In this document: positions 1 through 64,000 of the stretch, one piece after another
Layout: each line of letters starts with the position of its first letter
Position numbering within the stretch: the stretch's first letter is position 1
From: Williamsia muralis NBRC 105860
GTDB lineage: Bacteria; Actinomycetota; Actinomycetes; Mycobacteriales; Mycobacteriaceae
Direction of reading: 5' to 3'
Assembly: GCF_001598915.1 (NCBI RefSeq)
Contig: NZ_BDAP01000006.1
Span: 124,001-188,000 of the forward strand
Length of the DNA stretch: 64,000 bases
The notes under the pieces: generated by a model
What the model was told of the DNA's origin: nothing
The model's input: the letters and a program-made list of their open reading frames with translations, nothing else
The model's database searches: none
Position numbers and translations under genes: made by a program

Positions 1-935
1 TCGGACAGTGCGATGACACGTGCGTCGGGATAGGTCGGCAGACGGCCACCGCCGCTGACCCACGCGGGCTGGTCTGCTCCCAGAACCTTGCTGCCACAAT
101 CGAGTACCACTTTGCCTGCTTCGCGGTGGACGACCGTGGTGACCGCGGTGAGCGCCACCTGCGCAAACGTGCAGATACCCAACTCCACCTGCTGGGCATC
201 ACCGAACACGTACACCCCCGGCCGGATCTCGGTGAGCACCGAAGGATCCGCCTCGCTGGCCGAGGGCGTTGAACCACCACTGCGGATGACCGGATCGATA
301 CCGCCGTTGCGCAGCGACTGGGCTGCCATGGCAAGGGCTCCGGACTCTTGCCTCGCCACCCCGGCGGGACGGCCGGGTTGGTAGCTGTGTCCGGGAAAGG
401 TGAACGCGCCGAGCACTTTCAGTCCTGCCGCCACCGCACGGTGTCCGACATCGCCGGCGCGCTGAGGATGCACCCCGGTCCGGTGATGACCGCTGTCGAT
501 CTCGACGAGCACACGCGCGCCGGGCAAGTGCTGCGCCAACTGCCCGGCGCCTGCCGCCGAATCCACGGTCAGGAGCACCTCGGCCTGATCCATGACCCGG
601 CGAAGTCGCTGCGCCTTGCTCTCGGTGACCCAGAGCGGATAGGCGATGAACAGATCGGTGATGCCCGCCGCCGCGAACACCTCGGCTTCGCCGATGGTGG
701 CGACGGTCAGCCCGACCGCTCCATGCGCGATCTGACGGTGGGCGAGTTCGGTGCTCTTGTGGGTCTTGGCGTGCGGGCGCAGCGCCAGACCCGATCCGGC
801 GGCGAACTCGGACATCCGTGCGAGGTTGGCGTCGAGAACGACGTCGTCGACGGCGAGAAACGGGGTGTCCAGGGCTGCGGTGGCAGTGAGCACCCTGTTG
901 TCGGGGCCTGAGTCGACACTGTCGGTGTGGGTCAC
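1..935 (-). CDS. D-threonine aldolase / D-serine dehydratase-like PLP enzyme (DSD1 family), 3' end cut by window
   Basis: About 311 codons are present; the C-terminus lies beyond base 1. The protein has the fold-type III PLP barrel of the alanine racemase / D-threonine aldolase family: DTPFLAVDDVVLDANLARM near the start, the PLP-lysine motif LRPHAKTHKS (Lys near residue 56), VLVEIDSGHHRTGVH, and the phosphate-binding SGGSTPSA. The family cleaves or dehydrates D-hydroxy amino acids; the exact substrate cannot be told from sequence. The GTG at 935 (VTHTDSVDSG) is the first start ahead of the conserved part; no strong ribosome site precedes it. It is divergent from dnaE2 across 234 bp. Confidence 0.8.
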   Translation of the reverse strand, partial: MTHTDSVDSGPDNRVLTATAALDTPFLAVDDVVLDANLARMSEFAAGSGLALRPHAKTHKSTELAHRQIAHGAVGLTVATIGEAEVFAAAGITDLFIAYPLWVTESKAQRLRRVMDQAEVLLTVDSAAGAGQLAQHLPGARVLVEIDSGHHRTGVHPQRAGDVGHRAVAAGLKVLGAFTFPGHSYQPGRPAGVARQESGALAMAAQSLRNGGIDPVIRSGGSTPSASEADPSVLTEIRPGVYVFGDAQQVELGICTFAQVALTAVTTVVHREAGKVVLDCGSKVLGADQPAWVSGGGRLPTYPDARVIALS

Positions 936-1135
936 CGCGCCGTGCCGTTGAGGTGTGTGAGGGTGCGGCCGGCTGCTGTCGAGTGTGGCGAGGGGTGTTG
1001 TCTCCGGCCGCTCGGGCCACCGACATCGCGGTGCATCATGTGGGTCAACAATGCCAGAGTCGGGTCACCCGTGCCGACATAATCGGCTGTCCGGGCCGGT
1101 CCGTGGTGAGCGCTGAGAGCCGGCAATTGCCGGGC

Positions 1136-1170
1136 TTGTTCTTCGAAAACATGTTCGATACGGTGAGGTG
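1136..1170 (+). promoter_or_regulatory. SOS (LexA) promoter of dnaE2
   Basis: TCGAAAACATGTTCGA at 1143-1158 matches the mycobacterial LexA box TCGAAC-N4-GTTCGA at all but one position of the half-sites. A -35-like TTGTTC (1136-1141) and a -10-like TACGGT (1159-1164) flank it with 17-bp spacing, so bound LexA would cover the promoter spacer. The predicted transcript starts at about 1170, the dnaE2 start codon, implying a leaderless mRNA. The remaining 936-1135 shows no gene. Confidence 0.85.
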
Positions 1171-4100
1171 TGGGTTGGCACAACGGCCCTCCGACCTGGT
1201 CGGAGCTGGAACGGGTTCTTTCCGGGCGGCCGCATGTCGGCGGCCGATCCGGCGAGACCTTTGCCGGCGACGGTGGCGACAGTCCGGCGTGGTCGCGTAA
1301 ACGCACGCCCTACGAGGCCGGCGAGTTACGACGAGGCAAGTCGCAGGTCCGGTACGCCGAACTGCACGCCCACAGCTCCTACAGTTTTCTCGACGGGGCC
1401 AGCAGTCCCGAGGAGATGGCAGAGGAAGCGCATCGGCTGGGCCTCGAAGCCTTGGCGATCACCGACCACAACGGGTTCTACGGTGTGGTGCGTTTCGCCG
1501 AGGCAGCCCTGGAATGGAAGCTGCCCACCGTCTTCGGCTCCGAACTCTCGCTGCTGCGTGATGCCCCTCGCACCGGTGTGGCCGATCCGGACGGTTCGCA
1601 TCTGCTGGTCCTGGCCCGGGGCCAGGAGGGCTACCGCAGGCTGTCCCGGCAGATCGCCGCCGGACACATGGCGGCAGGTGAGAAGGGACTGCTGCGTTTT
1701 GACGTCGAGACGTTGGCAGGGGCCGCGGACGGGCATTGGCTGATACTCACCGGATGCCGAAAAGGAGCTGTGCGCCAGGCATTGTCGTCGAGCGGGCCGG
1801 ATGCCGCCGATGCTGCGCTCGGTGAGTTGATCGACCTGTTCGGCCGCGACAACGTGGCCGTGGAACTGACCGCGCAGGGGATGGCCGATGACGACGAACG
1901 CAACGCGGTGCTCGCGGGGCTGGCCCGGCGCAATCGGGTGATGACGGTGGCGACCACGGGCGCCCACTTCTCGGCGCCACATCGCAGGCGGCTGGCGATG
2001 GCGATGGCCGCGGTGCGTGCGCGCCGCAGTCTGGATGAGATGGATGGCTGGCTCGCGCCCCTCGGGGGCGCCCACCTGCGCAGCGGAGACGAGATGGCGC
2101 GGCTCCTCAGTGCTCACCCCGATGCCATCGACAACGCCGCGATGCTGGCCGGCGAGCTCGCCTTCGGATTGCACCTGATCGCACCGCAGTTGCCGCCGTT
2201 CGACGTACCCGAAGGGCACACGGAGAGTTCGTGGCTGCGAGAACTGACCGCACGCGGGGCCACCGAGCGGTACGGCACGCCGCAGAGCCATCCCAAGGCG
2301 TATGAGCAGATCGAGCACGAACTCGATGTGATCGACACCCTCGGGTTCCCGGGCTACTTCCTGGTGGTCGAGGACATCGTCAGGTATTGCCGCGACAACA
2401 ACATCCTCTGCCAGGGCCGCGGCAGTGCAGCCAACTCGGCGGTGTGTTACGCACTGGGGATCACCGCGATCGACCCGGTCGGCAACGATCTGCTGTTCGA
2501 ACGATTCCTGTCGCCCGCCCGCGATGGCCCACCCGACATCGACATCGACATCGAGTCGGATCTGCGAGAAGAGGCCATCCAGTACGTGTACCGACGGTAC
2601 GGGAGGCAGAACGCCGCTCAGGTCGCCAATGTGATCACCTATCGGGGCAAGTCGTCGGTGCGGGACATGGCTCGCGCACTGGGGTATTCGGTGGGGCAGC
2701 AGGATGCCTGGAGCAAACAGGTGCATCGATACGATGCGGCGAAGGCCAACGAACACGACATCCCCGACGATGTGGTCGACCTCGCCAATCAGATCAACGG
2801 CATGCCGAGGCATCTGGGTATCCATTCCGGCGGCATGGTGATCTGCGACCGGCCGATCGCCGACGTCTGTCCCACCGAATGGGCCAGGATGCCCAATCGC
2901 AGTGTGCTGCAATGGGACAAAGACGACTGCGCTGCCATCGGTCTGGTGAAGTTCGACATGCTGGGTCTGGGAATGCTGTCAGCCATCCACTACGCCATCG
3001 ACTTCCTCGAGCAGCACCGCGGCATCCATGTGGACCTGGCGAAGATCGATCTGACCGAAAAAGCCGTGTACGACATGTTGTGCAAAGCAGACACCGTCGG
3101 GGTGTTCCAAGTGGAATCGCGGGCGCAGATGGCAACGCTGCCACGGCTCAAGCCACGCAAGTTCTACGACCTGGTGGTGGAGGTGGCGCTCATCCGCCCC
3201 GGGCCCATTCAAGGTGGGTCGGTGCACCCGTATATCCGGCGTCGCAACGGATTGGAAGAGCCGACCTGTGAACACCCTTCGATGGAGGCGGCACTCGCGC
3301 GAACGCTGGGGGTGCCGCTGTTCCAGGAACAGTTGATGCAGGTTGCGGTGGATGTGGCCGGGTTCAGTGCCGCAGAGGCCGACCAGTTGCGCCGGGCGAT
3401 GGGGTCGAAGCGATCGCCGGAGAAGATGAACCGGCTACGCGGCCGGTTCTACCAGGGGATGGAGGATCTGCACGGCATCACCGGGGAGATGGCCGACCGC
3501 ATCTTCGAGAAGATGGCAGCGTTCGCCAATTTCGGTTTCCCGGAGAGTCATTCGCAGAGTTTTGCGTCCCTGGTGTTCTACTCGTCCTGGCTCAAGCTGC
3601 ACCACCCGGCGGCCTTCTGCGCGGCGTTGATCAAAGCGCAGCCCATGGGCTTCTATTCACCACAGACGCTGGTTGCCGACGCCCGGCGCCACGGCGTCGC
3701 CGTACATGGTCCTCACATCAACCTGTCGCAGGTGGACGCCGATCTGGAGAACGACGGACTCGACGTGCGCCTCGGGCTGGCGTCGGTGCGGTCGATCGGT
3801 ACCGAGTTGGCCGAGCAGATCGTCGAGCAGCGCTTGACCGGTGGCCCGTTCACGGGCGCAGCGGACCTGTCCCGGCGCACGGATGTGAGCACCAACCAGC
3901 TCGAGGCCTTGGCCACGGCCGGGGCATTCGACTGTTTCGGCATCAGCCGACGGCAGGCGTTGTGGGATGCCGGTTCGGCAGCTCAGGAGAAGTCCGATCG
4001 GCTGCCGCTGCATGAGAACAGTGCTGCGCCGGCACTTCCGGGGATGAGTGAGGTGGAAATGGCGGCGTCGGACGTATGGGCCACGGGGGTCAGCCCGGGC

Positions 4101-4457
4101 AGCTATCCCACCGAGTTCATCCGCCCCCAGCTCGACGCGCTGGGAGTGGTCGCGGCGGCGGACCTGTTGTCGGTGCCCGACGGTTCCCGTGTGCTGGTCG
4201 GCGGTGCGGTGACCCACCGGCAACGCCCCGCCACGGCGGCGGGAGTGACGTTTGTGAACCTGGAAGACGAGACGGGGATGGTCAATGTGGTGTGCTCGGT
4301 GGGTCTTTGGGCGAAATACCGCAAACTGGCCCAGACGGCGCCCGCCCTGCTGATCCGGGGGCGGGTGCAAAATGCCGAGGGGGCGGTGACGGTGGTGGCC
4401 GACCGCCTGCAGCGCATGGACCTCCGTGTCGGATCCCGATCTCGTGACTGGGCCTGA
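1170..4457 (+). CDS. dnaE2: Error-prone DNA polymerase DnaE2 (C-family)
   Basis: 1095 residues, normal for DnaE2. This damage-inducible polymerase performs mutagenic translesion synthesis, in mycobacteria together with ImuA'/ImuB. A PHP domain begins near residue 61 (YAELHAHSSYSFLDGAS, ITDHNGFYG). The polymerase catalytic acidic motif PDIDIDIES lies near residue 453, followed by the fingers and tandem HhH region. A C-terminal OB fold is near residue 1028 (FVNLEDETGMVNVV). The GTG at 1170 gives MGWHNGPPTWSELERVL, matching the usual mycobacterial N-terminus. No imuA'/imuB lies beside it, as in M. tuberculosis. Expression is expected to be SOS-controlled through the LexA box 11 bp upstream. Confidence 0.96.
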   Translation: MGWHNGPPTWSELERVLSGRPHVGGRSGETFAGDGGDSPAWSRKRTPYEAGELRRGKSQVRYAELHAHSSYSFLDGASSPEEMAEEAHRLGLEALAITDHNGFYGVVRFAEAALEWKLPTVFGSELSLLRDAPRTGVADPDGSHLLVLARGQEGYRRLSRQIAAGHMAAGEKGLLRFDVETLAGAADGHWLILTGCRKGAVRQALSSSGPDAADAALGELIDLFGRDNVAVELTAQGMADDDERNAVLAGLARRNRVMTVATTGAHFSAPHRRRLAMAMAAVRARRSLDEMDGWLAPLGGAHLRSGDEMARLLSAHPDAIDNAAMLAGELAFGLHLIAPQLPPFDVPEGHTESSWLRELTARGATERYGTPQSHPKAYEQIEHELDVIDTLGFPGYFLVVEDIVRYCRDNNILCQGRGSAANSAVCYALGITAIDPVGNDLLFERFLSPARDGPPDIDIDIESDLREEAIQYVYRRYGRQNAAQVANVITYRGKSSVRDMARALGYSVGQQDAWSKQVHRYDAAKANEHDIPDDVVDLANQINGMPRHLGIHSGGMVICDRPIADVCPTEWARMPNRSVLQWDKDDCAAIGLVKFDMLGLGMLSAIHYAIDFLEQHRGIHVDLAKIDLTEKAVYDMLCKADTVGVFQVESRAQMATLPRLKPRKFYDLVVEVALIRPGPIQGGSVHPYIRRRNGLEEPTCEHPSMEAALARTLGVPLFQEQLMQVAVDVAGFSAAEADQLRRAMGSKRSPEKMNRLRGRFYQGMEDLHGITGEMADRIFEKMAAFANFGFPESHSQSFASLVFYSSWLKLHHPAAFCAALIKAQPMGFYSPQTLVADARRHGVAVHGPHINLSQVDADLENDGLDVRLGLASVRSIGTELAEQIVEQRLTGGPFTGAADLSRRTDVSTNQLEALATAGAFDCFGISRRQALWDAGSAAQEKSDRLPLHENSAAPALPGMSEVEMAASDVWATGVSPGSYPTEFIRPQLDALGVVAAADLLSVPDGSRVLVGGAVTHRQRPATAAGVTFVNLEDETGMVNVVCSVGLWAKYRKLAQTAPALLIRGRVQNAEGAVTVVADRLQRMDLRVGSRSRDWA

Positions 4458-4527
4458 CCTGGCCTCGTGACCCACTCGGCGGGATCGGTGGGCCGTTTGA
4501 TGGATCGCTGCGAGTACCGGCCGGCAT

Positions 4528-4533
4528 TAGCAT
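4528..4533 (+). promoter_or_regulatory. -10 box for the retron RNA
   Basis: TAGCAT fits the actinobacterial TANNNT -10 consensus. Six to seven bases downstream is about 4540, where the a1 arm of the inverted repeat begins (4539), so the predicted transcript would start with a1. No clear -35 was found at the right spacing. Confidence 0.5.
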
Positions 4534-4538
4534 GACGG

Positions 4539-4559
4539 GATGCGCGGTGGGCGGGGCGA
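4539..4559 (+). repeat. Retron a1 arm
   Basis: GATGCGCGG-TG-GGCGGGGCGA. It pairs with the reverse complement of 4681-4700 at 19 of 21 positions in two uninterrupted blocks of 9 and 10 bp. Confidence 0.8.
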
Positions 4560-4680
4560 GAGTGGGTTCTCCGAACCCGTCTCAGGGGCAACCCCTGGGT
4601 ACATCTCACAGTTGGTATCAGCGTCCGACGCCGGCAGGCACGCTCCGCGTGCTACACGGCGCCGCAGACGAGAGTTCTGG

Positions 4681-4700
4681 TCGCCCCGCCGCCGCGCATC
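4681..4700 (+). repeat. Retron a2 arm
   Basis: TCGCCCCGCCGCCGCGCATC, whose reverse complement is GATGCGCGG-C-GGCGGGGCGA. It ends six bases before the start codon of the reverse transcriptase. Confidence 0.8.
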
Positions 4701-4706
4701 TGCCTC

Positions 4707-6020
4707 ATGACCACCGACTCGACCCATCCGGGAGACTCCACCGACTCCGCGCATCCTGACGATCTGGGTGGCCTCGGCCCTGAGATCCGGATCCCGGCAC
4801 GGTCGCTCGACCTGCTCATCAACCGGCTCGAGGTGGATCCGCGGTGGTCGGTCCATGCGCTGGGCGACATGCTGGCGGCCACGACGGCGCCTGCCACGGC
4901 CACGGCCCTGCTCGGCCTGCTGCTCGAGAAGTTCCCCGAGAGGCCTGAGCCGGAGGCCGTTCGCAGGGCGCTCTGGTCGATGGTCATCGAGAACCGCAGC
5001 CACGTCTTCGGTGAACTGCCGACGCCCGAGATGACGTTCGCTCTCACTCCGCTGGCCGACGCCACCGATGTGGCGCGCTGGCTCGGTCTCACGGTGGGCG
5101 AACTGGAGTGGTTCGCCGATCGGGGTCTCTGGCTACGCTCGAAAAAGACTGCGCTCGCCCATTATCGGTATGTCACGATCCCCAAACGCGACGGCGTCAG
5201 GGTGATCGAGGCGCCAAAACCCCATCTACGCGAGATCCAGCGCCGGATACTCCGGGAGATACTCGATCGCATCCCACCGCATCGCGCGGCGCAGGGATTT
5301 GTCGCGGGCCGGTCCACGGCGAGTTTCGCCTGGCCACACTCCGACCGCAACGTGGTGTTGCGGGTCGATCTGCGGAACTGCTTCCCGACCATCACCTCGG
5401 CGCGGGTGCGCGCGGTTTTCGCAGCTGTCGGATATCGGCGGACATCCCGGCTCTTGTCCGAGATATGCACCACCGCAACACCTCCCGATGTGCTTCGAGG
5501 ACTCGACTTCGCCCACGCGTCGCTGCTGCGGGCGCGGCATCTGCCGCAGGGTGCCCCGACCTCGCCGGCCCTGGCCAACCTGGTCATGCGCACCATGGAC
5601 CGCCGGATCTGGGGTTATGCCCGGCACAACAACCTCCACTACAGCCGTTACGGCGACGATCTGGCCATCTCGGGCGACGTCATGGACGCAGGACAGGTGC
5701 TCTGGACGGTGCTGCGCATCATCGCCGACGAAGGCTTCACCGTTCACCCCGACAAGACGAAGATCATGTACTCACACCAGCGCCAGCAACTCGCGGGGCT
5801 GGTGGTCAACGACCGGCCCAGGGTCGGCCGGGTCGACTACGACAACCTCAGGGCATTGCTGCACAACGCCATTCGCACGGGTGCCCACGCCCAGAACCGC
5901 GACGACCATCCGCGTTTCCGCGAGCACGTATACGGCAAGATCGCGTGGATCGCCGCCACCAGCCCATCCCGGCGAAACACGTTGCTGGCCATGGCCGAAC
6001 GGGTTGACTGGGATCGCTAG
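4707..6020 (+). CDS. Retron-type reverse transcriptase with N-terminal extension
   Basis: 437 residues. The RT core runs from about residue 150 (RYVTIPKRDGVRVIEAPKP, LREIQRRILREIL) to the end. Motif A is LRVDLRNCFPTI (catalytic Asp221), followed by LPQGAPTSPALANL near residue 278 and YSRYGDDLAIS (Asp317, Asp318). The retron region-Y 'VTG' is replaced by LAG in QLAGLVVNDRP. Region X has the His-bearing FAWPHSD where many retrons have NAxxH. About 115 N-terminal residues precede a small helical stretch (VARWLGLTVGELEWFADRGL); this arrangement recalls myxobacterial Mx162-type retron RTs (from memory). There is no maturase or intron domain. The enzyme should reverse-transcribe the adjacent RNA into msDNA. 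ATG 4707 lies right after a2 with no Shine-Dalgarno site. Confidence 0.9.
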   Translation: MTTDSTHPGDSTDSAHPDDLGGLGPEIRIPARSLDLLINRLEVDPRWSVHALGDMLAATTAPATATALLGLLLEKFPERPEPEAVRRALWSMVIENRSHVFGELPTPEMTFALTPLADATDVARWLGLTVGELEWFADRGLWLRSKKTALAHYRYVTIPKRDGVRVIEAPKPHLREIQRRILREILDRIPPHRAAQGFVAGRSTASFAWPHSDRNVVLRVDLRNCFPTITSARVRAVFAAVGYRRTSRLLSEICTTATPPDVLRGLDFAHASLLRARHLPQGAPTSPALANLVMRTMDRRIWGYARHNNLHYSRYGDDLAISGDVMDAGQVLWTVLRIIADEGFTVHPDKTKIMYSHQRQQLAGLVVNDRPRVGRVDYDNLRALLHNAIRTGAHAQNRDDHPRFREHVYGKIAWIAATSPSRRNTLLAMAERVDWDR

Positions 6021-6090
6021 CCCAGTGCCGGCAGGGGTGGGCACGTTCGGCGGCCTGTATTTACCGGCTCACAGCGACTAGCCTCGGTAG

Positions 6091-6510
6091 ATGACGCGCA
6101 GCAACTATTCGAACAATCTCAACCGCCAGACACCGGGCGCTGTCGAGACCACCGACAGCGAGAACTCGCTGGACACTCAGATCGCGATTGTCTGGGCGCT
6201 CGAAGACGGGTGGCAGGGTGCTGACTCGCTGGCCCCGAGCCCCCAAGCCAAAGAGTTCTACGAGATCTACCGCGATGGACTGCCCAGTTCTTACTGGAAC
6301 GAATCGGCGCCGAGCGCAACCGTCGACGGCGGTTTGCACCTCGGATGGGAACGCAGCGACCACATCTATTCCGCCGACATCCTGCCCGGCGGCGAACTGG
6401 TCTTACGGGTGACCGCACCTCATGAGTCGGACAACGCCGAACTCCGACTGGATCAGCCGACAGCAGGGATGCTCCGCCGTTTCGTGATGCGTGGCCTGCC
6501 CATCGACTGA
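6091..6510 (+). CDS. Small protein of unknown function downstream of the retron
   Basis: 139 residues, soluble, acidic, with no signal peptide or membrane segment. The core reads GWQGADSLAPSPQAKEFYEIY, then ATVDGGLHLGWE and LPGGELVLRV. It recalls a widespread family of ~120-150 residue proteins with the pattern W(D/Q)G-A-PSP-A... P...DGG-LEW, of unknown function. TAGCCT (6079-6084) sits six bases before the ATG, so it may have its own leaderless promoter. It lies 70 bp after the reverse transcriptase on the same strand, so an accessory or effector role in the retron is possible but unproven. Confidence 0.7.
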   Translation: MTRSNYSNNLNRQTPGAVETTDSENSLDTQIAIVWALEDGWQGADSLAPSPQAKEFYEIYRDGLPSSYWNESAPSATVDGGLHLGWERSDHIYSADILPGGELVLRVTAPHESDNAELRLDQPTAGMLRRFVMRGLPID

Positions 6511-6562
6511 CGTCAGACCAGCCCGATAGTCAGACCGCCCCGATCGCTAGACCGCCCCGGCG
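6511..6562. repeat. Three imperfect 17-18-bp direct repeats at a convergent junction
   Basis: Units of the type GTCAGACCGCCCCGATC follow one another (starting near 6512, 6529 and 6546), the last covering the trmL stop codon (6547-6549). They fill the 36 bp between the two convergent genes. No terminator hairpin is visible. Confidence 0.45.
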
Positions 6563-7011
6563 AAACCGTGCTGTCGCCATGCCTCGTACACAACGATGCT
6601 CGCCGCGTTCGCGAGGTTGAGGGAACGTCGGCCGGCCAGCATGGGGATGCGGACACGTTCGGTCACGTGCGGGTCGGACATCACCTCTTCCGACAGCCCG
6701 GTGGGCTCTGGACCGAACAACAGAACGTCGCCGGGTTGATAGTGGATGTCGGTGTAGAACGTGTCGGCATGGGCGGTGAAGGCGAAAACCCGTTGTGGGG
6801 CAAGCGCACCCCAGGCAGCGAACAGATCCTCGTGCACGGTCACCGACGCCATGTCGTGGTAGTCGAGCCCGGCACGCTTCACCTTGGGTTCGGACAGGTC
6901 GAATCCCAGCGGTTCCACCAGGTGTAGCTGACACCCGGTGTTGGCCGCCAACCGGATCGCGTTACCGGTGTTGGGGGGTATGCAGGGCTCGTGGAACAGC
7001 AGTCGGAACAC
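6547..7011 (-). CDS. trmL: tRNA (cytidine/uridine-34-2'-O)-methyltransferase, SpoU/TrmD superfamily
   Basis: 154 residues, the normal TrmL length. TrmL 2'-O-methylates the wobble base of certain leucine tRNAs using SAM. The N-terminus FHEPCIPPNTGNAIRLAANTG (motif 1), LLFGPEPTGLSEEV (motif 2) and IPMLAGRRSLNLANAASIVVYEA (motif 3) form the SPOUT knot and SAM site. The start is GTG at 7011; it is divergent from mfpA with 70 bp between. It corresponds in position to the SpoU-like Rv3366 of M. tuberculosis. Confidence 0.92.
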   Translation of the reverse strand: MFRLLFHEPCIPPNTGNAIRLAANTGCQLHLVEPLGFDLSEPKVKRAGLDYHDMASVTVHEDLFAAWGALAPQRVFAFTAHADTFYTDIHYQPGDVLLFGPEPTGLSEEVMSDPHVTERVRIPMLAGRRSLNLANAASIVVYEAWRQHGFAGAV

Positions 7012-7081
7012 TCGTCAAGCTTGACTCACCGCCATGGAGGACTCTTCGGCGGTGTCGCCGTGGCGGTGTAGACATGCACTC

Positions 7082-7690
7082 ATGAGCGATGAGGCCACCG
7101 TGGACGAACGGTTCGATTTTGCCGACCATTCCGGCGAGGAATGGGTGGGCCGGCAGTTCGTCGGATGCAGTTTTGTCGAATGTGACCTCAGCGAGCTGTC
7201 AACGGAGGGCACAACATTCACCGATTGCGACTTCACCGGCGCGAGTCTCGCCCGCTCCCGCCATCGGTCGAGTGCCTTCCGGAATTGTCACTTCGAGCGC
7301 ACCCATCTCAACAAGGTCGAGATGGCCGACTGCAGTCTGGTCGGCTCGGTCATCACCCACTCGCGGGTGCGGCCCCTCACGATGATCGACTGCGACATGT
7401 CGCTGATGTCGATCGGCGGTCTGGACATGTCGGGCGTGGTGCTCCGGGGATGCCGCCTCCGGGAGGCGAATCTGACCGAGTCCATCTTGATCGGCGCGGA
7501 TCTCTCCGGCTCAGATCTCACCGGGATCCGGGCTGTGGGTGTCAAACTCGGACAAGCGAACCTGCGCGGTGCGCGGTGCGATCCGCTGCTCTGGCTGCAG
7601 GCGTCGGTGACCGACGCCTCGGTCGATCCCGACCAGGCCATGGAGTTCGCGGTGGCACACGGTCTGCGGATCGGGGGAGGAGAGTTGTGA
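7082..7690 (+). CDS. mfpA: Pentapeptide-repeat protein MfpA (gyrase-interacting)
   Basis: 202 residues made almost wholly of A(D/N)LxX-type pentapeptide repeats, e.g. TFTDCDFTGASLARS, ADLSGSDLTGIRAVG and ANLRGARCDPLLW. Blocks such as HRSSAFRNCHFERT, RPLTM and GCRLREA and the end DQAMEFAVAHGL match M. tuberculosis MfpA (Rv3361c). MfpA is a DNA-mimicking right-handed beta-helix that binds gyrase and lowers fluoroquinolone sensitivity. The start is taken at ATG 7082 (MSDEATVDERF); an in-frame ATG at 7034 would add 16 unlikely residues. It overlaps the next gene by 4 bp (GTGA). The MfpB-type GTPase cluster found beside mycobacterial mfpA is absent. Confidence 0.88.
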   Translation: MSDEATVDERFDFADHSGEEWVGRQFVGCSFVECDLSELSTEGTTFTDCDFTGASLARSRHRSSAFRNCHFERTHLNKVEMADCSLVGSVITHSRVRPLTMIDCDMSLMSIGGLDMSGVVLRGCRLREANLTESILIGADLSGSDLTGIRAVGVKLGQANLRGARCDPLLWLQASVTDASVDPDQAMEFAVAHGLRIGGGEL

Positions 7691-8790
7691 CCCACACACC
7701 TGGTGAGGCCCGGAGGCCTGGCAACGAGCACACCAGTGCGCCGAAGAAGCCGGTCATCCACCCGGTGGCCTGGACGCCGCCTCCGGCGAACACCGCGGGC
7801 TGGCCGGCTCCGCTCACCCCTGAAGTCACGGTGATCACCCTGGACGACGATTCACCCGAAGACGTCGTCGTGGACCGCGAGGGACGGATCTACACCGGTG
7901 CCATCGGCGGCAACATCATCCGCATCGACCCGGTCGACCACTCGCGGCAGGTGGTGGCGAACACCGGTGGGCGCCCCCTGGGTATGGAGATGCTCGGCGA
8001 CCACCTGTTCATCTGCGACAGCGAGCGCGGCCTGTTGCACATGGACGTCCGGTCGGGGCGCATCGACACCGTCGTCGACCAGATCGATGGCGAACGGCTG
8101 ACCTTCTGTTCCAACGTGGTGGTCACCGCCGCCACCGACGGCCCCGATCCACGGCCACTCGAGCTCTACGTGACCCAGTCGACCACCCGCCATCCGTACG
8201 AGATGTACATGGCCGACATCTTCGAGCACTCGGGCGCGGGCAGACTGCTGCGCGTGGTGCTGAACGATCCCGGTGATCCGGGCTCTCACGAATCATCGAC
8301 CTCACCCTGGTCGGGTACTGCTGAGGTGGTGCTGACCGGTTTGCAGTTCGCCAACGGGCTGGTCGTGCACCAGGGTCGGCTGCTGATCGCCGAGACCGGC
8401 GCCTACCGGTTACGGTCCTTCGATCTGGAGACGGGAACCGATTCGGTGGTTCTCGACGGTCTGCCCGCCTTTCCCGACAACAGTTCGCTGGCACCGGATG
8501 GTGAGCACATGTGGCTCGCCCTCGTGGCCAACCGCAACGGCACACTCGACGCCCTGGCCGGCAGACCCGGCCTGCGCAAACTGCTCTGGCGGCTGCCGGA
8601 TCGTCTGTTGCCGAAGGCGGTGGCACCGATGCGTCTGCTGAAGATCCAACTGGCCACCGTCCGGGTCGTCGCGGAGTACCGGGTCCCCGTCCCCGGTTTC
8701 GGTCAGAGCACGGGTGTGGTCGAACACAACGGGCGCGTCTGGGTCGGCGGGATCGAGGCGCCCGCGGTGGCGTGGTTCGATCTCGAATGA
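7687..8790 (+). CDS. SMP-30/gluconolactonase/strictosidine synthase-like beta-propeller protein
   Basis: 367 residues. The six-bladed propeller signature is seen in [84 protein letters not shown] and GRVWVGG. Family members hydrolyse lactones or are of unknown activity. There is no signal peptide. GTG 7687 overlaps the mfpA stop (GTGA), preceded by a very strong ribosome site, GGGGGAGGAG (about 7675-7684), so it is translationally coupled to mfpA. Confidence 0.85.
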
Positions 8791-8854
8791 CCGCTCATCG
8801 ACCCCGCGCGTGCCCCTGGCACCAGGTATCACCGACGCCTGGAACAATGGCAGC

Positions 8855-9727
8855 GTGAGCGCAGCCGTACTGGATGGAAAAGCCACCCGCGACGAGGTCT
8901 TCACCGACCTCAAGGCCCGCGTGGACAAACTTCGGGCCGCGGGGGTCACCCCCGGACTCGGCACGGTCCTCGTCGGTGACGACCCGGGCTCGCAGGCCTA
9001 TGTCCGCGGCAAACACAACGACTGCGCCAAACTCGGGATCGCCTCCATCCGCAAGGACCTGCCGGCCGACATCACCACCGAACAGCTCAACGAGGCCATC
9101 GACGACCTGAATGCGGACCCGGCGTGCACCGGGTACATCGTGCAGTTGCCGCTGCCGAAGCACCTCGACGAGAACGCCGCCCTCGAGCGGATCGACCCGG
9201 ACAAGGACGCGGACGGTCTGCACCCGATCAACCTCGGCCGGCTGGTCCTCGACGGTTCCGGAACCTCGTCCGACGCGCCACTGCCGTGTACCCCGCGGGG
9301 CATCCTGCATCTGTTGCGGCGCTACGACATCCAGATCGCCGGTGCCCACGTGGTGGTGGTCGGCCGCGGAGTCACCGTCGGCCGCCCCATCGGTCTGTTG
9401 CTGACACGGCGCACCGACAACGCCACGGTGACCCTCTGTCACACCGGTACCCGGGATCTGGCCGCCGAGGTCAGGCGCGGCGACATCGTGATAGCTGCAG
9501 CAGGTGTGGCCGGGCTGATCACCGCCGACATGGTGAAGCCGGGCGCTGCCGTGATCGACGTGGGCGTGAGCCGCACCGATGCCGGTCTGGTGGGAGATGT
9601 CGCGGCCGATGTCTGGGACGTGGCAGGCCACGTATCTCCCAATCCGGGCGGTGTCGGTCCACTCACGAGGGCGTTCCTGATGGCCAACGTCGTGGAACGC
9701 GCAGAGTCCGCGCTTGCACAGCGTTGA
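8855..9727 (+). CDS. folD: Methylenetetrahydrofolate dehydrogenase / cyclohydrolase FolD
   Basis: 290 residues, standard length. This bifunctional cytosolic enzyme interconverts 5,10-methylene-, methenyl- and 10-formyl-THF with NADP. Motifs: [17 protein letters not shown] (catalytic Lys), [34 protein letters not shown], and the dinucleotide loop [13 protein letters not shown]. The start is GTG 8855 ([14 protein letters not shown]), 64 bp after the SMP-30-like gene; no clear Shine-Dalgarno site precedes it. It is followed by the DUF3017 gene as in M. tuberculosis (Rv3356c-Rv3355c). Confidence 0.96.
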
Positions 9728-9740
9728 TCGCCGACAGCAG

Positions 9741-10097
9741 ATGACGCCCAGATCGTCCGACATCCGAGGTGGGGCCGATCGTGCCGCACGGAACCGTGCC
9801 CGGCGGCTGCACCAGGTGCGCAGGCTGCGGTGGGTTCTCGTGCAGATCCCATTCATGGCCGTCGTCGCCCTGGTCGTGATCGCAGCGGTGTTCCTGGTGT
9901 TCGACCGCTGGCGTCGTGGAGCCTTCGTCTTCGGGTCTGCTGCCCTCCTCGCAGCGCTCTTACGTGCGATTCTGCCCAGTTCGAGGGTCGGTCTCCTCGA
10001 GGTGCGTGGACGATTCGCCGACGTCGTGGCCATGTCCTTGGCCGGCGTCGCAATACTGTGGTTGGCTACCTCGATCGACCCTTTGGGCACAGATTGA
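9741..10097 (+). CDS. DUF3017-type small membrane protein
   Basis: 118 residues with a basic N-terminus (RAARNRARRLHQVRRLR) and three hydrophobic stretches (VLVQIPFMAVVALVVIAAVF, GAFVFGSAALLAALLRAIL, DVVAMSLAGVAILWLA). Function is unknown; the gene sits after folD in mycobacteria too. ATG 9741 lies 13 bp after folD and was chosen over an in-frame TTG at 9714 inside folD. It is probably co-transcribed with folD. Confidence 0.82.
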   Translation: MTPRSSDIRGGADRAARNRARRLHQVRRLRWVLVQIPFMAVVALVVIAAVFLVFDRWRRGAFVFGSAALLAALLRAILPSSRVGLLEVRGRFADVVAMSLAGVAILWLATSIDPLGTD

Positions 10098-10277
10098 TTA
10101 CAATCGTGTCTGTTACTGCACCAGTCGGTTGACCTGAGCCGCGACGGTCGTTGTCGATCGTCGGCCAGGAGCCGGCAACAAAAAGTGCTGGGGGGCACGC
10201 CAGGAGAGCTTGTCGCACGATGTGGAAGAACCGCATCCGCGCAGGCAGGCGACACATCAACAGTTCGGAAGAGAGCA

Positions 10278-11747
10278 ATGAACACCTCGCTGGGCCTGTC
10301 CGCAGGCAGTGGAATGGTCCACTGCGTTCTGCTGACGACCGACGAGAGTGGTCGTGTCGATGCTCTGGGCCGGGTGATCGACGTCGACCCCACCGATGGA
10401 CTGACCCGGGCCGGAAGGATCAATTCCGGCATCGATCTGATGCTCACCCAGGCGCGAGAGCGCGGCGACCGCGTCGGCACCATCGGCGTTGCCTACCGAA
10501 CCGATGAGCACGCCCGGGAAATCGCGTCCAAGGGGACCGGCGCCAAACGTCAGATCCAGTTGGTCGCGGAGACCGAGGCCGTGGCGCACCAGCTGATCAG
10601 TACGGGCGAGATCAGTCGCTTCGCACAGGTGGTCGTCGTCGACCTCGGCGACACCGGGATGGGCATGTACTGCCTCGACCCGTCGAGTCGTCGCATCACC
10701 GACTACCAACGCAGCGAATCGGTTGCCGGTATCGCACTGGATTCGCTGATCGCCGATGACGTCGTGGGTTCTGGCCGCTTACGCGGACGGCGCAAGTCCA
10801 CGGTGCTGAGCGCCTGCCGTACCGCCAAAGAGGAACTGTCCATCAAGGATTCGACGGCGCTGATGGTCGGTAACCGCGCCGACCCGGTGACCGTCACCCG
10901 GACCTCGCTCGAACGGCTGACCACTCCGATGGCCGAGCACGCCGCACGCGTGGTCGGCGATTACGTGAACGGGCCGCACGCCTCGGGGGCAGAAGCAGTA
11001 GTGCTCGTCGGCGGCATTGCGAACATCCCGATCTTCCGTGACCTGATCGTCGACGCCGCCGGTCTCGAGGCAGTTCTGCCCAAGGCGCCGGAGTCGGTGG
11101 CGGCCACCGGCGCCGCGAAGATCGCGGCGCGGGGACGTGGCGGTGCCGATCTGGCGTTCATCGGTGGCAGGCGCAGTCGCGATTGGCTCTCGGCCGCGCC
11201 GCTTGCCGTGTTCGGGGCCTTGCTCGCCGGCGCGCTGATGACCGTGTACGCGGTGGGTTCGTCGTTGGCGGGCAATCCGAGTACTCCGGAGTCGCAGCCA
11301 CCCACGTCGTCCACCACGACCACCACGGTGGCGCCCACGACCACCGTCGAGATCTCCAGTCCGCGCGTGAGCACACCGGACCGTCCACCAGTGCAACCTC
11401 AGCCGGTGACGATCACCACCACTGTCGATCCGGCACCACCGGCCGTTGGTGGAGGTGGCGGCGGTGGCGGTGGAAACTCGGACCCGGGTTGGGCCACAAC
11501 GGAATTGCCGGCCGGTACCGGACCGTCCCGGCCGTCGACGTCCACTCTGAGCCCGTCTCTGTGGCCGTTCCCGTTGCCGTCGTTCCCGTGGTCTCCGACA
11601 CTGGTTCCGCCGACAAGCAATCCGAGCACGCCGCCTCCGGACAGCACGGCCATCGAGCCCCCGCCCGCCATGACACCGCCCGCGATGACGCCGATCGCCC
11701 CGACGACGATCCCAGACGCCATCGCGCCCACGCCGCAAGCGCGCTGA
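10278..11747 (+). CDS. Membrane-tethered Hsp70-like (ASKHA) protein with Pro/Thr-rich tail
   Basis: 489 residues. The N-terminal ~300 carry actin/Hsp70-type nucleotide-binding signatures: LGLSAGSGMVHCVLL (phosphate-1-like), VVVVDLGDTGMGM (phosphate-2) and VVLVGGIANIPIFRDLI (adenosine). One membrane span follows (about residues 305-330, LAVFGALLAGALMTVYAVGS). The remaining ~160 residues are Ser/Thr/Pro-rich with a nine-glycine run, typical of an extracytoplasmic wall-spanning tail. ATG 10278 has a good ribosome site (GGAAGAGAG). No substrate-binding domain is seen, so it is not a classical chaperone; a cell-envelope or secretion role is a guess. Confidence 0.75.
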   Translation: MNTSLGLSAGSGMVHCVLLTTDESGRVDALGRVIDVDPTDGLTRAGRINSGIDLMLTQARERGDRVGTIGVAYRTDEHAREIASKGTGAKRQIQLVAETEAVAHQLISTGEISRFAQVVVVDLGDTGMGMYCLDPSSRRITDYQRSESVAGIALDSLIADDVVGSGRLRGRRKSTVLSACRTAKEELSIKDSTALMVGNRADPVTVTRTSLERLTTPMAEHAARVVGDYVNGPHASGAEAVVLVGGIANIPIFRDLIVDAAGLEAVLPKAPESVAATGAAKIAARGRGGADLAFIGGRRSRDWLSAAPLAVFGALLAGALMTVYAVGSSLAGNPSTPESQPPTSSTTTTTVAPTTTVEISSPRVSTPDRPPVQPQPVTITTTVDPAPPAVGGGGGGGGGNSDPGWATTELPAGTGPSRPSTSTLSPSLWPFPLPSFPWSPTLVPPTSNPSTPPPDSTAIEPPPAMTPPAMTPIAPTTIPDAIAPTPQAR

Positions 11748-11786
11748 TCGCCTGACAGGAGTCCGGCAGGAAGGTCTAGCGCTGAG

Positions 11787-12953
11787 TCAGCGCCGCGCCA
11801 GATCGACGGTTTTCTTCAGAAGCTCTGAGACCGCATCGAATTCGGTCAGGAATCCGTCGTGGCCGTTGGCCGAATGCACAACGTGCAAGCCGTCGACGCA
11901 TCCCGGCATCAGCTCGGCCAACTCGACCTGCTGACGGATCGGGTACAGACGGTCGGAGTCGATACCGCCGACGATCACCGGCACCTCGCAGCTACGCAGC
12001 GCCGCCTCGACGCCGCCGCGACCGCGGCCGACGTCGTGGTGGTTGAGGACCTGCGAGAGCACCACGTAGCTGCCGGGATCGAACCGCTGGACCAACTTGT
12101 CGGCCTGGTGTTCGAGGTAGCTCTGGACCGCGTAACGGCCACCCTCGAGTGGATTCTCTTGTCCCTGGGGCGAATTCGCGAAGCGCTCGTCCAACTCGAG
12201 TTCGTGGCGGTAGTACATGTGCGCAATGCGCCGCGCAACTCCCAATCCCGCGGTCGGCCTGCGGCCCGTGCCGTGATAGTCGCCGCCCTGCCAATCGGGA
12301 TCGGCTTGGATGGCGGCGATCTGGGTGGTCTGGGTGCCGATCTGGTCCGCGGAGGCCCGGGCGCCCACAGCCAAGATGAGTGCACTGCGCACTCGTTCGG
12401 GGTAGCCGATCACCCACTCGAGCGACCGCGCGCCGCCCATGGATCCACCGAGGACCGCTGCGACGGTGTCGATCTCGAGGGCGTCCATCAACGCGACCTC
12501 GGCCCGCACCTGGTCGAGCACGGTGATCTGCGGGAAGCGCGAACCCCACACGCGCCCTTCGGAATCGAGTGATGCCGGTCCGGTGGACCCCCGACAACCA
12601 CCGAGGACGTTGGCCGAGACCACACACCATTCGTTCGTGTCGACGGCGGCGCCCGGACCGATCAGCCCATCCCACCAACCAGGGGAGGGCTGACCGGGTC
12701 CGGCCGGGCCGGTGACGTGGGAGTCACCGGTGAGCGCGTGTAGCGCCAGCACCACGTTGTCGCGCGCTTTCGAGAGTGTGCCCCACCGCTGGAAGGCGAG
12801 GGTGACGTTCTCGATGCGCTCGCCGTTGTCGAGCTCGATGGGCCCCACCGACACACTGGTCAGCTTCCCGTCAGGCAGCGACTCCCAATCCGGGTGGATT
12901 CGCGGGGGCGTGTGCGGGTCGGTGCTCAATGTCGGCTTGGGGCTCGTCGTCAC
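11787..12953 (-). CDS. metX: Homoserine O-acetyltransferase
   Basis: 388 residues of the alpha/beta-hydrolase MetX family, transferring acetyl from acetyl-CoA to homoserine in methionine synthesis. The nucleophile elbow is [14 protein letters not shown]. Other hallmarks are [41 protein letters not shown] (Asp) and [11 protein letters not shown] (His). GTG 12953 overlaps the metY stop by 4 bp (GTGA), so the two are translationally coupled. It matches M. tuberculosis metA (Rv3341), which despite its name is MetX-type. It is controlled with metY by the upstream SAM-IV riboswitch. Confidence 0.95.
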
Positions 12954-14266
12954 TTGGCTGCGGCGAAGCCTGCGTCGAGGTCGGCAATGATGTCGGCGAT
13001 GTTCTCGATGCCAACTGCCAACCGGACCAGCCCTGGGGCGACACCTGCGGCGAGCTGCTCTTCCGGCAGCAGCTGCGAGTGGGTGGTGGAGGCCGGGTGG
13101 ATCACCAGCGAGCGCACGTCGCCGATGTTGGCGACATGGCTGTGCAGGGTGAGTCCTTCGACGAACCGCTTGCCGGCATCGACGCCACCGGCGATCTCGA
13201 AACCGATGATGGCGCCCTGGCCGCGCGGGGCGAGTTCCTGACCTCGCTTGTACCAGCGCGACGATTCGAGGCCGGCGTACGCGACCGACTCGACCTGAGC
13301 GTGCTCGGAGAGATACTTGGCGACGGCCTGAGCGTTGGACACGTGCCGCTCGATCCGCAGGCTCAAGGTCTCCAGACCCTGCGCGATGAGGAAGGCGTTG
13401 AACGGCGAGATCGCGGCGCCGGTGTCGCGCAGCCACTGGACCCGGGCCTTGAGCGCGTAGGCCGGTGCGCCGAGGTCTGCGAACACGGCACCGTGGTAGC
13501 TGGGGTCCGGGGTGGTGAAGCCCGGGAACAGGTCTTTGCCGTCTCGCTGTCCACGCCAGTCGAAGGTACCGCCGTCGACGATCACTCCGCCGATCGCTGT
13601 GCCGTGGCCGCCGAGGTACTTGGTTGCCGAGTGGACGACGATGTCGGCGCCGTGGGCGAGGGGATTGATCAGGTACGGGGTCGCGACGGTGTTGTCGACG
13701 ATGAGGGGCAGGCCCGCCTCGTGCGCGACCGAGCTGATTCCCGGTAGATCAAGGATCTCGTTGTTGGGGTTGGAGATGGTCTCACCGAAGAATGCGCGGG
13801 TGTTCGGCTTGATCGCCGCACGCCAGCTGTCGAGATCTTCGGGATCCTCGACGAAGCCCACCTCGATGCCCAGCTTGGGCAGTGTGTAGTGGAAGAGATT
13901 GTAGGTACCGCCGTAGAGCCGCGGGCTCGACACGACGTGCCCGCCGTTTTCGACGATGTTGAGGATGGCGTAGGTCTCGGCGGCCTGACCGGACGCGACC
14001 AGGAGAGCGGCGACGCCACCCTCGAGTGCCGCGATGCGCTGCTCGACGGCATCCTGCGTCGGGTTCATGATGCGCGTGTAGATGTTGCCGGGTTCGACGA
14101 GTCCGAAGAGGTTCGCTGCGTGCTCGGTGTCACGGAAGGTGTACGAGGTGGTTTGGTAGATCGGCAATGCCCGGGCCGAGGTCTGCGAATCGGGGCTCTG
14201 ACCAACATGGACCTGCTTGGTCTCGAAGCTCCAGTTGTCGGCGGGATTGACGTCAGTGTCAGACAT
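12950..14266 (-). CDS. metY: O-acetylhomoserine (thiol)-lyase / sulfhydrylase
   Basis: 438 residues, a Cys/Met-metabolism PLP enzyme of the MetY type (its extra loops make it longer than MetB/MetZ). It makes homocysteine from O-acetylhomoserine and sulfide. Features: [25 protein letters not shown] split over the N-terminal clamp, [18 protein letters not shown], the PLP lysine in [13 protein letters not shown], and a C-terminal [17 protein letters not shown] 14266 has a strong ribosome site (GAAGGAAGAAG). It is the first gene of metY-metX. Confidence 0.95.
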
Positions 14267-14308
14267 GGCGAACTTCTTCCTTCATGGTCGGTGGTGCATC
14301 CAACTGTT

Positions 14309-14327
14309 GGGTCCGACCTTCGGACCC
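14309..14327 (-). promoter_or_regulatory. Expression-platform hairpin in the metY leader
   Basis: GGGTCCGA / TCGGACCC with a 3-base loop: a perfect 8-bp stem between the SAM-IV aptamer and the metY ribosome site. No U-run follows. It may form or block the switching helix that hides the ribosome site; this role is inferred. Confidence 0.5.
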
Positions 14328-14352
14328 GCGCTTGCCGCGGCGAAAAACCGCT

Positions 14353-14439
14353 GGCCTGGTCATCACCCGGAGCACCCCACCGCGGTTGGAGGGTTGCCGA
14401 TCAGCGAGCCGGGGCTTGTCGCTGATACTCATGACCTGG
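14353..14439 (-). ncRNA. SAM-IV riboswitch aptamer
   Basis: On the minus strand the leader reads GGTCATGAGTATCAGCG, AAGCCCCGGCTCGCTGAT, CGGCAACCCTCC, CCGCGGTGGGGTGC and CGGGTGATGACCAGGCC. These are the conserved blocks of the actinobacterial SAM-IV class, including the terminal GGTCAT/ATGACC stem. TATCCT (14450-14445) is a fitting -10, with a start near 14438. S-adenosylmethionine binding would lower metY-metX expression. Confidence 0.92.
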
Positions 14440-14726
14440 CGATAAGGATATAACACGCGCCACCCGGCCAAAAAAGCATCCTGCGCAGACTGATTCTGAC
14501 CTTGCGTAACAGCACTTTTTGCCCGCGTGCCCGCGGTGATTCGGCGGGAGTCGACAGCTTCGTGAAGTGGCGTCAAGGCCGCGCTCGGCACGGACTGACC
14601 TCCATGGCCCGGCTGTGGGCGAGTTCACCTCACCGCAGGGAATCATCGCGGTGGGCCACGCAGTTGAAACCTTGGTTGCCCGGCAGCGTCGCCGCCTCAC
14701 CCCAAGCCCCCTCGAGAGGATGAACC
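14440..14726. other. Divergent intergenic region, metY leader / MFS gene
   Basis: Together with the riboswitch leader, 460 bp (14267-14726) hold no gene. The left part carries the metY promoter. In the right part I see only GAGAGGAT before the MFS start (about 14714-14721) and two A/T runs; no convincing promoter, gene or RNA. Confidence 0.6.
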
Positions 14727-15995
14727 ATGTCTGCCGTCAGTACCCCGGTTTCCACCGCGAACCCGCAGGGATGGCGGGGCTGGCGGGGAAGTCGTCGCAA
14801 CGCCGTCCTGGCGCTTGCCCTCGGTGCCTTCGGGATCGGCACCACCGAGTTCGTGGCGATGGGACTGCTCCCGTCGATCGCGGATTCCCTCGGGACCACC
14901 GAACCCACCGCCGGACACGTCATCTCCGCCTACGCTCTCGGTGTCGTGGTGGGTGCACCGCTGATCGCTGCGCTGACCGCCCGGATGTCCCGGCGCACAC
15001 TCCTGATCGCCTTGATGGTGGCCTTCACCATCGGCAACGCCGCCACAGTGCTCGCCCAGAGTTACGGCATGCTCATGGTGGCCCGCTTTGTCGCAGGCCT
15101 TCCCCACGGCGCCTACTTCGGGGTCGCGGCTCTGGTCGCCGCACACCTCGCCGGCCCGGATGCACGGGCCAAGGCGGTGGGGCAGGTGATGTTGGGCCTC
15201 AGCGTCGCCAACGTGATCGGCGTCCCTGCCGCCACCTGGCTCGGCAGCACTCTGGGATGGCGCGCCGCATTTGTCGTGGTGGTGGTGATCGGGCTGCTGA
15301 CCATCGGTGCCCTGTCGGTGTTCCTGCCCACGTTGTCCGGCATGAAAATCACCAACCCCATCACCGAACTGGGCGCCCTCACCCGGCCTCAGGTGTGGTT
15401 CACGCTGTTCATCGGCATCGTCGGATTCGGCGGGATGTTCGCGTTCTACACCTACATCAGCACCACGCTGACCAGCGTTTCCGGAGTGTCCGAGTCATTC
15501 ATCCCCATCGCACTGATGCTGTTCGGCCTCGGCATGGTCACCGGCAACATCGCCGGCGGTGCACTTGCCGATCGCGGTGTGGTCCGGGCCATCTTCATCG
15601 GGCTGGTGGCGATCACGGTGGTACTCATCCTGTTCGCGTTGCTCGCCGACAACCCGTGGGCCGCCCTGGTGCTCACGTTCCTGATCGGTGTCAGCGGGAC
15701 CGCGCTGACACCGGCGTTGCAGATTCGTCTGATGGATGTCGCCGAGGACGCGCAAACGCTCGCCGCTGCGCTGAACCACTCGGCACTCAACATCGCCAAC
15801 GCCGGAGGGGCATGGCTCGGCGGTCTGGTGATCGCGGCCGGGTACGGGTACCGCGCACCGTCTCTGCTCGGCGCCGGGTTGGCAGTGGCAGGTCTGCTGG
15901 TCCTGGCGCTGGCCCTCGCGTATGCCCGGCGGGTCGGGGCCAAGGCTCCGGTTCTTCCGCAGTCGGACGAGCTGGTCGCGGTCGACGCACGTTGA
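14727..15995 (+). CDS. MFS transporter, DHA1 / AraJ-type exporter
   Basis: 422 residues with about 12 membrane spans. The N-terminal signature GAFGIGTTEFVAMGLLPSIA and YALGVVVGAPLIAAL, plus the loop motif RMSRRTLLIALM, place it in the AraJ/YdhP/Cmx-like DHA1 exporters, which expel sugars or drugs by proton antiport. The substrate is not predictable. ATG 14727 has GAGAGGAT upstream. No linked regulator is visible. Confidence 0.85.
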   Translation: MSAVSTPVSTANPQGWRGWRGSRRNAVLALALGAFGIGTTEFVAMGLLPSIADSLGTTEPTAGHVISAYALGVVVGAPLIAALTARMSRRTLLIALMVAFTIGNAATVLAQSYGMLMVARFVAGLPHGAYFGVAALVAAHLAGPDARAKAVGQVMLGLSVANVIGVPAATWLGSTLGWRAAFVVVVVIGLLTIGALSVFLPTLSGMKITNPITELGALTRPQVWFTLFIGIVGFGGMFAFYTYISTTLTSVSGVSESFIPIALMLFGLGMVTGNIAGGALADRGVVRAIFIGLVAITVVLILFALLADNPWAALVLTFLIGVSGTALTPALQIRLMDVAEDAQTLAAALNHSALNIANAGGAWLGGLVIAAGYGYRAPSLLGAGLAVAGLLVLALALAYARRVGAKAPVLPQSDELVAVDAR

Positions 15996-16057
15996 CCCGC
16001 ACGGAGTTCACGGACCGCTGCCGGTGATGTCGTGACCCGCACGTAGGGTCGTCGGAC

Positions 16058-16864
16058 GTGACGACAATCGTGACCACGATCAACGCAAATGGCATCCGGG
16101 CAGCGGTGAAACATCGCTCTGAGCGCAACCTGGGGCTCCTGCCGTGGCTGCGCGACACCGACACCCACCACGTGCTGCTGCAGGAAACCCGGGCCACCGA
16201 AGAGCAGGTGGTCGAAGCACTCGCCCCCGCCCTCGCCGACGGGTGGCATCTCACGCTGAACGAGTCGACGGTCAAGGGTCATTCTGGTGTGGCGATCCTG
16301 TCGCGCTCGGCTCCGGACCGTGTTCGTAAGGGGTTCGGCAGCAACGAGTTCGACGGCACCGGCCGGTACGTCGAGGCCGACTTCGGTGATCTGACCGTGG
16401 CCAGTCTGTACCTGCCCAAGGGTGCTTCGGACGGCCCGAAGCGCGAGGAGAAGTTCCGGTTCCTCGATGAGTTCTCTGCCCATCTCGCGGCATTGTCGCG
16501 CAAACGCCGCGACGTGGTCATCGGTGGCGACTGGAACATCGCACCCACCGAGCTCGACCTGAAGAACGCGAAGGGAAACGTCAAGAATCCTGGCTTCCTG
16601 CCCGAGGAGCGGCAGTGGGTCGCCGGACTGCTCGAGGCCGGATGGGTCGACGCCGCCCGCGAACTGGCGGGTGAGGTACCTGGCCCGTACTCGTGGTGGA
16701 GCTGGCGCGGCAAGGCCTTCGACAACGACGCCGGCTGGCGGATCGACTACCAGCTCGCGAACAAGCGACTGGGGCAACGGGCCACCAAGTCGTATGTGCA
16801 CCGGGCCGACGCCTATGACCTCCGCTGGTCCGACCACGCCCCCGTCACGGTGGAGTACTCGTGA
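16058..16864 (+). CDS. xth: Exodeoxyribonuclease III / AP endonuclease
   Basis: 268 residues of the exonuclease-endonuclease-phosphatase fold. Metal and catalytic motifs: TINANGIRAA, LLQETRAT (Glu), VASLYLPKG, VIGGDWNIAP (Asp, Asn), WRIDYQLAN (Asp) and RWSDHAPVTVEY (Asp-His). It cuts abasic sites in base-excision repair. The start is GTG 16058 with TAGGGT (16044-16049) upstream, possibly leaderless. It is followed by trpS after 33 bp. Confidence 0.92.
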   Translation: MTTIVTTINANGIRAAVKHRSERNLGLLPWLRDTDTHHVLLQETRATEEQVVEALAPALADGWHLTLNESTVKGHSGVAILSRSAPDRVRKGFGSNEFDGTGRYVEADFGDLTVASLYLPKGASDGPKREEKFRFLDEFSAHLAALSRKRRDVVIGGDWNIAPTELDLKNAKGNVKNPGFLPEERQWVAGLLEAGWVDAARELAGEVPGPYSWWSWRGKAFDNDAGWRIDYQLANKRLGQRATKSYVHRADAYDLRWSDHAPVTVEYS

Positions 16865-17947
<1,083 letters not shown>

Positions 17948-18000
17948 CCAGACGCTCGCCAGACGCCAAGGGCTCGACGGACGAACCGAACGGGGATTCG

Positions 18001-19044
18001 ATGTCCACTCCAGAGACAGACAAAGCGTCCGAGAAGCCGTCCTTCCTGGACAGGCAGCGCGCGCAGCGGCCGTGGCTTGATCACCTGGTGGCTGCGGGCA
18101 CGCGTTACCAGGACAGCAAGGGGGACTTCTTCGCTGCGGGCGCAACCTATTTCAGTGTGTTCGCCCTGTTTCCGCTGCTGATGATCGGGTTCGCCACCGC
18201 GGGCTTCGTGTTCGCGGGCAACCCCGACCTCCTGGACAAGGCGAAGGACGAGATCGCCGAGTCCGTGGACGGCAGCATGAGTCAGCAGCTGACCGATCTG
18301 ATGGACCAGGCGATCGAGTCACGTACCACCATCGGGGTCGTCGGGTTGGTGGTCGCGCTGTACGCAGGACTGGGGTGGATGGCCAACCTGCGCAACGCAC
18401 TGACCGTCCAGTGGGGACCCGAGCCGGAGTCCGCAGGGATGGTGAAGACCAAGCTGGCCGACCTCGGTGCGCTGGCGGGACTGTTCCTCGCGATCGTCCT
18501 GACGTTCTCCCTTTCGGCGTTGTCCAGCAGCGGACTCACACTGAAGATCCTCGAGTGGTTAAGTGCCGACGACCTGCCCGGGGTGTCGGTGGGCATCCGG
18601 GCCGTGTCGTATGTGTTGTCGATCCTTGCGTCGTGGTTGCTGTTCACCTGGGTCATCGCGAAGTTGCCCAGGGTGGCACTGCCGCTCCGGAATGCGGCCA
18701 AGGCCGGCCTGCTGACTGCCGTGGTCTTCGAGATCTTCAAATTCGTGGCCTCGTTCTACCTCAAATCGGTCCTGACGGGTCCGGCGGGGGCGACCTTCGG
18801 GCCGATCCTGGGAATCATGGTCTTCGCCTTCATCACCACACGGATCATCTTGTTCGCCACGGCGTGGGCTGCCACTGATCCGATCAATCGCAAATTCGAA
18901 GCGACGCGGGTCCCCGATCCGGTGGTCATCAGTCCTCGGGTCGACGTCCGCGATGGCTTGTCCCCGCGAGGCACCGTGGCCGCCATCGGGGCGGGAGTCG
19001 TCACCGCGCTGGGCATCTCGGCATTACGGGGACGCAAACGCTGA
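18001..19044 (+). CDS. YihY/BrkB (YhjD-like) inner-membrane protein
   Basis: 347 residues with about six membrane spans and a charged N-terminus. The first conserved part is RYQDSKGDFFAAGATYFSVFALFPLLMIG, typical of YihY/BrkB proteins. Later spans include VVGLVVALYAGLGWMANLR and LASWLLFTWVIAKLPRV. Function is not settled; E. coli YhjD has been linked to lipid/LPS traffic. It is the neighbour of trpS, 53 bp downstream. Confidence 0.88.
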   Translation: MSTPETDKASEKPSFLDRQRAQRPWLDHLVAAGTRYQDSKGDFFAAGATYFSVFALFPLLMIGFATAGFVFAGNPDLLDKAKDEIAESVDGSMSQQLTDLMDQAIESRTTIGVVGLVVALYAGLGWMANLRNALTVQWGPEPESAGMVKTKLADLGALAGLFLAIVLTFSLSALSSSGLTLKILEWLSADDLPGVSVGIRAVSYVLSILASWLLFTWVIAKLPRVALPLRNAAKAGLLTAVVFEIFKFVASFYLKSVLTGPAGATFGPILGIMVFAFITTRIILFATAWAATDPINRKFEATRVPDPVVISPRVDVRDGLSPRGTVAAIGAGVVTALGISALRGRKR

Positions 19045-19102
19045 GAGTGTCCCGGGTTCGCCGCACCGATTGACACCACGCGGTATCGGGTACGCACACG
19101 TC

Positions 19103-19912
19103 ATGACGAATTCGCCCAGCACACCAACCGGTAAACCACTTGCCCTCGTGACCGGCGCCTCGAGCGGAATCGGCTACGAACTCGCGGCACTGTTCGCCGC
19201 AGATGGTTACGACCTCATCGTCGCTGCCGACAGCGAGAAGATCGACGCCGCCGCCGAGCGTCTCGGTGAGACCGGTGCTCATGTTCGGTCGGTCACCGCC
19301 GATCTGCGGACCGAGGACGGCGTGGCGCAGGTCTACGCAGCTGTCGCAGCAGACGAACGCCCCTTGGCCGCAGCGGCACTCAACGCAGGTGTCGGGCGGG
19401 GCGGCGCCTTCCTCGACACCCCGTTGCCCGACACCATGTCGGTCATCGACCTCAACGTGACATCGACGGTGCATCTGACCAAACTCGTCCTCGAGGACAT
19501 GGTGCGGCGCAATGAGGGCAAGCTCCTGGTCACGTCGTCGATCGCTTCCACGATGCCGGGGCCGTATCAGGCGGTGTACAACGCGTCGAAGTCCTTTGTG
19601 CAGTCGTTTGTCGAAGCGCTGCAAGGGGAGTTGAGTGACAGCGCGGTCACCGTCACATCACTGATGCCGGGTCCCACGGGCACCAACTTCTTCCATCGGG
19701 CGCAGATGGACGACACGAAGATGGGGCAGGCGAAGAAGGACGACGCCGGTGAGGTAGCGCGCCAAGGTTATGAGGCGATGATGAGCGGGAAGCGCAAAGT
19801 GGTGGCGAGCTCCATCATGTCGAAGGCGATGGCGGCGGTAGACGCTGTGACGCCGGACGTCGCGAAAGCGGCAGCGCACAAGTTCTTGGCCCGGCCGGGG
19901 TCGGGACGCTGA
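19103..19912 (+). CDS. Short-chain dehydrogenase/reductase
   Basis: 269 residues. Classical SDR marks are LVTGASSGIGYELA (NAD(P) site), LNAGVGRGG (NAG motif), VTSSIASTMPG (catalytic Ser) and YNASKSFV (Tyr and Lys). Substrate unknown. ATG 19103 (MTNSPSTPTGKPLALVTG) is chosen; longer in-frame starts lie inside the preceding gene. Confidence 0.9.
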   Translation: MTNSPSTPTGKPLALVTGASSGIGYELAALFAADGYDLIVAADSEKIDAAAERLGETGAHVRSVTADLRTEDGVAQVYAAVAADERPLAAAALNAGVGRGGAFLDTPLPDTMSVIDLNVTSTVHLTKLVLEDMVRRNEGKLLVTSSIASTMPGPYQAVYNASKSFVQSFVEALQGELSDSAVTVTSLMPGPTGTNFFHRAQMDDTKMGQAKKDDAGEVARQGYEAMMSGKRKVVASSIMSKAMAAVDAVTPDVAKAAAHKFLARPGSGR

Positions 19913-19935
19913 CGCGGGCCGGATGAGCTTGTCGC

Positions 19936-21003
19936 TCAGGCTTTGTCGCGGGTGGCCACGCCACGGCCGCTGAGTACCTTGCCCACTTCGCCGATGAGGT
20001 TGCGGCGTCGCAGCGGGGGGCTCGCCCCGTCCTCGGATTCGAGCACGGCATCCACTGATTGTTCGATGGTCTCTGTTCCGCTGAACCTGGGAGCCCAGTC
20101 GAGTTCCTGCCGTGCTCGGGTGCAATCGAGAAGGGGTACCTGGTAGGCCAACTCGATCCAGCCCCGGTCCACCGGTTGCACGTGCAGCCGCCACGACAGG
20201 GCAACCGCGCCGGCGACCACCGGCTTCGGAACGTGAATTAGACGGGCGCCCAGCGCTGTGGCGATGTCGGCCGCGGTCACCGGCGGATCGGAGGCGAGGT
20301 TGAAGGCGCCGTGAGCGCGTCGATCGATGATGGTGCCGATCGCCACGGCAACGTCGCGCGCATGGACCGCGGGGATGGTCAACGAGCGATCCAGGGGCAC
20401 CATCGGGAGCATCTTGAGCAGACCAGCGGGGAAGTAACCGGGGAGGGCGTAACGGAGCAGTTCGGCGCCGATTCCTCCTTGGCCGATGAAGCCGGGTCGA
20501 AGTCTGGCAACGGGCGGGGTGTTCGGATGTGTCTGCTCCCACTCGTCGATCGACCGTTCCGCGTCGACCTTGCCGATGCTGTAGACCGACTCCTTGACGC
20601 CTGATCGCGACCACGATTCATCGACAGCGCGATGATCGTCGACGCCGCTGTACACCGCGCCCGACGACATGTGCACCAGGTGACCGATGCCGGCGGCCGC
20701 GGAGGCGGCGAGCACATTGCCGGTGCCCTGCACTCCGGTCGCACGCAATCGGCCCACGCGATGCGACGGCTGGAATTGCCACGCCAGGTGGACAACAACA
20801 TCGACCCCTTCGAACGCCGCTGTCAGTTGTCGGACCGCTTCCCGGCCACCGACGTCTATCGCAAGCCATCTGGCGCTGTCATACGGCGGCACCGACTGGG
20901 GAACCCGTCGCGCGATCCCGATCAGGTCATGTCCGGACCCGGCGAGCTCGGACAGGAGTGCGGTGCCCAGGTTGCCGCTGGCTCCGGTGATGGCGATACG
21001 CAT
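19936..21003 (-). CDS. NAD-dependent epimerase/dehydratase (extended SDR)
   Basis: 355 residues. MRIAITGASGNLGTALLSEL is the nucleotide-binding GxxGxxG, HLAWQFQPSH and MSSGAVYSGVD carry the Ser region, and SVYSIGKVDAER the YxxxK pair. The family acts on nucleotide sugars or similar substrates; none can be assigned. It is convergent with the SDR gene (23-bp gap). Confidence 0.88.
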   Translation of the reverse strand: MRIAITGASGNLGTALLSELAGSGHDLIGIARRVPQSVPPYDSARWLAIDVGGREAVRQLTAAFEGVDVVVHLAWQFQPSHRVGRLRATGVQGTGNVLAASAAAGIGHLVHMSSGAVYSGVDDHRAVDESWSRSGVKESVYSIGKVDAERSIDEWEQTHPNTPPVARLRPGFIGQGGIGAELLRYALPGYFPAGLLKMLPMVPLDRSLTIPAVHARDVAVAIGTIIDRRAHGAFNLASDPPVTAADIATALGARLIHVPKPVVAGAVALSWRLHVQPVDRGWIELAYQVPLLDCTRARQELDWAPRFSGTETIEQSVDAVLESEDGASPPLRRRNLIGEVGKVLSGRGVATRDKA

Positions 21004-21049
21004 GCCGCAGCATTACCCCGCGCGTTCTGATCGCAACCGGGCCGAGGTG

Positions 21050-22384
21050 TCAGCGCCGCCTGTTCACCCGTGCCCCGGCGTAGACCAGCCCGATGACAAC
21101 CAGTGCTCCGACAAGCCCGATGGTGATCCGGGCCGTCCATGACGACCGGCCCGAATCCTGCACGGATGGGGACCTGGCCACGTCTTCGTCGGTGCCACCG
21201 GAGTACTCCACCGAACTAGGCGATGCGGGATCGTCGGTGAGCGAGCCGACGAACAGATCCGGTGACTGGGCGAATCCGTAGTCGAGCATTGCCTCGGCCT
21301 GTCGCCAGAACGAGCCGTAGGAGTCGTTGAGGCCGTACATCTGGACCACAAGGATGGTGCGTCCTTCCCGCTCCGCCGCGCCCACGAAGGTCTTTCGGGC
21401 ATCGTCGGTGTAGCCCGTCTTGCCTGCCACGGTGCCGGGATAGTCGTACAGAAGCTGGTTCATGTTGTAGACGTCGATCCCGGGATCCCCGGCAGGAGTC
21501 GACTGTGTGGTGGTCTCGGCGACCGCGCCGTCGACGCTCTGGTCAGTGGGGGTGGGCGTCGGCATGCCTGGGTAGCCGGGAAACCTCATCTGCGTCTGCT
21601 GCGAGATCTCCACGAAGTCGTCGTTCTTCAGGGCCTCGGCGAAGATGAGCGCCTCGTCGTACGGGGAGCTGCTCATCCCGGGACCGTCCAGACCGGAGGC
21701 CGACGCCGCCCGTGTGTCCAGGGCGCCCAGCTCGCGGGCTTTCTCGTTCATCCTGTCGACTGTCTCCTCCGGGCCGCCGAGAGCGCGGGCCAGGGCGTTG
21801 GCGCAGTCGTTGCCGGACACCATCATCAGACCTGCCAGGAGTTCGCGCACCGTGTAGACGCCACCCGGCCCGACACCGGCAGCATCGCCCTCCACCTCGT
21901 CGTCCTCCTGCGTTCCGGTGACCGTGTCGTCGAGATCCAACTCGTCGAGAACCACCAGGATCAGCAGGACCTTGATGGTGCTGGCGGGACGGTACCGACC
22001 GTGAGGGTCTTTGGCCGCCAGTACCTTGCCTGCGGTCAGATCGGCGATCAGCCAACCTGCCGCGGTGAGTCCGGCGGGTGGGGGAGCCGCATCCGGGGCT
22101 GTGACCACGCCACATCCGCCGAGTGCTTCACCACCGACCGGTGGGCTGGGCACGGGCAGAGGTGCAGGTGAAGATGAGCCCGGCGGAACCACCTCGGATT
22201 CGTCGACAGGAGGAATCGGCAGCGTCCTGTACGGGCAGCTGTCGGTGATGGTCTCGGGTGCCGGCGCACCTGCGGTCGGTGTGCCCTGGATCGGCGCAGC
22301 GGTCACCTCGGCGGCGCCGAGCGAGAGAGACGTCAGCATCACCACGGTCGCCAGGGCTGCGGCACGCGCCATCGATCGGATCAT
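21050..22384 (-). CDS. dacB: D-alanyl-D-alanine carboxypeptidase (serine, S11)
   Basis: 444 residues, exported. N-terminal signal peptide (about residues 1-30, ending VTAAP), a proline-rich linker, then the penicillin-binding core with RPASTIKVLL (SxxK), SGNDCANALA (SxN) and GTVAGKTGYTDDA (KTG). The C-terminus has a membrane anchor (ITIGLVGALVVIGLVYAGA) and RRR. It trims the terminal D-Ala of peptidoglycan pentapeptides. It matches dacB1 (Rv3330) in position. ATG 22384 fits the signal peptide. Confidence 0.9.
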   Translation of the reverse strand: MIRSMARAAALATVVMLTSLSLGAAEVTAAPIQGTPTAGAPAPETITDSCPYRTLPIPPVDESEVVPPGSSSPAPLPVPSPPVGGEALGGCGVVTAPDAAPPPAGLTAAGWLIADLTAGKVLAAKDPHGRYRPASTIKVLLILVVLDELDLDDTVTGTQEDDEVEGDAAGVGPGGVYTVRELLAGLMMVSGNDCANALARALGGPEETVDRMNEKARELGALDTRAASASGLDGPGMSSSPYDEALIFAEALKNDDFVEISQQTQMRFPGYPGMPTPTPTDQSVDGAVAETTTQSTPAGDPGIDVYNMNQLLYDYPGTVAGKTGYTDDARKTFVGAAEREGRTILVVQMYGLNDSYGSFWRQAEAMLDYGFAQSPDLFVGSLTDDPASPSSVEYSGGTDEDVARSPSVQDSGRSSWTARITIGLVGALVVIGLVYAGARVNRRR

Positions 22385-22513
22385 CGCCTGCAGGGTACCC
22401 GGGTCCGCAGACCGGGTGTGCTGCCTGCCCGCAGTGTCCGTATTCAACCGACCCAGTGGTTTGCGAGCGGTAACGGCCGTCGAATTGTCGTTTATCCGAG
22501 TACGATTCGCTGA

Positions 22514-23662
22514 GTGACCCCCGCCGAGAGCACCGTCCTCGGGACGCGCCTGCCCGGCCGGCTGTGTCTGGCGGCGATTGCCGTTGTCCTCGCAGTGGTC
22601 ATCGGGACGGCCGGGTGCGGATCGCCGGAATCCGAACAGGGTCCGTCCGTCGCGCAGTCTAGGGTGACCGCGACTGCCAAGGGATTGACCCTGGACGGAA
22701 AACCTTGGTGGCCCATCGGTTTCGCGGCCTATCAACTGGGTACCGATTGGCAACTCAACGAAGGTTGTGGCGCTCAGGTCGATCTGAACAAGTATTTCGC
22801 CTCGCTGCCCCCGAACGCGGTCACCCGGTTCAATCTCTTCTCGTCGTTCGCCAGGGACAAGGACACCGGTGAGATCGACTTCGGACGCCTGGACAAGATC
22901 TTCCAGGAGGCTGCCGACCACGACCAGATGCTCGTCGCGGTGCTCTCGGCGGGTGAGGGTGTCTGTGAGGACTTCGAATTCAAGGATCACTCGTGGTTCG
23001 CCGACCGCTGGGACGATCCCGCGACAGACGATTCGCCGATGGCATATGCGTCCTGGCTGGATGCGGCGGTGGCCCGGTGGGGAAACTCTCGCGCGCTCGC
23101 CGGGTGGGAATTGGTCGGGGAGGCCGAGCCGAGCAATTGCAACGACAGTCGGTGTTCGTGGCAGAACCGGCTCTGTCCGCCGCGTTCGGCCGAAGTGCTC
23201 CGGAAGTTCTTCGATGTCGCCGGTGCCCGGCTGCGTGCACTCGACCCGGACACGCCCATCTGGGCCGGGCTCGCAGGCGGCGGTCAGTGTGGTTCGCGCG
23301 GCGACGAGTACCAGTATGTCGCTGCATCGCCGGGGATCGACGTACTCGATTACCACGACTACGGGCCGCGGGGTGAGCCGCTGCCGGGAACGGCGACCGA
23401 CGGACTGCAGCGACGGATCCAACAGGCCGGTCTGGTCGGCAAACCGCTGGTGGTTGCCGAGATGGGCCAGATGGCGGGGTCGTGTGGGCCGTTGCAGGGC
23501 CGGGCGGACGACCTGACGCGGAAGATCACCGCCCAACGGGCAGCGGGCACCGCCGGTGCGTTGTTCTGGGCGTTTGTGCCCGACCCCCGGCTCGGCGAGT
23601 GCACGCTCGACATCGGCCCCGGGGATCCCATCTTTGCCGTGATCCGGGCGTTGAGTCCCTAG
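22514..23662 (+). CDS. Lipoprotein glycoside hydrolase (clan A, GH5-like, cellulase/mannanase type)
   Basis: 382 residues. A signal peptide with lipobox (VIGTAGC, Cys near residue 35) is followed by a TIM-barrel glycosidase. GWELVGEAEPSNC carries the likely acid/base Glu (about residue 205), DYHDYGP follows, and VVAEMGQM the nucleophile Glu (about 315). The ~110-residue spacing suits clan GH-A. TACGAT (22501-22506) is 7 bp before GTG 22514, suggesting a leaderless mRNA. It faces the exopolysaccharide operon, overlapping it by 4 bp at the 3' end, and probably trims that polymer, as BcsZ does in cellulose operons (inference). Confidence 0.75.
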   Translation: MTPAESTVLGTRLPGRLCLAAIAVVLAVVIGTAGCGSPESEQGPSVAQSRVTATAKGLTLDGKPWWPIGFAAYQLGTDWQLNEGCGAQVDLNKYFASLPPNAVTRFNLFSSFARDKDTGEIDFGRLDKIFQEAADHDQMLVAVLSAGEGVCEDFEFKDHSWFADRWDDPATDDSPMAYASWLDAAVARWGNSRALAGWELVGEAEPSNCNDSRCSWQNRLCPPRSAEVLRKFFDVAGARLRALDPDTPIWAGLAGGGQCGSRGDEYQYVAASPGIDVLDYHDYGPRGEPLPGTATDGLQRRIQQAGLVGKPLVVAEMGQMAGSCGPLQGRADDLTRKITAQRAAGTAGALFWAFVPDPRLGECTLDIGPGDPIFAVIRALSP

Positions 23663-25344
23663 AGCGTCGGAGCTTCCTCAACCCGGTAGACCCGCCAATC
23701 GGGCTGATCCTCACCGTCATTGGGTACCTCGAGCTCCAGAGTCGCGATGTCGGCGCCGGTTTCGTACAACGTCGGATACCGCAGGTTCACCGCGTCGGAC
23801 TCACCGCGACCGGTGTTGGGCACCGACAACAGGTATCGGACCTCATTTCTGCTGGGGTCGTTCAGGTAGGCGGTGAAATCCAGATCAGAGGGGACCACAA
23901 AGGTCTTGGGCTTTCGAGATGCGGCGACAACAGCGAATCCGTAGACGGTGTCGGTCAGCACCGAGCCCTCGGGCAGGTCGAGGCTGTCGAGATACTTCGC
24001 CAGCTCTCGTTCGGTGGAAAACGTTGACGCAATGCGGTGTTCGGTTGCCTTGCGTTCGGTGACGTTGTCCGGGTCCGGGTCGAGCACCGCACCCAGCGCA
24101 TACTCCTGCGGGGCATATTTGGGTTTGCTCATGCCGTACGCCGAGGCGGGCACGGTGATCGCCACCAAGACAACGGCCACTGCGAGTCCAGGCCACGTGC
24201 GGGCAGAACCCACCCGGTGGCGAGCGGGCGAACGGCGGGCCTGCGGTGGTTGCGGTGCGTACTTGCCCCGCCGTTTTGTGATCGTGCACGCGCGCGCAGG
24301 GACCAGCAGGATGGCGAGCGTGGCGGCCAACGGGATCGCGACGATGTAGAACCGCAGGAAGCCAAAGGTCGATCCACTGGCATAGCTGTACCCCTGGAAG
24401 CCCAGAACGCTACCGAACAACACGATCGGCACCAGCAGCGGAGCCCAGTCGCCACGCCACCATCCGGCGACTCCGGCAGCGAGGGCCAGCGGGATAAGCG
24501 TCGGTGCCAGGAGCACAGTGGACACCACCGCGAACTCGACACCGGGCACGAAATCTGTTCCACCGCCTTCGGACTGCTGGAGAATCGCCGAGTTGCCGTA
24601 CTGAGAACTGAACTGTGCAAACGCCTGGCCCGTGATGAGCCAGCTGCTCGCAGCCCAGCCGATGAAGGCGAAAAAGCCCGGTGCGGCGACCAATCCGCCG
24701 TCCAGCAGGGCTCGTCGCCATCGCAGCCGCGGCGAGGCGCGGATGGCCGTGGTCGCTGCGACGAGCAGCGAGGCACAGGCGATGGCGGCGACGGCGTCAT
24801 AACGGGTGAGGTAACCCAGACCCAGCGAGATGCCGGCAGCCGCGAGGTGGTGAACGTCGTCGTCTGTGGTCCAGGCGATCAGCCGGCGCACCGCCCAGCA
24901 CACGAAGAACACAAATGGCGCCTCGCTCATACCGTTCGACCCGTAGAAGACGATCATGGGGTTGAACGCGAACAGCGCGGTGACGATCAAGGCGAACGAC
25001 CGCGGCAGTCCACGGTCCGCGGCAGTTGCGAAGATCTGTACCGCGGCACCGGACATGAAGGCCGCCGACATGAGCACCCCGGAAAAGGCTCGTTCGGTCA
25101 ACGGTGCCCACAGTGGGCTGAATGCCACTGCGGGCAACTGGATCAGCGAGGTCAGAGGCGTGAAGACGAAACCGATGGCCGCGACGTGCGGGTCGCGACT
25201 GAACAGAACGGTTTGTGCCGCAGACACCCGGGACAGCGAGTCGCCGATGATGAATCCTTCACGCACGCACAGTACGTAGCCGACCACCACGTAGACGGCG
25301 AGACTGACGAAGTAGATGGTCCGGCCGAGTCCGCGATCAGACAT
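23659..25344 (-). CDS. Multispanning membrane glycosyltransferase-like protein (GT-C/ArnT type)
   Basis: 561 residues with about 10 membrane spans. GFIIGDSLSRVSAAQTVLFSRDPH after span 1 gives the acidic first loop of polyprenyl-phosphate-sugar-dependent GT-C enzymes; LGYLTRYDAVAAIA follows in a later span. A soluble ~130-residue tail contains the hydrophilic end. ATG 25344 overlaps the GT2 gene by 8 bp. It is last in the four-gene operon and may decorate or extend the polymer. Confidence 0.7.
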   Translation of the reverse strand: MSDRGLGRTIYFVSLAVYVVVGYVLCVREGFIIGDSLSRVSAAQTVLFSRDPHVAAIGFVFTPLTSLIQLPAVAFSPLWAPLTERAFSGVLMSAAFMSGAAVQIFATAADRGLPRSFALIVTALFAFNPMIVFYGSNGMSEAPFVFFVCWAVRRLIAWTTDDDVHHLAAAGISLGLGYLTRYDAVAAIACASLLVAATTAIRASPRLRWRRALLDGGLVAAPGFFAFIGWAASSWLITGQAFAQFSSQYGNSAILQQSEGGGTDFVPGVEFAVVSTVLLAPTLIPLALAAGVAGWWRGDWAPLLVPIVLFGSVLGFQGYSYASGSTFGFLRFYIVAIPLAATLAILLVPARACTITKRRGKYAPQPPQARRSPARHRVGSARTWPGLAVAVVLVAITVPASAYGMSKPKYAPQEYALGAVLDPDPDNVTERKATEHRIASTFSTERELAKYLDSLDLPEGSVLTDTVYGFAVVAASRKPKTFVVPSDLDFTAYLNDPSRNEVRYLLSVPNTGRGESDAVNLRYPTLYETGADIATLELEVPNDGEDQPDWRVYRVEEAPTL

Positions 25345-26902
25345 TGCCGCCCGCCGCGTCGAGGGGAACCTGGCTCGGCCCGGTCTTCGATGCGGCTGCC
25401 GCCGCATCTGGTTGTCCGACACCGGAGTCGCTGTCCGGCTTCGCGGACAACCCATGGAAGGTCTTCTCCCAGTACGAGGGATTGCGGATCAGCTGGTAAC
25501 ACCCTTTTGCCGACGCCACACTCATCATCACCCAGTAGAGCGGCACGGTCAGGGCAGGCAACAGCAGATCGGGACGATCGTCTTCGCGCAGCGCGATCAG
25601 GTTCATGTAGATGGTGGCGCCGTTGCCGAAGATCAGCGACACCAGCGCCGGGAAATAGATGTACCAGGGGAAGACTTCGCCGATGACCGCGGGCTGGCCG
25701 AGAAACCACGAGACGGTGATCAACCAGAAGACGAGATTGAGGCATGCGATGACGGGTGTACCGGCCAACAGCAAGGTGAAACGGATGAAACTCACGGTAC
25801 CGATCGCCCGCCACAGGCCCACCGGACGTCGGACATGCACCAGCCAGGTCTGCAGATAGCCCTTGTACCACCGTGATCGCTGGCGGACCCAGTTGATGGG
25901 ATCGCTGTTGGCCTCTTCCAGAGTCACCGAATCGATGACGGCGGTGCGGTAGCCGGTCTCGGCGATGCGGACACCGAGGTCGGCGTCTTCGGTGACGTTG
26001 AACGGGTCCCACGCACCGATCTCACGGAGTACCGAGCGCCGGAGATGATTGGACGTGCCGCCCAACGGGATCGGGGCCTTGCTCCGCATCAGGCCCGGCA
26101 ACAGGTATCCGAACCACAGTCCGTACTCGGCGGTGAACCACCCGGTGAGCATGTTCTGCCTGCCGTTGTGGAACGCGAGTTTGGCCTGGACGCACGCCAC
26201 CGAATCGTCCTCTGAGGCAAAGGCTGCCACCACGCGCCGGAGCTGAAGGGGATCGGGCAGGTCCTCGGCGTCATAGATGGTGACGATCTCACCGGTTGCC
26301 AGGTGCAGACCGTAGTTGCAAGCCTTCGGTTTGGTTCGGGGGTCGGCCGCCGGGACCAGCACGATGGTGATCATCTCGACGTCCTGACACCCCTCGGCCG
26401 CCGAGATCGTGACGTCGTCATCGGCCTCGAGCAACAACAGGACCTGCAACTTGTCCGACGGGTACTCGAGCGCGGCCATCGCGCCGATGAGATCGGCAAC
26501 CACCTCTGGTTCGTTGTAGGCGGGTACCAGGATGGTGTATAGCGGGAGGTCGGCGTCGGGGATGGCCCGGGCCCGTTCGTCGCTGATGTTGATCGGGCCC
26601 GATGCCAGCCCGCGCCGGAACAGCAGCAGCCTGTCGATCATCGACCAGACGTAACCGAGGGTGCAGACACCGATCAGGGCAGTTGCTGTCGGAATGGGTT
26701 GCCAGATGGCGAACCCGACAACCACCACGAGGAGCCCGATCAGGAAGTTCTTCTGCCATCCCAGAACTGCGATCGACGCCGATCTGAGCGGATCGGCCTC
26801 ACGGAGCCCCTCGATGGCATCGTGCAACGCCGCGGCCTTGAACTCCTCACTCAGTTCACCGGGAACCGAGGGACCCGTGGGGTGCTCCGGTGGCCCCGTC
26901 AT
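25337..26902 (-). CDS. Processive family-2 glycosyltransferase, cellulose-synthase-like
   Basis: 521 residues. All the D,D,D,QxxRW hallmarks are present: VPAYNEPEV, LEADDDVT, IYDAEDLPDP (DxD), NVTEDADLG (TED) and VRQRSRWYKGYLQTW. Two N-terminal and about four C-terminal membrane spans match a BcsA/hyaluronan-synthase-like enzyme that polymerises and exports a beta-glycan. There is no PilZ (c-di-GMP) domain at the C-terminus. ATG 26902 overlaps the upstream stop by 4 bp (ATGA). The polymer is unknown. Confidence 0.88.
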   Translation of the reverse strand: MTGPPEHPTGPSVPGELSEEFKAAALHDAIEGLREADPLRSASIAVLGWQKNFLIGLLVVVVGFAIWQPIPTATALIGVCTLGYVWSMIDRLLLFRRGLASGPINISDERARAIPDADLPLYTILVPAYNEPEVVADLIGAMAALEYPSDKLQVLLLLEADDDVTISAAEGCQDVEMITIVLVPAADPRTKPKACNYGLHLATGEIVTIYDAEDLPDPLQLRRVVAAFASEDDSVACVQAKLAFHNGRQNMLTGWFTAEYGLWFGYLLPGLMRSKAPIPLGGTSNHLRRSVLREIGAWDPFNVTEDADLGVRIAETGYRTAVIDSVTLEEANSDPINWVRQRSRWYKGYLQTWLVHVRRPVGLWRAIGTVSFIRFTLLLAGTPVIACLNLVFWLITVSWFLGQPAVIGEVFPWYIYFPALVSLIFGNGATIYMNLIALREDDRPDLLLPALTVPLYWVMMSVASAKGCYQLIRNPSYWEKTFHGLSAKPDSDSGVGQPDAAAAASKTGPSQVPLDAAGGNV

Positions 26903-28392
26903 GCGGGTACCTGCTTCTTGAGCGGCGCGAGCTGCGCCTCGACCAGGTCTCTACCGAACTCGGTGAGCAGCCCCTCGTCCTTGAACACGGGGTCGTTGTT
27001 GGTCACCACAGAATTGCCGCGGAGCAGCACGGTGAAGACCGTGTTGAGGTTGCTGACCAGTGCGTTGGCCGGCTCGGGAAATGGCGCATTCGCCTCGTGG
27101 TTGTCGACGGTAAGCACGGTCACCCGCTGTGCGGCGCCGCCGTTTTCCCAGGTCCAGGTGAGCTTGGTCCAGGTGACGAGCAGCTTGTCGTCGACCACCG
27201 CGTACATCCGCCCGATGATCCCGTTACCGAGGTTGACGTCACGTCCTGCACTGGAGCGGGTCTGCGACATGTCGTAGAGGACGTTGTCGGGGTAGATCGT
27301 GAACGAGATCGGCCGCCGGCTGGTGACGCTGTCGACCACCACCTCCCGCGGGCGGGACAGCTTGTCCCACTCGAAGTTCCCCTCTTCCGCGAGCATTCGC
27401 TGCCGGATCAGGACCGAGTTGGTGCCGAAGAACCTCTTGACCCACCGGTATTCGACGGTGCTCGTCGTCTGCCACTGCGGAGGGGAGATGAGCGGTGTAC
27501 GGAACGGAAGGCCGTCCACCTGACGTACCGGGGGAAGGCTGGGAACGGGAAGCGTGATGAAGGCCAGAAGAATTGCGATGACCCCGACCACCGGCACCGA
27601 TCGCCACACCTCGCCGGCGGTCAACGGGTTGATCGACCGTTCGAGTGGACGTTTCTTCTCTCCCCGGCGTGAGTAGAAGTAGAGACCGAGGCTGACCACC
27701 ACCGTTGCGGTCAGTGTGGGCGTCTGCTGGTACACCATCACCGGCGCATTGGGATAGAACTCGATGAGTACCAACAGGATTGCGCCACCGACCGCAAACG
27801 TCAACGCCGCGCCGGTCACCGCGCGTTGCCAGGTGCGTCCGACGGCGATGGCGGTCGCGAACGCAGCAAGTCCGAGGGCGACCAGCCCGGCGATCTGACG
27901 GCCGCCACCAAGGGTGATCACCATGATCCGATAGGGCAGCGGGAACATCATGAGCAGCAGGAGCCATACCCACGCGAATCGGGTGACCGGCCGAAGACCG
28001 AACAGCATGATGCTGGCGCTGATGAGGAAGATCCACATCGCGAGCAGATCGAGATGGAGAAGGCTGAAGTCGTCCGAGTATCGGCGCAGCAGAACGCCTT
28101 TGATGAGCAGTGCCAGTACCAGCCCCATGAACCCGACGATCACGTCCGTCTGCCGGTCGTGAATCGGCAACTCGCCGGTACGGCGCCGGGCCACGCCCTG
28201 CGCCGCCAGCAACGCCAGCCACGGCACCGAGAAGACGTAGCCGATCAAACTACCCGAGTACGCCTCTTCGGAGATGTCGCGCCACGTCGAGTAGAAGGCG
28301 ATGAACGTTGCGGCGAGAATGATGGCCCATCGCAGCGCGATTCGCGATGCGGGGTGCCACCGCGAGAAGATCGATCCGGACGACGCCGCCAC
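26899..28392 (-). CDS. Polytopic membrane protein of the exopolysaccharide operon
   Basis: 497 residues: about nine spans in the first ~290, then an outside domain of ~200 residues (WVKRFFGTNSVLIRQRML, TWTWENGGAAQRVTVLTVDNH). The layout recalls exosortase/EpsH-type proteins with a fused soluble domain, but no exosortase cysteine motif is seen, so the family is not assigned. It sits 3 bp after the BcsB-like gene and overlaps the GT2 gene by 4 bp, so it is surely co-expressed with both. Confidence 0.72.
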   Translation of the reverse strand: MAASSGSIFSRWHPASRIALRWAIILAATFIAFYSTWRDISEEAYSGSLIGYVFSVPWLALLAAQGVARRRTGELPIHDRQTDVIVGFMGLVLALLIKGVLLRRYSDDFSLLHLDLLAMWIFLISASIMLFGLRPVTRFAWVWLLLLMMFPLPYRIMVITLGGGRQIAGLVALGLAAFATAIAVGRTWQRAVTGAALTFAVGGAILLVLIEFYPNAPVMVYQQTPTLTATVVVSLGLYFYSRRGEKKRPLERSINPLTAGEVWRSVPVVGVIAILLAFITLPVPSLPPVRQVDGLPFRTPLISPPQWQTTSTVEYRWVKRFFGTNSVLIRQRMLAEEGNFEWDKLSRPREVVVDSVTSRRPISFTIYPDNVLYDMSQTRSSAGRDVNLGNGIIGRMYAVVDDKLLVTWTKLTWTWENGGAAQRVTVLTVDNHEANAPFPEPANALVSNLNTVFTVLLRGNSVVTNNDPVFKDEGLLTEFGRDLVEAQLAPLKKQVPA

Positions 28393-28395
28393 GGA

Positions 28396-30369
28396 TCAGC
28401 TTCCCGGTTCGCGCCGGCGACTGCGGATCACGACGATGGCGACAACTATCGCGATCGCCACGAGAACACCCGCCCCGATCCATCGGATCAGTGAACGGTT
28501 GTCTTCGGTGTCGGAGGTGTTCGACGTGGAGCCGATGTCGACGGTCAGCGCCACGGGGTCGCGGTCGGGAACCGCCACAAGGGCATTGCCGTTGAGTCGG
28601 ACCCAGCGATCCCGATCTGCGCCCAGCCATCCCAGCAACGCGTCGAGCTGGCCAGGGGCACCGGTCGAGGTGGCCACCAGGACTGTCCGCTCACCGTCGA
28701 CGACGGTCTGCAACGAGCCGAAGTTCACCGCCGGGTCGAGTGTCAGTGTCGTCTCGTCGCCGTTTCCGTCGACCCCGGCGAAATCGATGGGGTTGTTGCC
28801 GGACTTGCTGACCGGCAGGTCGATGGTGGGATCGTCCCAGTTGTCGGCGGCGATCAGGATGGCCGGGAGCTTCGAGGCTGTCGCGGTCTCGAGCGGCACC
28901 ACACTTGTTCCCAGCGGTACCGCGCTGAGTCGCTGAACACCCTCGATGATGGACACGGCACGGGCGGTGTCGGCGAAAGACCCGACTGTCAGACCGATTT
29001 GGAGTTCGGGCATCAACGTCTGCGGAACCGACTGGAACCCAGGCGGCACCGGCGGTGTGGCCGGGCTGCTCTGAACCGGGCTGTCGCCACTGATGTCGAG
29101 CGTGATGGGGCTGGCCTCACCACATGCCCCGGTGTCACCGGCGGCGTCCACGGCCACGTTGAGGTCGGTGAAACGCTGGAGTAGCCGGTCGGGGATGGTG
29201 ATCATCTTGTCGATGGTCCCGCTGGGCTCGGTGGCCCATCGGGTGACGACCTCATCACCGACCGAGACCACCACCTGGCCGCCATAGTTCGGCGGAAGCG
29301 GCGTGTACGACCCCTTGAGGTTGACCTTGATGTCGCCGGTGGGCCGGCCGAGGCGTGTCTGATCGAGGCCGATCGAGACCTTGGGATCGGTGAGGGCGGT
29401 GGCGCTGGCACCCGGCTCACCCAGGTCACGCAGCGTGGTCGCATCGGGCGGCAGTTGCGGGCTCGCGCGCAACGGCCCGGCCACTGCCTTCGAACTGACC
29501 GCCAGCCGCGACATGTCACTGGTCAACAACCGCGTCTGGTTGGTCAGGTCTGTGGCGGGACCACTGAGCAACAGCGCCGGCACTCCCACGGTTCCGAGTA
29601 GGGTCACCGCGCTGTCGGGGCGTTCGATGACGGCAACCTGCCTCTCGAACGCCGTGGATGGTGTGGTGAGCGCGGACTGACCTTCCGGAAGTGTCTCCAT
29701 CACGACGTCGACGGGTTGCTCGCCGTAATAGCCGACCACAGCAGATGCCAGCGCGACGGCCGCATTGGATTCTGCCTGCGTCGGTGTTGCAGGGGTCGCG
29801 ATGGTCAGTCGCTGGAGGATCGGTGGCAGGAAGTCCGCGACGACGGTGGGCGCGATCTCGGTCCCGGAGAAGACCACCGACGGCGTGAGAAGCATGAGCT
29901 GATCGGTCTCATCGAAGACACAGAAACCTGCCGGTGGCACAACAAAACTGCGAATGGTGACGATGACTGCGTTGTCGATGACCTCGGCGCCGCGCAACCC
30001 GATCGTGACCGGCGTCCGGTCGGCTGACGGCACGTCGATGGATGACAGTGTCTCGCCGTCTTGGACGACGGTCAGGGTGGCGCCCTGCGCATTCGACGGC
30101 AGCTGAACCGTGGCTCGGATATCGGTCGGCGTCAGCCCTTCGGGCACAGGAATTGTCACCGTTGTCGAACCCTGCTGGCCGGGAAAGGCGAGATCTTCTC
30201 CTGCGCCCAGTGAATCGAGGCTCAGGGTGGGGGCGGCCGACACAATGCCGCCGTCGCCTGGCGCGGCGCCGGCGTGTGGCGCGGCAATAATGGCTGGGGC
30301 CGCTGCAAATATCGCCGTGGTGATCGCGGCGAACAGGCGAAGTAATCGAGAGTGTGCCGTTGTCATCAC
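28396..30369 (-). CDS. BcsB-like exported, membrane-anchored polysaccharide protein
   Basis: 657 residues. N-terminal signal peptide (about 1-35), a large extracytoplasmic region with two beta-rich halves, and one C-terminal span (WIGAGVLVAIAIVVAIVVI) ending RSRRREPGS. TSTVTIP-like strand segments such as LAFPGQQGSTTVTIPVPEGL and the carbohydrate-binding/flavodoxin-like alternation resemble BcsB, the partner that guides the nascent glucan out of BcsA. It is the first gene of the operon. TAGTAT (30379-30374) lies 4-7 bp before the GTG/ATG starts (30369 or 30366), implying a leaderless mRNA. Confidence 0.75.
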   Translation of the reverse strand: MMTTAHSRLLRLFAAITTAIFAAAPAIIAAPHAGAAPGDGGIVSAAPTLSLDSLGAGEDLAFPGQQGSTTVTIPVPEGLTPTDIRATVQLPSNAQGATLTVVQDGETLSSIDVPSADRTPVTIGLRGAEVIDNAVIVTIRSFVVPPAGFCVFDETDQLMLLTPSVVFSGTEIAPTVVADFLPPILQRLTIATPATPTQAESNAAVALASAVVGYYGEQPVDVVMETLPEGQSALTTPSTAFERQVAVIERPDSAVTLLGTVGVPALLLSGPATDLTNQTRLLTSDMSRLAVSSKAVAGPLRASPQLPPDATTLRDLGEPGASATALTDPKVSIGLDQTRLGRPTGDIKVNLKGSYTPLPPNYGGQVVVSVGDEVVTRWATEPSGTIDKMITIPDRLLQRFTDLNVAVDAAGDTGACGEASPITLDISGDSPVQSSPATPPVPPGFQSVPQTLMPELQIGLTVGSFADTARAVSIIEGVQRLSAVPLGTSVVPLETATASKLPAILIAADNWDDPTIDLPVSKSGNNPIDFAGVDGNGDETTLTLDPAVNFGSLQTVVDGERTVLVATSTGAPGQLDALLGWLGADRDRWVRLNGNALVAVPDRDPVALTVDIGSTSNTSDTEDNRSLIRWIGAGVLVAIAIVVAIVVIRSRRREPGS

Positions 30370-30460
30370 GGCAATACTAAGCAGTAATCACTATCTGGCC
30401 CCGGACGAACGCGCTTTTTCTTTTACCGTGCCCGAAAATGCCCAGGTGACGTGCGAGGAC

Positions 30461-30480
30461 GGGCGCCTTTCGGCGCGCCC
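30461..30480 (-). terminator. Hairpin terminator after the TauD-like gene
   Basis: GGGCGCC-TTTC-GGCGCgCCC, a 7-bp stem with one bulge and a 4-base loop, four bases beyond the stop codon. There is no U-run, as is common in high-GC actinobacteria. Confidence 0.55.
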
Positions 30481-30484
30481 AGGA

Positions 30485-31492
30485 TTAATTCGCCGGAAGA
30501 TCTGCGTATCCGCGAATACTCGCGTTGCTGGCCGGTTCCCAGCCGATCAGCGGGCTGGGGGTTTCGACAACGGAGTAATCCGAGGCATCACCGGTGATGA
30601 TCGTCGACCGATCGCGGTGTACTCCCACCGGGATGTCCCCGGCAAGGGTGACCCGGTTGACCCGACGGTATTGATCACCGAAGTCTGCGACGCCGTAATG
30701 CTGGGTGGACCGATTGTCCCAGATGGCAACATCGCCTTCATTCCAATTCCACCGGAATGTATTGTCGGGCCGTTCGATTCTGGCCTGAAAGAGTCTGAGT
30801 AGGTCTGCTGTTTCCGAGGTTTTGAACCCGGTGAATGACTGGACGAAGTGCCCGAGCGTGAGTGCGCGCTCCCCGGTCTCGGGATGAACGCGAACCACGG
30901 GGTGCTCTGTTCGGTAGATGGTCTTCCCGAACTCTGCCCGGTACTCGGGATCGGAACTGTCGCCGACCGTGAGGTGTTCGGCGTAGTCGTAGTCGTTCGA
31001 GTGCACAGCCCGCAACCGGTCGGCAAGCGCGCGCAACGGAACGGGGAGTGCAGCGTAGGCGGCGACGGTCGATGCCCACATCGTCGCGCCGCCGTAGCTC
31101 GGTCGCTGGATGGAACGCAGGACCGAGATCTTCGGGATTCGGTCGACGAATGTCACATCGGTGTGCCAGGAGTTCGCGGCCCCTTCGAGCGGCAGCAGGT
31201 CCTCACCGCGGGACAGCACGGTGGGGTGCGCCTTGGTGGGGCTGCCCAGGACGGATGCGAATGCGTATTGCGCGTCGTCGTCGAGGTGGTGCTGGCCGGT
31301 GAAGATCACGGCCTTGTGAGTGGCGATCACCGAGCGGATGGCCTCGATGGTGGCCGCATCGAGGTCTGCCGACAAGCGCACGCCGTCAACCCGTGCGCCG
31401 AGGTGCTCGCCGAGTTTGGTCACCGACAGGGCAGTGCGCGGGACCGCGATGGAACTGACGGTGGTGGAACGCGATTCGGCGATGGCAGTCAT
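30485..31492 (-). CDS. TauD/TfdA-family Fe(II)/2-oxoglutarate dioxygenase
   Basis: 335 residues. The iron ligands are seen in NSWHTDVTFVDR (HxD) and TQHYGVADF (distal His); RRVNRVTLAGD supplies the 2-oxoglutarate Arg. The family oxidises alkyl sulfonates, sulfate esters or aryloxyacetates; it most resembles the alkylsulfatase/taurine dioxygenase group (e.g. Rv3406). A sulfur-scavenging role is likely but unproven. It ends in a hairpin. Confidence 0.87.
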   Translation of the reverse strand: MTAIAESRSTTVSSIAVPRTALSVTKLGEHLGARVDGVRLSADLDAATIEAIRSVIATHKAVIFTGQHHLDDDAQYAFASVLGSPTKAHPTVLSRGEDLLPLEGAANSWHTDVTFVDRIPKISVLRSIQRPSYGGATMWASTVAAYAALPVPLRALADRLRAVHSNDYDYAEHLTVGDSSDPEYRAEFGKTIYRTEHPVVRVHPETGERALTLGHFVQSFTGFKTSETADLLRLFQARIERPDNTFRWNWNEGDVAIWDNRSTQHYGVADFGDQYRRVNRVTLAGDIPVGVHRDRSTIITGDASDYSVVETPSPLIGWEPASNASIRGYADLPAN

Positions 31493-31572
31493 ATCGTCGA
31501 GTCTGTCCGAGCATGCCGCCGCGGGACAGGGTTCGGCTCAGGCTGAGTGAAAGTCGGGGCTCGGCGACCGCC

Positions 31573-31615
31573 GCCGAAGCCTGGTCCGGGAGGGGTCACC
31601 GGACCAGGCCTCGGC
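31573..31615 (-). terminator. Strong hairpin terminator after the class III aminotransferase
   Basis: GCCGA-a-GCCTGGTCCGG / CCGGACCAGGC-c-TCGGC: an 11-bp perfect stem plus 5 more pairs across a 1x1 mismatch, with a 9-base loop. It begins six bases past the stop codon at 31621. Confidence 0.75.
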
Positions 31616-31620
31616 GCAGG

Positions 31621-32994
31621 TCAGATCTTGCTGTACGCCTCGGTCAGAACCGAACGCAGGATCTGCTCGATCTCGTCGAATTCGGCCTGTCCGCAGATCA
31701 GCGGTGGCGCGAGTTGGACAACCGGGTCGCCGCGATCGTCGGCCCGGCAGTAGAGGCCCGCGTCGAACAGTGCCGTGGAGAGGAAGCCGCGCAGGACGCG
31801 TTCGGACTCATCGGGAGTGAACGTTTCCTTGGTCGTCTTGTCCTTGACCAATTCGATCCCGTAGAAGTAGCCCTCGCCACGTACATCCCCGACGATCGGC
31901 AGATCGTTCAGCCGTTCCAGGGTCGAGCGGAACGCCGGCGCGAGGTCCCTCACCCTGTCGTTGAGGCCTTCGCGCTCGAAGATGTCGAGGTTCGCCAACG
32001 CAACGGCGGCCGAAACAGGATGTCCGCCAAAGGTGTATCCGTGAGCGAACGAGGTCGAGTTGTCGTTGAAGGGTTCGAACAACCGATCCGAGGCGATCAT
32101 CGCGCCGATCGGGGAGTAGCCCGACGTCATCCCCTTGGCGCACGTGATCATGTCGGGGATGTAGTCGAAGTCGCTGCAGGCGAACATGGAACCGATCCGC
32201 CCGAAGGCACAGATCACCTCGTCCGACACCAGCAGAACGTCGTACTCGTCGCAGATCTCGCGGACCCGCTGGAAATAGCCGGGCGGGGGCGGAAAACAGC
32301 CGCCGGCGTTCTGTACCGGCTCCAGGAAGACCGCCGCGACGGTGTCGGGGCCCTCGAACTCGATCGCTTCGGCGATCCGGTCGGCCGCCCACCTGCCGAA
32401 CGCCTTCGGGTCGTCGCCGTGCTCGGTCGCGCGGTAGATGTTGGTGTTGGGCACGCGGAAGGCACCGGGTGTCAAAGGCTCGAAGGCCTCTTTGAGTGCC
32501 GGGATGCCGGTGATCGCGAGCGCTCCCTGCGGTGTGCCGTGGTAGGCGATCGCCCGCGAGATCACCTTGTGCTTTCCGGGTTTGCCCTTGAGCTTGAAGT
32601 ACTGCTTGGCCAGCTTCCACGCACTCTCGACGGCCTCGCCGCCGCCGGTGGTGAAGAACACCCGGTTCAGGTCGCCGGGGGCGTATCCCGCGAGGCGCTC
32701 GGCCAGTTCGATCGCTGGTGGCGTGGCGTACGACCACAAGGGGAAGAACGCCAGTTCCTTTGCCTGTCTGGCGGCGGCGTCGGCGAGCTCGTCACGTCCG
32801 TGCCCGGCCTGCACCACGAACAGGCCCGAGAGGCCGTCGAGGTAGCTTTGCCCGCGATCATCGAAGATCCGTGCCCCTTCGCCGCGGGTGATCACGGGAG
32901 GGATGGTCTGGTCGCCGTGCCGGGAGAAATGTCCCCACAGGTGGCGTGCCGAGCGGGTGCCCAGGCTTGTTGTCTCGGTGTCGAGAGCGGTCAT
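31621..32994 (-). CDS. Class III (omega) aminotransferase
   Basis: 457 residues. PLP motifs are FFTTGGGEAVESAWKLA (phosphate cup), VLLVSDEVICAFGR (Asp) and TCAKGMTSGYSPIGA (Schiff-base Lys). It most resembles aminotransferases acting on putrescine, GABA, beta-alanine or taurine with pyruvate or 2-oxoglutarate. ATG 32994 overlaps the Lrp stop by 4 bp (ATGA), so regulator and enzyme are coupled. The neighbouring aldehyde dehydrogenase and amine oxidase suggest polyamine/omega-amino-acid catabolism. Confidence 0.88.
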   Translation of the reverse strand: MTALDTETTSLGTRSARHLWGHFSRHGDQTIPPVITRGEGARIFDDRGQSYLDGLSGLFVVQAGHGRDELADAAARQAKELAFFPLWSYATPPAIELAERLAGYAPGDLNRVFFTTGGGEAVESAWKLAKQYFKLKGKPGKHKVISRAIAYHGTPQGALAITGIPALKEAFEPLTPGAFRVPNTNIYRATEHGDDPKAFGRWAADRIAEAIEFEGPDTVAAVFLEPVQNAGGCFPPPPGYFQRVREICDEYDVLLVSDEVICAFGRIGSMFACSDFDYIPDMITCAKGMTSGYSPIGAMIASDRLFEPFNDNSTSFAHGYTFGGHPVSAAVALANLDIFEREGLNDRVRDLAPAFRSTLERLNDLPIVGDVRGEGYFYGIELVKDKTTKETFTPDESERVLRGFLSTALFDAGLYCRADDRGDPVVQLAPPLICGQAEFDEIEQILRSVLTEAYSKI

Positions 32995-33455
32995 CGCGTA
33001 CCCCAATTGTATTGTTGTTTAACCAATTTCAGGTAGACCAGGGTCTCGGTCCCGGTCACACCAGGCTGCGATCGGACCTTCTTGTTCAGCACGTCCAGCA
33101 GATGCTCGTCGTCCTCGCACACCACTTCGATGACGATGTCGAAGGAGCCGGCCGTGAGCACGACGTAATCGATCTCCTCGATGGTTGCCAGTGCATCAGC
33201 CAACTCGGCAGTGTCTCCGGTGCAACGGATCCCGATCATCGCCTGGCGGGCGAATCCCACCTGCATGGGATCGGTGACCGCCACGATCTGCAATACCCCG
33301 GCATCGCTGAGTCGCTGAACCCGGTTGCGCACCGCAGCCTCCGACAGTCCCACCGCCTTGCCCACCGAGGCATAGGAACGTCGGCCATCGGCCTGCAGCT
33401 CCTCGATGATCTGCTTGGAGATGTCGTCTAGGGCTATCGGTTGCTGATCGGTCAT
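32991..33455 (-). CDS. Lrp/AsnC-family transcriptional regulator
   Basis: 154 residues. N-terminal winged helix (DDISKQIIEELQADGRRSYASVGKAVGLSEAAVRNRVQRL) and C-terminal RAM ligand domain (IRCTGDTAELADALATIEEIDYVVLTAGSFDIVIEV). It likely senses an amino acid or amine and controls both its own operon with the aminotransferase and the divergent aldehyde dehydrogenase gene across 189 bp. That gap contains repeated GGATTTCG elements. Confidence 0.92.
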   Translation of the reverse strand: MTDQQPIALDDISKQIIEELQADGRRSYASVGKAVGLSEAAVRNRVQRLSDAGVLQIVAVTDPMQVGFARQAMIGIRCTGDTAELADALATIEEIDYVVLTAGSFDIVIEVVCEDDEHLLDVLNKKVRSQPGVTGTETLVYLKLVKQQYNWGTR

Positions 33456-33510
33456 GGTCCCGATTCTTCTCGATGCGCATCCTGGTTCGATCTTCGCATT
33501 GCCATGGTTA

Positions 33511-33584
33511 CGGATTTCGTAGCGGACTGCAACAACAACGGGCGAATTAGTCGTTCAAAAGGCAATACGGTCGCGGATTTCGCA
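33511..33584. promoter_or_regulatory. Pair of direct repeats between the Lrp and aldehyde dehydrogenase genes
   Basis: CGGATTTCGTA (33511-33521) recurs as CGGATTTCGCA (33574-33584), exactly 63 bp apart, about six helical turns. Equal-face spacing suits a DNA-wrapping Lrp-type octamer. No binding is shown; the role is inferred. Confidence 0.45.
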
Positions 33585-33644
33585 ATCGGTCAGTAAGGTG
33601 GCAGGCACCGCTGACCAATCGACCACGCATGTGCGAGGACCTTC

Positions 33645-35135
33645 ATGACCAAGACATCGTCGTTTGCCGCCGGTTGGGTGGGTGGTGCCGAGCTCGTCGG
33701 CGCAGGGCCCACGCACGACGTCATCGATCCGGCCACCGGTAAGGCTGTCGCCTCCACGTCCCTCGCCACGGCGCAGGACGTGGACACTGCAGTGGACGTC
33801 GCGCGAGATGCGCTGCGGGACTGGGCGTCCGCGACACCGGCGCATCGTGGTGCGGTGCTGGCCGAGCTCGCATCCGCCATGTCGGCGGCCGGCGACGCCC
33901 TCGCGGCCGAAGAGGTCAGTCACACCGGAAAACCCATCCGGCTCGCCACCGAGTTCGACGTGCCCGGATGTGTCGACAACACCACCTTCTTTGCGGGTCT
34001 GGCCCGCAACCTGGAAGGGAAGGCGACGGCGGAGTACTCCGGTGAGCACACCTCATCCATCCGGCGCGAACCCGTCGGTGTGGTCGGGTCCATCACGCCG
34101 TGGAACTATCCGTTGCAGATGGCGGTCTGGAAGGTCATGCCTGCATTGGCCGCCGGATGCACCGTGGTCCTCAAGCCCGCCGAACTCACGCCCCTGACCA
34201 CGTTGACGTTGGCCCGTCTGGCCTCGGAGGCAGGACTGCCCGACGGGGTGTTCAACGTGTTGACCGGTACCGGCGCGGAGGTGGGTGCCGCCATCGCCGG
34301 ACATGCCGGCGTCGACGTGGTCACCTTCACCGGATCGACCGGGGTCGGCCGTCAGGTGATGGCTCAGGCAGCGGTTCACGGCACCCGGGTGCAGTTGGAA
34401 CTAGGGGGCAAGGCCCCACTGGTGGTGTTCGACGACGCCGACCTAGAGGCAGCCATCCACGGCGCGGTCGCCGGGGCGTTGATCAACTCCGGCCAGGACT
34501 GCACCGCCGCCACGCGGGCCATCGTGGCTCGACCCCTGTACGACGACTTCGTGGCCGGTGTGGCCGAGTTGATGTCGGCCGTGAGGATGGGTGATCCCAC
34601 CGATCCGGCGACCGACATGGGCCCACTCATCTCGGCTGCCCATCGCGACAAGGTGTCGGCGATGGTGGATCGCGCCCGCGACGGTGGCATCAGGGTGGTC
34701 ACCGGCGGCACCGTTCCAGAGGGCCCAGGCGCCTTCTATCCGCCGACCCTGCTCGCCGACGTACCCGAAGATGCCGAGGTGTATCGAGACGAGGTCTTCG
34801 GTCCCGTACTGACCGTCAGCGCTTTCGACGACGATGACGATGCACTGCGCCGCGCCAACGACACCGTGTACGGGTTGGCCGCATCGGCATGGACCCGTGA
34901 TCTGTATCGAGCTCAGCGCGCCTCCCGCGAGATCCGGGCCGGGTGCGTCTGGATCAACGACCACATCCCGATCATCAGCGAGATGCCGCACGGCGGAGTC
35001 GGTGCGTCCGGATTCGGCAAGGACATGTCCACCTACTCGCTGGACGAATACCTCACCATCAAACACGTGATGAGCGACATCACAGGAGTATCGCAAAAAC
35101 CATGGCACCGAACAATTTTCACCCTGCCGCAGTAG
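33645..35135 (+). CDS. Aldehyde dehydrogenase, gamma-aminobutyraldehyde-type
   Basis: 496 residues, NAD(P)-dependent. Motifs are GSITPWNYPLQMAVWKVMPA (oxyanion Asn), TFTGSTGVGRQVM, ELGGKAPLVVF (general-base Glu), NSGQDCTAATR (catalytic Cys) and DEVFGPVL. It resembles PatD/PuuC-type enzymes that oxidise 4-aminobutanal to GABA. It is divergent from the Lrp gene and overlaps the FAD oxidase by 34 bp. Confidence 0.9.
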   Translation: MTKTSSFAAGWVGGAELVGAGPTHDVIDPATGKAVASTSLATAQDVDTAVDVARDALRDWASATPAHRGAVLAELASAMSAAGDALAAEEVSHTGKPIRLATEFDVPGCVDNTTFFAGLARNLEGKATAEYSGEHTSSIRREPVGVVGSITPWNYPLQMAVWKVMPALAAGCTVVLKPAELTPLTTLTLARLASEAGLPDGVFNVLTGTGAEVGAAIAGHAGVDVVTFTGSTGVGRQVMAQAAVHGTRVQLELGGKAPLVVFDDADLEAAIHGAVAGALINSGQDCTAATRAIVARPLYDDFVAGVAELMSAVRMGDPTDPATDMGPLISAAHRDKVSAMVDRARDGGIRVVTGGTVPEGPGAFYPPTLLADVPEDAEVYRDEVFGPVLTVSAFDDDDDALRRANDTVYGLAASAWTRDLYRAQRASREIRAGCVWINDHIPIISEMPHGGVGASGFGKDMSTYSLDEYLTIKHVMSDITGVSQKPWHRTIFTLPQ

Positions 35136-36559
35136 AGAAGTCCGCGGCGTGGGCATCCTCGCCCACCGCCCGCGGAACGGCCGTGGTCGCCGAGGCGGCG
35201 CCGGCGCCCTTCTGGCTCGACCGGCCCGAACGCCCGGTTGCCCGGGGGCGGCTGAGCGGCTCGACCACTGCAGACCTGGTGATCGTAGGCGGTGGGTTCA
35301 CCGGCCTGTGGGCAGCGGTGCAGGCGGCCGAGGCAGATCCTGCGCGGTCGGTCATCCTGCTCGAAGGCGCGCGGATCGCCGAAGGAGCGTCTGGACGCAA
35401 CGGCGGGTTCTGTTCGGCCAGTCTGACCCACGGCCTGGTGAACGGACTGGACCGCTACGCCGATGAGTTGCCCGAGCTGCTCCAGATGGGTGTGGAGACA
35501 CTCGATGAGATCGAGGCGGCGATGCGGCGCCTTGGCATCGATGCCGACGCAGAGCGCAACGGTGAGCTCGACATCGCCAATTTCCAGTGGCAGGTGGACG
35601 ACCTGAAAGAGGTTGCGCGTCAGGGTCGAGTCCTCGACCAGCCGTTGCGGTTCCTCGATGCCGACGAGCTCGCCCGCCACATCTCGAGCCCGATGGCCCA
35701 CGGGGCGGTGTACGACCCCGACGTGATCCTGATCGATCCTGCGCGCCTCGCCTGGGGTCTGGCCGCAGCAGCCGAACGCCTCGGTGTCCGCGTGTACGAA
35801 CACAGCGAGGTCACCGATCTCCGTTCGATGGGTGAACGTGTGCACCTGCAGACGGGCTACGGCACGGTTGATGCCGCCAAGGTGATACTGGCGACGGCAG
35901 CATCAAAACCGCTGCGCCGCAAGCTCGGTCATCTGATGGTGCCGGTGTGGGACTACGCGATCATGACCGAACCGCTCACCGATGCGCAGTTCGCGGCCAT
36001 CGGCTGGACGGGCCGTCAGGGACTTGCCGACTCGGGCAACCGTTTCCACTATTTCCGGCTCACCGCCGACAACCGCATCCTGTTCGGCGGCTGGGATGCG
36101 ATCTACCACTACGGTTCGGACACCGATCCCCGGCATGCCCAGCGCCCGGCGGAATTCGCCCTGCTGGCCGAACATCTGTTGCAGGTGTTCCCGCAGCTGG
36201 AAGGGATCAAGGCCAGCCACGCCTGGGGAGGTGTGATCGACACCTGCTCGCGGTTCAGCAACTTCTGGGATGTGAGCATGGGCGGCAAGGTGGTGTCCGT
36301 ACTCGGTTTCACCGGGCTCGGTGTCGGGGCCTCACACTTCGGGGCGCGCACCGCGCTAGACCTCGTCGACGGCAAGGACACCGAACGAACCCGGCTGAAG
36401 ATGGTGAAGAAAAAACCGCTGCCCTTCCCGCCGGAGCCGCTGCGGTGGTTCGGGATCACCGTCACCCGCCATGAGTTCGCGCGTGCCGACCGCAATCAGG
36501 GCCGGCGGGGCCTGTGGCTCAAGACCATGGATGCGCTGGGCCTCGGCTTCGACTCCTGA
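35102..36559 (+). CDS. FAD-dependent amine oxidase (DadA/PuuB-like)
   Basis: 485 residues of the DAO fold. DLVIVGGGFTGLWAAVQAAE binds ADP of FAD, EGASGRNGGFCSASLTHG is the second flavin loop, and GFTGLGVGASHFGA is the C-terminal FAD contact. The family includes gamma-glutamylputrescine oxidase and D-amino-acid dehydrogenases. ATG 35102 lies within the end of the aldehyde dehydrogenase gene; AGGAG at 35084-35088 may serve. Coupling to the dehydrogenase fits oxidation of an amine to the aldehyde the neighbour consumes. Confidence 0.85.
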   Translation: MAPNNFHPAAVEKSAAWASSPTARGTAVVAEAAPAPFWLDRPERPVARGRLSGSTTADLVIVGGGFTGLWAAVQAAEADPARSVILLEGARIAEGASGRNGGFCSASLTHGLVNGLDRYADELPELLQMGVETLDEIEAAMRRLGIDADAERNGELDIANFQWQVDDLKEVARQGRVLDQPLRFLDADELARHISSPMAHGAVYDPDVILIDPARLAWGLAAAAERLGVRVYEHSEVTDLRSMGERVHLQTGYGTVDAAKVILATAASKPLRRKLGHLMVPVWDYAIMTEPLTDAQFAAIGWTGRQGLADSGNRFHYFRLTADNRILFGGWDAIYHYGSDTDPRHAQRPAEFALLAEHLLQVFPQLEGIKASHAWGGVIDTCSRFSNFWDVSMGGKVVSVLGFTGLGVGASHFGARTALDLVDGKDTERTRLKMVKKKPLPFPPEPLRWFGITVTRHEFARADRNQGRRGLWLKTMDALGLGFDS

Positions 36560-36560
36560 C

Positions 36561-36627
36561 CCCGATCTTGGTGGGTTCGGGCGAGCGTCTGTGCAGGTCG
36601 GCTTCGCCCGAACCCACCAAGATCGGG
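36561..36627. terminator. 24-bp perfect inverted repeat, bidirectional terminator
   Basis: Arms 36561-36584 (CCCGATCTTGGTGGG...) and 36604-36627 (...CCCACCAAGATCGGG) are exact reverse complements over 24 bases with a 19-base loop. They fill the 72 bp between the convergent FAD oxidase and universal stress genes. This is far longer than needed for termination and could be a dispersed palindromic repeat. Confidence 0.75.
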
Positions 36628-36631
36628 CAGG

Positions 36632-37498
36632 TCAGGGCGTGAAGTCCTTGGGTACGACGATGATCGGTGCATCGGTGTTCCTCAGGATGCGGGCCGACAT
36701 GGAACCCAGGAAAGCCCGGCGTGGGGGAGCGAGCCGTCCTGACCCGATCACCACGACATCTCCCGGTCCCCAGCGCAATTCGTCGAGCGCTTCCTCGACC
36801 GTGTCGCCGTCGGCGACAAGCGATTCGATGCCGACCGCTCCACCACAACTCTCTTCGGCGAGCCTGAGGTTGGCCTGCGCCGCGGCGACGTGGCGGGCGC
36901 GAACCTCGGATGAACCGTCGTCGGCACCGGCGTATCCGTCGTGGGAGACCAGCGACAGGAGACGGAGATTCAATCCGCCCTCCCGCGCGAGGCCGAGGGC
37001 AAACGGGAGCGGATTGTCTTTCGATTCGGCAGTCGGCACGGCCACCGTCAGCGTGTCGATGGTGGGGATGTCGACGCGGCTGTATCCGCGGGGCGCCAGG
37101 GCGACCGGTACCGGTGAGGCGTGGGTCAGAGCCGACGAGATGGTTCCGAGGGTGTGTTTGCCCAGGATGCCGTCGCTCGTGCCACCCACCACGATCATCG
37201 CTGCCTTGGTCTCGAGAGCGAACTCGATGAGACATTGGGGGAACGATTCGGCGACCGGGGTGTGCGTCTTCACATCGATGCCGTCTGGGATGTCCTCGAC
37301 CACCTCGTCGAGCCACTGCTGTGCTTTCCGGACCAGCGCCTCTTGGTAGCTCGTCCGACCCGGTGAACCATCCGGCTCGGTTTCACGTACCACGCAGACG
37401 AGGTCGATCGCAGCCCCGGTGGCACGAGCGATGGCGATGGCGAGGTTCACCCCGTCATCACCGGTGTCGGTGTAGAGGTAACCCACTGTCAATCTCAT
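36632..37498 (-). CDS. Universal stress protein, two tandem UspA domains
   Basis: 288 residues. Domain 1 (about 1-145) begins MRLTVGYLYTDTGDDGVNLA and holds the ATP motif VGGTSDGILGKHTLGTISS; domain 2 begins near VDIPTIDTLTVAVPTAES and ends GSGRLAPPRRAFLGSMSARIL. Both keep the G-2x-G-9x-G(S/T) nucleotide pattern. Its place 78 bp downstream of the permease gene suggests a regulatory link to amine uptake. Confidence 0.88.
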   Translation of the reverse strand: MRLTVGYLYTDTGDDGVNLAIAIARATGAAIDLVCVVRETEPDGSPGRTSYQEALVRKAQQWLDEVVEDIPDGIDVKTHTPVAESFPQCLIEFALETKAAMIVVGGTSDGILGKHTLGTISSALTHASPVPVALAPRGYSRVDIPTIDTLTVAVPTAESKDNPLPFALGLAREGGLNLRLLSLVSHDGYAGADDGSSEVRARHVAAAQANLRLAEESCGGAVGIESLVADGDTVEEALDELRWGPGDVVVIGSGRLAPPRRAFLGSMSARILRNTDAPIIVVPKDFTP

Positions 37499-37576
37499 GA
37501 GTGTGAACCGGCTTTCGTTACAGGCGTTGTGGTCAGGGTGTGAGCGGGCACTGCGGGTGCGGACGGCTGTCTGACC

Positions 37577-39085
37577 TCAGTACACATCAGGGACCTTGAC
37601 TTCGGTGCGGGCATTGAGGGTCTTGCCCTTCCAGAAGTCCTTCGGCCCGAAGGCGAAGCACAGCAACATCAGTGGGATCCCGAGCACCAACATGCCCACA
37701 CCCATGACGAACACACCGCCGACGCCCCCGACGGAGGTGTACCCGTAGTCGATCGAGTACATGTCGACAGCGCTCTTGATGAACGCCCACGTCATCGCAA
37801 GGGCACCGAGAAGCGGGAAGATGCCGCGGAAGAACAGGTTTCGGACAGACGTGAACAGTGTCTTGCGGAAGTACCAGACACAGGCATACGCGGTGATCCC
37901 GTAATAGAACGCGACCGCCAGGCCCAGAGACGCCACCGAGTCGCCGAGGGTGTTGGCGCTGACGAGTGACAACACGAGGTAGAACGCGAGCGCGGCCCCG
38001 CCCATGACGGCTGTGCCGAATGCCGGTGTCATGTACCGCGGATGGATGGTCGCGAAGCGTTTGGGGATCGCCCCGTAGACGGCCATGGACAGCGTTCCGC
38101 GGGCGGTCGGCAGGATGGTGGACTGTGTGGACGACAGCGCCGATATCGACACGGTGAGCAGCAGTAGCGCCGAGAGCACGGCGCCGGCAACCGGGTCACC
38201 GAGGATGGTCAGCACGTCGTCGGCGTTCTCTTCGTTGTTCAGGCCGATGCCGGTGTCGCCGAATCCGGCAAACGACTGGATGGCGTAGGCGACCAAGACG
38301 TAGGTGCAGACCAGGATGATCGTGGTGAGGACGGCAGCGCGGCCCGGTGTTTTCGCGGAGTCCTTGGTCTCCTCGCCGACGGCCAGGCAGGCGTCCCAGC
38401 CCCAGTAGATGAAGATGCAGAGGATGACGGCTTCGGCGATCGCCGACGAACTCAGGCCACTCGGCCACAGCCAGCTGAGCTCGGGATTGATCGCCTGTGG
38501 GCCGGCCTTGTCGAGCCCGACCTTGACGAGGGCGATCACGCTGGCGGTGATGAGGACACCGAACTGAACGGTGATCAGGACGTTCTGCATCCGCTCGCTG
38601 ATGACGATGCCGCGGATGCTGACCCAGGTCATCATCACGATCAGGGCGCTGCCCAGCAGCACCTTCACCCAGATGTTCTCGGCCCAGGAATCGAGGTGGA
38701 GGAACCGCAGTAGGTAGACGCCGGCGACCTCGGCCACGTTGGCGAGCACGATGATCGCCGACACCGCCAGGCCCCAGCCGCCGATCCAGCCGACCCAGGG
38801 CCCGAACGCCTTGGTGCCCCATGTGAACGTGGTGCCGCAGTCGGGGGTGTCCTGTCCGAGCTCGCGATAGGCGAACGCGATCAGCAACATGGGAATGAAT
38901 GCGAGCACGAACATGGCCGGAGCCTTTTCGTGCACTGCTGCGACAACAAAACCGAGAGTGGCGGCGAGGCTGTAGGCGGGTGCCACGGCCGACAGGCCGA
39001 TGACGACGTTGCCCACCAATCCCAGTGAGCCGGCGCGCAGACCCTTGTCTGAGACGGCGGTACCGGGTGCTTCCGAAATGGCCAT
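37577..39085 (-). CDS. APC-family amino acid/polyamine permease
   Basis: 502 residues with about 12 spans. The first span carries GLVGNVVIGLSAVAPAYSLA, and FAYRELGQDTPDCGTTFTWG is the APC loop (amino acid-binding region). It likely imports the amine or amino acid degraded by the neighbouring enzymes. The C-terminus is followed by no evident hairpin. Confidence 0.9.
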   Translation of the reverse strand: MAISEAPGTAVSDKGLRAGSLGLVGNVVIGLSAVAPAYSLAATLGFVVAAVHEKAPAMFVLAFIPMLLIAFAYRELGQDTPDCGTTFTWGTKAFGPWVGWIGGWGLAVSAIIVLANVAEVAGVYLLRFLHLDSWAENIWVKVLLGSALIVMMTWVSIRGIVISERMQNVLITVQFGVLITASVIALVKVGLDKAGPQAINPELSWLWPSGLSSSAIAEAVILCIFIYWGWDACLAVGEETKDSAKTPGRAAVLTTIILVCTYVLVAYAIQSFAGFGDTGIGLNNEENADDVLTILGDPVAGAVLSALLLLTVSISALSSTQSTILPTARGTLSMAVYGAIPKRFATIHPRYMTPAFGTAVMGGAALAFYLVLSLVSANTLGDSVASLGLAVAFYYGITAYACVWYFRKTLFTSVRNLFFRGIFPLLGALAMTWAFIKSAVDMYSIDYGYTSVGGVGGVFVMGVGMLVLGIPLMLLCFAFGPKDFWKGKTLNARTEVKVPDVY

Positions 39086-39121
39086 GGGTATCTCCGGACG
39101 GTGAGGGGATCGAACATGCTT

Positions 39122-39131
39122 ACCGTACGGT
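39122..39131. promoter_or_regulatory. Palindrome between permease and CitE-like genes
   Basis: ACCGTACGGT lies 37 bp upstream of the permease start in the divergent region. About 20 bp further, AACAA-CGAAA-TTGTT forms a second dyad. Either may be an operator; the regulator is unknown. Confidence 0.35.
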
Positions 39132-39318
39132 TTCGACAGTCAAATCGCGCCACAACAACGAAATTGTTTCCAGATCAGTAACACAACGACTGATTTAGTT
39201 GATGAACCCACCGCGGACCCGACTATTTGCGCGTCTCGCGGGCTTCCTGGTCGGCAACGACGCGCAGGCCCTTGCCCCCGTTGATCCGACGTGGATCGAT
39301 AGAGGACCATTGTGTGTT

Positions 39319-40236
39319 GTGAACGCTCCGAAGAATGCCACCGCCATCGACCCCGACGACATCGGTTTTCGTATCGACCCGGTGCTGGCGCGCAGCTGGC
39401 TGCTGGTGAACGGTCTGCAGTACGAGAGGTTCCAGGCTGCTGTCCAGTCGCGTGCCGACATCGTCGTTCTCGACATCGAGGACGCCGTCGCCCCGAGGGA
39501 CAAGGTGGCCGCCCGTGAGAACGTGGTCCGCTGGCTCGGGGACGGAAATCGCGACTGGGTACGTGTCAACGGCTTCGGTACGCAGTGGTGGGCCGACGAT
39601 CTCGACGCGCTGAGCAAGGTGACGGTCGGAGGCGTGATGCTGGCCATGGTCGAGTCGGTCGACCACGTGACCGAGACCGCCAAACGACTACCGGGTGTGC
39701 CGATCGTCGCATTGGTCGAGACCGCCCGCGGTTTGGAGCGGATCAGCGAGATCGCTTTGGCCAAGGGTACTTTCAGACTGGCCTTCGGTATCGGCGACTT
39801 CCGGCGTGACACCGGTTTCGGCGATCAGCCCGCCACGCTCGCGTACGCCCGATCGCGCTTCACCATCGCCGCGAAAGCGGCCCACCTGCCAAGTGCGATC
39901 GACGGGCCCACGGTCGGGTCGTCGGCGCTCAAGCTGAGCGAGGCCACGGCCGTGAGCGCCGAGTTCGGGATGACGGGAAAGATCTGCCTGACGCCCGACC
40001 AGTGCGCTGCGGTCAACGAGGGTCTCTCACCCTCGCACGAGGAGATCGCTTGGGCGCTGGAGTTCTTTGCCGAGTTCGAACGTGACGGCGGCGAGATTCG
40101 CAACGGGTCCGATCTGCCACGCATTGCTCGCGGCACCAAGATCCTCGACCTCGCGCGTGCCTACGGCATCGAATTCAGCGAAGAATACGACGACCCCGAC
40201 CACATGCCAGCCCCGTCGGACACCTACCACTACTGA
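39319..40236 (+). CDS. HpcH/HpaI aldolase / citrate-lyase-beta-like (CitE-like) enzyme
   Basis: 305 residues from GTG 39319, which has AGAGGA 10 bp upstream; in-frame starts at 39199/39202 would add ~40 residues rich in Pro/Arg and are less likely. The CitE fold shows ADIVVLDIEDAVAPRDKVAARE (Mg ligands), WVRVNG, MVESVDHV, ALVETARGL and FGIGDFRRDTG. The family cleaves citryl- or malyl-CoA-type thioesters or short hydroxy acids. The substrate is unknown. Confidence 0.82.
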   Translation: MNAPKNATAIDPDDIGFRIDPVLARSWLLVNGLQYERFQAAVQSRADIVVLDIEDAVAPRDKVAARENVVRWLGDGNRDWVRVNGFGTQWWADDLDALSKVTVGGVMLAMVESVDHVTETAKRLPGVPIVALVETARGLERISEIALAKGTFRLAFGIGDFRRDTGFGDQPATLAYARSRFTIAAKAAHLPSAIDGPTVGSSALKLSEATAVSAEFGMTGKICLTPDQCAAVNEGLSPSHEEIAWALEFFAEFERDGGEIRNGSDLPRIARGTKILDLARAYGIEFSEEYDDPDHMPAPSDTYHY

Positions 40237-40255
40237 ACCGGCCCCGGACAGCACA

Positions 40256-40283
40256 ATGGCCGTCACCTCGAGGTGACGGCCAT
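40256..40283. terminator. 28-base perfect palindrome, bidirectional terminator
   Basis: ATGGCCGTCACC-TCGA-GGTGACGGCCAT, a 12-bp stem with a TCGA loop, flanked by CAC/GTG that add three more pairs. It lies between the convergent CitE-like gene and sdhB. Confidence 0.75.
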
Positions 40284-40308
40284 CGTGTGTGTCGCGAACT
40301 TGCTCAGA

Positions 40309-41099
40309 TCAGCGGGCAAACATCAACGCGCGCTTGACTTCCTGGATGGCCTGGGTCACCTGGATGCCGCGAGGGCAGGCGTCGGTGCAGTTGAAGGTGG
40401 TGCGGCAACGCCACACGCCGTCGACCTCGTTGAGGATGTCCAGACGCTCTGCGGCACCTTCGTCGCGGCTGTCGAAGATGAAGCGGTGAGCGTTGACGAT
40501 GGCTGCGGGGCCGAAGTAGCTGCCCTCGCTCCAGTACACAGGGCAACTGGTGGTGCAGCATGCGCACAGAATGCACTTGGTGGTGTCGTCGAACCGGGCG
40601 CGGTCGGTCTGGCTCTGGATGCGCTCACGGGTCGGCTCGTTGCCGCTGGTCATCAGGAACGGCTTCACGGCGCGGAACGCGTCGAAGAACGGCTCCATGT
40701 CGACCACCAGATCCTTTTCCACCGGTAGGCCGCGAATCGGCTCCACCGTGATGGTGATCTCCTTGGACTTGTCCTTGGGGAGCATGTCCTTCATCAGCAG
40801 CTTGCAGGCCAGCCGGTTCACACCGTTGATCCGCATGGCGTCCGAACCGCAGACACCGTGAGCGCACGAGCGGCGGAACGTCAGGGTGCCGTCGAGGTAG
40901 CCCTTCACGTACAGGAGCAGGTTGAGCAGGCGGTCGGTCTGCAGGGCAGGCACGCGGAAGCTCTCGAAGCCCTGTGCGTCCGGATCTTCCGGGTTGAACC
41001 GGCGGATCTTCAGGGTCACCATGGTCGCCTCATCGGGGACCGGGGGGAGTGCGGGGCCGTCGGGTGCTTCGCCGGCGGCGACATCAGTGGTTACGGTCA

Positions 41100-41100
<1 letters not shown>
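40309..41100 (-). CDS. sdhB: Succinate dehydrogenase iron-sulfur subunit
   Basis: 263 residues. The [2Fe-2S] ligands are in RRSCAHGVCGSDAMRING and RLACK. The [4Fe-4S]/[3Fe-4S] ligands are in CILCACCTTSCPVYW and CRTTFNCTDACPRGI. It passes electrons from the flavoprotein to the quinone site. The ~25-residue N-terminal extension is longer than usual. ATG 41100 shares one base with the sdhA stop (TGATG). Confidence 0.96.
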
Positions 41101-42854
<1,754 letters not shown>

Positions 42855-42941
42855 CTATGGCTTCTCTCTCATCAGTGTCACCGGATGCGGCCGGTGGGTG
42901 CTCGCCGGAGGCATGCGGTCGTGGCCGAAAGGCGGATCGGG

Positions 42942-43397
42942 TCAGCCCACGCTCGTGATGTCGAAGGTGAGCAGGGCGTACGTGCCCGTGAGCAGCACCA
43001 GGATCATCGACAGCACCAGCAGGACGTTCAGCCAGAAACGTGTCGAGTCTTTACGCGAGTAGTCCGCGATCACCGTGCGGACACCGTTGCCGCCGTGTAG
43101 CTGGGCCAGCCACAGCATCGAGATGTCCCAGACCTGCCAGAACGGTTCTTTCCAGCGCGCCGCGACGAACGAGGCGTCGATCCGGTGAACACCGTCGTCC
43201 CAGGCCAGCATGATGAACATGTGGCCGATGGTCAGGATGATCAGCGCCAGGCCGGAGAAGCGCATGAAGAGCCATGCGTTCTTCTCGAAGTTGCCGCCCT
43301 TGGGGCGGCGCGGTGAGCGCGGGTTGTCCAGACTGGCCGGCCGGTCGTGGTCGGTGCCGTACGTCTTGGCTATCCGGGGGGTTTGTGATGTGGTCAT
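42942..43397 (-). CDS. sdhD: Succinate dehydrogenase membrane anchor subunit D
   Basis: 151 residues with three membrane spans. A basic, soluble N-terminus precedes WLFMRFSGLALIILTIGHMFIMLAWDD, which holds a likely haem b histidine. LHGGNGVRTVIADYSRKDSTRFWLN is the SdhD-type loop near the quinone site. It starts 12 bp after sdhC. Confidence 0.92.
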   Translation of the reverse strand: MTTSQTPRIAKTYGTDHDRPASLDNPRSPRRPKGGNFEKNAWLFMRFSGLALIILTIGHMFIMLAWDDGVHRIDASFVAARWKEPFWQVWDISMLWLAQLHGGNGVRTVIADYSRKDSTRFWLNVLLVLSMILVLLTGTYALLTFDITSVG

Positions 43398-43409
43398 CGT
43401 CCGGCCTCC

Positions 43410-43814
43410 CTAGATGTGTTCCACGATGAGCTGCAGCAACCGGACCGTCGCCGCGCCGAACAGGATGACGAACAAGCCCAAGATGATCCACAGCATCTGA
43501 CGCTGGTACTTGGGACCCTTCGACCAGAAGTCGATGAGGATGATGCGAACACCGTTGAGAGCGTGGTAGAGCACACACGCCACGAGGCCGATTTCCATCA
43601 GGCCGACGATCGGGTTCTTGTACGTCTCGATGATCTCGGAGTACTTGTCGGGGTCGATCCGGATCACTGCCGTATCGAGCACGTGTACAAAGAGGAAAAA
43701 GAAGATCGAGACACCGGTGATCCGGTGCAGCACCCAGGACCACATGCCTGGGTCACCCCGATACAGGGAACGTTTGCGCACCGGGGCGGGCGCGGTCTCT
43801 GTAGGAATGCTCAT
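43410..43814 (-). CDS. sdhC: Succinate dehydrogenase cytochrome b subunit C
   Basis: 134 residues with three spans. SLYRGDPGMWSWVLHRITGVSIFFFLFVHVLD has the SdhC signature (R-x-S/T-G and HxxD haem region); CVLYHALNGVRIILIDF is the second. ATG 43814 (MSIPTETAP) is preferred; an in-frame ATG at 43835 after GGAGG is possible. It is first in sdhCDAB. Confidence 0.92.
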   Translation of the reverse strand: MSIPTETAPAPVRKRSLYRGDPGMWSWVLHRITGVSIFFFLFVHVLDTAVIRIDPDKYSEIIETYKNPIVGLMEIGLVACVLYHALNGVRIILIDFWSKGPKYQRQMLWIILGLFVILFGAATVRLLQLIVEHI

Positions 43815-43960
43815 CGAGAAATTGGCCTCCAACATCGTTGGTGGACGCGTCGAGCGCGGTTCCGGCAGCTCGATCGTGGACCCACAAAACAAACCTTAAA
43901 CCTAAGCTGAACGAGGGTGGAATCCTCCCCGAGTCGACAAGAGCCCCAAGGCATCTCGAA

Positions 43961-43979
43961 TTAGGGTTGCCTTACCATT
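43961..43979. promoter_or_regulatory. Weak DtxR/IdeR-like iron box between sdhC and cdd
   Basis: TTAGGGTTGCCTTACCATT agrees with about 14 of 19 positions of the IdeR consensus (TTAGGTTAGSCTAACCTAA). A second CCTAA element sits near 43900. sdh genes are under indirect iron control in Corynebacterium; direct control here is only suggested. Confidence 0.3.
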
Positions 43980-44037
43980 CTTCACATCTCAGGTGCGGAT
44001 GCGTCCGCGCTGTCCGTCGCGAGCGAAAGGCTGCGAA

Positions 44038-44511
44038 ATGTCGGCCAGTATCGATTGGAATCTATTGCGGGACAAAGCAATAGAGGTAATGAAGGGTGCC
44101 TACGTCCCCTACTCGCGGTACCCGGTGGGCGCGGCCGCCTTAGTCGACGACGGGCGAATTGTTACCGGTTGCAATGTGGAAAATGTCTCATATGGTTTAG
44201 GGCTCTGCGCCGAGTGCACGCTGGCCGGAAACCTCCACGTTTCCGGTGGTGGGCGCCTCGTGGCGCTCAGTTGCACCGACAGCCGGGGCCAGATCCTGAT
44301 GCCCTGTGGGCGCTGTCGACAAGTGTTGCTCGAACACGGCGGGGACACGATGCTGATCGATCACCGCGACGGGCCCAAGCCGTTGGGCGTTCTGCTGCCG
44401 GACTCGTTCGGGCCCGCCGATCTCGAGGCCGGCCGAGTGGTTGATGGCGGAGTGGTTGATGGCGGAGTGGCCGATGGGGCTGACGGGAACAAGGAGGTCG
44501 GTGGTGCCTGA
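44038..44511 (+). CDS. cdd: Cytidine deaminase
   Basis: 157 residues. Zinc/catalytic motifs are GCNVENVSYGLGLCAECTLAGN (Cys and Glu) and MPCGRCRQVL (two Cys). It deaminates (deoxy)cytidine for pyrimidine salvage. ATG 44038 (MSASIDWNLLRDKA). The C-terminus has an unusual Gly/Asp/Val-rich extension encoded by three 15-bp repeats, absent from typical ~130-residue Cdd. It overlaps deoA by 8 bp. Confidence 0.95.
   Translation: MSASIDWNLLRDKAIEVMKGAYVPYSRYPVGAAALVDDGRIVTGCNVENVSYGLGLCAECTLAGNLHVSGGGRLVALSCTDSRGQILMPCGRCRQVLLEHGGDTMLIDHRDGPKPLGVLLPDSFGPADLEAGRVVDGGVVDGGVADGADGNKEVGGA
44435..44479 (+). repeat. Three 15-bp tandem repeats in the 3' end of cdd
   Basis: GAGTGGTTGATGGCG occurs twice exactly and once with changes (GAGTGGCCGATGGGG), at 44435, 44450 and 44465. 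It encodes the (V)VDGG-type tail of Cdd and sits just before the deoA ribosome site. Confidence 0.8.
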
Positions 44512-45811
44512 GATCCATGACGCGGTCACGGTGATCGCCACCAAACGAGACGGTCACGCATTGACCGACGGACAGATCGACTGGGTCATCGATGCGTTCA
44601 CCCACGGGTCGGTGCACGCGGAGCAGATGTCGGCGCTCGCGATGGCGATTCTGTTGCGCGGCATGAACCGCCGGGAGATCGCCCGTTGGACGGCGGCCAT
44701 GATGAACTCCGGAGAACGGATGGACTTCACCCATCTCCGGCGCGACGGCAAGAAGCTGAAGACCGTCGACAAGCACTCGACAGGTGGGGTGGGGGACAAG
44801 ATCACGTTGCCGCTGGCGCCGCTCGTCGCGTCCTTCGGCGTCGCGGTGCCGCAACTGTCCGGCCGCGGGCTGGGGCACACCGGTGGCACGTTGGACAAGC
44901 TCGAGGCCATCGCCGGCTGGCGAGCGGACCTGACAAACGACGAGATCGTCGCGCAGCTCGAGTCCGTCGGCGCCGTGATCTGCGCCGCGGGTGCGACTCT
45001 CGCTCCGGCCGACAAGAAGCTCTATGCACTGCGCGACGTCACGGGGACGGTCGAATCGATTCCGCTCATCGCGAGTTCGATCATGAGCAAGAAGATCGCC
45101 GAGGGAACCGGCGCGCTGGTACTGGACGTCAAGGTCGGCTCCGGAGCCTTCATGAAGTCCGAGGCCGATGCACGCGAGCTGGCCGAGATCATGGTGGAGC
45201 TGGGAAACCAAGCAGGTGTGCACACCTCGGCACTGCTGACCTCGATGTCGGAGCCTCTGGGGCTCACGGCAGGGAACGCGCTGGAGGTCGCCGAATCCGT
45301 GGACGTACTTGCCGGTGGTGGACCGCCCGACGTCGTCGAACTCACCGTGGCGTTGGCGGCCGCCATGCTCGACGCCGCGGGGATCACCGGGGTGGATCCG
45401 GCGGACAACCTGTCGAACGGCAAGGCGATGGACGTCTGGGACGCGATGATCCGGGCCCAGGGCGGCGACCCCCGCGCGCCGCTGCCCGTGGCCGCCGAGT
45501 CCGAGGTCATCCGCGCACAGACCGCCGGAGTGGTCGAAACGATCGATGCCATGGCTGTCGGCGTGGCCGCATGGCGACTGGGTGCGGGCCGAGAACGGCA
45601 GGGCGAAGCAGTCCAGGCGGAGGCCGGGGTGAAGCTGCATGTGAGTGCCGGCGACCGCGTGGCCGTGGGCGACCCGCTGTTCACCATGTACACCGGAACG
45701 CCGCAACGTTTTGCTGCCGGGTCGGCGGCACTGGCCGGGGCCGCCGTGATCGGTTCGACAGCGCCGCAAGCCCGGTCGCGGGTGATCGATCGGGTTACCG
45801 TCGACACATGA
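44504..45811 (+). CDS. deoA: Thymidine phosphorylase
   Basis: 435 residues. The family signature [24 protein letters not shown] is at about residues 90-115; [42 protein letters not shown] and LTSMSEPLG follow. It splits thymidine to thymine and deoxyribose-1-phosphate. GTG 44504 lies 6 bp after AAGGAGG (44491-44497). The stop overlaps add (ATGA). Confidence 0.96.
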
Positions 45812-46923
45812 CACCCGCGCCGCTGGACTTGCCGACGATCTCCCTCGCGCCGAAGGTGCTCTTGCACGACCATCTCGACGGCGGACTGCGGCCGGGAACC
45901 GTGCTGGAGTTGGCTCGCGATGTGGGGTACGAGGATCTGCCCGCCGAGGACGTCCCCGGCCTGGCCTCGTGGTTCCGTGACGCCGCCGACAGCGGATCCT
46001 TGGTGCGATACCTCGAGACGTTCACCCACACCGTCGCTGTGATGCAGACGGCGGCCGCTCTGGAGCGCGTGGCCCGTGAATGCGCCGAAGACCTCGCCGA
46101 CGACGGGGTGGTGTACGCGGAGGTCCGCTTCGCCCCCGAGCAGCATCTGGAAGCCGGCCTGACCCTCGACGAGGTTGTCGAGGCCGTGCTGCGAGGATTC
46201 GCCGACGGCACCGCACACGCGGCAGACCGGGGCCGGAGGATCCAGGTGCGCACTCTGGTGACCGCGATGCGGCACGCCGCTCGGTCGAGGGAGATCGCCG
46301 AATTGGCAGTGCGATTCCGCCACCGCGGCGTCGCGGGCTTCGACATCGCGGGCGCCGAGGCCGGTTACCCACCGAGCAGACATCTCGATGCGTTCGAGTA
46401 CATGCGGGCGAACAACGCACCCTTCACCATCCATGCCGGTGAGGCGTTCGGACTGCCGTCGATCCACGAGGCGATCAGCTTCTGCGGTGCCGATCGCCTC
46501 GGGCATGGGGTTCGGGTCATCGAGGACATCGTCCTGCCGGACGGCACCGATCTCGCGGCAGGCGCATTCCCCGACGCCCAACTGGGCGATGTGGCGAATT
46601 ACGTGCGCGACAAGCGGATTCCGCTGGAGTTGTGTCCGAGCAGCAACGTTCAGACCGGTGCCGTCGAGAGTCTGGTGACCCATCCGTTCAACGTGCTGGC
46701 CCGACTGCGGTTCCGGGTGACGGTGAACACCGACAACCGGCTGATGAGTGACACCACCATGAGCCGGGAGTGCAAGGTGCTCGTCGACCAGTTCGACTAC
46801 GGCTGGGCCGACCTCGAACGGTTCACGGTGAACGCGATGAAGTCGGCGTTCATCCACTTCGACGATCGACTCGCCATCATCGACGACGTCATCAAGCCGG
46901 GGTACGCGGTGCTCATCGGCTGA
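45808..46923 (+). CDS. add: Adenosine deaminase
   Basis: 371 residues. Zinc ligands and catalytic residues are in [24 protein letters not shown] (His, Glu), [11 protein letters not shown] and [14 protein letters not shown] (Asp). It converts adenosine to inosine, which punA can then split. ATG 45808 overlaps the deoA stop by 4 bp, so cdd-deoA-add is one coupled operon. Confidence 0.96.
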
Positions 46924-46928
46924 ACGCC

Positions 46929-46991
46929 GTCGACCGCGCTCTTGCCGCTGTCGACCGCGCTTCTACCGGCGTCGACGGTGGCTTTATCCGC
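46929..46991. repeat. Three 21-bp tandem repeats at a convergent junction
   Basis: GTCGACCGCGCTCTTGCCGCT, GTCGACCGCGCTTCTACCGGC and GTCGACGGTGGCTTTATCCGC-type units start at 46929, 46950 and 46971. They fill the 60 bp between add and the next gene and run over its stop codon (46984). Confidence 0.7.
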
Positions 46992-48270
46992 GCTTCTTGT
47001 CGAGCCGGGTCTCGAACTCGTGCTCCAGCGCCCGCCACGCCTCTGACTCGTTGTCGAAGGGCGGGCTCGGCGCCAAGCGCTTCGGGTCGGGGTTGAGCGC
47101 ATAGTTGACGAACCAGCCCAGCGGCGTAGTGGAACCCAGTGCTTCCGCGACGGAATCGTCGTCGGCGAAATCGGCTGCGTCGGTGAACAGCTCGACTGCC
47201 AACTCCAGCTGGCGACGGTCGATGCGGCGGGGACCGTCCGCGATGTCCTCGGTGAGGCCGGGCAGCACGTAGACGTTGTCCTCGTACACCTCGATCTCCA
47301 GCGAACCGTCGGTTGCGGCGACCTGGATCTCCTCGAAGGTGCTGACCACGGAGAGGTCGTGTTCGTTGTCGTCGGCGAGGAATCGCTCCAGTGCCCGGTG
47401 CGAGGGGAAGGCGAAGATCTTGCCGCGCGCCCCCAAGAAGACCGGGTCGTCGTCGAGATAACAACGCAGCGTGAAGAACTCGCCGTCGGCGGTGATGATC
47501 TGAATGGGATCGATGCCGACCGACGCCCAGAAATCGTCCTCGTCGATCTCGTCGTCATCATCGTCTTCATCGTCGTCGAGGTCATCGTCGTCGTCATCGG
47601 AATCTGTGTCGTCCGATTCGCCGTCGATCAACTCGATGTCTTCGTCGGGCTCGTCTTCGTCTTCGGCGCTGGCGGCGGCGAGGATCTCTGCCTCGGCCAC
47701 CGACACCAGGTCAGCGTCGACCTCGGGGCTGGTGATCACCTCGTCGATGGCATCGACCACGTCGTCCCAGCGTTTGTCGATGAGTGTTCCGATGCGCCCC
47801 CACAGTTCTTCACCGTCACGGCCCTGAAAGTTGCGGGTGCCGGTGGTGACGGCACCGAGGATGGGGTTGCCGTTGAAGAACTTGGTGATCGGGGTCAGTT
47901 CGCAGACCTCGCCGATGATCCGGACGATCTCGAGTACGTCCTCGAGTTTGGCGATGACCTCGGGTGTGGGGTCTTCAGAGGCGAGCTCGGGAACGGCGAT
48001 CAGATCAAAGGATTTGTCCTCGGCCGGTTCGAGTTCGTCGGCCTTGAGTCCGACAACGGTGTTCCACGCGGGGTGTTCCACCAGATCGTTGTCGTCGCCC
48101 GAACGGATGAACGCCACCAGTTCTGCCACGGACGCGAAGCCGTACAGATCCTCGTCGAGACCGAGGAATGCCTCCCACTCATCGTCACCCTCACGCCAGC
48201 GTGGGGCCCACAGGGTGAACGCGTTGCCCTCGGTGATTCCGAGTTCGATTGGGACGATGTCTCCGGCCAT
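46984..48270 (-). CDS. Conserved acidic protein of unknown function (Rv3311-like)
   Basis: 428 residues. Two folded halves flank an Asp/Glu-rich linker of ~60 residues (about 205-265). The N-terminal half begins MAGDIVPIELGITEGNAFTLWAPRW; the C-terminal half contains DFWASVGIDPIQIITADGEFFTLRC and resumes a similar pattern. By position between add and upp it matches Rv3311. There are no catalytic motifs, signal or membrane segments. ATG 48270 or GTG 48276 can start it. Confidence 0.8.
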   Translation of the reverse strand: MAGDIVPIELGITEGNAFTLWAPRWREGDDEWEAFLGLDEDLYGFASVAELVAFIRSGDDNDLVEHPAWNTVVGLKADELEPAEDKSFDLIAVPELASEDPTPEVIAKLEDVLEIVRIIGEVCELTPITKFFNGNPILGAVTTGTRNFQGRDGEELWGRIGTLIDKRWDDVVDAIDEVITSPEVDADLVSVAEAEILAAASAEDEDEPDEDIELIDGESDDTDSDDDDDDLDDDEDDDDDEIDEDDFWASVGIDPIQIITADGEFFTLRCYLDDDPVFLGARGKIFAFPSHRALERFLADDNEHDLSVVSTFEEIQVAATDGSLEIEVYEDNVYVLPGLTEDIADGPRRIDRRQLELAVELFTDAADFADDDSVAEALGSTTPLGWFVNYALNPDPKRLAPSPPFDNESEAWRALEHEFETRLDKKRG

Positions 48271-48362
48271 GGCCACAGAGCCTAGTCACCGATCCTGAAC
48301 GTCGGCTACATCGGGCATGGCCGGATCGTGACGGTGCCGGATCACCAGTGGTGTCGCTCGAG

Positions 48363-49430
48363 TCATTGCGGTCGGTAGAACCCTTCGAAGGTCTGACCCA
48401 TGTTGGTCGTACGCAGCGGGGACACGCTGACCGGGTCACCGGCTTCCACCAGCTGGCCGTTGCCCACATACATGGCGACGTGTCCCGACCACACCGCGAG
48501 ATCACCCGGCTGGAGATCGGACTGTGCGATCGCGACGCCGGCTGTGTCCTGTTCCTGGGCAAGCCTGGGCAATTCGACTCCGGCCTCCCGGTAGGCCCAT
48601 TGGGTCAGACCGCTGCAGTCCAGACCCTGCCCGGGCGTGGTGCCGCCCCAGACATAGGGCACGCCCTGCTGGCTCAGTGCTGCCCGTACCGCTGTTGCGG
48701 CTCGTTCGTTCGGTGCGTAGGCCACCGACCCGTCGGGCAAGGTGATGGCGACGCCGGTGCCACCGGGGTTGGTCGCCGACAATCCGGCCGGCAGCGTCTG
48801 AGCTCCTCCGGCCGAGTCTGGAGATGTGACCGGGGCAGCAGCTTGCACCGGCCCAAACGCTGCGTCGGTGAGATTTCCGAGTTCGTCCCCGACTCGTGCC
48901 AATTGGGTGTCGACCATCGATGAGCCTGCAGGGGTACGGCCGATGGCCATCAGGCGTTGGGTGTCGTCGGCCAATGCGGCTCGGGTCTTCTCGAGCACGG
49001 CGATGCCCCGTTGAATGTGCGTCATCGCGACCGGAATGACCGCACCCACACCGGCGGGGGTGAAGAGTGACGGTCCCATGGCCGAGGCGATGGTGACAAA
49101 GGAATCGAGGATCGACTGGAGTTCGACGGAGGCCAGGCGCACCTTGTCGGCTGCCGACTCGATCACTCCGGCGATGTCGGTGCTGTTGTCGCAATGGTGC
49201 GCGGTGTCCCGGACCGCCTGGTCGAGTGTGGCGAGAGCCTGGGAGCCACCGGCGCCCGACCATTGTGGTGCCAGCTCGCTGTTCAATCGATGCTGCGTGG
49301 CCCTGACGTCGTCGAGAACCGCTGCGGTGGAACGAAGTTGCGCCGCAGGAGCGCCCGCGGGCAGCACGCCGGTTCCCATCGCCGTGATCAGGGCGTTCAG
49401 CGGGGCGAGCAGGAGCTCGATGGGGATCAT
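48363..49430 (-). CDS. NlpC/P60 endopeptidase with WXG-like N-terminal helical domain
   Basis: 355 residues. The N-terminal ~190 are helical, with a WxG-type turn ([19 protein letters not shown]) as in type VII secretion substrates. The C-terminal ~120 are an NlpC/P60 cysteine peptidase: [23 protein letters not shown] (catalytic Cys), [10 protein letters not shown] (His) and GQLVEAG. Such enzymes cut peptidoglycan stem peptides. There is no Sec signal peptide, so export by an ESX-like route is inferred. The start shares one base with the upstream gene's stop (TGATG). Confidence 0.85.
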
Positions 49431-49732
49431 CAGATCGCCACGATCTGCGCCGCGCTGTTGTCGTCGGTGTCGGCGTAGGCGACCTGCGCGCCGCACAGGC
49501 CATCACCGAGTGTCCGGACCCTCGCCGCGAGCTGTTCGATCTCGCGGCAGTGCCGGTCGGTGACCATCGCGGCCGCGGCCGCGAACTCGGCTCCGATGAC
49601 GCCGAACACCGGAGCGAGCAGCGCCGCGTCGGCGCGACCGGCCAAGGCATGGGTGGCGATGTCCTCGCCGACGGCGCGGGTGCCGAGGGAAGCGGTTCGG
49701 AGGGCGGCGGGATCAACGGAGACCTGACTCAT
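49430..49732 (-). CDS. EspC/WXG100-like small helical protein
   Basis: About 100 residues, all helical: [22 protein letters not shown], then [23 protein letters not shown] and [14 protein letters not shown]. The V-x-P-x-x-L start and helical hairpin recall ESX secretion-associated proteins (EspC/DUF2580 type). It is translationally coupled to the NlpC/P60 gene, so the two are probably a co-secreted pair. ATG 49732 is chosen; ATG 49738 is equally in frame. Confidence 0.7.
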
Positions 49733-49783
49733 GGGCATTCGACGCGATCGCCGGGCGTGACGGTTCCCTCGTATGGTTGGTCA

Positions 49784-50407
49784 ATGCAGATCCGAGCTGT
49801 TGATCATCCATTGGCCGCCGCGAGGCTGACCACGTTGCGCGACGAGCGAACCGACAATGCCGCCTTTCGTGGCGCGCTTGCCGACCTCACCCAGATGTTG
49901 ATCTACGAGGCGCTGGTGGGAGCGCCGGTCGCGGAGGTGCCGGTCACGACGCCGGTGACCACCACCACGGGGGTGCGCCTCGCAGTGCCGCCGCTGTTGG
50001 TTCCCGTTCTGCGTGCCGGCCTCGGGATGGTGGAACAAGCGCATGCGATGGTGCCGGAAGCGAACGTGGGGTTCGTCGGGATCGCCCGCAACGAAGAGAC
50101 GCACCAGCCGGTTCCGTACCTCGAGTCGCTGCCGGACGATCTGACCGGCCAGCCTGTGTTCGTGCTCGACCCGATGCTTGCCACCGGGGGGTCGATGCTG
50201 CACACGATCGAGCTCCTGGTGCAGCGCAAGGCCACCGACATCACTGCGGTGTGCGTCGTCGCCGCGCCGGAAGGTGTTGAGGCGCTGGAGAAATCGGGCT
50301 ATCCGGTGCGCCTGGTCACCGCGGCAGTCGATGACGGGCTCAACGCCGCCGCATACATCACACCCGGGCTCGGCGACGCCGGGGACCGCCAGTTCGGGCC
50401 ACGCTGA
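49784..50407 (+). CDS. upp: Uracil phosphoribosyltransferase
   Basis: 207 residues. [22 protein letters not shown] and [20 protein letters not shown] (PRPP loop) and [14 protein letters not shown] (uracil site) are diagnostic. It makes UMP from uracil and PRPP. TATGGT (49772-49777) is six bases before the ATG, so it is likely leaderless. Confidence 0.97.
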
Positions 50408-50453
50408 CCGGAGCTTGAGCCGGTGCATTCCGGCGCGGGGTCGGGCAGTTCGG

Positions 50454-50855
50454 TCAAACGGTGTAGAACTCGAGCGCGATGCCGTCGGGGTCACGGAAAG
50501 CGATGAGGTGGCCGGTGGAGCCGGCGGCGATCCCGCTGTGCTCGACGCCCGCGGCGTCCAGATGGGCCAGCCAGCGTTCGAGTGCTCGCAGATCAGGGAC
50601 CGCGAGCGCGAGGTGGTCCAGACCGCAACGGAACTCGGAGAAGCGACCCGATATGGCGTCGGTCCCATGGCCGTTGAGTACCACCTGAATCCCGCATTCG
50701 TGGGCGAGGAGGGCCTTTTTCAGGTTGTAGCTCGAGTGGCGTCTCCGTAACCGGAATCCGCACACATCCTGATACCAGGTGATACTCCGGTTGACATCGC
50801 TCACGGTGAGACTCACGTGATGGAGGCCGGTGATCGGCGGGAACGCTGCGGACAC
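50454..50855 (-). CDS. VOC-superfamily (glyoxalase-like) metalloprotein
   Basis: 133 residues: one pair of beta-alpha-beta-beta-beta units, starting ITGLHHVSLTVSDVNRSITWYQ (metal His), GLDHLALAVPDL and LIAFRDPDGIALEFYTV (metal Glu). The family includes glyoxalases, dioxygenases and resistance proteins; function unknown. GTG 50855 follows GGAGGAACC. Confidence 0.85.
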   Translation of the reverse strand: MSAAFPPITGLHHVSLTVSDVNRSITWYQDVCGFRLRRRHSSYNLKKALLAHECGIQVVLNGHGTDAISGRFSEFRCGLDHLALAVPDLRALERWLAHLDAAGVEHSGIAAGSTGHLIAFRDPDGIALEFYTV

Positions 50856-50875
50856 GGTTGGTTCCTCCGGTTCTC

Positions 50876-51673
50876 CTAAGAGTGACTGCGTGCCGACCAT
50901 CGTCCGCCGTCGCGGCGCACCTGTACAGGATGGTCGAAGCAGGTGCTGATGGTGTCGGTGGTGAGGGCGTCGTCGACGTCGCCGCATGCCACCGTGAGGC
51001 CGTCACGCAAGAGCAGGGCATGGCTGGAGCTGGTGGGCAGATCCTCGAGGTGATGGGTCACCAGAACGCTGGCGAGATCGACGACTTCGCGGCGCAGTTG
51101 ATCGATGCTCCCGAGCAGTTGTTCCCGGGCGGCGAGATCGAGTCCGGTTGCCGGCTCGTCGAGCAACAGCAGTGAGGGGCGTGCCATCAGAGCTCGCGCG
51201 ATGAGCGTCCGGCCCCGTTCGCCCTGGCTCATCAACGTCCACACCGACTTTCGGCGGTCCGACATCCCCAGCAGCTCGAGAAGTTCGTCGGCATGTTTGT
51301 TCTCGTCGGCGGTATACGTACGCCGGCGATCGAGTTCGGGTGTGTTGGTGAGGCCGGTGAGCACCACGTCGTGAGCCGACAACGGCAGATCCAATCGGTG
51401 CCGCGGGTCCACGTGCCCGATGTGCGTGCGCAATTCGCGCATGTCCACCCGGCCGAGGCGGCGACCGAGCACGTCCACCGTGCCACGGGTCGGGTGACCG
51501 AATGCTCCGAGAATGTTCAGCAGCGTCGACTTACCGGCGCCGTTGGGTCCGAGCAGTGCCCAATGTTCTCCGGCGTGGACGGTGAAGGTGATGTCGCGCA
51601 GGAGGAATCGCCCGCCGCGCACCACATCGATGTGTGCGGCGTGAAGCACCTCACGAGAGCTGGGACCGGCCAC
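50876..51673 (-). CDS. ABC transporter ATP-binding protein, stand-alone
   Basis: 265 residues. Walker A LLGPNGAGKSTLLN, Walker B LLLLDEPATGLD, switch His in VLVTHHLEDLP. The signature is the unusual LMSQGERGR in place of LSGGQ. No permease gene is adjacent. It is close to ModF/YlmA-type ATPases. The following gene codes a single-span protein, 4 bp beyond its start, which could be a partner. Confidence 0.88.
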   Translation of the reverse strand: MAGPSSREVLHAAHIDVVRGGRFLLRDITFTVHAGEHWALLGPNGAGKSTLLNILGAFGHPTRGTVDVLGRRLGRVDMRELRTHIGHVDPRHRLDLPLSAHDVVLTGLTNTPELDRRRTYTADENKHADELLELLGMSDRRKSVWTLMSQGERGRTLIARALMARPSLLLLDEPATGLDLAAREQLLGSIDQLRREVVDLASVLVTHHLEDLPTSSSHALLLRDGLTVACGDVDDALTTDTISTCFDHPVQVRRDGGRWSARSHS

Positions 51674-51677
51674 GAGA

Positions 51678-52274
51678 TCAGTTGGTCCAGTAGTAGATCA
51701 TCGGCTCGGCAGCGACCACCGAACCGTTGGTCGAGATGGTCAGGGCTGCGGGCGTCATCTCGTACGTGGTGTCGACATTGACCGCGACGAATTGATCACC
51801 CGACCGGGTGGGGAATTGCAGCTCGGTGCTCTGGCCGTCCGCGAGGCCCTTGTAGTAGTAGCGGCCGACCTGGGTACCGACTTGGCAGACAACAACATTC
51901 GACCGCGCGGTCTGGCCGATCATCACCGCCGGATCACCGGCCGCGTTGCAGCGGGGCCCGCTGACGAAACCTTGCCAGTCGGTGCCCGGCACCGTGGGCG
52001 TGGCCCGCGGCGTCGAGATCGTCGGTGGTGTGGTGGTCGGAGGCGTCGTCGCAGTCACTGTTTCGGTTTTCGTCGACACCTGCTGCGTTGTGGTCGGGGG
52101 CGGCGCCGTTGTGCTGCTGTCGGACGCCGAGGACTTTTCGTCCGCGGGGATGAAGAGGAAACCCAGGAGTACCGCGAGCGCCAGGACCAAGACGCCCGCC
52201 ACGACAGCGCCGATGACCAGAGGAGAAGCCCACGGTGATCTCGGCGGGGGTGTCGGGTAGAAGTTGCCGCTCAC
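51678..52274 (-). CDS. Single-span membrane protein with Thr/Pro linker
   Basis: 198 residues: short cytoplasmic MSGNFYPTPPPRSP, one span (LVIGAVVAGVLVLALAVLLGFL), a Ser/Thr/Pro linker to about residue 100, then a small outer domain with three Cys (GPRCN, VVVCQVG) ending YYWTN. It looks like a surface-exposed anchored protein of unknown role. It is 9 bp after the pmm gene. Confidence 0.75.
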   Translation of the reverse strand: MSGNFYPTPPPRSPWASPLVIGAVVAGVLVLALAVLLGFLFIPADEKSSASDSSTTAPPPTTTQQVSTKTETVTATTPPTTTPPTISTPRATPTVPGTDWQGFVSGPRCNAAGDPAVMIGQTARSNVVVCQVGTQVGRYYYKGLADGQSTELQFPTRSGDQFVAVNVDTTYEMTPAALTISTNGSVVAAEPMIYYWTN

Positions 52275-52283
52275 GCGCTCACC

Positions 52284-53927
52284 CTACCGCTGGCCGAGGT
52301 TGGTCAATGCCGACACCTCGTCGGTCAGCTGCGCCAATCGTCGCTGGGCAGTCGCGTGCGCCTCGCCCAGCGGCCGTCCGGGAGATTCGGTCACCTCGAG
52401 ATAGAACTTCAGCTTCGGTTCGGTACCCGACGGCCGTGCGATCACCCGGATCGTTCCGGTGTCGGTGGTGCCGGTGAACTGCACTGCGTCTGTTGATTGC
52501 GATGACGGTCTCGAGAGAAAATCCTCCATCGCAACGACAACCCCCGCGAGCTCAGAAGGCGGATCGTGACGCAGCGACCGCATGATCTTTGCGATCCGAT
52601 CGAGGTCGTCGACCCGCAGCGAATACTGACCGGTCGTGTGGACGCCGTGGAGTTCGAACAGGTCGTCAAGGCGCTGGGCGAGTGTTCGGCTGGACCGGGC
52701 GAGATCGTCTGCCAGTACGCAGAGTGCCACGGCGGCGCTGATCCCGTCCTTGTCCCGGACGGCGTCCGGGTCCACACAGTGGCCGATGGCTTCTTCGTAG
52801 GCGTACACGAGTCCCTCGCCTGCACGGACCAGCCATTTGAAACCTGTGAGGGTGGTCGCATGGCGTGCGCCCGCGGCCGCGGCGATCTTGCTCAGCAAGC
52901 TGCCGGAGACGATCGTGCTGGCAACCAGCGGGCTGCTCGCGGTTCCGGCCACGGTGTTGCGGGAAGCGAGGATGTCGGCGCCGAGGAGCGCGCCCGTTTC
53001 ATCGCCGGTCAACATCCGCCACGAGCCCTCGACAAGCGCTCCGACCGCGCAGCGATCAGCGTCCGGATCGAGAGCGATGGCCAGGTCGGCGTCGATGTCA
53101 TCGGCGAGGTCCAGCAGGAGATCCGCAGCTCCGGGTTCTTCCGGGTTGGGGAAGGTCGCAGTCGGGAAGTCGGGGTCAGGGTGTTGTTGTTCCGGCACCA
53201 CAACAACATTCGTGAAACCGGCCCGACGCAGGGCTTCGACCGCGAGTTCGCCACCCACACCGTGCATGGCGGTCAGCGCGACCTTGAGATCACTGCGCCG
53301 CGTGCCGAAGCGCGACCCGAGGCGTGCCAGGTACCTCTCGATGTTCGCGTCGGCGCGGGAGTCCGAGCCCACCGGGATACGGGCGATCGAGATTGCGGCG
53401 CCGGTGTGACCGATGAGCTGCTCGATCTCGTTGTCGGCGGGCGGGACCAGTTGGGCGCCACCGTCGAGGTACACCTTGTAGCCGTTGTCGGCGGGTGGGT
53501 TGTGCGACGCGGTGATCTGGATCCCCGCGGCCGCGCCGAGATCGCGAACGGCGAAGGCGACCAGGGGGGTTGGGCCGGGATCGGGGAGCGCAACGACATC
53601 AAAACCCTGTGCAGCAAGCACTTCGGTTGTCGCGTGGAAGAACTGCTCAGACCCGTGCCGGGCGTCGCGGCCGACCACAACCGCGGCGCCGTGATGGCCA
53701 TGGTCGATGAGCCATTGCCCGACGCCTGCCGTCGCTTTCGTGACCACTGCGACATTCATCCCCATCGGTCCCGCGCGAACCGGGCCGCGCAGTCCTGCGG
53801 TGCCGAAATGCAATGTGTCCGAGAAGCGCTCGGCTATCGAATCGGAGTCGAGGGTCTGCAGTTCGCGGCGGGTGGCCGGGTCCGGGTCCGCGTCGATCCA
53901 GGCCTGCACCTTGTCGAGGTGGCTCAT
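52284..53927 (-). CDS. pmmB: Phosphohexomutase/phosphopentomutase (PGM2-like; annotated pmmB in mycobacteria)
   Basis: 547 residues. LHFGTAGLRGPVRAGPMGMN (PGM2-type start), QITASHNPPADNGYKVY (phosphoserine), ALDPDADRCAVG (Mg) and RPSGTEPKLKFYLE (phosphate) are present. The family interconverts sugar 1- and 6/5-phosphates. Its place next to punA and in the salvage region suggests it may convert (deoxy)ribose-1-phosphate; the substrate cannot be read from the sequence. Confidence 0.92.
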   Translation of the reverse strand: MSHLDKVQAWIDADPDPATRRELQTLDSDSIAERFSDTLHFGTAGLRGPVRAGPMGMNVAVVTKATAGVGQWLIDHGHHGAAVVVGRDARHGSEQFFHATTEVLAAQGFDVVALPDPGPTPLVAFAVRDLGAAAGIQITASHNPPADNGYKVYLDGGAQLVPPADNEIEQLIGHTGAAISIARIPVGSDSRADANIERYLARLGSRFGTRRSDLKVALTAMHGVGGELAVEALRRAGFTNVVVVPEQQHPDPDFPTATFPNPEEPGAADLLLDLADDIDADLAIALDPDADRCAVGALVEGSWRMLTGDETGALLGADILASRNTVAGTASSPLVASTIVSGSLLSKIAAAAGARHATTLTGFKWLVRAGEGLVYAYEEAIGHCVDPDAVRDKDGISAAVALCVLADDLARSSRTLAQRLDDLFELHGVHTTGQYSLRVDDLDRIAKIMRSLRHDPPSELAGVVVAMEDFLSRPSSQSTDAVQFTGTTDTGTIRVIARPSGTEPKLKFYLEVTESPGRPLGEAHATAQRRLAQLTDEVSALTNLGQR

Positions 53928-53934
53928 CCTACGA

Positions 53935-54759
53935 TCAGATCTTCTCGATCACCTGGGCCAGGAGGTGGCCCATCCGCGTCGCCGATGCGCGGCCGACCTC
54001 GAGTACTTCCTCGTGGTCCAGTGGCTCGCCGGTGATGCCCGCAGCGAGATTGGTGACCAGAGAAATGCCGAGTACCTCGAGCTTTTCCGCTCGGGCCGCG
54101 ATGGTCTCGTGAACGGTGGACATCCCGACAAGATCTGCACCGATGACCCGCAGCATGTTGATCTCGGCGGGTGTCTCGTAGTGCGGCCCGGGAAGCCCTG
54201 CGTAAACACCCTCGGCGAGAGAGGGATCGACGGATTGCGCGATCCCGCGGAGCCGCGGCGAATAGGCGTTGACCAGATCCACGAACTGCGCGCCGACCAG
54301 TGGCGAGCGGCCGGTGAGGTTGAGGTGATCGCTGATCAGAACCGGTTGACCGACGGTCATGTCGGAGCGCAGTCCACCGGCGGCGTTGGTGAGCACAAGG
54401 GTTCGGACACCGGCAGCCGCGGCGGTCCGGACGGCATGAACGACGTTCGCGAGGGGATGGCCCTCGTACGCGTGTGTTCTGCCGAGCAACACCAGAACCG
54501 ATTTGTCGCCGATGTGCAACGAATGGACAGTGCCCGAATGACCTTCGGCGCTGGGAGGGGTGAAACCGGGCAGCGTCGCCATCGGGATGCTGGTCTCTGC
54601 CGCGCCGAGCGCGTCGGCGGCCGGCGCCCACCCCGAGCCGAGGACCACCGCCACATCGTGGTTGTCGAGGCCTGTCTGCTGCGCGATGGCAGCAGCCGCG
54701 GTCTGAGCACTTGCCCTGGGATCGGTCGAGGGGTCCACATCTGCGCCGTCGATTGCCAT
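53935..54759 (-). CDS. punA: Purine nucleoside phosphorylase (PNP family, trimeric type)
   Basis: 274 residues. [14 protein letters not shown] (phosphate), [19 protein letters not shown] (His), [39 protein letters not shown] (base and ribose sites). It splits inosine and guanosine to base and ribose-1-phosphate. It is 7 bp before pmmB, hence co-transcribed. It corresponds to Rv3307 (named deoD there). Confidence 0.95.
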
Positions 54760-54790
54760 GGGCTCAACCCTAAGGCGATATGGTCACCGC

Positions 54791-55492
54791 ATGCCGTATG
54801 TGACCACCGCCGACGTCGTGCACACCCTTCACCTGGGCGCCGGCGAGACCGAGGCCAGCGAGGCCAATCCTGAGAACCGGTTCACCATGGGCTGGCTGGA
54901 CACCGTCAACAACCTGCTCGACGAGGTGCCCACCTCGACCCCCGGCGCACTGGTCATCACCGGTGCCGGCAAGTTCTTCTCGAACGGACTGGACGTGGAC
55001 TACATCGGTGCCAACGCCGACAAACTCCCCGCGTACCTCGACCGGGTGCACGCTCTCTACGTACGCGTGCTCACTTTCCCGCTGCCCACGGTCGCAGCCA
55101 TCAACGGTCACGCTTTCGGGGCCGGCGCGATGCTCGCACTGTGCGCCGACCACCGCGTCATGCGCACCGAACGGGGGTTCTGGTCGCTACCCGAGGTGCT
55201 TCTCGGGATGCCGTTCACCGCGGGGATGGCGTCGCTGCTGCGGACCCGCCTGCCCGACGCGACAGCCATCGAAGCGATGACCACGGGACGTCGGTACGGC
55301 GCACTCGAGGCCGTCGACTCAGGCATCGTCGAACAGGCAGCCGCCATCGACGACCTGCTCACGGAGGCATCGAGTGTCGCGGCCGGACGTGCCGCCGTGG
55401 CCGGGCCCACACTCGCCGTGATCAAGCAGGGACTTCGTGCGCCACTGTTGACCGACCTCGAGCGCCCCACCCCGGCATCGTTGATTGGCTAA
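54791..55492 (+). CDS. Enoyl-CoA hydratase/isomerase-family protein
   Basis: 233 residues. Crotonase motifs are ALVITGAGKFFSNGLDVDYIG and AINGHAFGAGAMLALCADHRVM (oxyanion hole), then FWSLPEVLLGMPFTAG. The usual hydratase Glu pair is not both evident, so isomerase or other activity is possible. TATGGT (54779-54784) is six bases before the ATG. Confidence 0.82.
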   Translation: MPYVTTADVVHTLHLGAGETEASEANPENRFTMGWLDTVNNLLDEVPTSTPGALVITGAGKFFSNGLDVDYIGANADKLPAYLDRVHALYVRVLTFPLPTVAAINGHAFGAGAMLALCADHRVMRTERGFWSLPEVLLGMPFTAGMASLLRTRLPDATAIEAMTTGRRYGALEAVDSGIVEQAAAIDDLLTEASSVAAGRAAVAGPTLAVIKQGLRAPLLTDLERPTPASLIG

Positions 55493-55534
55493 CTCCGTTC
55501 GGACCACGGTGGCCACGGGTGAGAGAATGGCCTG

Positions 55535-56755
55535 ATGGCGGAGATCGAGAAACGAGCTGACCGTGCGGTGCGCGCGGTCGCCGGCGACCTCGTCGAGTTG
55601 TCCCATTCGCTTCACGCCGAGCCCGAGTTGGCGTTCGCCGAGCATCGCAGCGTGTCCAAGATCACCGATCTGCTCGACGATCACGGCTTCATCATCGACG
55701 TCGGTGTGGCCGATCTGCCCACAGCTTTCACCGCCACCTACGGCTCAGGGGACCTCGTCGTCGGGCTGTGTGCCGAGTACGACGCGCTGCCCGGAATCGG
55801 CCACGCCTGCGGTCACAACGTGATCGCGGCCGCCGCGGTGGGAGCCGCGCGCGGCCTCGCCGAGATCGCGGACGAGCTCGGCATCACCGTGCTGCTACTC
55901 GGTACTCCCGCCGAGGAGACCGGTGGCGGCAAGATCGCCATGGCCGAGGCCGGTGTTTTCGACTCGGTGGCAATGGCTTTGATGGTCCACCCCGGGACTG
56001 CGGACGAAGTCGCCTGCAGCTCATTGGCATTGGCGGATCTGGCGATTCGCTACACGGGTGTCGAGTCGCATGCCTCCGCCGCGCCCGAGCGTGGGCGCAA
56101 CGCTGCGGATGCGGCCACGATCGCTCAGGTGTCCTTGGGGCTGCTGCGTCAGCACCTGCGTCGTGGACAGCAGCTGCACGGCATGATCAGTGTCGGGGGC
56201 ACCGCCCCGAACGTCGTTGCCGGACACAGTGAGTTGCTCTACTACCTGCGTGCGCGAGACGAGGCATCGCTGCTGGATCTTGGTGAGCGCGCCGAAGGTT
56301 GTTTTGCAGCCGGGGCCATCGCCACCGGATGTACCCATGAGGTGTCCACCGTGTCGCCGACCTATCTCGAACTGAGGCACGACCAGCGCCTGCTCGGCGC
56401 GTACCGCGACGCGATCACCGATCTCGGTCGTGAGGTGCTGCCTCATTCCGTCGAAGGCGTTCGGCCACTGGGTAGTACGGACATGGGCAACATCAGCCAC
56501 ATGCTGCCGTCGATTCACCCGCTGATCGGTATCGACAGCGATGGGGCCCGGACCCACGAGGTGGAGTTCGCCGCCGCGGCGGCGTCGGCATCAGCCGATC
56601 AGGCAGTGGTCGATGGGGCGATCGCGCTGGCGCGCACCGCAGCAACGGCGGCGCTCGACGGCCGGTGGCGCGACGAGCTGCTGGAGGCGAACGAGAGACG
56701 GATCGGTCAGAGACCGCAGATGATGAGCAAATCGCAGATCGTGGGCAATCGATGA
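55535..56755 (+). CDS. amiB1: M20-family amidohydrolase AmiB1-like
   Basis: 406 residues. IGHACGHNVIAAAAVGAA and GTPAEETGGGKIAMAEAG hold metal-binding His, Glu residues; LVLDHxx-type Asp is in VVGLCAEYDALPG. The family cleaves N-acyl amino acids or aminobenzoyl-glutamate-like amides. Tandem with AmiA1; the pair exists in M. tuberculosis (Rv3306c-Rv3305c). Confidence 0.88.
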   Translation: MAEIEKRADRAVRAVAGDLVELSHSLHAEPELAFAEHRSVSKITDLLDDHGFIIDVGVADLPTAFTATYGSGDLVVGLCAEYDALPGIGHACGHNVIAAAAVGAARGLAEIADELGITVLLLGTPAEETGGGKIAMAEAGVFDSVAMALMVHPGTADEVACSSLALADLAIRYTGVESHASAAPERGRNAADAATIAQVSLGLLRQHLRRGQQLHGMISVGGTAPNVVAGHSELLYYLRARDEASLLDLGERAEGCFAAGAIATGCTHEVSTVSPTYLELRHDQRLLGAYRDAITDLGREVLPHSVEGVRPLGSTDMGNISHMLPSIHPLIGIDSDGARTHEVEFAAAAASASADQAVVDGAIALARTAATAALDGRWRDELLEANERRIGQRPQMMSKSQIVGNR

Positions 56756-56771
56756 TGAGTGTGTATTCGAC

Positions 56772-57968
56772 ATGAGTGGGCAGAGAGTGGATCCGGAACG
56801 TTTCCTTAAAGAGCTGGACAGCTGGCTGGCGCAGAACAGTGCGCAGCTGGTGGCGTGGCGTCGTGACTTCCACACCAACCCCGAACTGTCCCGGGGTGAA
56901 TTGCGGACCACTCGGGTGGTGTTCGACGAGTTGACCAGCGCAGGTCTCTCACCGCGCATCCTGCCTCAGGGAACCGGCGTCGTGTGCGATCTCGGGCCGG
57001 CAGGCCCGCTGGTCGGGCTCCGCGCGGACATGGACGCCCTTCCCATCGCCGAACGCACCGGGCAACCGTTCGCCTCCACGGTCGAGGGTGTGTCCCATGC
57101 CTGCGGTCACGATGGGCACACCGCCATCCTGCTGGGCGTCGGCAAGGCGCTCGCCTCGATGGACGATCTCCCGATCGGAGTGCGGCTGGTGTTCCAGGCC
57201 GCCGAAGAGGTGATGCCCGGCGGAGCGGTGGACGCGGTCGCTGCCGGTGTCACCCGGGGCGTCAGCCAGTTCTTTGCCCTGCACTGCGACCCCAAGCTCG
57301 AAGTGGGCAAGGTCGGATTGCGGCCAGGGGCCATCACGTCGGCGGCAGACCACGTTGAGCTGGTGTTGCATTCGCCGGGCGGGCACACCTCGCGCCCACA
57401 CCTGACCGCTGACCTCGTCTACGCGATGGGAACCGTCATCACCGGCCTGCCGGGCGTGCTGTCGCGGCGTATCGACCCACGAACCAGCACGGTGATGGTG
57501 TGGGGGTCGGCGCATGCCGGCGACGCGCCGAACGCGATACCGCAGGAAGGCCGGTTGCGCGGCACCGTTCGCACCGGCGACCACGCGACGTGGGCGTTGC
57601 TGGAGCCGATGGTGCGCGAGATCATCTCGGGACTACTCGCTCCGCTCAGCGTGCGGTACGACCTGGTCTACAAACGCGGTGTTCCCCCGGTGGTCAACGA
57701 CCCGATGTCCACTGAAATGATGCGGCAATCGGTGATGAACATCGGTCCCGAGGCGTTGGCCGAGACCGCACAATCCGGTGGTGGCGAAGACTTTTCGTGG
57801 TACCTGGAGAACGTTCCGGGCGCCATGGCCCGACTAGGGGTCTGGAGCGGCCACGGGCCACAGACAGATCTGCACCAGCCGAACTTCGATCTCGACGAGC
57901 GGGCCCTGGCCATCGGTGTTCGGGCCCTGGCCGGGGTGGTACTCGCTGCCGGCCAGACCATGCGCTGA
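56772..57968 (+). CDS. amiA1: M20-family amidohydrolase AmiA1-like
   Basis: 398 residues. GLRADMDALPIAERTG (metal Asp), SHACGHDGHTAILLG, FQAAEEVMPGGA and SGGGEDFSWYLENVPG (C-terminal metal site) are typical of hippurate hydrolase-like peptidases. It is 16 bp after amiB1, so one transcript. Substrate unknown. Confidence 0.9.
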   Translation: MSGQRVDPERFLKELDSWLAQNSAQLVAWRRDFHTNPELSRGELRTTRVVFDELTSAGLSPRILPQGTGVVCDLGPAGPLVGLRADMDALPIAERTGQPFASTVEGVSHACGHDGHTAILLGVGKALASMDDLPIGVRLVFQAAEEVMPGGAVDAVAAGVTRGVSQFFALHCDPKLEVGKVGLRPGAITSAADHVELVLHSPGGHTSRPHLTADLVYAMGTVITGLPGVLSRRIDPRTSTVMVWGSAHAGDAPNAIPQEGRLRGTVRTGDHATWALLEPMVREIISGLLAPLSVRYDLVYKRGVPPVVNDPMSTEMMRQSVMNIGPEALAETAQSGGGEDFSWYLENVPGAMARLGVWSGHGPQTDLHQPNFDLDERALAIGVRALAGVVLAAGQTMR

Positions 57969-57989
57969 CGTCGCCGGCCCCGGTCGTCT

Positions 57990-58460
57990 CTACTCGGGTC
58001 CTGGACCCACGTTGCGGGACTCACGAAGTCGCAGCTGGTGAACGTAATCGCTTGGCGCGCCCGCAATTTCGGCGGCTTCGGCCATCACGCCCAGGTAGCG
58101 GGCAGAGGGCAGGCCGCCTTCGAAGGCGTCGAGGACGTACAGCCATGCCAGCACGGGGCCGTCGGCGGTGTCGACACGTGCCCGGATCTTGCGGTGTATG
58201 CCGAGTTCGGAGCCCTCCCACCGGTCGAGGCTCGACTCGTCGTCCTCGGTCACGTCGTAGAGCACCACGAACACGCGAGCGTCGGGGTTGTCGCGGTCTT
58301 CGGTGACTGTTGCCAGCGCGCCTTCCCAGCCGATGTCGCCGCCGCCGAAGGTGAGCCGCCAGCCCGTCAGCCATCCGGTACCCGCCATCGGCGAGTGGGG
58401 AGCACGCTCCAGCATCTGCTCGGGGTGCATGTTCGAGCCGTATGCGGCGTAGATGGGCAC
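57990..58460 (-). CDS. Gamma-glutamylcyclotransferase-like protein
   Basis: 156 residues. The GGCT/AIG2 phosphate-binding start MPIYAAYGSNMHPEQM is followed by GTGWLTGWRLTF and VVLYDVTEDDESSLDRWEG, with the catalytic Glu of the fold in that last segment. The family cyclises gamma-glutamyl amines. Matches Rv3304 by position. Divergent from lpdA, 118 bp. Confidence 0.88.
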   Translation of the reverse strand: MPIYAAYGSNMHPEQMLERAPHSPMAGTGWLTGWRLTFGGGDIGWEGALATVTEDRDNPDARVFVVLYDVTEDDESSLDRWEGSELGIHRKIRARVDTADGPVLAWLYVLDAFEGGLPSARYLGVMAEAAEIAGAPSDYVHQLRLRESRNVGPGPE

Positions 58461-58578
58461 GGGGAGGAGCCTAGATGGTCATCCGCCCATCGGGAAAGCA
58501 GGACTGCAGATCGACTAGATTCGTTACGTGGCAGCCCGCCGCTCGGGGCACCCGACATCTTCAGGGAGTTGAGCTGAA

Positions 58579-59997
58579 TTGACCAAGATCGTGATCATCG
58601 GCGGCGGACCCGCCGGCTACGAGTCGGCGCTTGCCGCCGCCAGCTACGGGGCCGACATCACTGTGGTCGACAGCGACGGCATCGGTGGTGCCTGCGTGCT
58701 CTGGGACTGTGTTCCGTCGAAGACCTTCATCGCGTCCGCCGGCATCCGCACCGAGGTCCGCCGGGCCGTCGACCTGGGCATCAACCTTCGTTACGACGGC
58801 GCACTGGTGTCGTTGCCGCAGATCCACCAGCGGGTGCGTGACCTCGCATTCGCGCAGTCGTCCGACATTCGGTCGCGGCTGCTGACCGAGGGCGTCCGGA
58901 TCATCGCGGGTCGCGCGAAGCTCGGCGAGCAGGAGTCGGGACGAGGCCGGCACCGCGTGATCGCAACAACGATCAACCCAGACGGATCCGACGGCGCCGA
59001 GGAAGTCCTGGACGCAGATGTGGTGTTGATCGCAACCGGCGCGTCGCCGCGGGTGCTGCCCGACGCGCAGCCCGACGGCGAACGCATTCTCACCTGGCGC
59101 CAGATGTACGACCTGAACGAATTCCCGGAGCACCTCGTGGTGGTCGGTTCGGGTGTCACCGGTGCCGAGTTCGTCCACGCCTATACCGAGCTGGGCGTTC
59201 CCGTCACGATGGTGTCCAGCCGCGACCGTGTGTTGCCCGGCGAAGACGAGGACGCTGCTCTTGTGCTCGAGGACGTGTTGGCCGAACGCGGCGTGAAGCT
59301 GGTCAAGCACGCGCGCGCCGACAAGGTCGAACGCACGGCCGACGGGATCAAGGTGACCTTGTCCGACGGCCGGACGGTGGAGGGGTCGCACTGCTTGATG
59401 ACGGTGGGCTCGGTACCCAACACCGACCACCTCGGCCTCGAGGCCGTCGGACTCGAACTCGCCAAAGGCGGCTATCTCCAGGTGGACCGGGTCTCGCGGA
59501 CCGGTGTGCCTGGGATCTATGCGGCCGGCGACTGCACGGGTCTGTTGCCGCTGGCGTCTGTCGCCGCCATGCAGGGCCGAATCGCGATGTACCACGCACT
59601 CGGTGAGGGCGTCACGCCCATCAAGCTCAAGACCGTCGCCTCGGCCATCTTCACGCGCCCGGAGATCGCGACCGTCGGGGTGAGCCAGCAGGCGATCGAC
59701 TCGGGGGAGTACCCCGCTCGTACCGTGATGCTGCCGTTGGCCACCAACCCGCGCGCGAAGATGAGCGGGTTGCGGCGCGGTTTCGTGAAGATCTTCTGCC
59801 GACCCGCGACGGGTGTGGTGATCGGTGGCGTGGTGGTGGCCCCGAACGCGTCGGAGTTGATCTTGCCGATCGCGCTGGCGGTGCAGAACAAGCTGATGGT
59901 CAGCGACCTCGCGGCCACGTTCTCGGTGTACCCGTCGTTGTCCGGATCGGTCACCGAGGCGGCGCGCCAATTGGTTCGACACGACGACCTCGACTAG
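58579..59997 (+). CDS. lpdA: NAD(P)H-quinone dehydrogenase LpdA-like flavoprotein
   Basis: 472 residues of the disulfide-reductase family. FAD site KIVIIGGGPAGYESALAAAS, GGACVLWDCVPSKTF (CX4C, both Cys present), NAD site VVVGSGVTGAEFVHAYTELG, and IYAAGDCTGLLPLASVA. The C-terminal His-Glu dyad of true lipoamide dehydrogenases is replaced (SVYPSLSGSVTEAA). M. tuberculosis Rv3303c reduces quinones. TTG 58579 follows AGGGAG. Confidence 0.88.
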   Translation: MTKIVIIGGGPAGYESALAAASYGADITVVDSDGIGGACVLWDCVPSKTFIASAGIRTEVRRAVDLGINLRYDGALVSLPQIHQRVRDLAFAQSSDIRSRLLTEGVRIIAGRAKLGEQESGRGRHRVIATTINPDGSDGAEEVLDADVVLIATGASPRVLPDAQPDGERILTWRQMYDLNEFPEHLVVVGSGVTGAEFVHAYTELGVPVTMVSSRDRVLPGEDEDAALVLEDVLAERGVKLVKHARADKVERTADGIKVTLSDGRTVEGSHCLMTVGSVPNTDHLGLEAVGLELAKGGYLQVDRVSRTGVPGIYAAGDCTGLLPLASVAAMQGRIAMYHALGEGVTPIKLKTVASAIFTRPEIATVGVSQQAIDSGEYPARTVMLPLATNPRAKMSGLRRGFVKIFCRPATGVVIGGVVVAPNASELILPIALAVQNKLMVSDLAATFSVYPSLSGSVTEAARQLVRHDDLD

Positions 59998-60013
59998 CTG
60001 TCTCACTGGTTGA

Positions 60014-60025
60014 GAAACCGGTTTC
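60014..60025. promoter_or_regulatory. 12-bp palindrome after lpdA
   Basis: GAAACCGGTTTC, exact dyad, 17 bp beyond the lpdA stop and 118 bp before the aminotransferase. It may be an operator or a weak terminator element. Confidence 0.35.
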
Positions 60026-60143
60026 ACATTTCGGTCACGCCCGCTAACGTTCGGTGTGGGCGCTGACCTGACGTGCCCTGCACGGTGACCACACTCATCA
60101 CCTTCTGTCCTCGTACTTTTCAGAATGTGTTGGAGTGAATCGA

Positions 60144-61325
60144 ATGGTTGTCCTCAGTCCTCGGTACGAAGCGTCGCACGCACTCGCCAACGTGCGTGGG
60201 TCGGCCATCCGTGACCTGCTCAAGCTCACCGAACAGCCGAATGTGCTGAGCATGGCGGGCGGGCTTCCGGCAACGGAACTCATTCCCGCGCAACGGATCG
60301 CGGAGTCGGCCGCCCGGATCATCGCGGATTCGACCGCCCTGCAGTACACCGTGAGCGCCGGTGTGTCGTCGTGTCGCGAGGTTGTCGCCGAATACACCGG
60401 CACCGACGACCCTGGGCGCGTGTTGCTGACGCACGGGTCGCAACAGGCGTTGTTCTTGCTGGCGCACGCGCTGGTCAATCCAGGTGATCTCGTCATCGTG
60501 GACGACCCTGTCTACGTGGGAGCTCTTCAGGTGTTCCAGTCGGTGCGGGCGCGGGTTCGTGCCTTGCCCATCACGCCGAGCGGAATTGATGTCGACTTGC
60601 TCAGGGAGTGGCTGCAAAAGGGTGAGCGCCCCCGAATAGTCCACACTGTCAGCAACTTCCACAATCCTGGCGGTGTGAGCGCGTCTGAGGAGAATCGGGT
60701 GGAGCTGGCCCGGTTGGCCGACGAGTTCGGCTTCGTGGTGGTGGAAGACGATCCGTACGGCAAACTCCGTTTCTCGGGCGCAGAGGTGAGACCAATTGCT
60801 GCGCACAGTGATCGGGTGGTCCTGCTCGGTACTGCGTCCAAAGTTCTTGCGCCTGCACTGCGGGTGGGATGGATGAGCGGCCCGCCCGAACTGGTCGCAT
60901 TGGTGGAGCGACTACGCCAGGGGGCTGATCTGTGTGGGTCGACGTTCAGTCAGTTGATGGTCGCGGATCTGCTGGCCGACCGAGAGTGGTTCTTCGGACA
61001 CATTGCTGATGTTTGCTCCGAGTATTCCTCTCGAGCAACTGCTTTGACCGAATCGCTGCAGCGGATGTTTGGCGAGGCCCCTCAGTTCACGGCTCCTGAG
61101 GGGGGCATGTTCTGCTGGGTTCGACTGCCCGGAATCGACACGACGGAGTTGTTGTCTGCGGCGGTGGATGCCGGCGTGGCATTTGTCCCCGGCGCCGCGT
61201 TCGCTGTGGATGCCGACTTCGGGGACTGTCTCAGACTGAGTTTCGCCACGCTTCCTGCTGATCAACTGGCCGAAGGGGTGCGGCGGTTGGCGGTCGCGTA
61301 TGAGGCGGTGCAACCTGCCCAGTAG
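60144..61325 (+). CDS. Class I/II PLP-dependent aminotransferase
   Basis: 393 residues. LTHGSQQALFLLAHALVNPGD, SNFHNPGGVS, VVEDDPYGKLRF and LLGTASKVLAPALRVGW (Schiff-base Lys) are as in 2-aminoadipate/valine-pyruvate (MocR-like catalytic domain) aminotransferases. The N-terminal HTH of MocR is absent. ATG 60144 follows TTGGAG by 9 bp; GTG 60135 is possible. Substrate unknown. Confidence 0.88.
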   Translation: MVVLSPRYEASHALANVRGSAIRDLLKLTEQPNVLSMAGGLPATELIPAQRIAESAARIIADSTALQYTVSAGVSSCREVVAEYTGTDDPGRVLLTHGSQQALFLLAHALVNPGDLVIVDDPVYVGALQVFQSVRARVRALPITPSGIDVDLLREWLQKGERPRIVHTVSNFHNPGGVSASEENRVELARLADEFGFVVVEDDPYGKLRFSGAEVRPIAAHSDRVVLLGTASKVLAPALRVGWMSGPPELVALVERLRQGADLCGSTFSQLMVADLLADREWFFGHIADVCSEYSSRATALTESLQRMFGEAPQFTAPEGGMFCWVRLPGIDTTELLSAAVDAGVAFVPGAAFAVDADFGDCLRLSFATLPADQLAEGVRRLAVAYEAVQPAQ

Positions 61326-61366
61326 TCGAACGTGTGTTCGACAAAATCGAGTTCCGCTGATAGAAT
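61326..61366 (+). promoter_or_regulatory. SOS promoter with perfect LexA box
   Basis: TCGAACGTGTGTTCGA (61326-61341) matches TCGAAC-N4-GTTCGA at every fixed position. TAGAAT (61361-61366) is a -10 box and TTCGAC (61337-61342), inside the LexA box, a -35 with 18-bp spacing, so LexA binding would block the polymerase. The box begins one base after the previous gene's stop. Confidence 0.9.
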
Positions 61367-61401
61367 TGCCCTAAGCGTTCGACAGGCTGGGGGGCTTTTC
61401 G

Positions 61402-62982
61402 ATGAGTGATTCGGTGACGGTGGATCCACCGCCGGTTGCGTTGTTGGTGGCGAAGTATGGCCAGTTGCAGGATGTGTTGGCTGATATTGCTGCGGCGTCG
61501 TCGGCTGATGTTGATGATGTGCAGGTTGCTGAGTTGGTGCGGGTGAACGAGAAAGTTGTTCGGGCACTGACGTTTCAAGGCCTCAAGCGGTTGCAGGAGG
61601 TGAATGATGGGGGCTTGTTCCGTAAGGCTGGTCATTCGACGTTGCACCGGTTTGTGATGAGTGAGTTGCGGGTCTCTCGGGGTGATGCCTCGTCGCGGTT
61701 GAAAGCCCTTGATGCTGCTGGTGTGTTGTTGTCGATGCAGGGCGAGGCGCTGCCCCCGAAATGCCCGGCCGCCGCCGAAGCGTTGGCCGAGGGTGCGATT
61801 GGGTTGGCGCATATGGATGTGATGCTCAAAGTTCGTGATCGCATTCCGCACAAATCAGCGCCGGAGGTGTATGACGTGGTCGATGCCTGGATGACCGACA
61901 ATGCCCGCACATTGACTCCCACCGAACTCGAAGTCTGCGGGCGAGAAGTGTTGGCCCGGGTTGATCCGGACGGATCGCTGACCGATGACGCTGACCGCAA
62001 ACGCAACCGTGGCTTGTCCGACGGTGCACAAGGGTTGGACATGATGGCCAAAATCAGTGGCAACCTGGACCCGGCAACGTTGGCACTGTTTCGCACGGTG
62101 ATGGATGTGTGGGCAGCACCGGGAATGAACAATCCTGATGACCCGAACTCGCCGACCGGGGCCGCAGACGACCCGAGCATGGATCTAGCGATCATCGAGG
62201 CCGCGGCCGGGCGTGACACCCGGAGCAGAGCGCAACGTCAGCACGATGCGTTCAAAGCGATCTTGAAGACGATTCTGGAGTACAAACTGTTGGGGACTTC
62301 GCATCGTGGCCTGCCGGTGCAGGCCATCATCACGATGACCAAACAGCAGCTTGATGAGGCTGCGGGTATCGCCCACACCGCCTCCGGTGTTGACCTGCCG
62401 GTCAAGGATGCGTTGGAGTTGGCGGCGCGGGCGGACTGGTCGTTGGCAGTGTTCGCCAACCACTCCGCCGACGTCCTGTACTTCGCCCGCGCGAAACGCA
62501 CTGCCCAGCAAGGCCAGCGGATGGCGTTGTTCGCCAAAGACCGAGGCTGTACCAGTCCGGGTTGTCGTAACCCGATCTCCTGGACCGAGATTCATCACAC
62601 CACTGCCTGGGCCGACGGCGGTTTGACTGACATCGACGTGCTCGCCCCGGCGTGCATTCCGCATCACGCGATGATCGGACCGGGCGAGGATCAGTGGCAG
62701 ACGGTGATGGTCACCGACGGACCCGATACGGGCCGGGTGGCGTGGATCCCACCGAAGTACATCGACCCGGACCAGCAGCCGCGAATTAACAGGGCCCACC
62801 ACACCGACCACACCATCGAGGCGGCATGGCAGGACATCATCGCCGAACGCCAAGCAGCACTCAACGAACGCCAAGAACGCATGGAGCTCCAGCGACACAA
62901 CGTGGCCGAGTCGATGGCAAGCCCAGAGCTAGACGTCGCTGACGCGGACTGCGAAAAACCTGTCGAGCAACCGGAGCGCTAA
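61402..62982 (+). CDS. DUF222 / HNH endonuclease (13E12-type), SOS-regulated
   Basis: 526 residues. The long helical N-terminal DUF222 region (about 30-330; HSTLHRFVMSELRVSRGDASSR, SYT-like) precedes a C-terminal HNH: DRGCTSPGCRNPISWTEIHHTTAWADGG, LAPACIPHHAMI with zinc-type Cys and the HNH His. It matches the REP13E12 repeat family, several members of which are in the M. tuberculosis LexA regulon. Such genes are often multi-copy and mobile; function is unsettled. ATG 61402 follows a weak site. Confidence 0.9.
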   Translation: MSDSVTVDPPPVALLVAKYGQLQDVLADIAAASSADVDDVQVAELVRVNEKVVRALTFQGLKRLQEVNDGGLFRKAGHSTLHRFVMSELRVSRGDASSRLKALDAAGVLLSMQGEALPPKCPAAAEALAEGAIGLAHMDVMLKVRDRIPHKSAPEVYDVVDAWMTDNARTLTPTELEVCGREVLARVDPDGSLTDDADRKRNRGLSDGAQGLDMMAKISGNLDPATLALFRTVMDVWAAPGMNNPDDPNSPTGAADDPSMDLAIIEAAAGRDTRSRAQRQHDAFKAILKTILEYKLLGTSHRGLPVQAIITMTKQQLDEAAGIAHTASGVDLPVKDALELAARADWSLAVFANHSADVLYFARAKRTAQQGQRMALFAKDRGCTSPGCRNPISWTEIHHTTAWADGGLTDIDVLAPACIPHHAMIGPGEDQWQTVMVTDGPDTGRVAWIPPKYIDPDQQPRINRAHHTDHTIEAAWQDIIAERQAALNERQERMELQRHNVAESMASPELDVADADCEKPVEQPER

Positions 62983-63240
62983 CCGCGGCCGGGTTTGGTT
63001 TACGACGGGGCGACTGCGCTGGATGCCGCCCAGTCGTTGGTATGCGTACCCGTGCGGGTCGTGCGAAACCACGGGCGGCGGCCATTCGATGGCCAAGGGC
63101 TCGACAGCCTGGCTACGGCCAAAACGGGAACGCCAGCCGAACACGGCGGTGCAGCCACCAAACTCGGACGGATCGGACGGAACCATCCAGGACCGGTTAA
63201 CGTCTAACCCCGAGCGAGGGGTCTAACGGGGGAGTGATCT
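62983..63240. other. Intergenic stretch after the DUF222/HNH gene
   Basis: No gene is supported: the short open frames here lack a ribosome site or conserved character. ACCCC-GAGCGA-GGGGT near 63207-63223 is a small hairpin, with GTCTAAC repeated on both sides of it, just before the ribosome site of the next gene (GGGGGAG). Confidence 0.5.
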
Positions 63241-63555
63241 GTGACAGACGAAGTGAAGTTCACCGATGCGCAGTGGGATGAGCTGGCAAGAGCCGCTGAA
63301 GCATTTGCTGGTGTTCTGGACGTTGAAAAGGTGCGCTTACGCGCAGTCGCGGCTACAAACTGGGCGGGGAATTGCGGAGAGGGAAACGGTATTATGGACA
63401 ATCTTCGCGAACTTATACATGGTGAGAATGGATCTTTTGCAGGCGCGGTGACTGCTGAGGTGGAATACTTAAAATCAGTTGCGCTGCAGTGCAGAAGATC
63501 AAAGACGGTCCTTACGCAAGCAGACGAAACAGAAGCAGGGCAGATTTCGCGTTGA
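63241..63555 (+). CDS. Small helical protein, possible WXG100-like partner
   Basis: 104 residues, start GTG 63241 after GGGGGAG. It is helical and acidic: TDAQWDELARAAEAFAGVLDVEK, then NGIMDNLRELIHG and AEVEYLKSVALQC. Its coding is AT-richer than the neighbours. It overlaps a DUF3558-type lipoprotein gene by 4 bp; such pairs occur in Mycobacteriales. Function unknown; the WXG100 link is inferred from context and helix pattern only. Confidence 0.7.
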   Translation: MTDEVKFTDAQWDELARAAEAFAGVLDVEKVRLRAVAATNWAGNCGEGNGIMDNLRELIHGENGSFAGAVTAEVEYLKSVALQCRRSKTVLTQADETEAGQISR

Positions 63556-64000
63556 ATCCTATACGTGCTGCGTTGATACTTGGTCTTGCCTTCGTTTTAT
63601 TGTCGTGCCACGTCAAAGACGAGTCGACTCGGGCCGTGCCACTTGGTCAAAGCGGGAGCTCAACCGAACAAACTACGATTGAGACGCCGTTACCGCTGCC
63701 CTTCGAGAATCGTTTCCCAAACCGATGGAATGGTTCTAACAACGGCTCGCCATACGAGCCGTGCGTTGCCTTCTCGAATGACGAGCTTGCGCGGTTTCAA
63801 GTAGACCCGGCGTCCATCGAGGATGCAGCCCTTGTAGATCGGCAAGGCACCCGCGGATGTAACTGGATTATGCAGTCTAGGTTCGGAATTGGTCAGGTCG
63901 TTACAAACTCCGAATCGCTAGCTAGCTACAGGCGGGGCACCGCAGAATACGATTGGCGGCCGGAGTTCGAGGCTGCCGGACGCGTCGTTGGACTGTTCGC
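63552..64000 (+). CDS. DUF3558-type lipoprotein, cut by window end
   Basis: 149 complete codons from TTG 63552, which overlaps the previous stop (TTGA); the C-terminus lies beyond 64000. LNPIRAALILGLAFVLLSC is a signal peptide with lipobox Cys at residue 19. A Ser/Thr linker then leads to YEPCVAFSNDELARFQVDP, RGCNWIMQSR and VVTNSESLASYRR, the DUF3558 pattern with paired Cys. It is an exported lipoprotein of unknown role. The TTG start makes the gene easy to miss. Confidence 0.75.
   Translation, partial: MNPIRAALILGLAFVLLSCHVKDESTRAVPLGQSGSSTEQTTIETPLPLPFENRFPNRWNGSNNGSPYEPCVAFSNDELARFQVDPASIEDAALVDRQGTRGCNWIMQSRFGIGQVVTNSESLASYRRGTAEYDWRPEFEAAGRVVGLF

Follow-up and report, generated by a model that had tools for sequence, protein, structure and literature searches.

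A retron locus, made up of an msr-msd RNA and the reverse transcriptase (RT) encoded behind it, lies near one end of the window, the 64,000-nt stretch of Williamsia muralis DNA analysed here. The original prediction of a retron is supported. The anatomy of the RNA, covariation of its stems, co-occurrence of RNA and RT in 80/80 loci and the retron-type RT all identify the element, and we put the probability that it is a genuine retron that makes msDNA, the msDNA being a predicted product, at about 0.86. Weighing against this reading are the deviation of both retron signature motifs, the decay of some copies and an N-terminal RT domain that not every locus has in full. The general picture of retrons, drawn largely from Proteobacteria, combines an RT with an RNA and a toxin. 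Their presence in Actinobacteria is mentioned in PMC6868368. The locus belongs to a large retron family of mycolic-acid bacteria whose RNA can be predicted precisely and for which we found no linked toxin, and it offers a testable case of retron action without a separate effector. The RT-RNA pair is native to high-GC Gram-positives and could serve retron-based DNA production or editing there.

Layout and covariation of the retron RNA

Direct reading of the sequence placed the 9 + 10-bp repeat, the hairpins, the TANNNT box and the RT start each where they had been predicted (Table 1). The closing a1/a2 stem consists of 10 perfect inner and 9 outer base pairs separated by a 2/1 internal loop, and the ATG of the RT at 4707 follows six bases past a2. 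The genome from which the window comes has a single copy of the RNA and a single copy of the RT. When 4539-4700 was folded, every claimed stem closed, at -95.2 kcal/mol compared with -71.3 (sd 4.5) in 200 shuffles (z -5.31), none of which folded as well.

Table 1. Features of the retron locus and its flanks (window positions)
Feature	Position	Strand	Basis
-10 box TAGCAT, putative promoter for the retron RNA	4528-4533	+	[CT]ANNNT pattern upstream of a1
a1, 5' arm of the closing stem	4539-4559	+	9 + 10 bp with 4681-4700; covaries
Predicted priming (branching) G, motif GAGA	4560	+	Invariance and position as in known retrons
msr hairpin 1	4564-4578 (4564-4569/4573-4578)	+	Fold and covariation
msr hairpin 2, CUCAGGGG-CAA-CCCCUGGG	4581-4599 (4581-4588/4592-4599)	+	Fold and covariation
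Predicted msd template, about 80 nt	4600-4680	+	Inferred from anatomy
msd hairpin	4629-4661 (outer 4629-4633/4657-4661, inner 4638-4643/4647-4652)	+	Fold and covariation
a2, 3' arm of the closing stem	4681-4700	+	Starts within GGUC (4679-4682); pairs with a1
Retron reverse transcriptase (RT), 437 aa	4707-6020	+	RVT_1 at residues 158-363; YGDD at 315-318
RT N-terminal four-helix domain, residues 31-90, followed by a low-confidence linker	4797-4976	+	AlphaFold2
DNA polymerase III alpha, dnaE2 type, upstream flank outside the retron	1170-4457	+	Pfam domains; the name dnaE2 is a reading
TrmL-like tRNA methyltransferase, downstream flank outside the retron	6547-7011	-	Name is a reading of the ORF

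The original prediction had pointed to other Gordonia genomes for comparison, a wrong host genus: the host is a Williamsia, and the RT is 96% identical in a same-genus Williamsia muralis. Scans based on inverted repeats only chose the wrong repeats in several loci, and motif anchors, followed by a covariance model, were used instead. The motif-anchor search located the RNA in 66 of 80 loci, and 31 of these 66 RNAs form the alignment (A1) from which the covariance model was built. In this MAFFT alignment the proposed pairs are standard in 95.9% of cells and 18/34 have changed on both sides; none of the five measures was reached by any of 500 shuffles, and sliding the partner by 1-3 columns leaves pairing of only 37-48%. 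Fitting 92 rows to the covariance model, a procedure that biases the alignment towards that model, gave 97.2% of cells paired and double changes in 24/34 pairs. Pairs changed on both sides occur in all six helices counted, and a1/a2, both msr hairpins and the msd hairpin covary. Double changes affect 4/5 pairs of msr hairpin 1 (helices 2 and 3 of the count), 2/8 pairs of msr hairpin 2, where 100% of cells are paired and the mean majority-base frequency over the 92 rows is 0.93, 4/5 pairs of the outer msd stem and 2/6 of the inner. The inner msd hairpin is itself highly conserved (mean majority-base frequency 0.93), which suggests a protein that recognises its sequence.

Covariation and retention of a1/a2 in homologues had been set beforehand as a test of the prediction, and neither loss of a1/a2 nor a lack of covariation was found. 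In an arm-exchange comparison covering 63 of the 66 motif-found loci, the two arms of one locus form a mean of 19.2 Watson-Crick pairs of 24 (lowest 12), compared with 14.7 when arms are swapped between genera, and 4.4% of the between-genus exchanges attain the own-locus median. G4558, A4559 and G4560 are invariant (31/31 rows), as is GUC at the start of a2 (4680-4682) in the same 31 rows, with G4679 nearly so. The earlier proposal of G4560 as the likely branching G is in keeping with this pattern, as the invariant A-G step just past a1 occupies the place of the priming G in known retrons. According to PMC6868368, that G lies at the inner end of a1, usually within TAGC but in some retrons within CAGA, CAGC, GAGC or ACGC; since the motif varies in this way, GAGA fits among known retrons.

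Upstream of the RNA, a [CT]ANNNT box (a pattern picked after inspection of upstream sequences) lies 3-10 nt 5' of a1 in 58/60 loci and in 7.6% of 900 control windows, the 60 loci being the 66 motif-found ones minus three with mis-set bounds and three without the GAG anchor. The 5' end of the retron RNA is accordingly placed, as an expectation, near 4539. Three loci of genus g6 (L092, L093 and L100) have about 37-39 extra nucleotides separating msr hairpins 1 and 2, for which added structure is predicted. In two close relatives (L034 and L035), tandem repeats of about 21 nt lie between dnaE2 and the retron and, together with a copy close by, make up strong inverted repeats.

The reverse transcriptase and its N-terminal domain

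An RT outside the retron clade had been named beforehand as a second outcome that would refute the prediction; profile and fold comparisons both bear out the assignment of the RT to that clade. The two top PADLOC profiles, RT_other (PDLC02949, 552 bits) and RT_outgroup (PDLC03740, 522 bits), match over nearly the full length and also span part of the N-terminal domain; both are untyped groups. RT_XIII, the closest typed model, reaches 311 bits, more than 200 bits under the untyped models, and is followed by RT_III-A (217) and RT_II-A (209). NCBIfam retron models score 151-175 bits, none reaching its cut-off, and group II models 52; as a retron RT, the protein scores well above group II and DRT models. 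The AlphaFold2 model (mean pLDDT 89.6, pTM 0.66) retrieved retron RTs only in rows 1-18 of a Foldseek search, headed by Ec86 (E 1.9e-20). The best PADLOC scores thus go to untyped models and not to types I-XIII, and the neighbour screen described below found no linked effector family across genera. As a new or small effector may have escaped it, we have not filed the element under a PADLOC type.

The locus had been called apparently undescribed. For the RT this does not hold, its type being known as PADLOC RT_outgroup/RT_other, whereas the RNA has no match in Rfam at the gathering score or at E up to 10. A literature search, the main retron classification paper lying outside it, found no description of the RNA, and we do not claim priority for it. 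The only Rfam match in the window is a SAM-IV riboswitch at 14323-14436 on the minus strand (108.9 bits), located 5' of a minus-strand ORF (12950-14266) that we read as a methionine-synthesis enzyme.

Ec86 (Eco1), a type II-A retron, is the best solved relative by sequence (113 bits) as well as by fold. The element differs from it in having an extra N-terminal domain and no adjoining effector gene that we could find, in its motifs (FAWPH for NAXXH, LAG for VTG), and in reaching only 209 bits with the best RT_II-A model. The order a1, msr hairpins, msd, a2, RT is common to both (for Ec86, PMC6868368). These motif differences extend to the family, as seen in a protein alignment (A2) of 42 of the 80 RTs. 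Of the 80, 68 had a usable start, filtering at 85% identity brought these down to 44, and leaving out L062 and L064 gave the final 42; earlier drop-outs include L040, L055, L075, L078, L079, L094 and L109. Region X has the histidine in 42/42 and the asparagine in 0/42 (F in 35, Y in 7), giving [FY]xxxH against the textbook NAXXH. The glycine of region Y is likewise present in 42/42, preceded by A (32), T (9) or G (1) and before that by L (41) or M (1), so that the motif is mostly LAG or LTG against the textbook VTG. A published survey (PMC4244168) records NAXXH and VTG in just 59% and 47% of retron RTs, and neither can therefore be treated as a strict criterion. The active site reads YGDD in 29/42 and YADD in 13/42. 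With dN/dS of 0.08-0.25 in 16/16 pairs, the RT domain is under purifying selection.

The RT N-terminal domain did not figure in the original prediction. Residues 31-90 are modelled as four helices with pLDDT of 92-95 per ten residues in the whole AlphaFold2 model, and a model of the domain alone gives 83-94 over most of its length. Besides the PADLOC RT models, no confident fold or family match to the domain was found; on its own it matches RT_outgroup in 26 and RT_other in 22 of 42 members, with no match to either for the window's own domain. Outside the genus, identity to the window is 8-28% in the N-terminal domain and 44-57% over whole RTs, and one tryptophan of the domain is invariant among the 42 RTs of A2. 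In 14/16 pairs the N-terminal domain has a higher dN/dS than the RT domain, the distant pairs being near saturation. The room between the RNA and RT residue 115 amounts to at least 89 residues in 77/80 loci. In L082, L064 and L055 it is only 71, 52 and 32 residues, so the N-terminal domain can be shortened or lost, and the shortened RTs of L055 and L064 are natural tests of its role.

Occurrence and inheritance

Protein searches detected the RT in 8/9 genus genomes (E <= 0.001), in 96/301 family genomes from 14/31 genera (E <= 1e-30), in 56/249 order genomes and in 13/394 class genomes (both E <= 1e-40), the order and class samples also containing family genomes. We took 80 of the 96 family loci for analysis; the other 16, which had internal stops or were fragments or short matches, were set aside. 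The covariance model found the RNA 5' of the RT, on the same strand and once each, in 80/80 of these loci, a count in which the 31 rows of A1 match by construction and to which 14 loci were added that the motif-anchor search had not found. Copies of the element decay: 8 of the 96 family RT matches have a stop codon inside the best stretch, and in G006, one of eight same-genus genomes with the RT, the RT sequence is divided over two frames. In that genome (contig C35, L040) the RT occupies two overlapping frames next to an RNA scoring 166 bits, and the copy appears to have been broken recently.

Among the best 80 RT loci listed, 22 lie outside Actinomycetota, at 42-47% identity (Planctomycetota, Acidobacteriota, Burkholderia and others). 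A plus-strand match to the RNA model was found at E <= 0.05 in nine of these 22, at E up to 1 in four, and in none of the other nine; the highest scores come from a Pirellulales bin (36.5 bits) and from a Myxococcales bin (L198, 33.6 bits), which carries a distant RT relative. There was also no match to the RNA model at some Actinomycetota relatives (e.g. L132, L144 and L146). Because the matches are weak or missing in other phyla and missing even at some Actinomycetota relatives, we regard the presence of the same RNA outside the phylum as suggestive only. A scan of viral contigs returned no relative, while 4 of 50,697 phage records match weakly and 5 of 72,556 plasmid records match.

A tree of 81 RTs is ordered mostly by host, with groups for g1 Williamsia, for most Gordonia together with Dietzia, for Tsukamurella, for most Rhodococcus and for Pseudonocardiaceae; Cyanobacteriota tags in the tree are Rhodococcus records, apparently through a name clash. 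Not all species fit this order: Williamsia herbipolensis and Gordonia malaquae are placed separately, and Rhodococcus tibetensis lies beside Hoyosella. The element is mostly chromosomal, largely tracks host lineages and has long been retained by soil-dwelling relatives of Mycobacterium. A record titled Kitasatospora arboriphila (NZ_JNYV01000003.1, G005, L150) groups with Williamsia, its RT being 96% and its dnaE2 100% identical to those of the window, and is probably a mislabelled or mixed genome.

Genomic setting and possible function

The site between dnaE2 and the TrmL-like gene holds the retron in 16/80 loci: 8/8 in g1 and 6/6 in g18, both with Williamsia members, 1/1 in g16 and 1/11 in g9, which has Gordonia members. 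The distance between dnaE2 and the RT reaches 2.4 kb in one locus (L065). In G014 no retron separates dnaE2 and the TrmL-like gene, which lie about 388 nt apart. As the site is common to only 16/80 loci and G014 has the same gene pair with no retron between, we consider it a shared site and not a rule, and have rejected a functional link between dnaE2 and the retron. In the RT-less same-genus genome G001 (start of C15, L239), a gene that we read as an IS110-like transposase follows dnaE2 at the contig end, in the place that the retron takes in the other genus genomes, and the retron may there be either lost or unassembled. Elsewhere the neighbours look ordinary and differ within genera, as they also do in annotated Tsukamurella and Burkholderia records.

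ORFs of 80 aa or more lying up to about 5 kb from the RT were compared all against all among the 80 loci, and no partner family tied to the RT across genera emerged, in a screen that could miss a small or fast-changing effector. The families that loci have in common were those of the dnaE2/TrmL neighbourhood, artefacts of overlapping frames, and looser clusters whose members vary in position and strand. One of these, the largest with 12 loci from five genera, was rejected as a partner since it comprises ABC-transporter ATPases and unrelated frames in scattered places. A 139-aa ORF downstream of the RT (6091-6510, plus strand) was likewise rejected as an effector, being present in 9/9 genus genomes including the RT-less one; it has no Pfam match and only weak matches in two others of 151 family genomes. 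Pfam and profile searches of the RT itself gave no known effector domain.

The layout suggests how the element may work. A single transcript from the box at 4528-4533 would carry the msr-msd RNA first and the RT after it, with the RNA closed by a1/a2 pairing. The RT would bind the msr hairpins and prime from the 2'-OH of G4560, copying about 80 nt from G4680 back to hairpin 2, near 4600, to give a branched msDNA that it continues to hold. The element would then consist of the RNA and one gene, and the part of effector or adaptor would fall to the RT's own helical N-terminal domain or to a partner encoded elsewhere. Because no linked effector gene was found, the N-terminal domain is our first candidate and a partner elsewhere the second. 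By analogy with other retrons, a role in defence is the default, and we consider it most likely, at about even odds, that phage or DNA damage is what the RT-msDNA complex detects, the fast-changing N-terminal domain contacting a partner. More tentatively, and at somewhat less than even odds, the family may be a separate class of one-gene retrons in which an ancient, conserved msr-msd RNA is combined with an N-terminal domain that acts as effector or partner-binding switch, inherited mainly vertically in Mycobacteriales and with weaker relatives in Pseudonocardiaceae, Planctomycetota, Acidobacteriota and Burkholderia.

A different role is conceivable for the same retron. As a vertically inherited housekeeping element, its msDNA would act on the host, in DNA repair, the SOS response or gene regulation, without phage defence. 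Myxobacterial retrons of the Mx162/Sa163 type provide a model, to which we liken the element by description; their RT has an N-terminal extension. They are vertically inherited according to PMC6868368, and the element here resembles them in that respect, its RT tree mostly tracking hosts. Ordinary host genes as neighbours, the constancy of the dnaE2/TrmL site within Williamsia, the highly conserved inner msd hairpin, and the host-like look of the Tsukamurella and Burkholderia records, both filed as plasmids (the first with polA and rpsA, the second an 880-kb replicon), are also consistent with such a role. However, the distribution is patchy (96/301 family and 13/394 class genomes), the sites differ in other genera so that the link to dnaE2 is not general, a copy on a 47-kb Dietzia plasmid lies close to mercury reductase and transposase genes, and the fast-changing N-terminal domain is more like that of conflict genes. 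We consider a purely housekeeping retron unlikely, though it is the strongest of the alternatives.

Well-studied retrons have an effector. A defence retron of the classical two- or three-part kind, with an effector gene placed elsewhere in the genome or varying by genus, would accord with this and with the retron effectors described in PMC8867640, and in Tsukamurella a HAD-like gene does lie closely 3' of the RT, the next ORF being on the same strand in 7/7 g30 loci. Against this, the neighbour screen found no family besides those of the dnaE2/TrmL neighbourhood that accompanies the RT in more than one genus, and neither the ABC-transporter cluster nor the 139-aa Williamsia ORF behaves as a partner would, which makes such an effector a rather unlikely explanation.

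It is improbable that the RNA is a mere regulatory leader of the RT gene and that the RT acts in some other way, without msDNA. The position of the RNA immediately 5' of the RT and in the same direction would suit a leader, as would the deviating retron signature motifs, but the RNA has the full anatomy of a retron in order (covarying a1/a2, A-G step, two msr hairpins, msd hairpin) and the RT matches retron RTs. Finally, GC-rich DNA yields many inverted repeats, yet their chance occurrence beside an RT of another class is refuted by the covariation and by the presence of the RNA in 80/80 loci.
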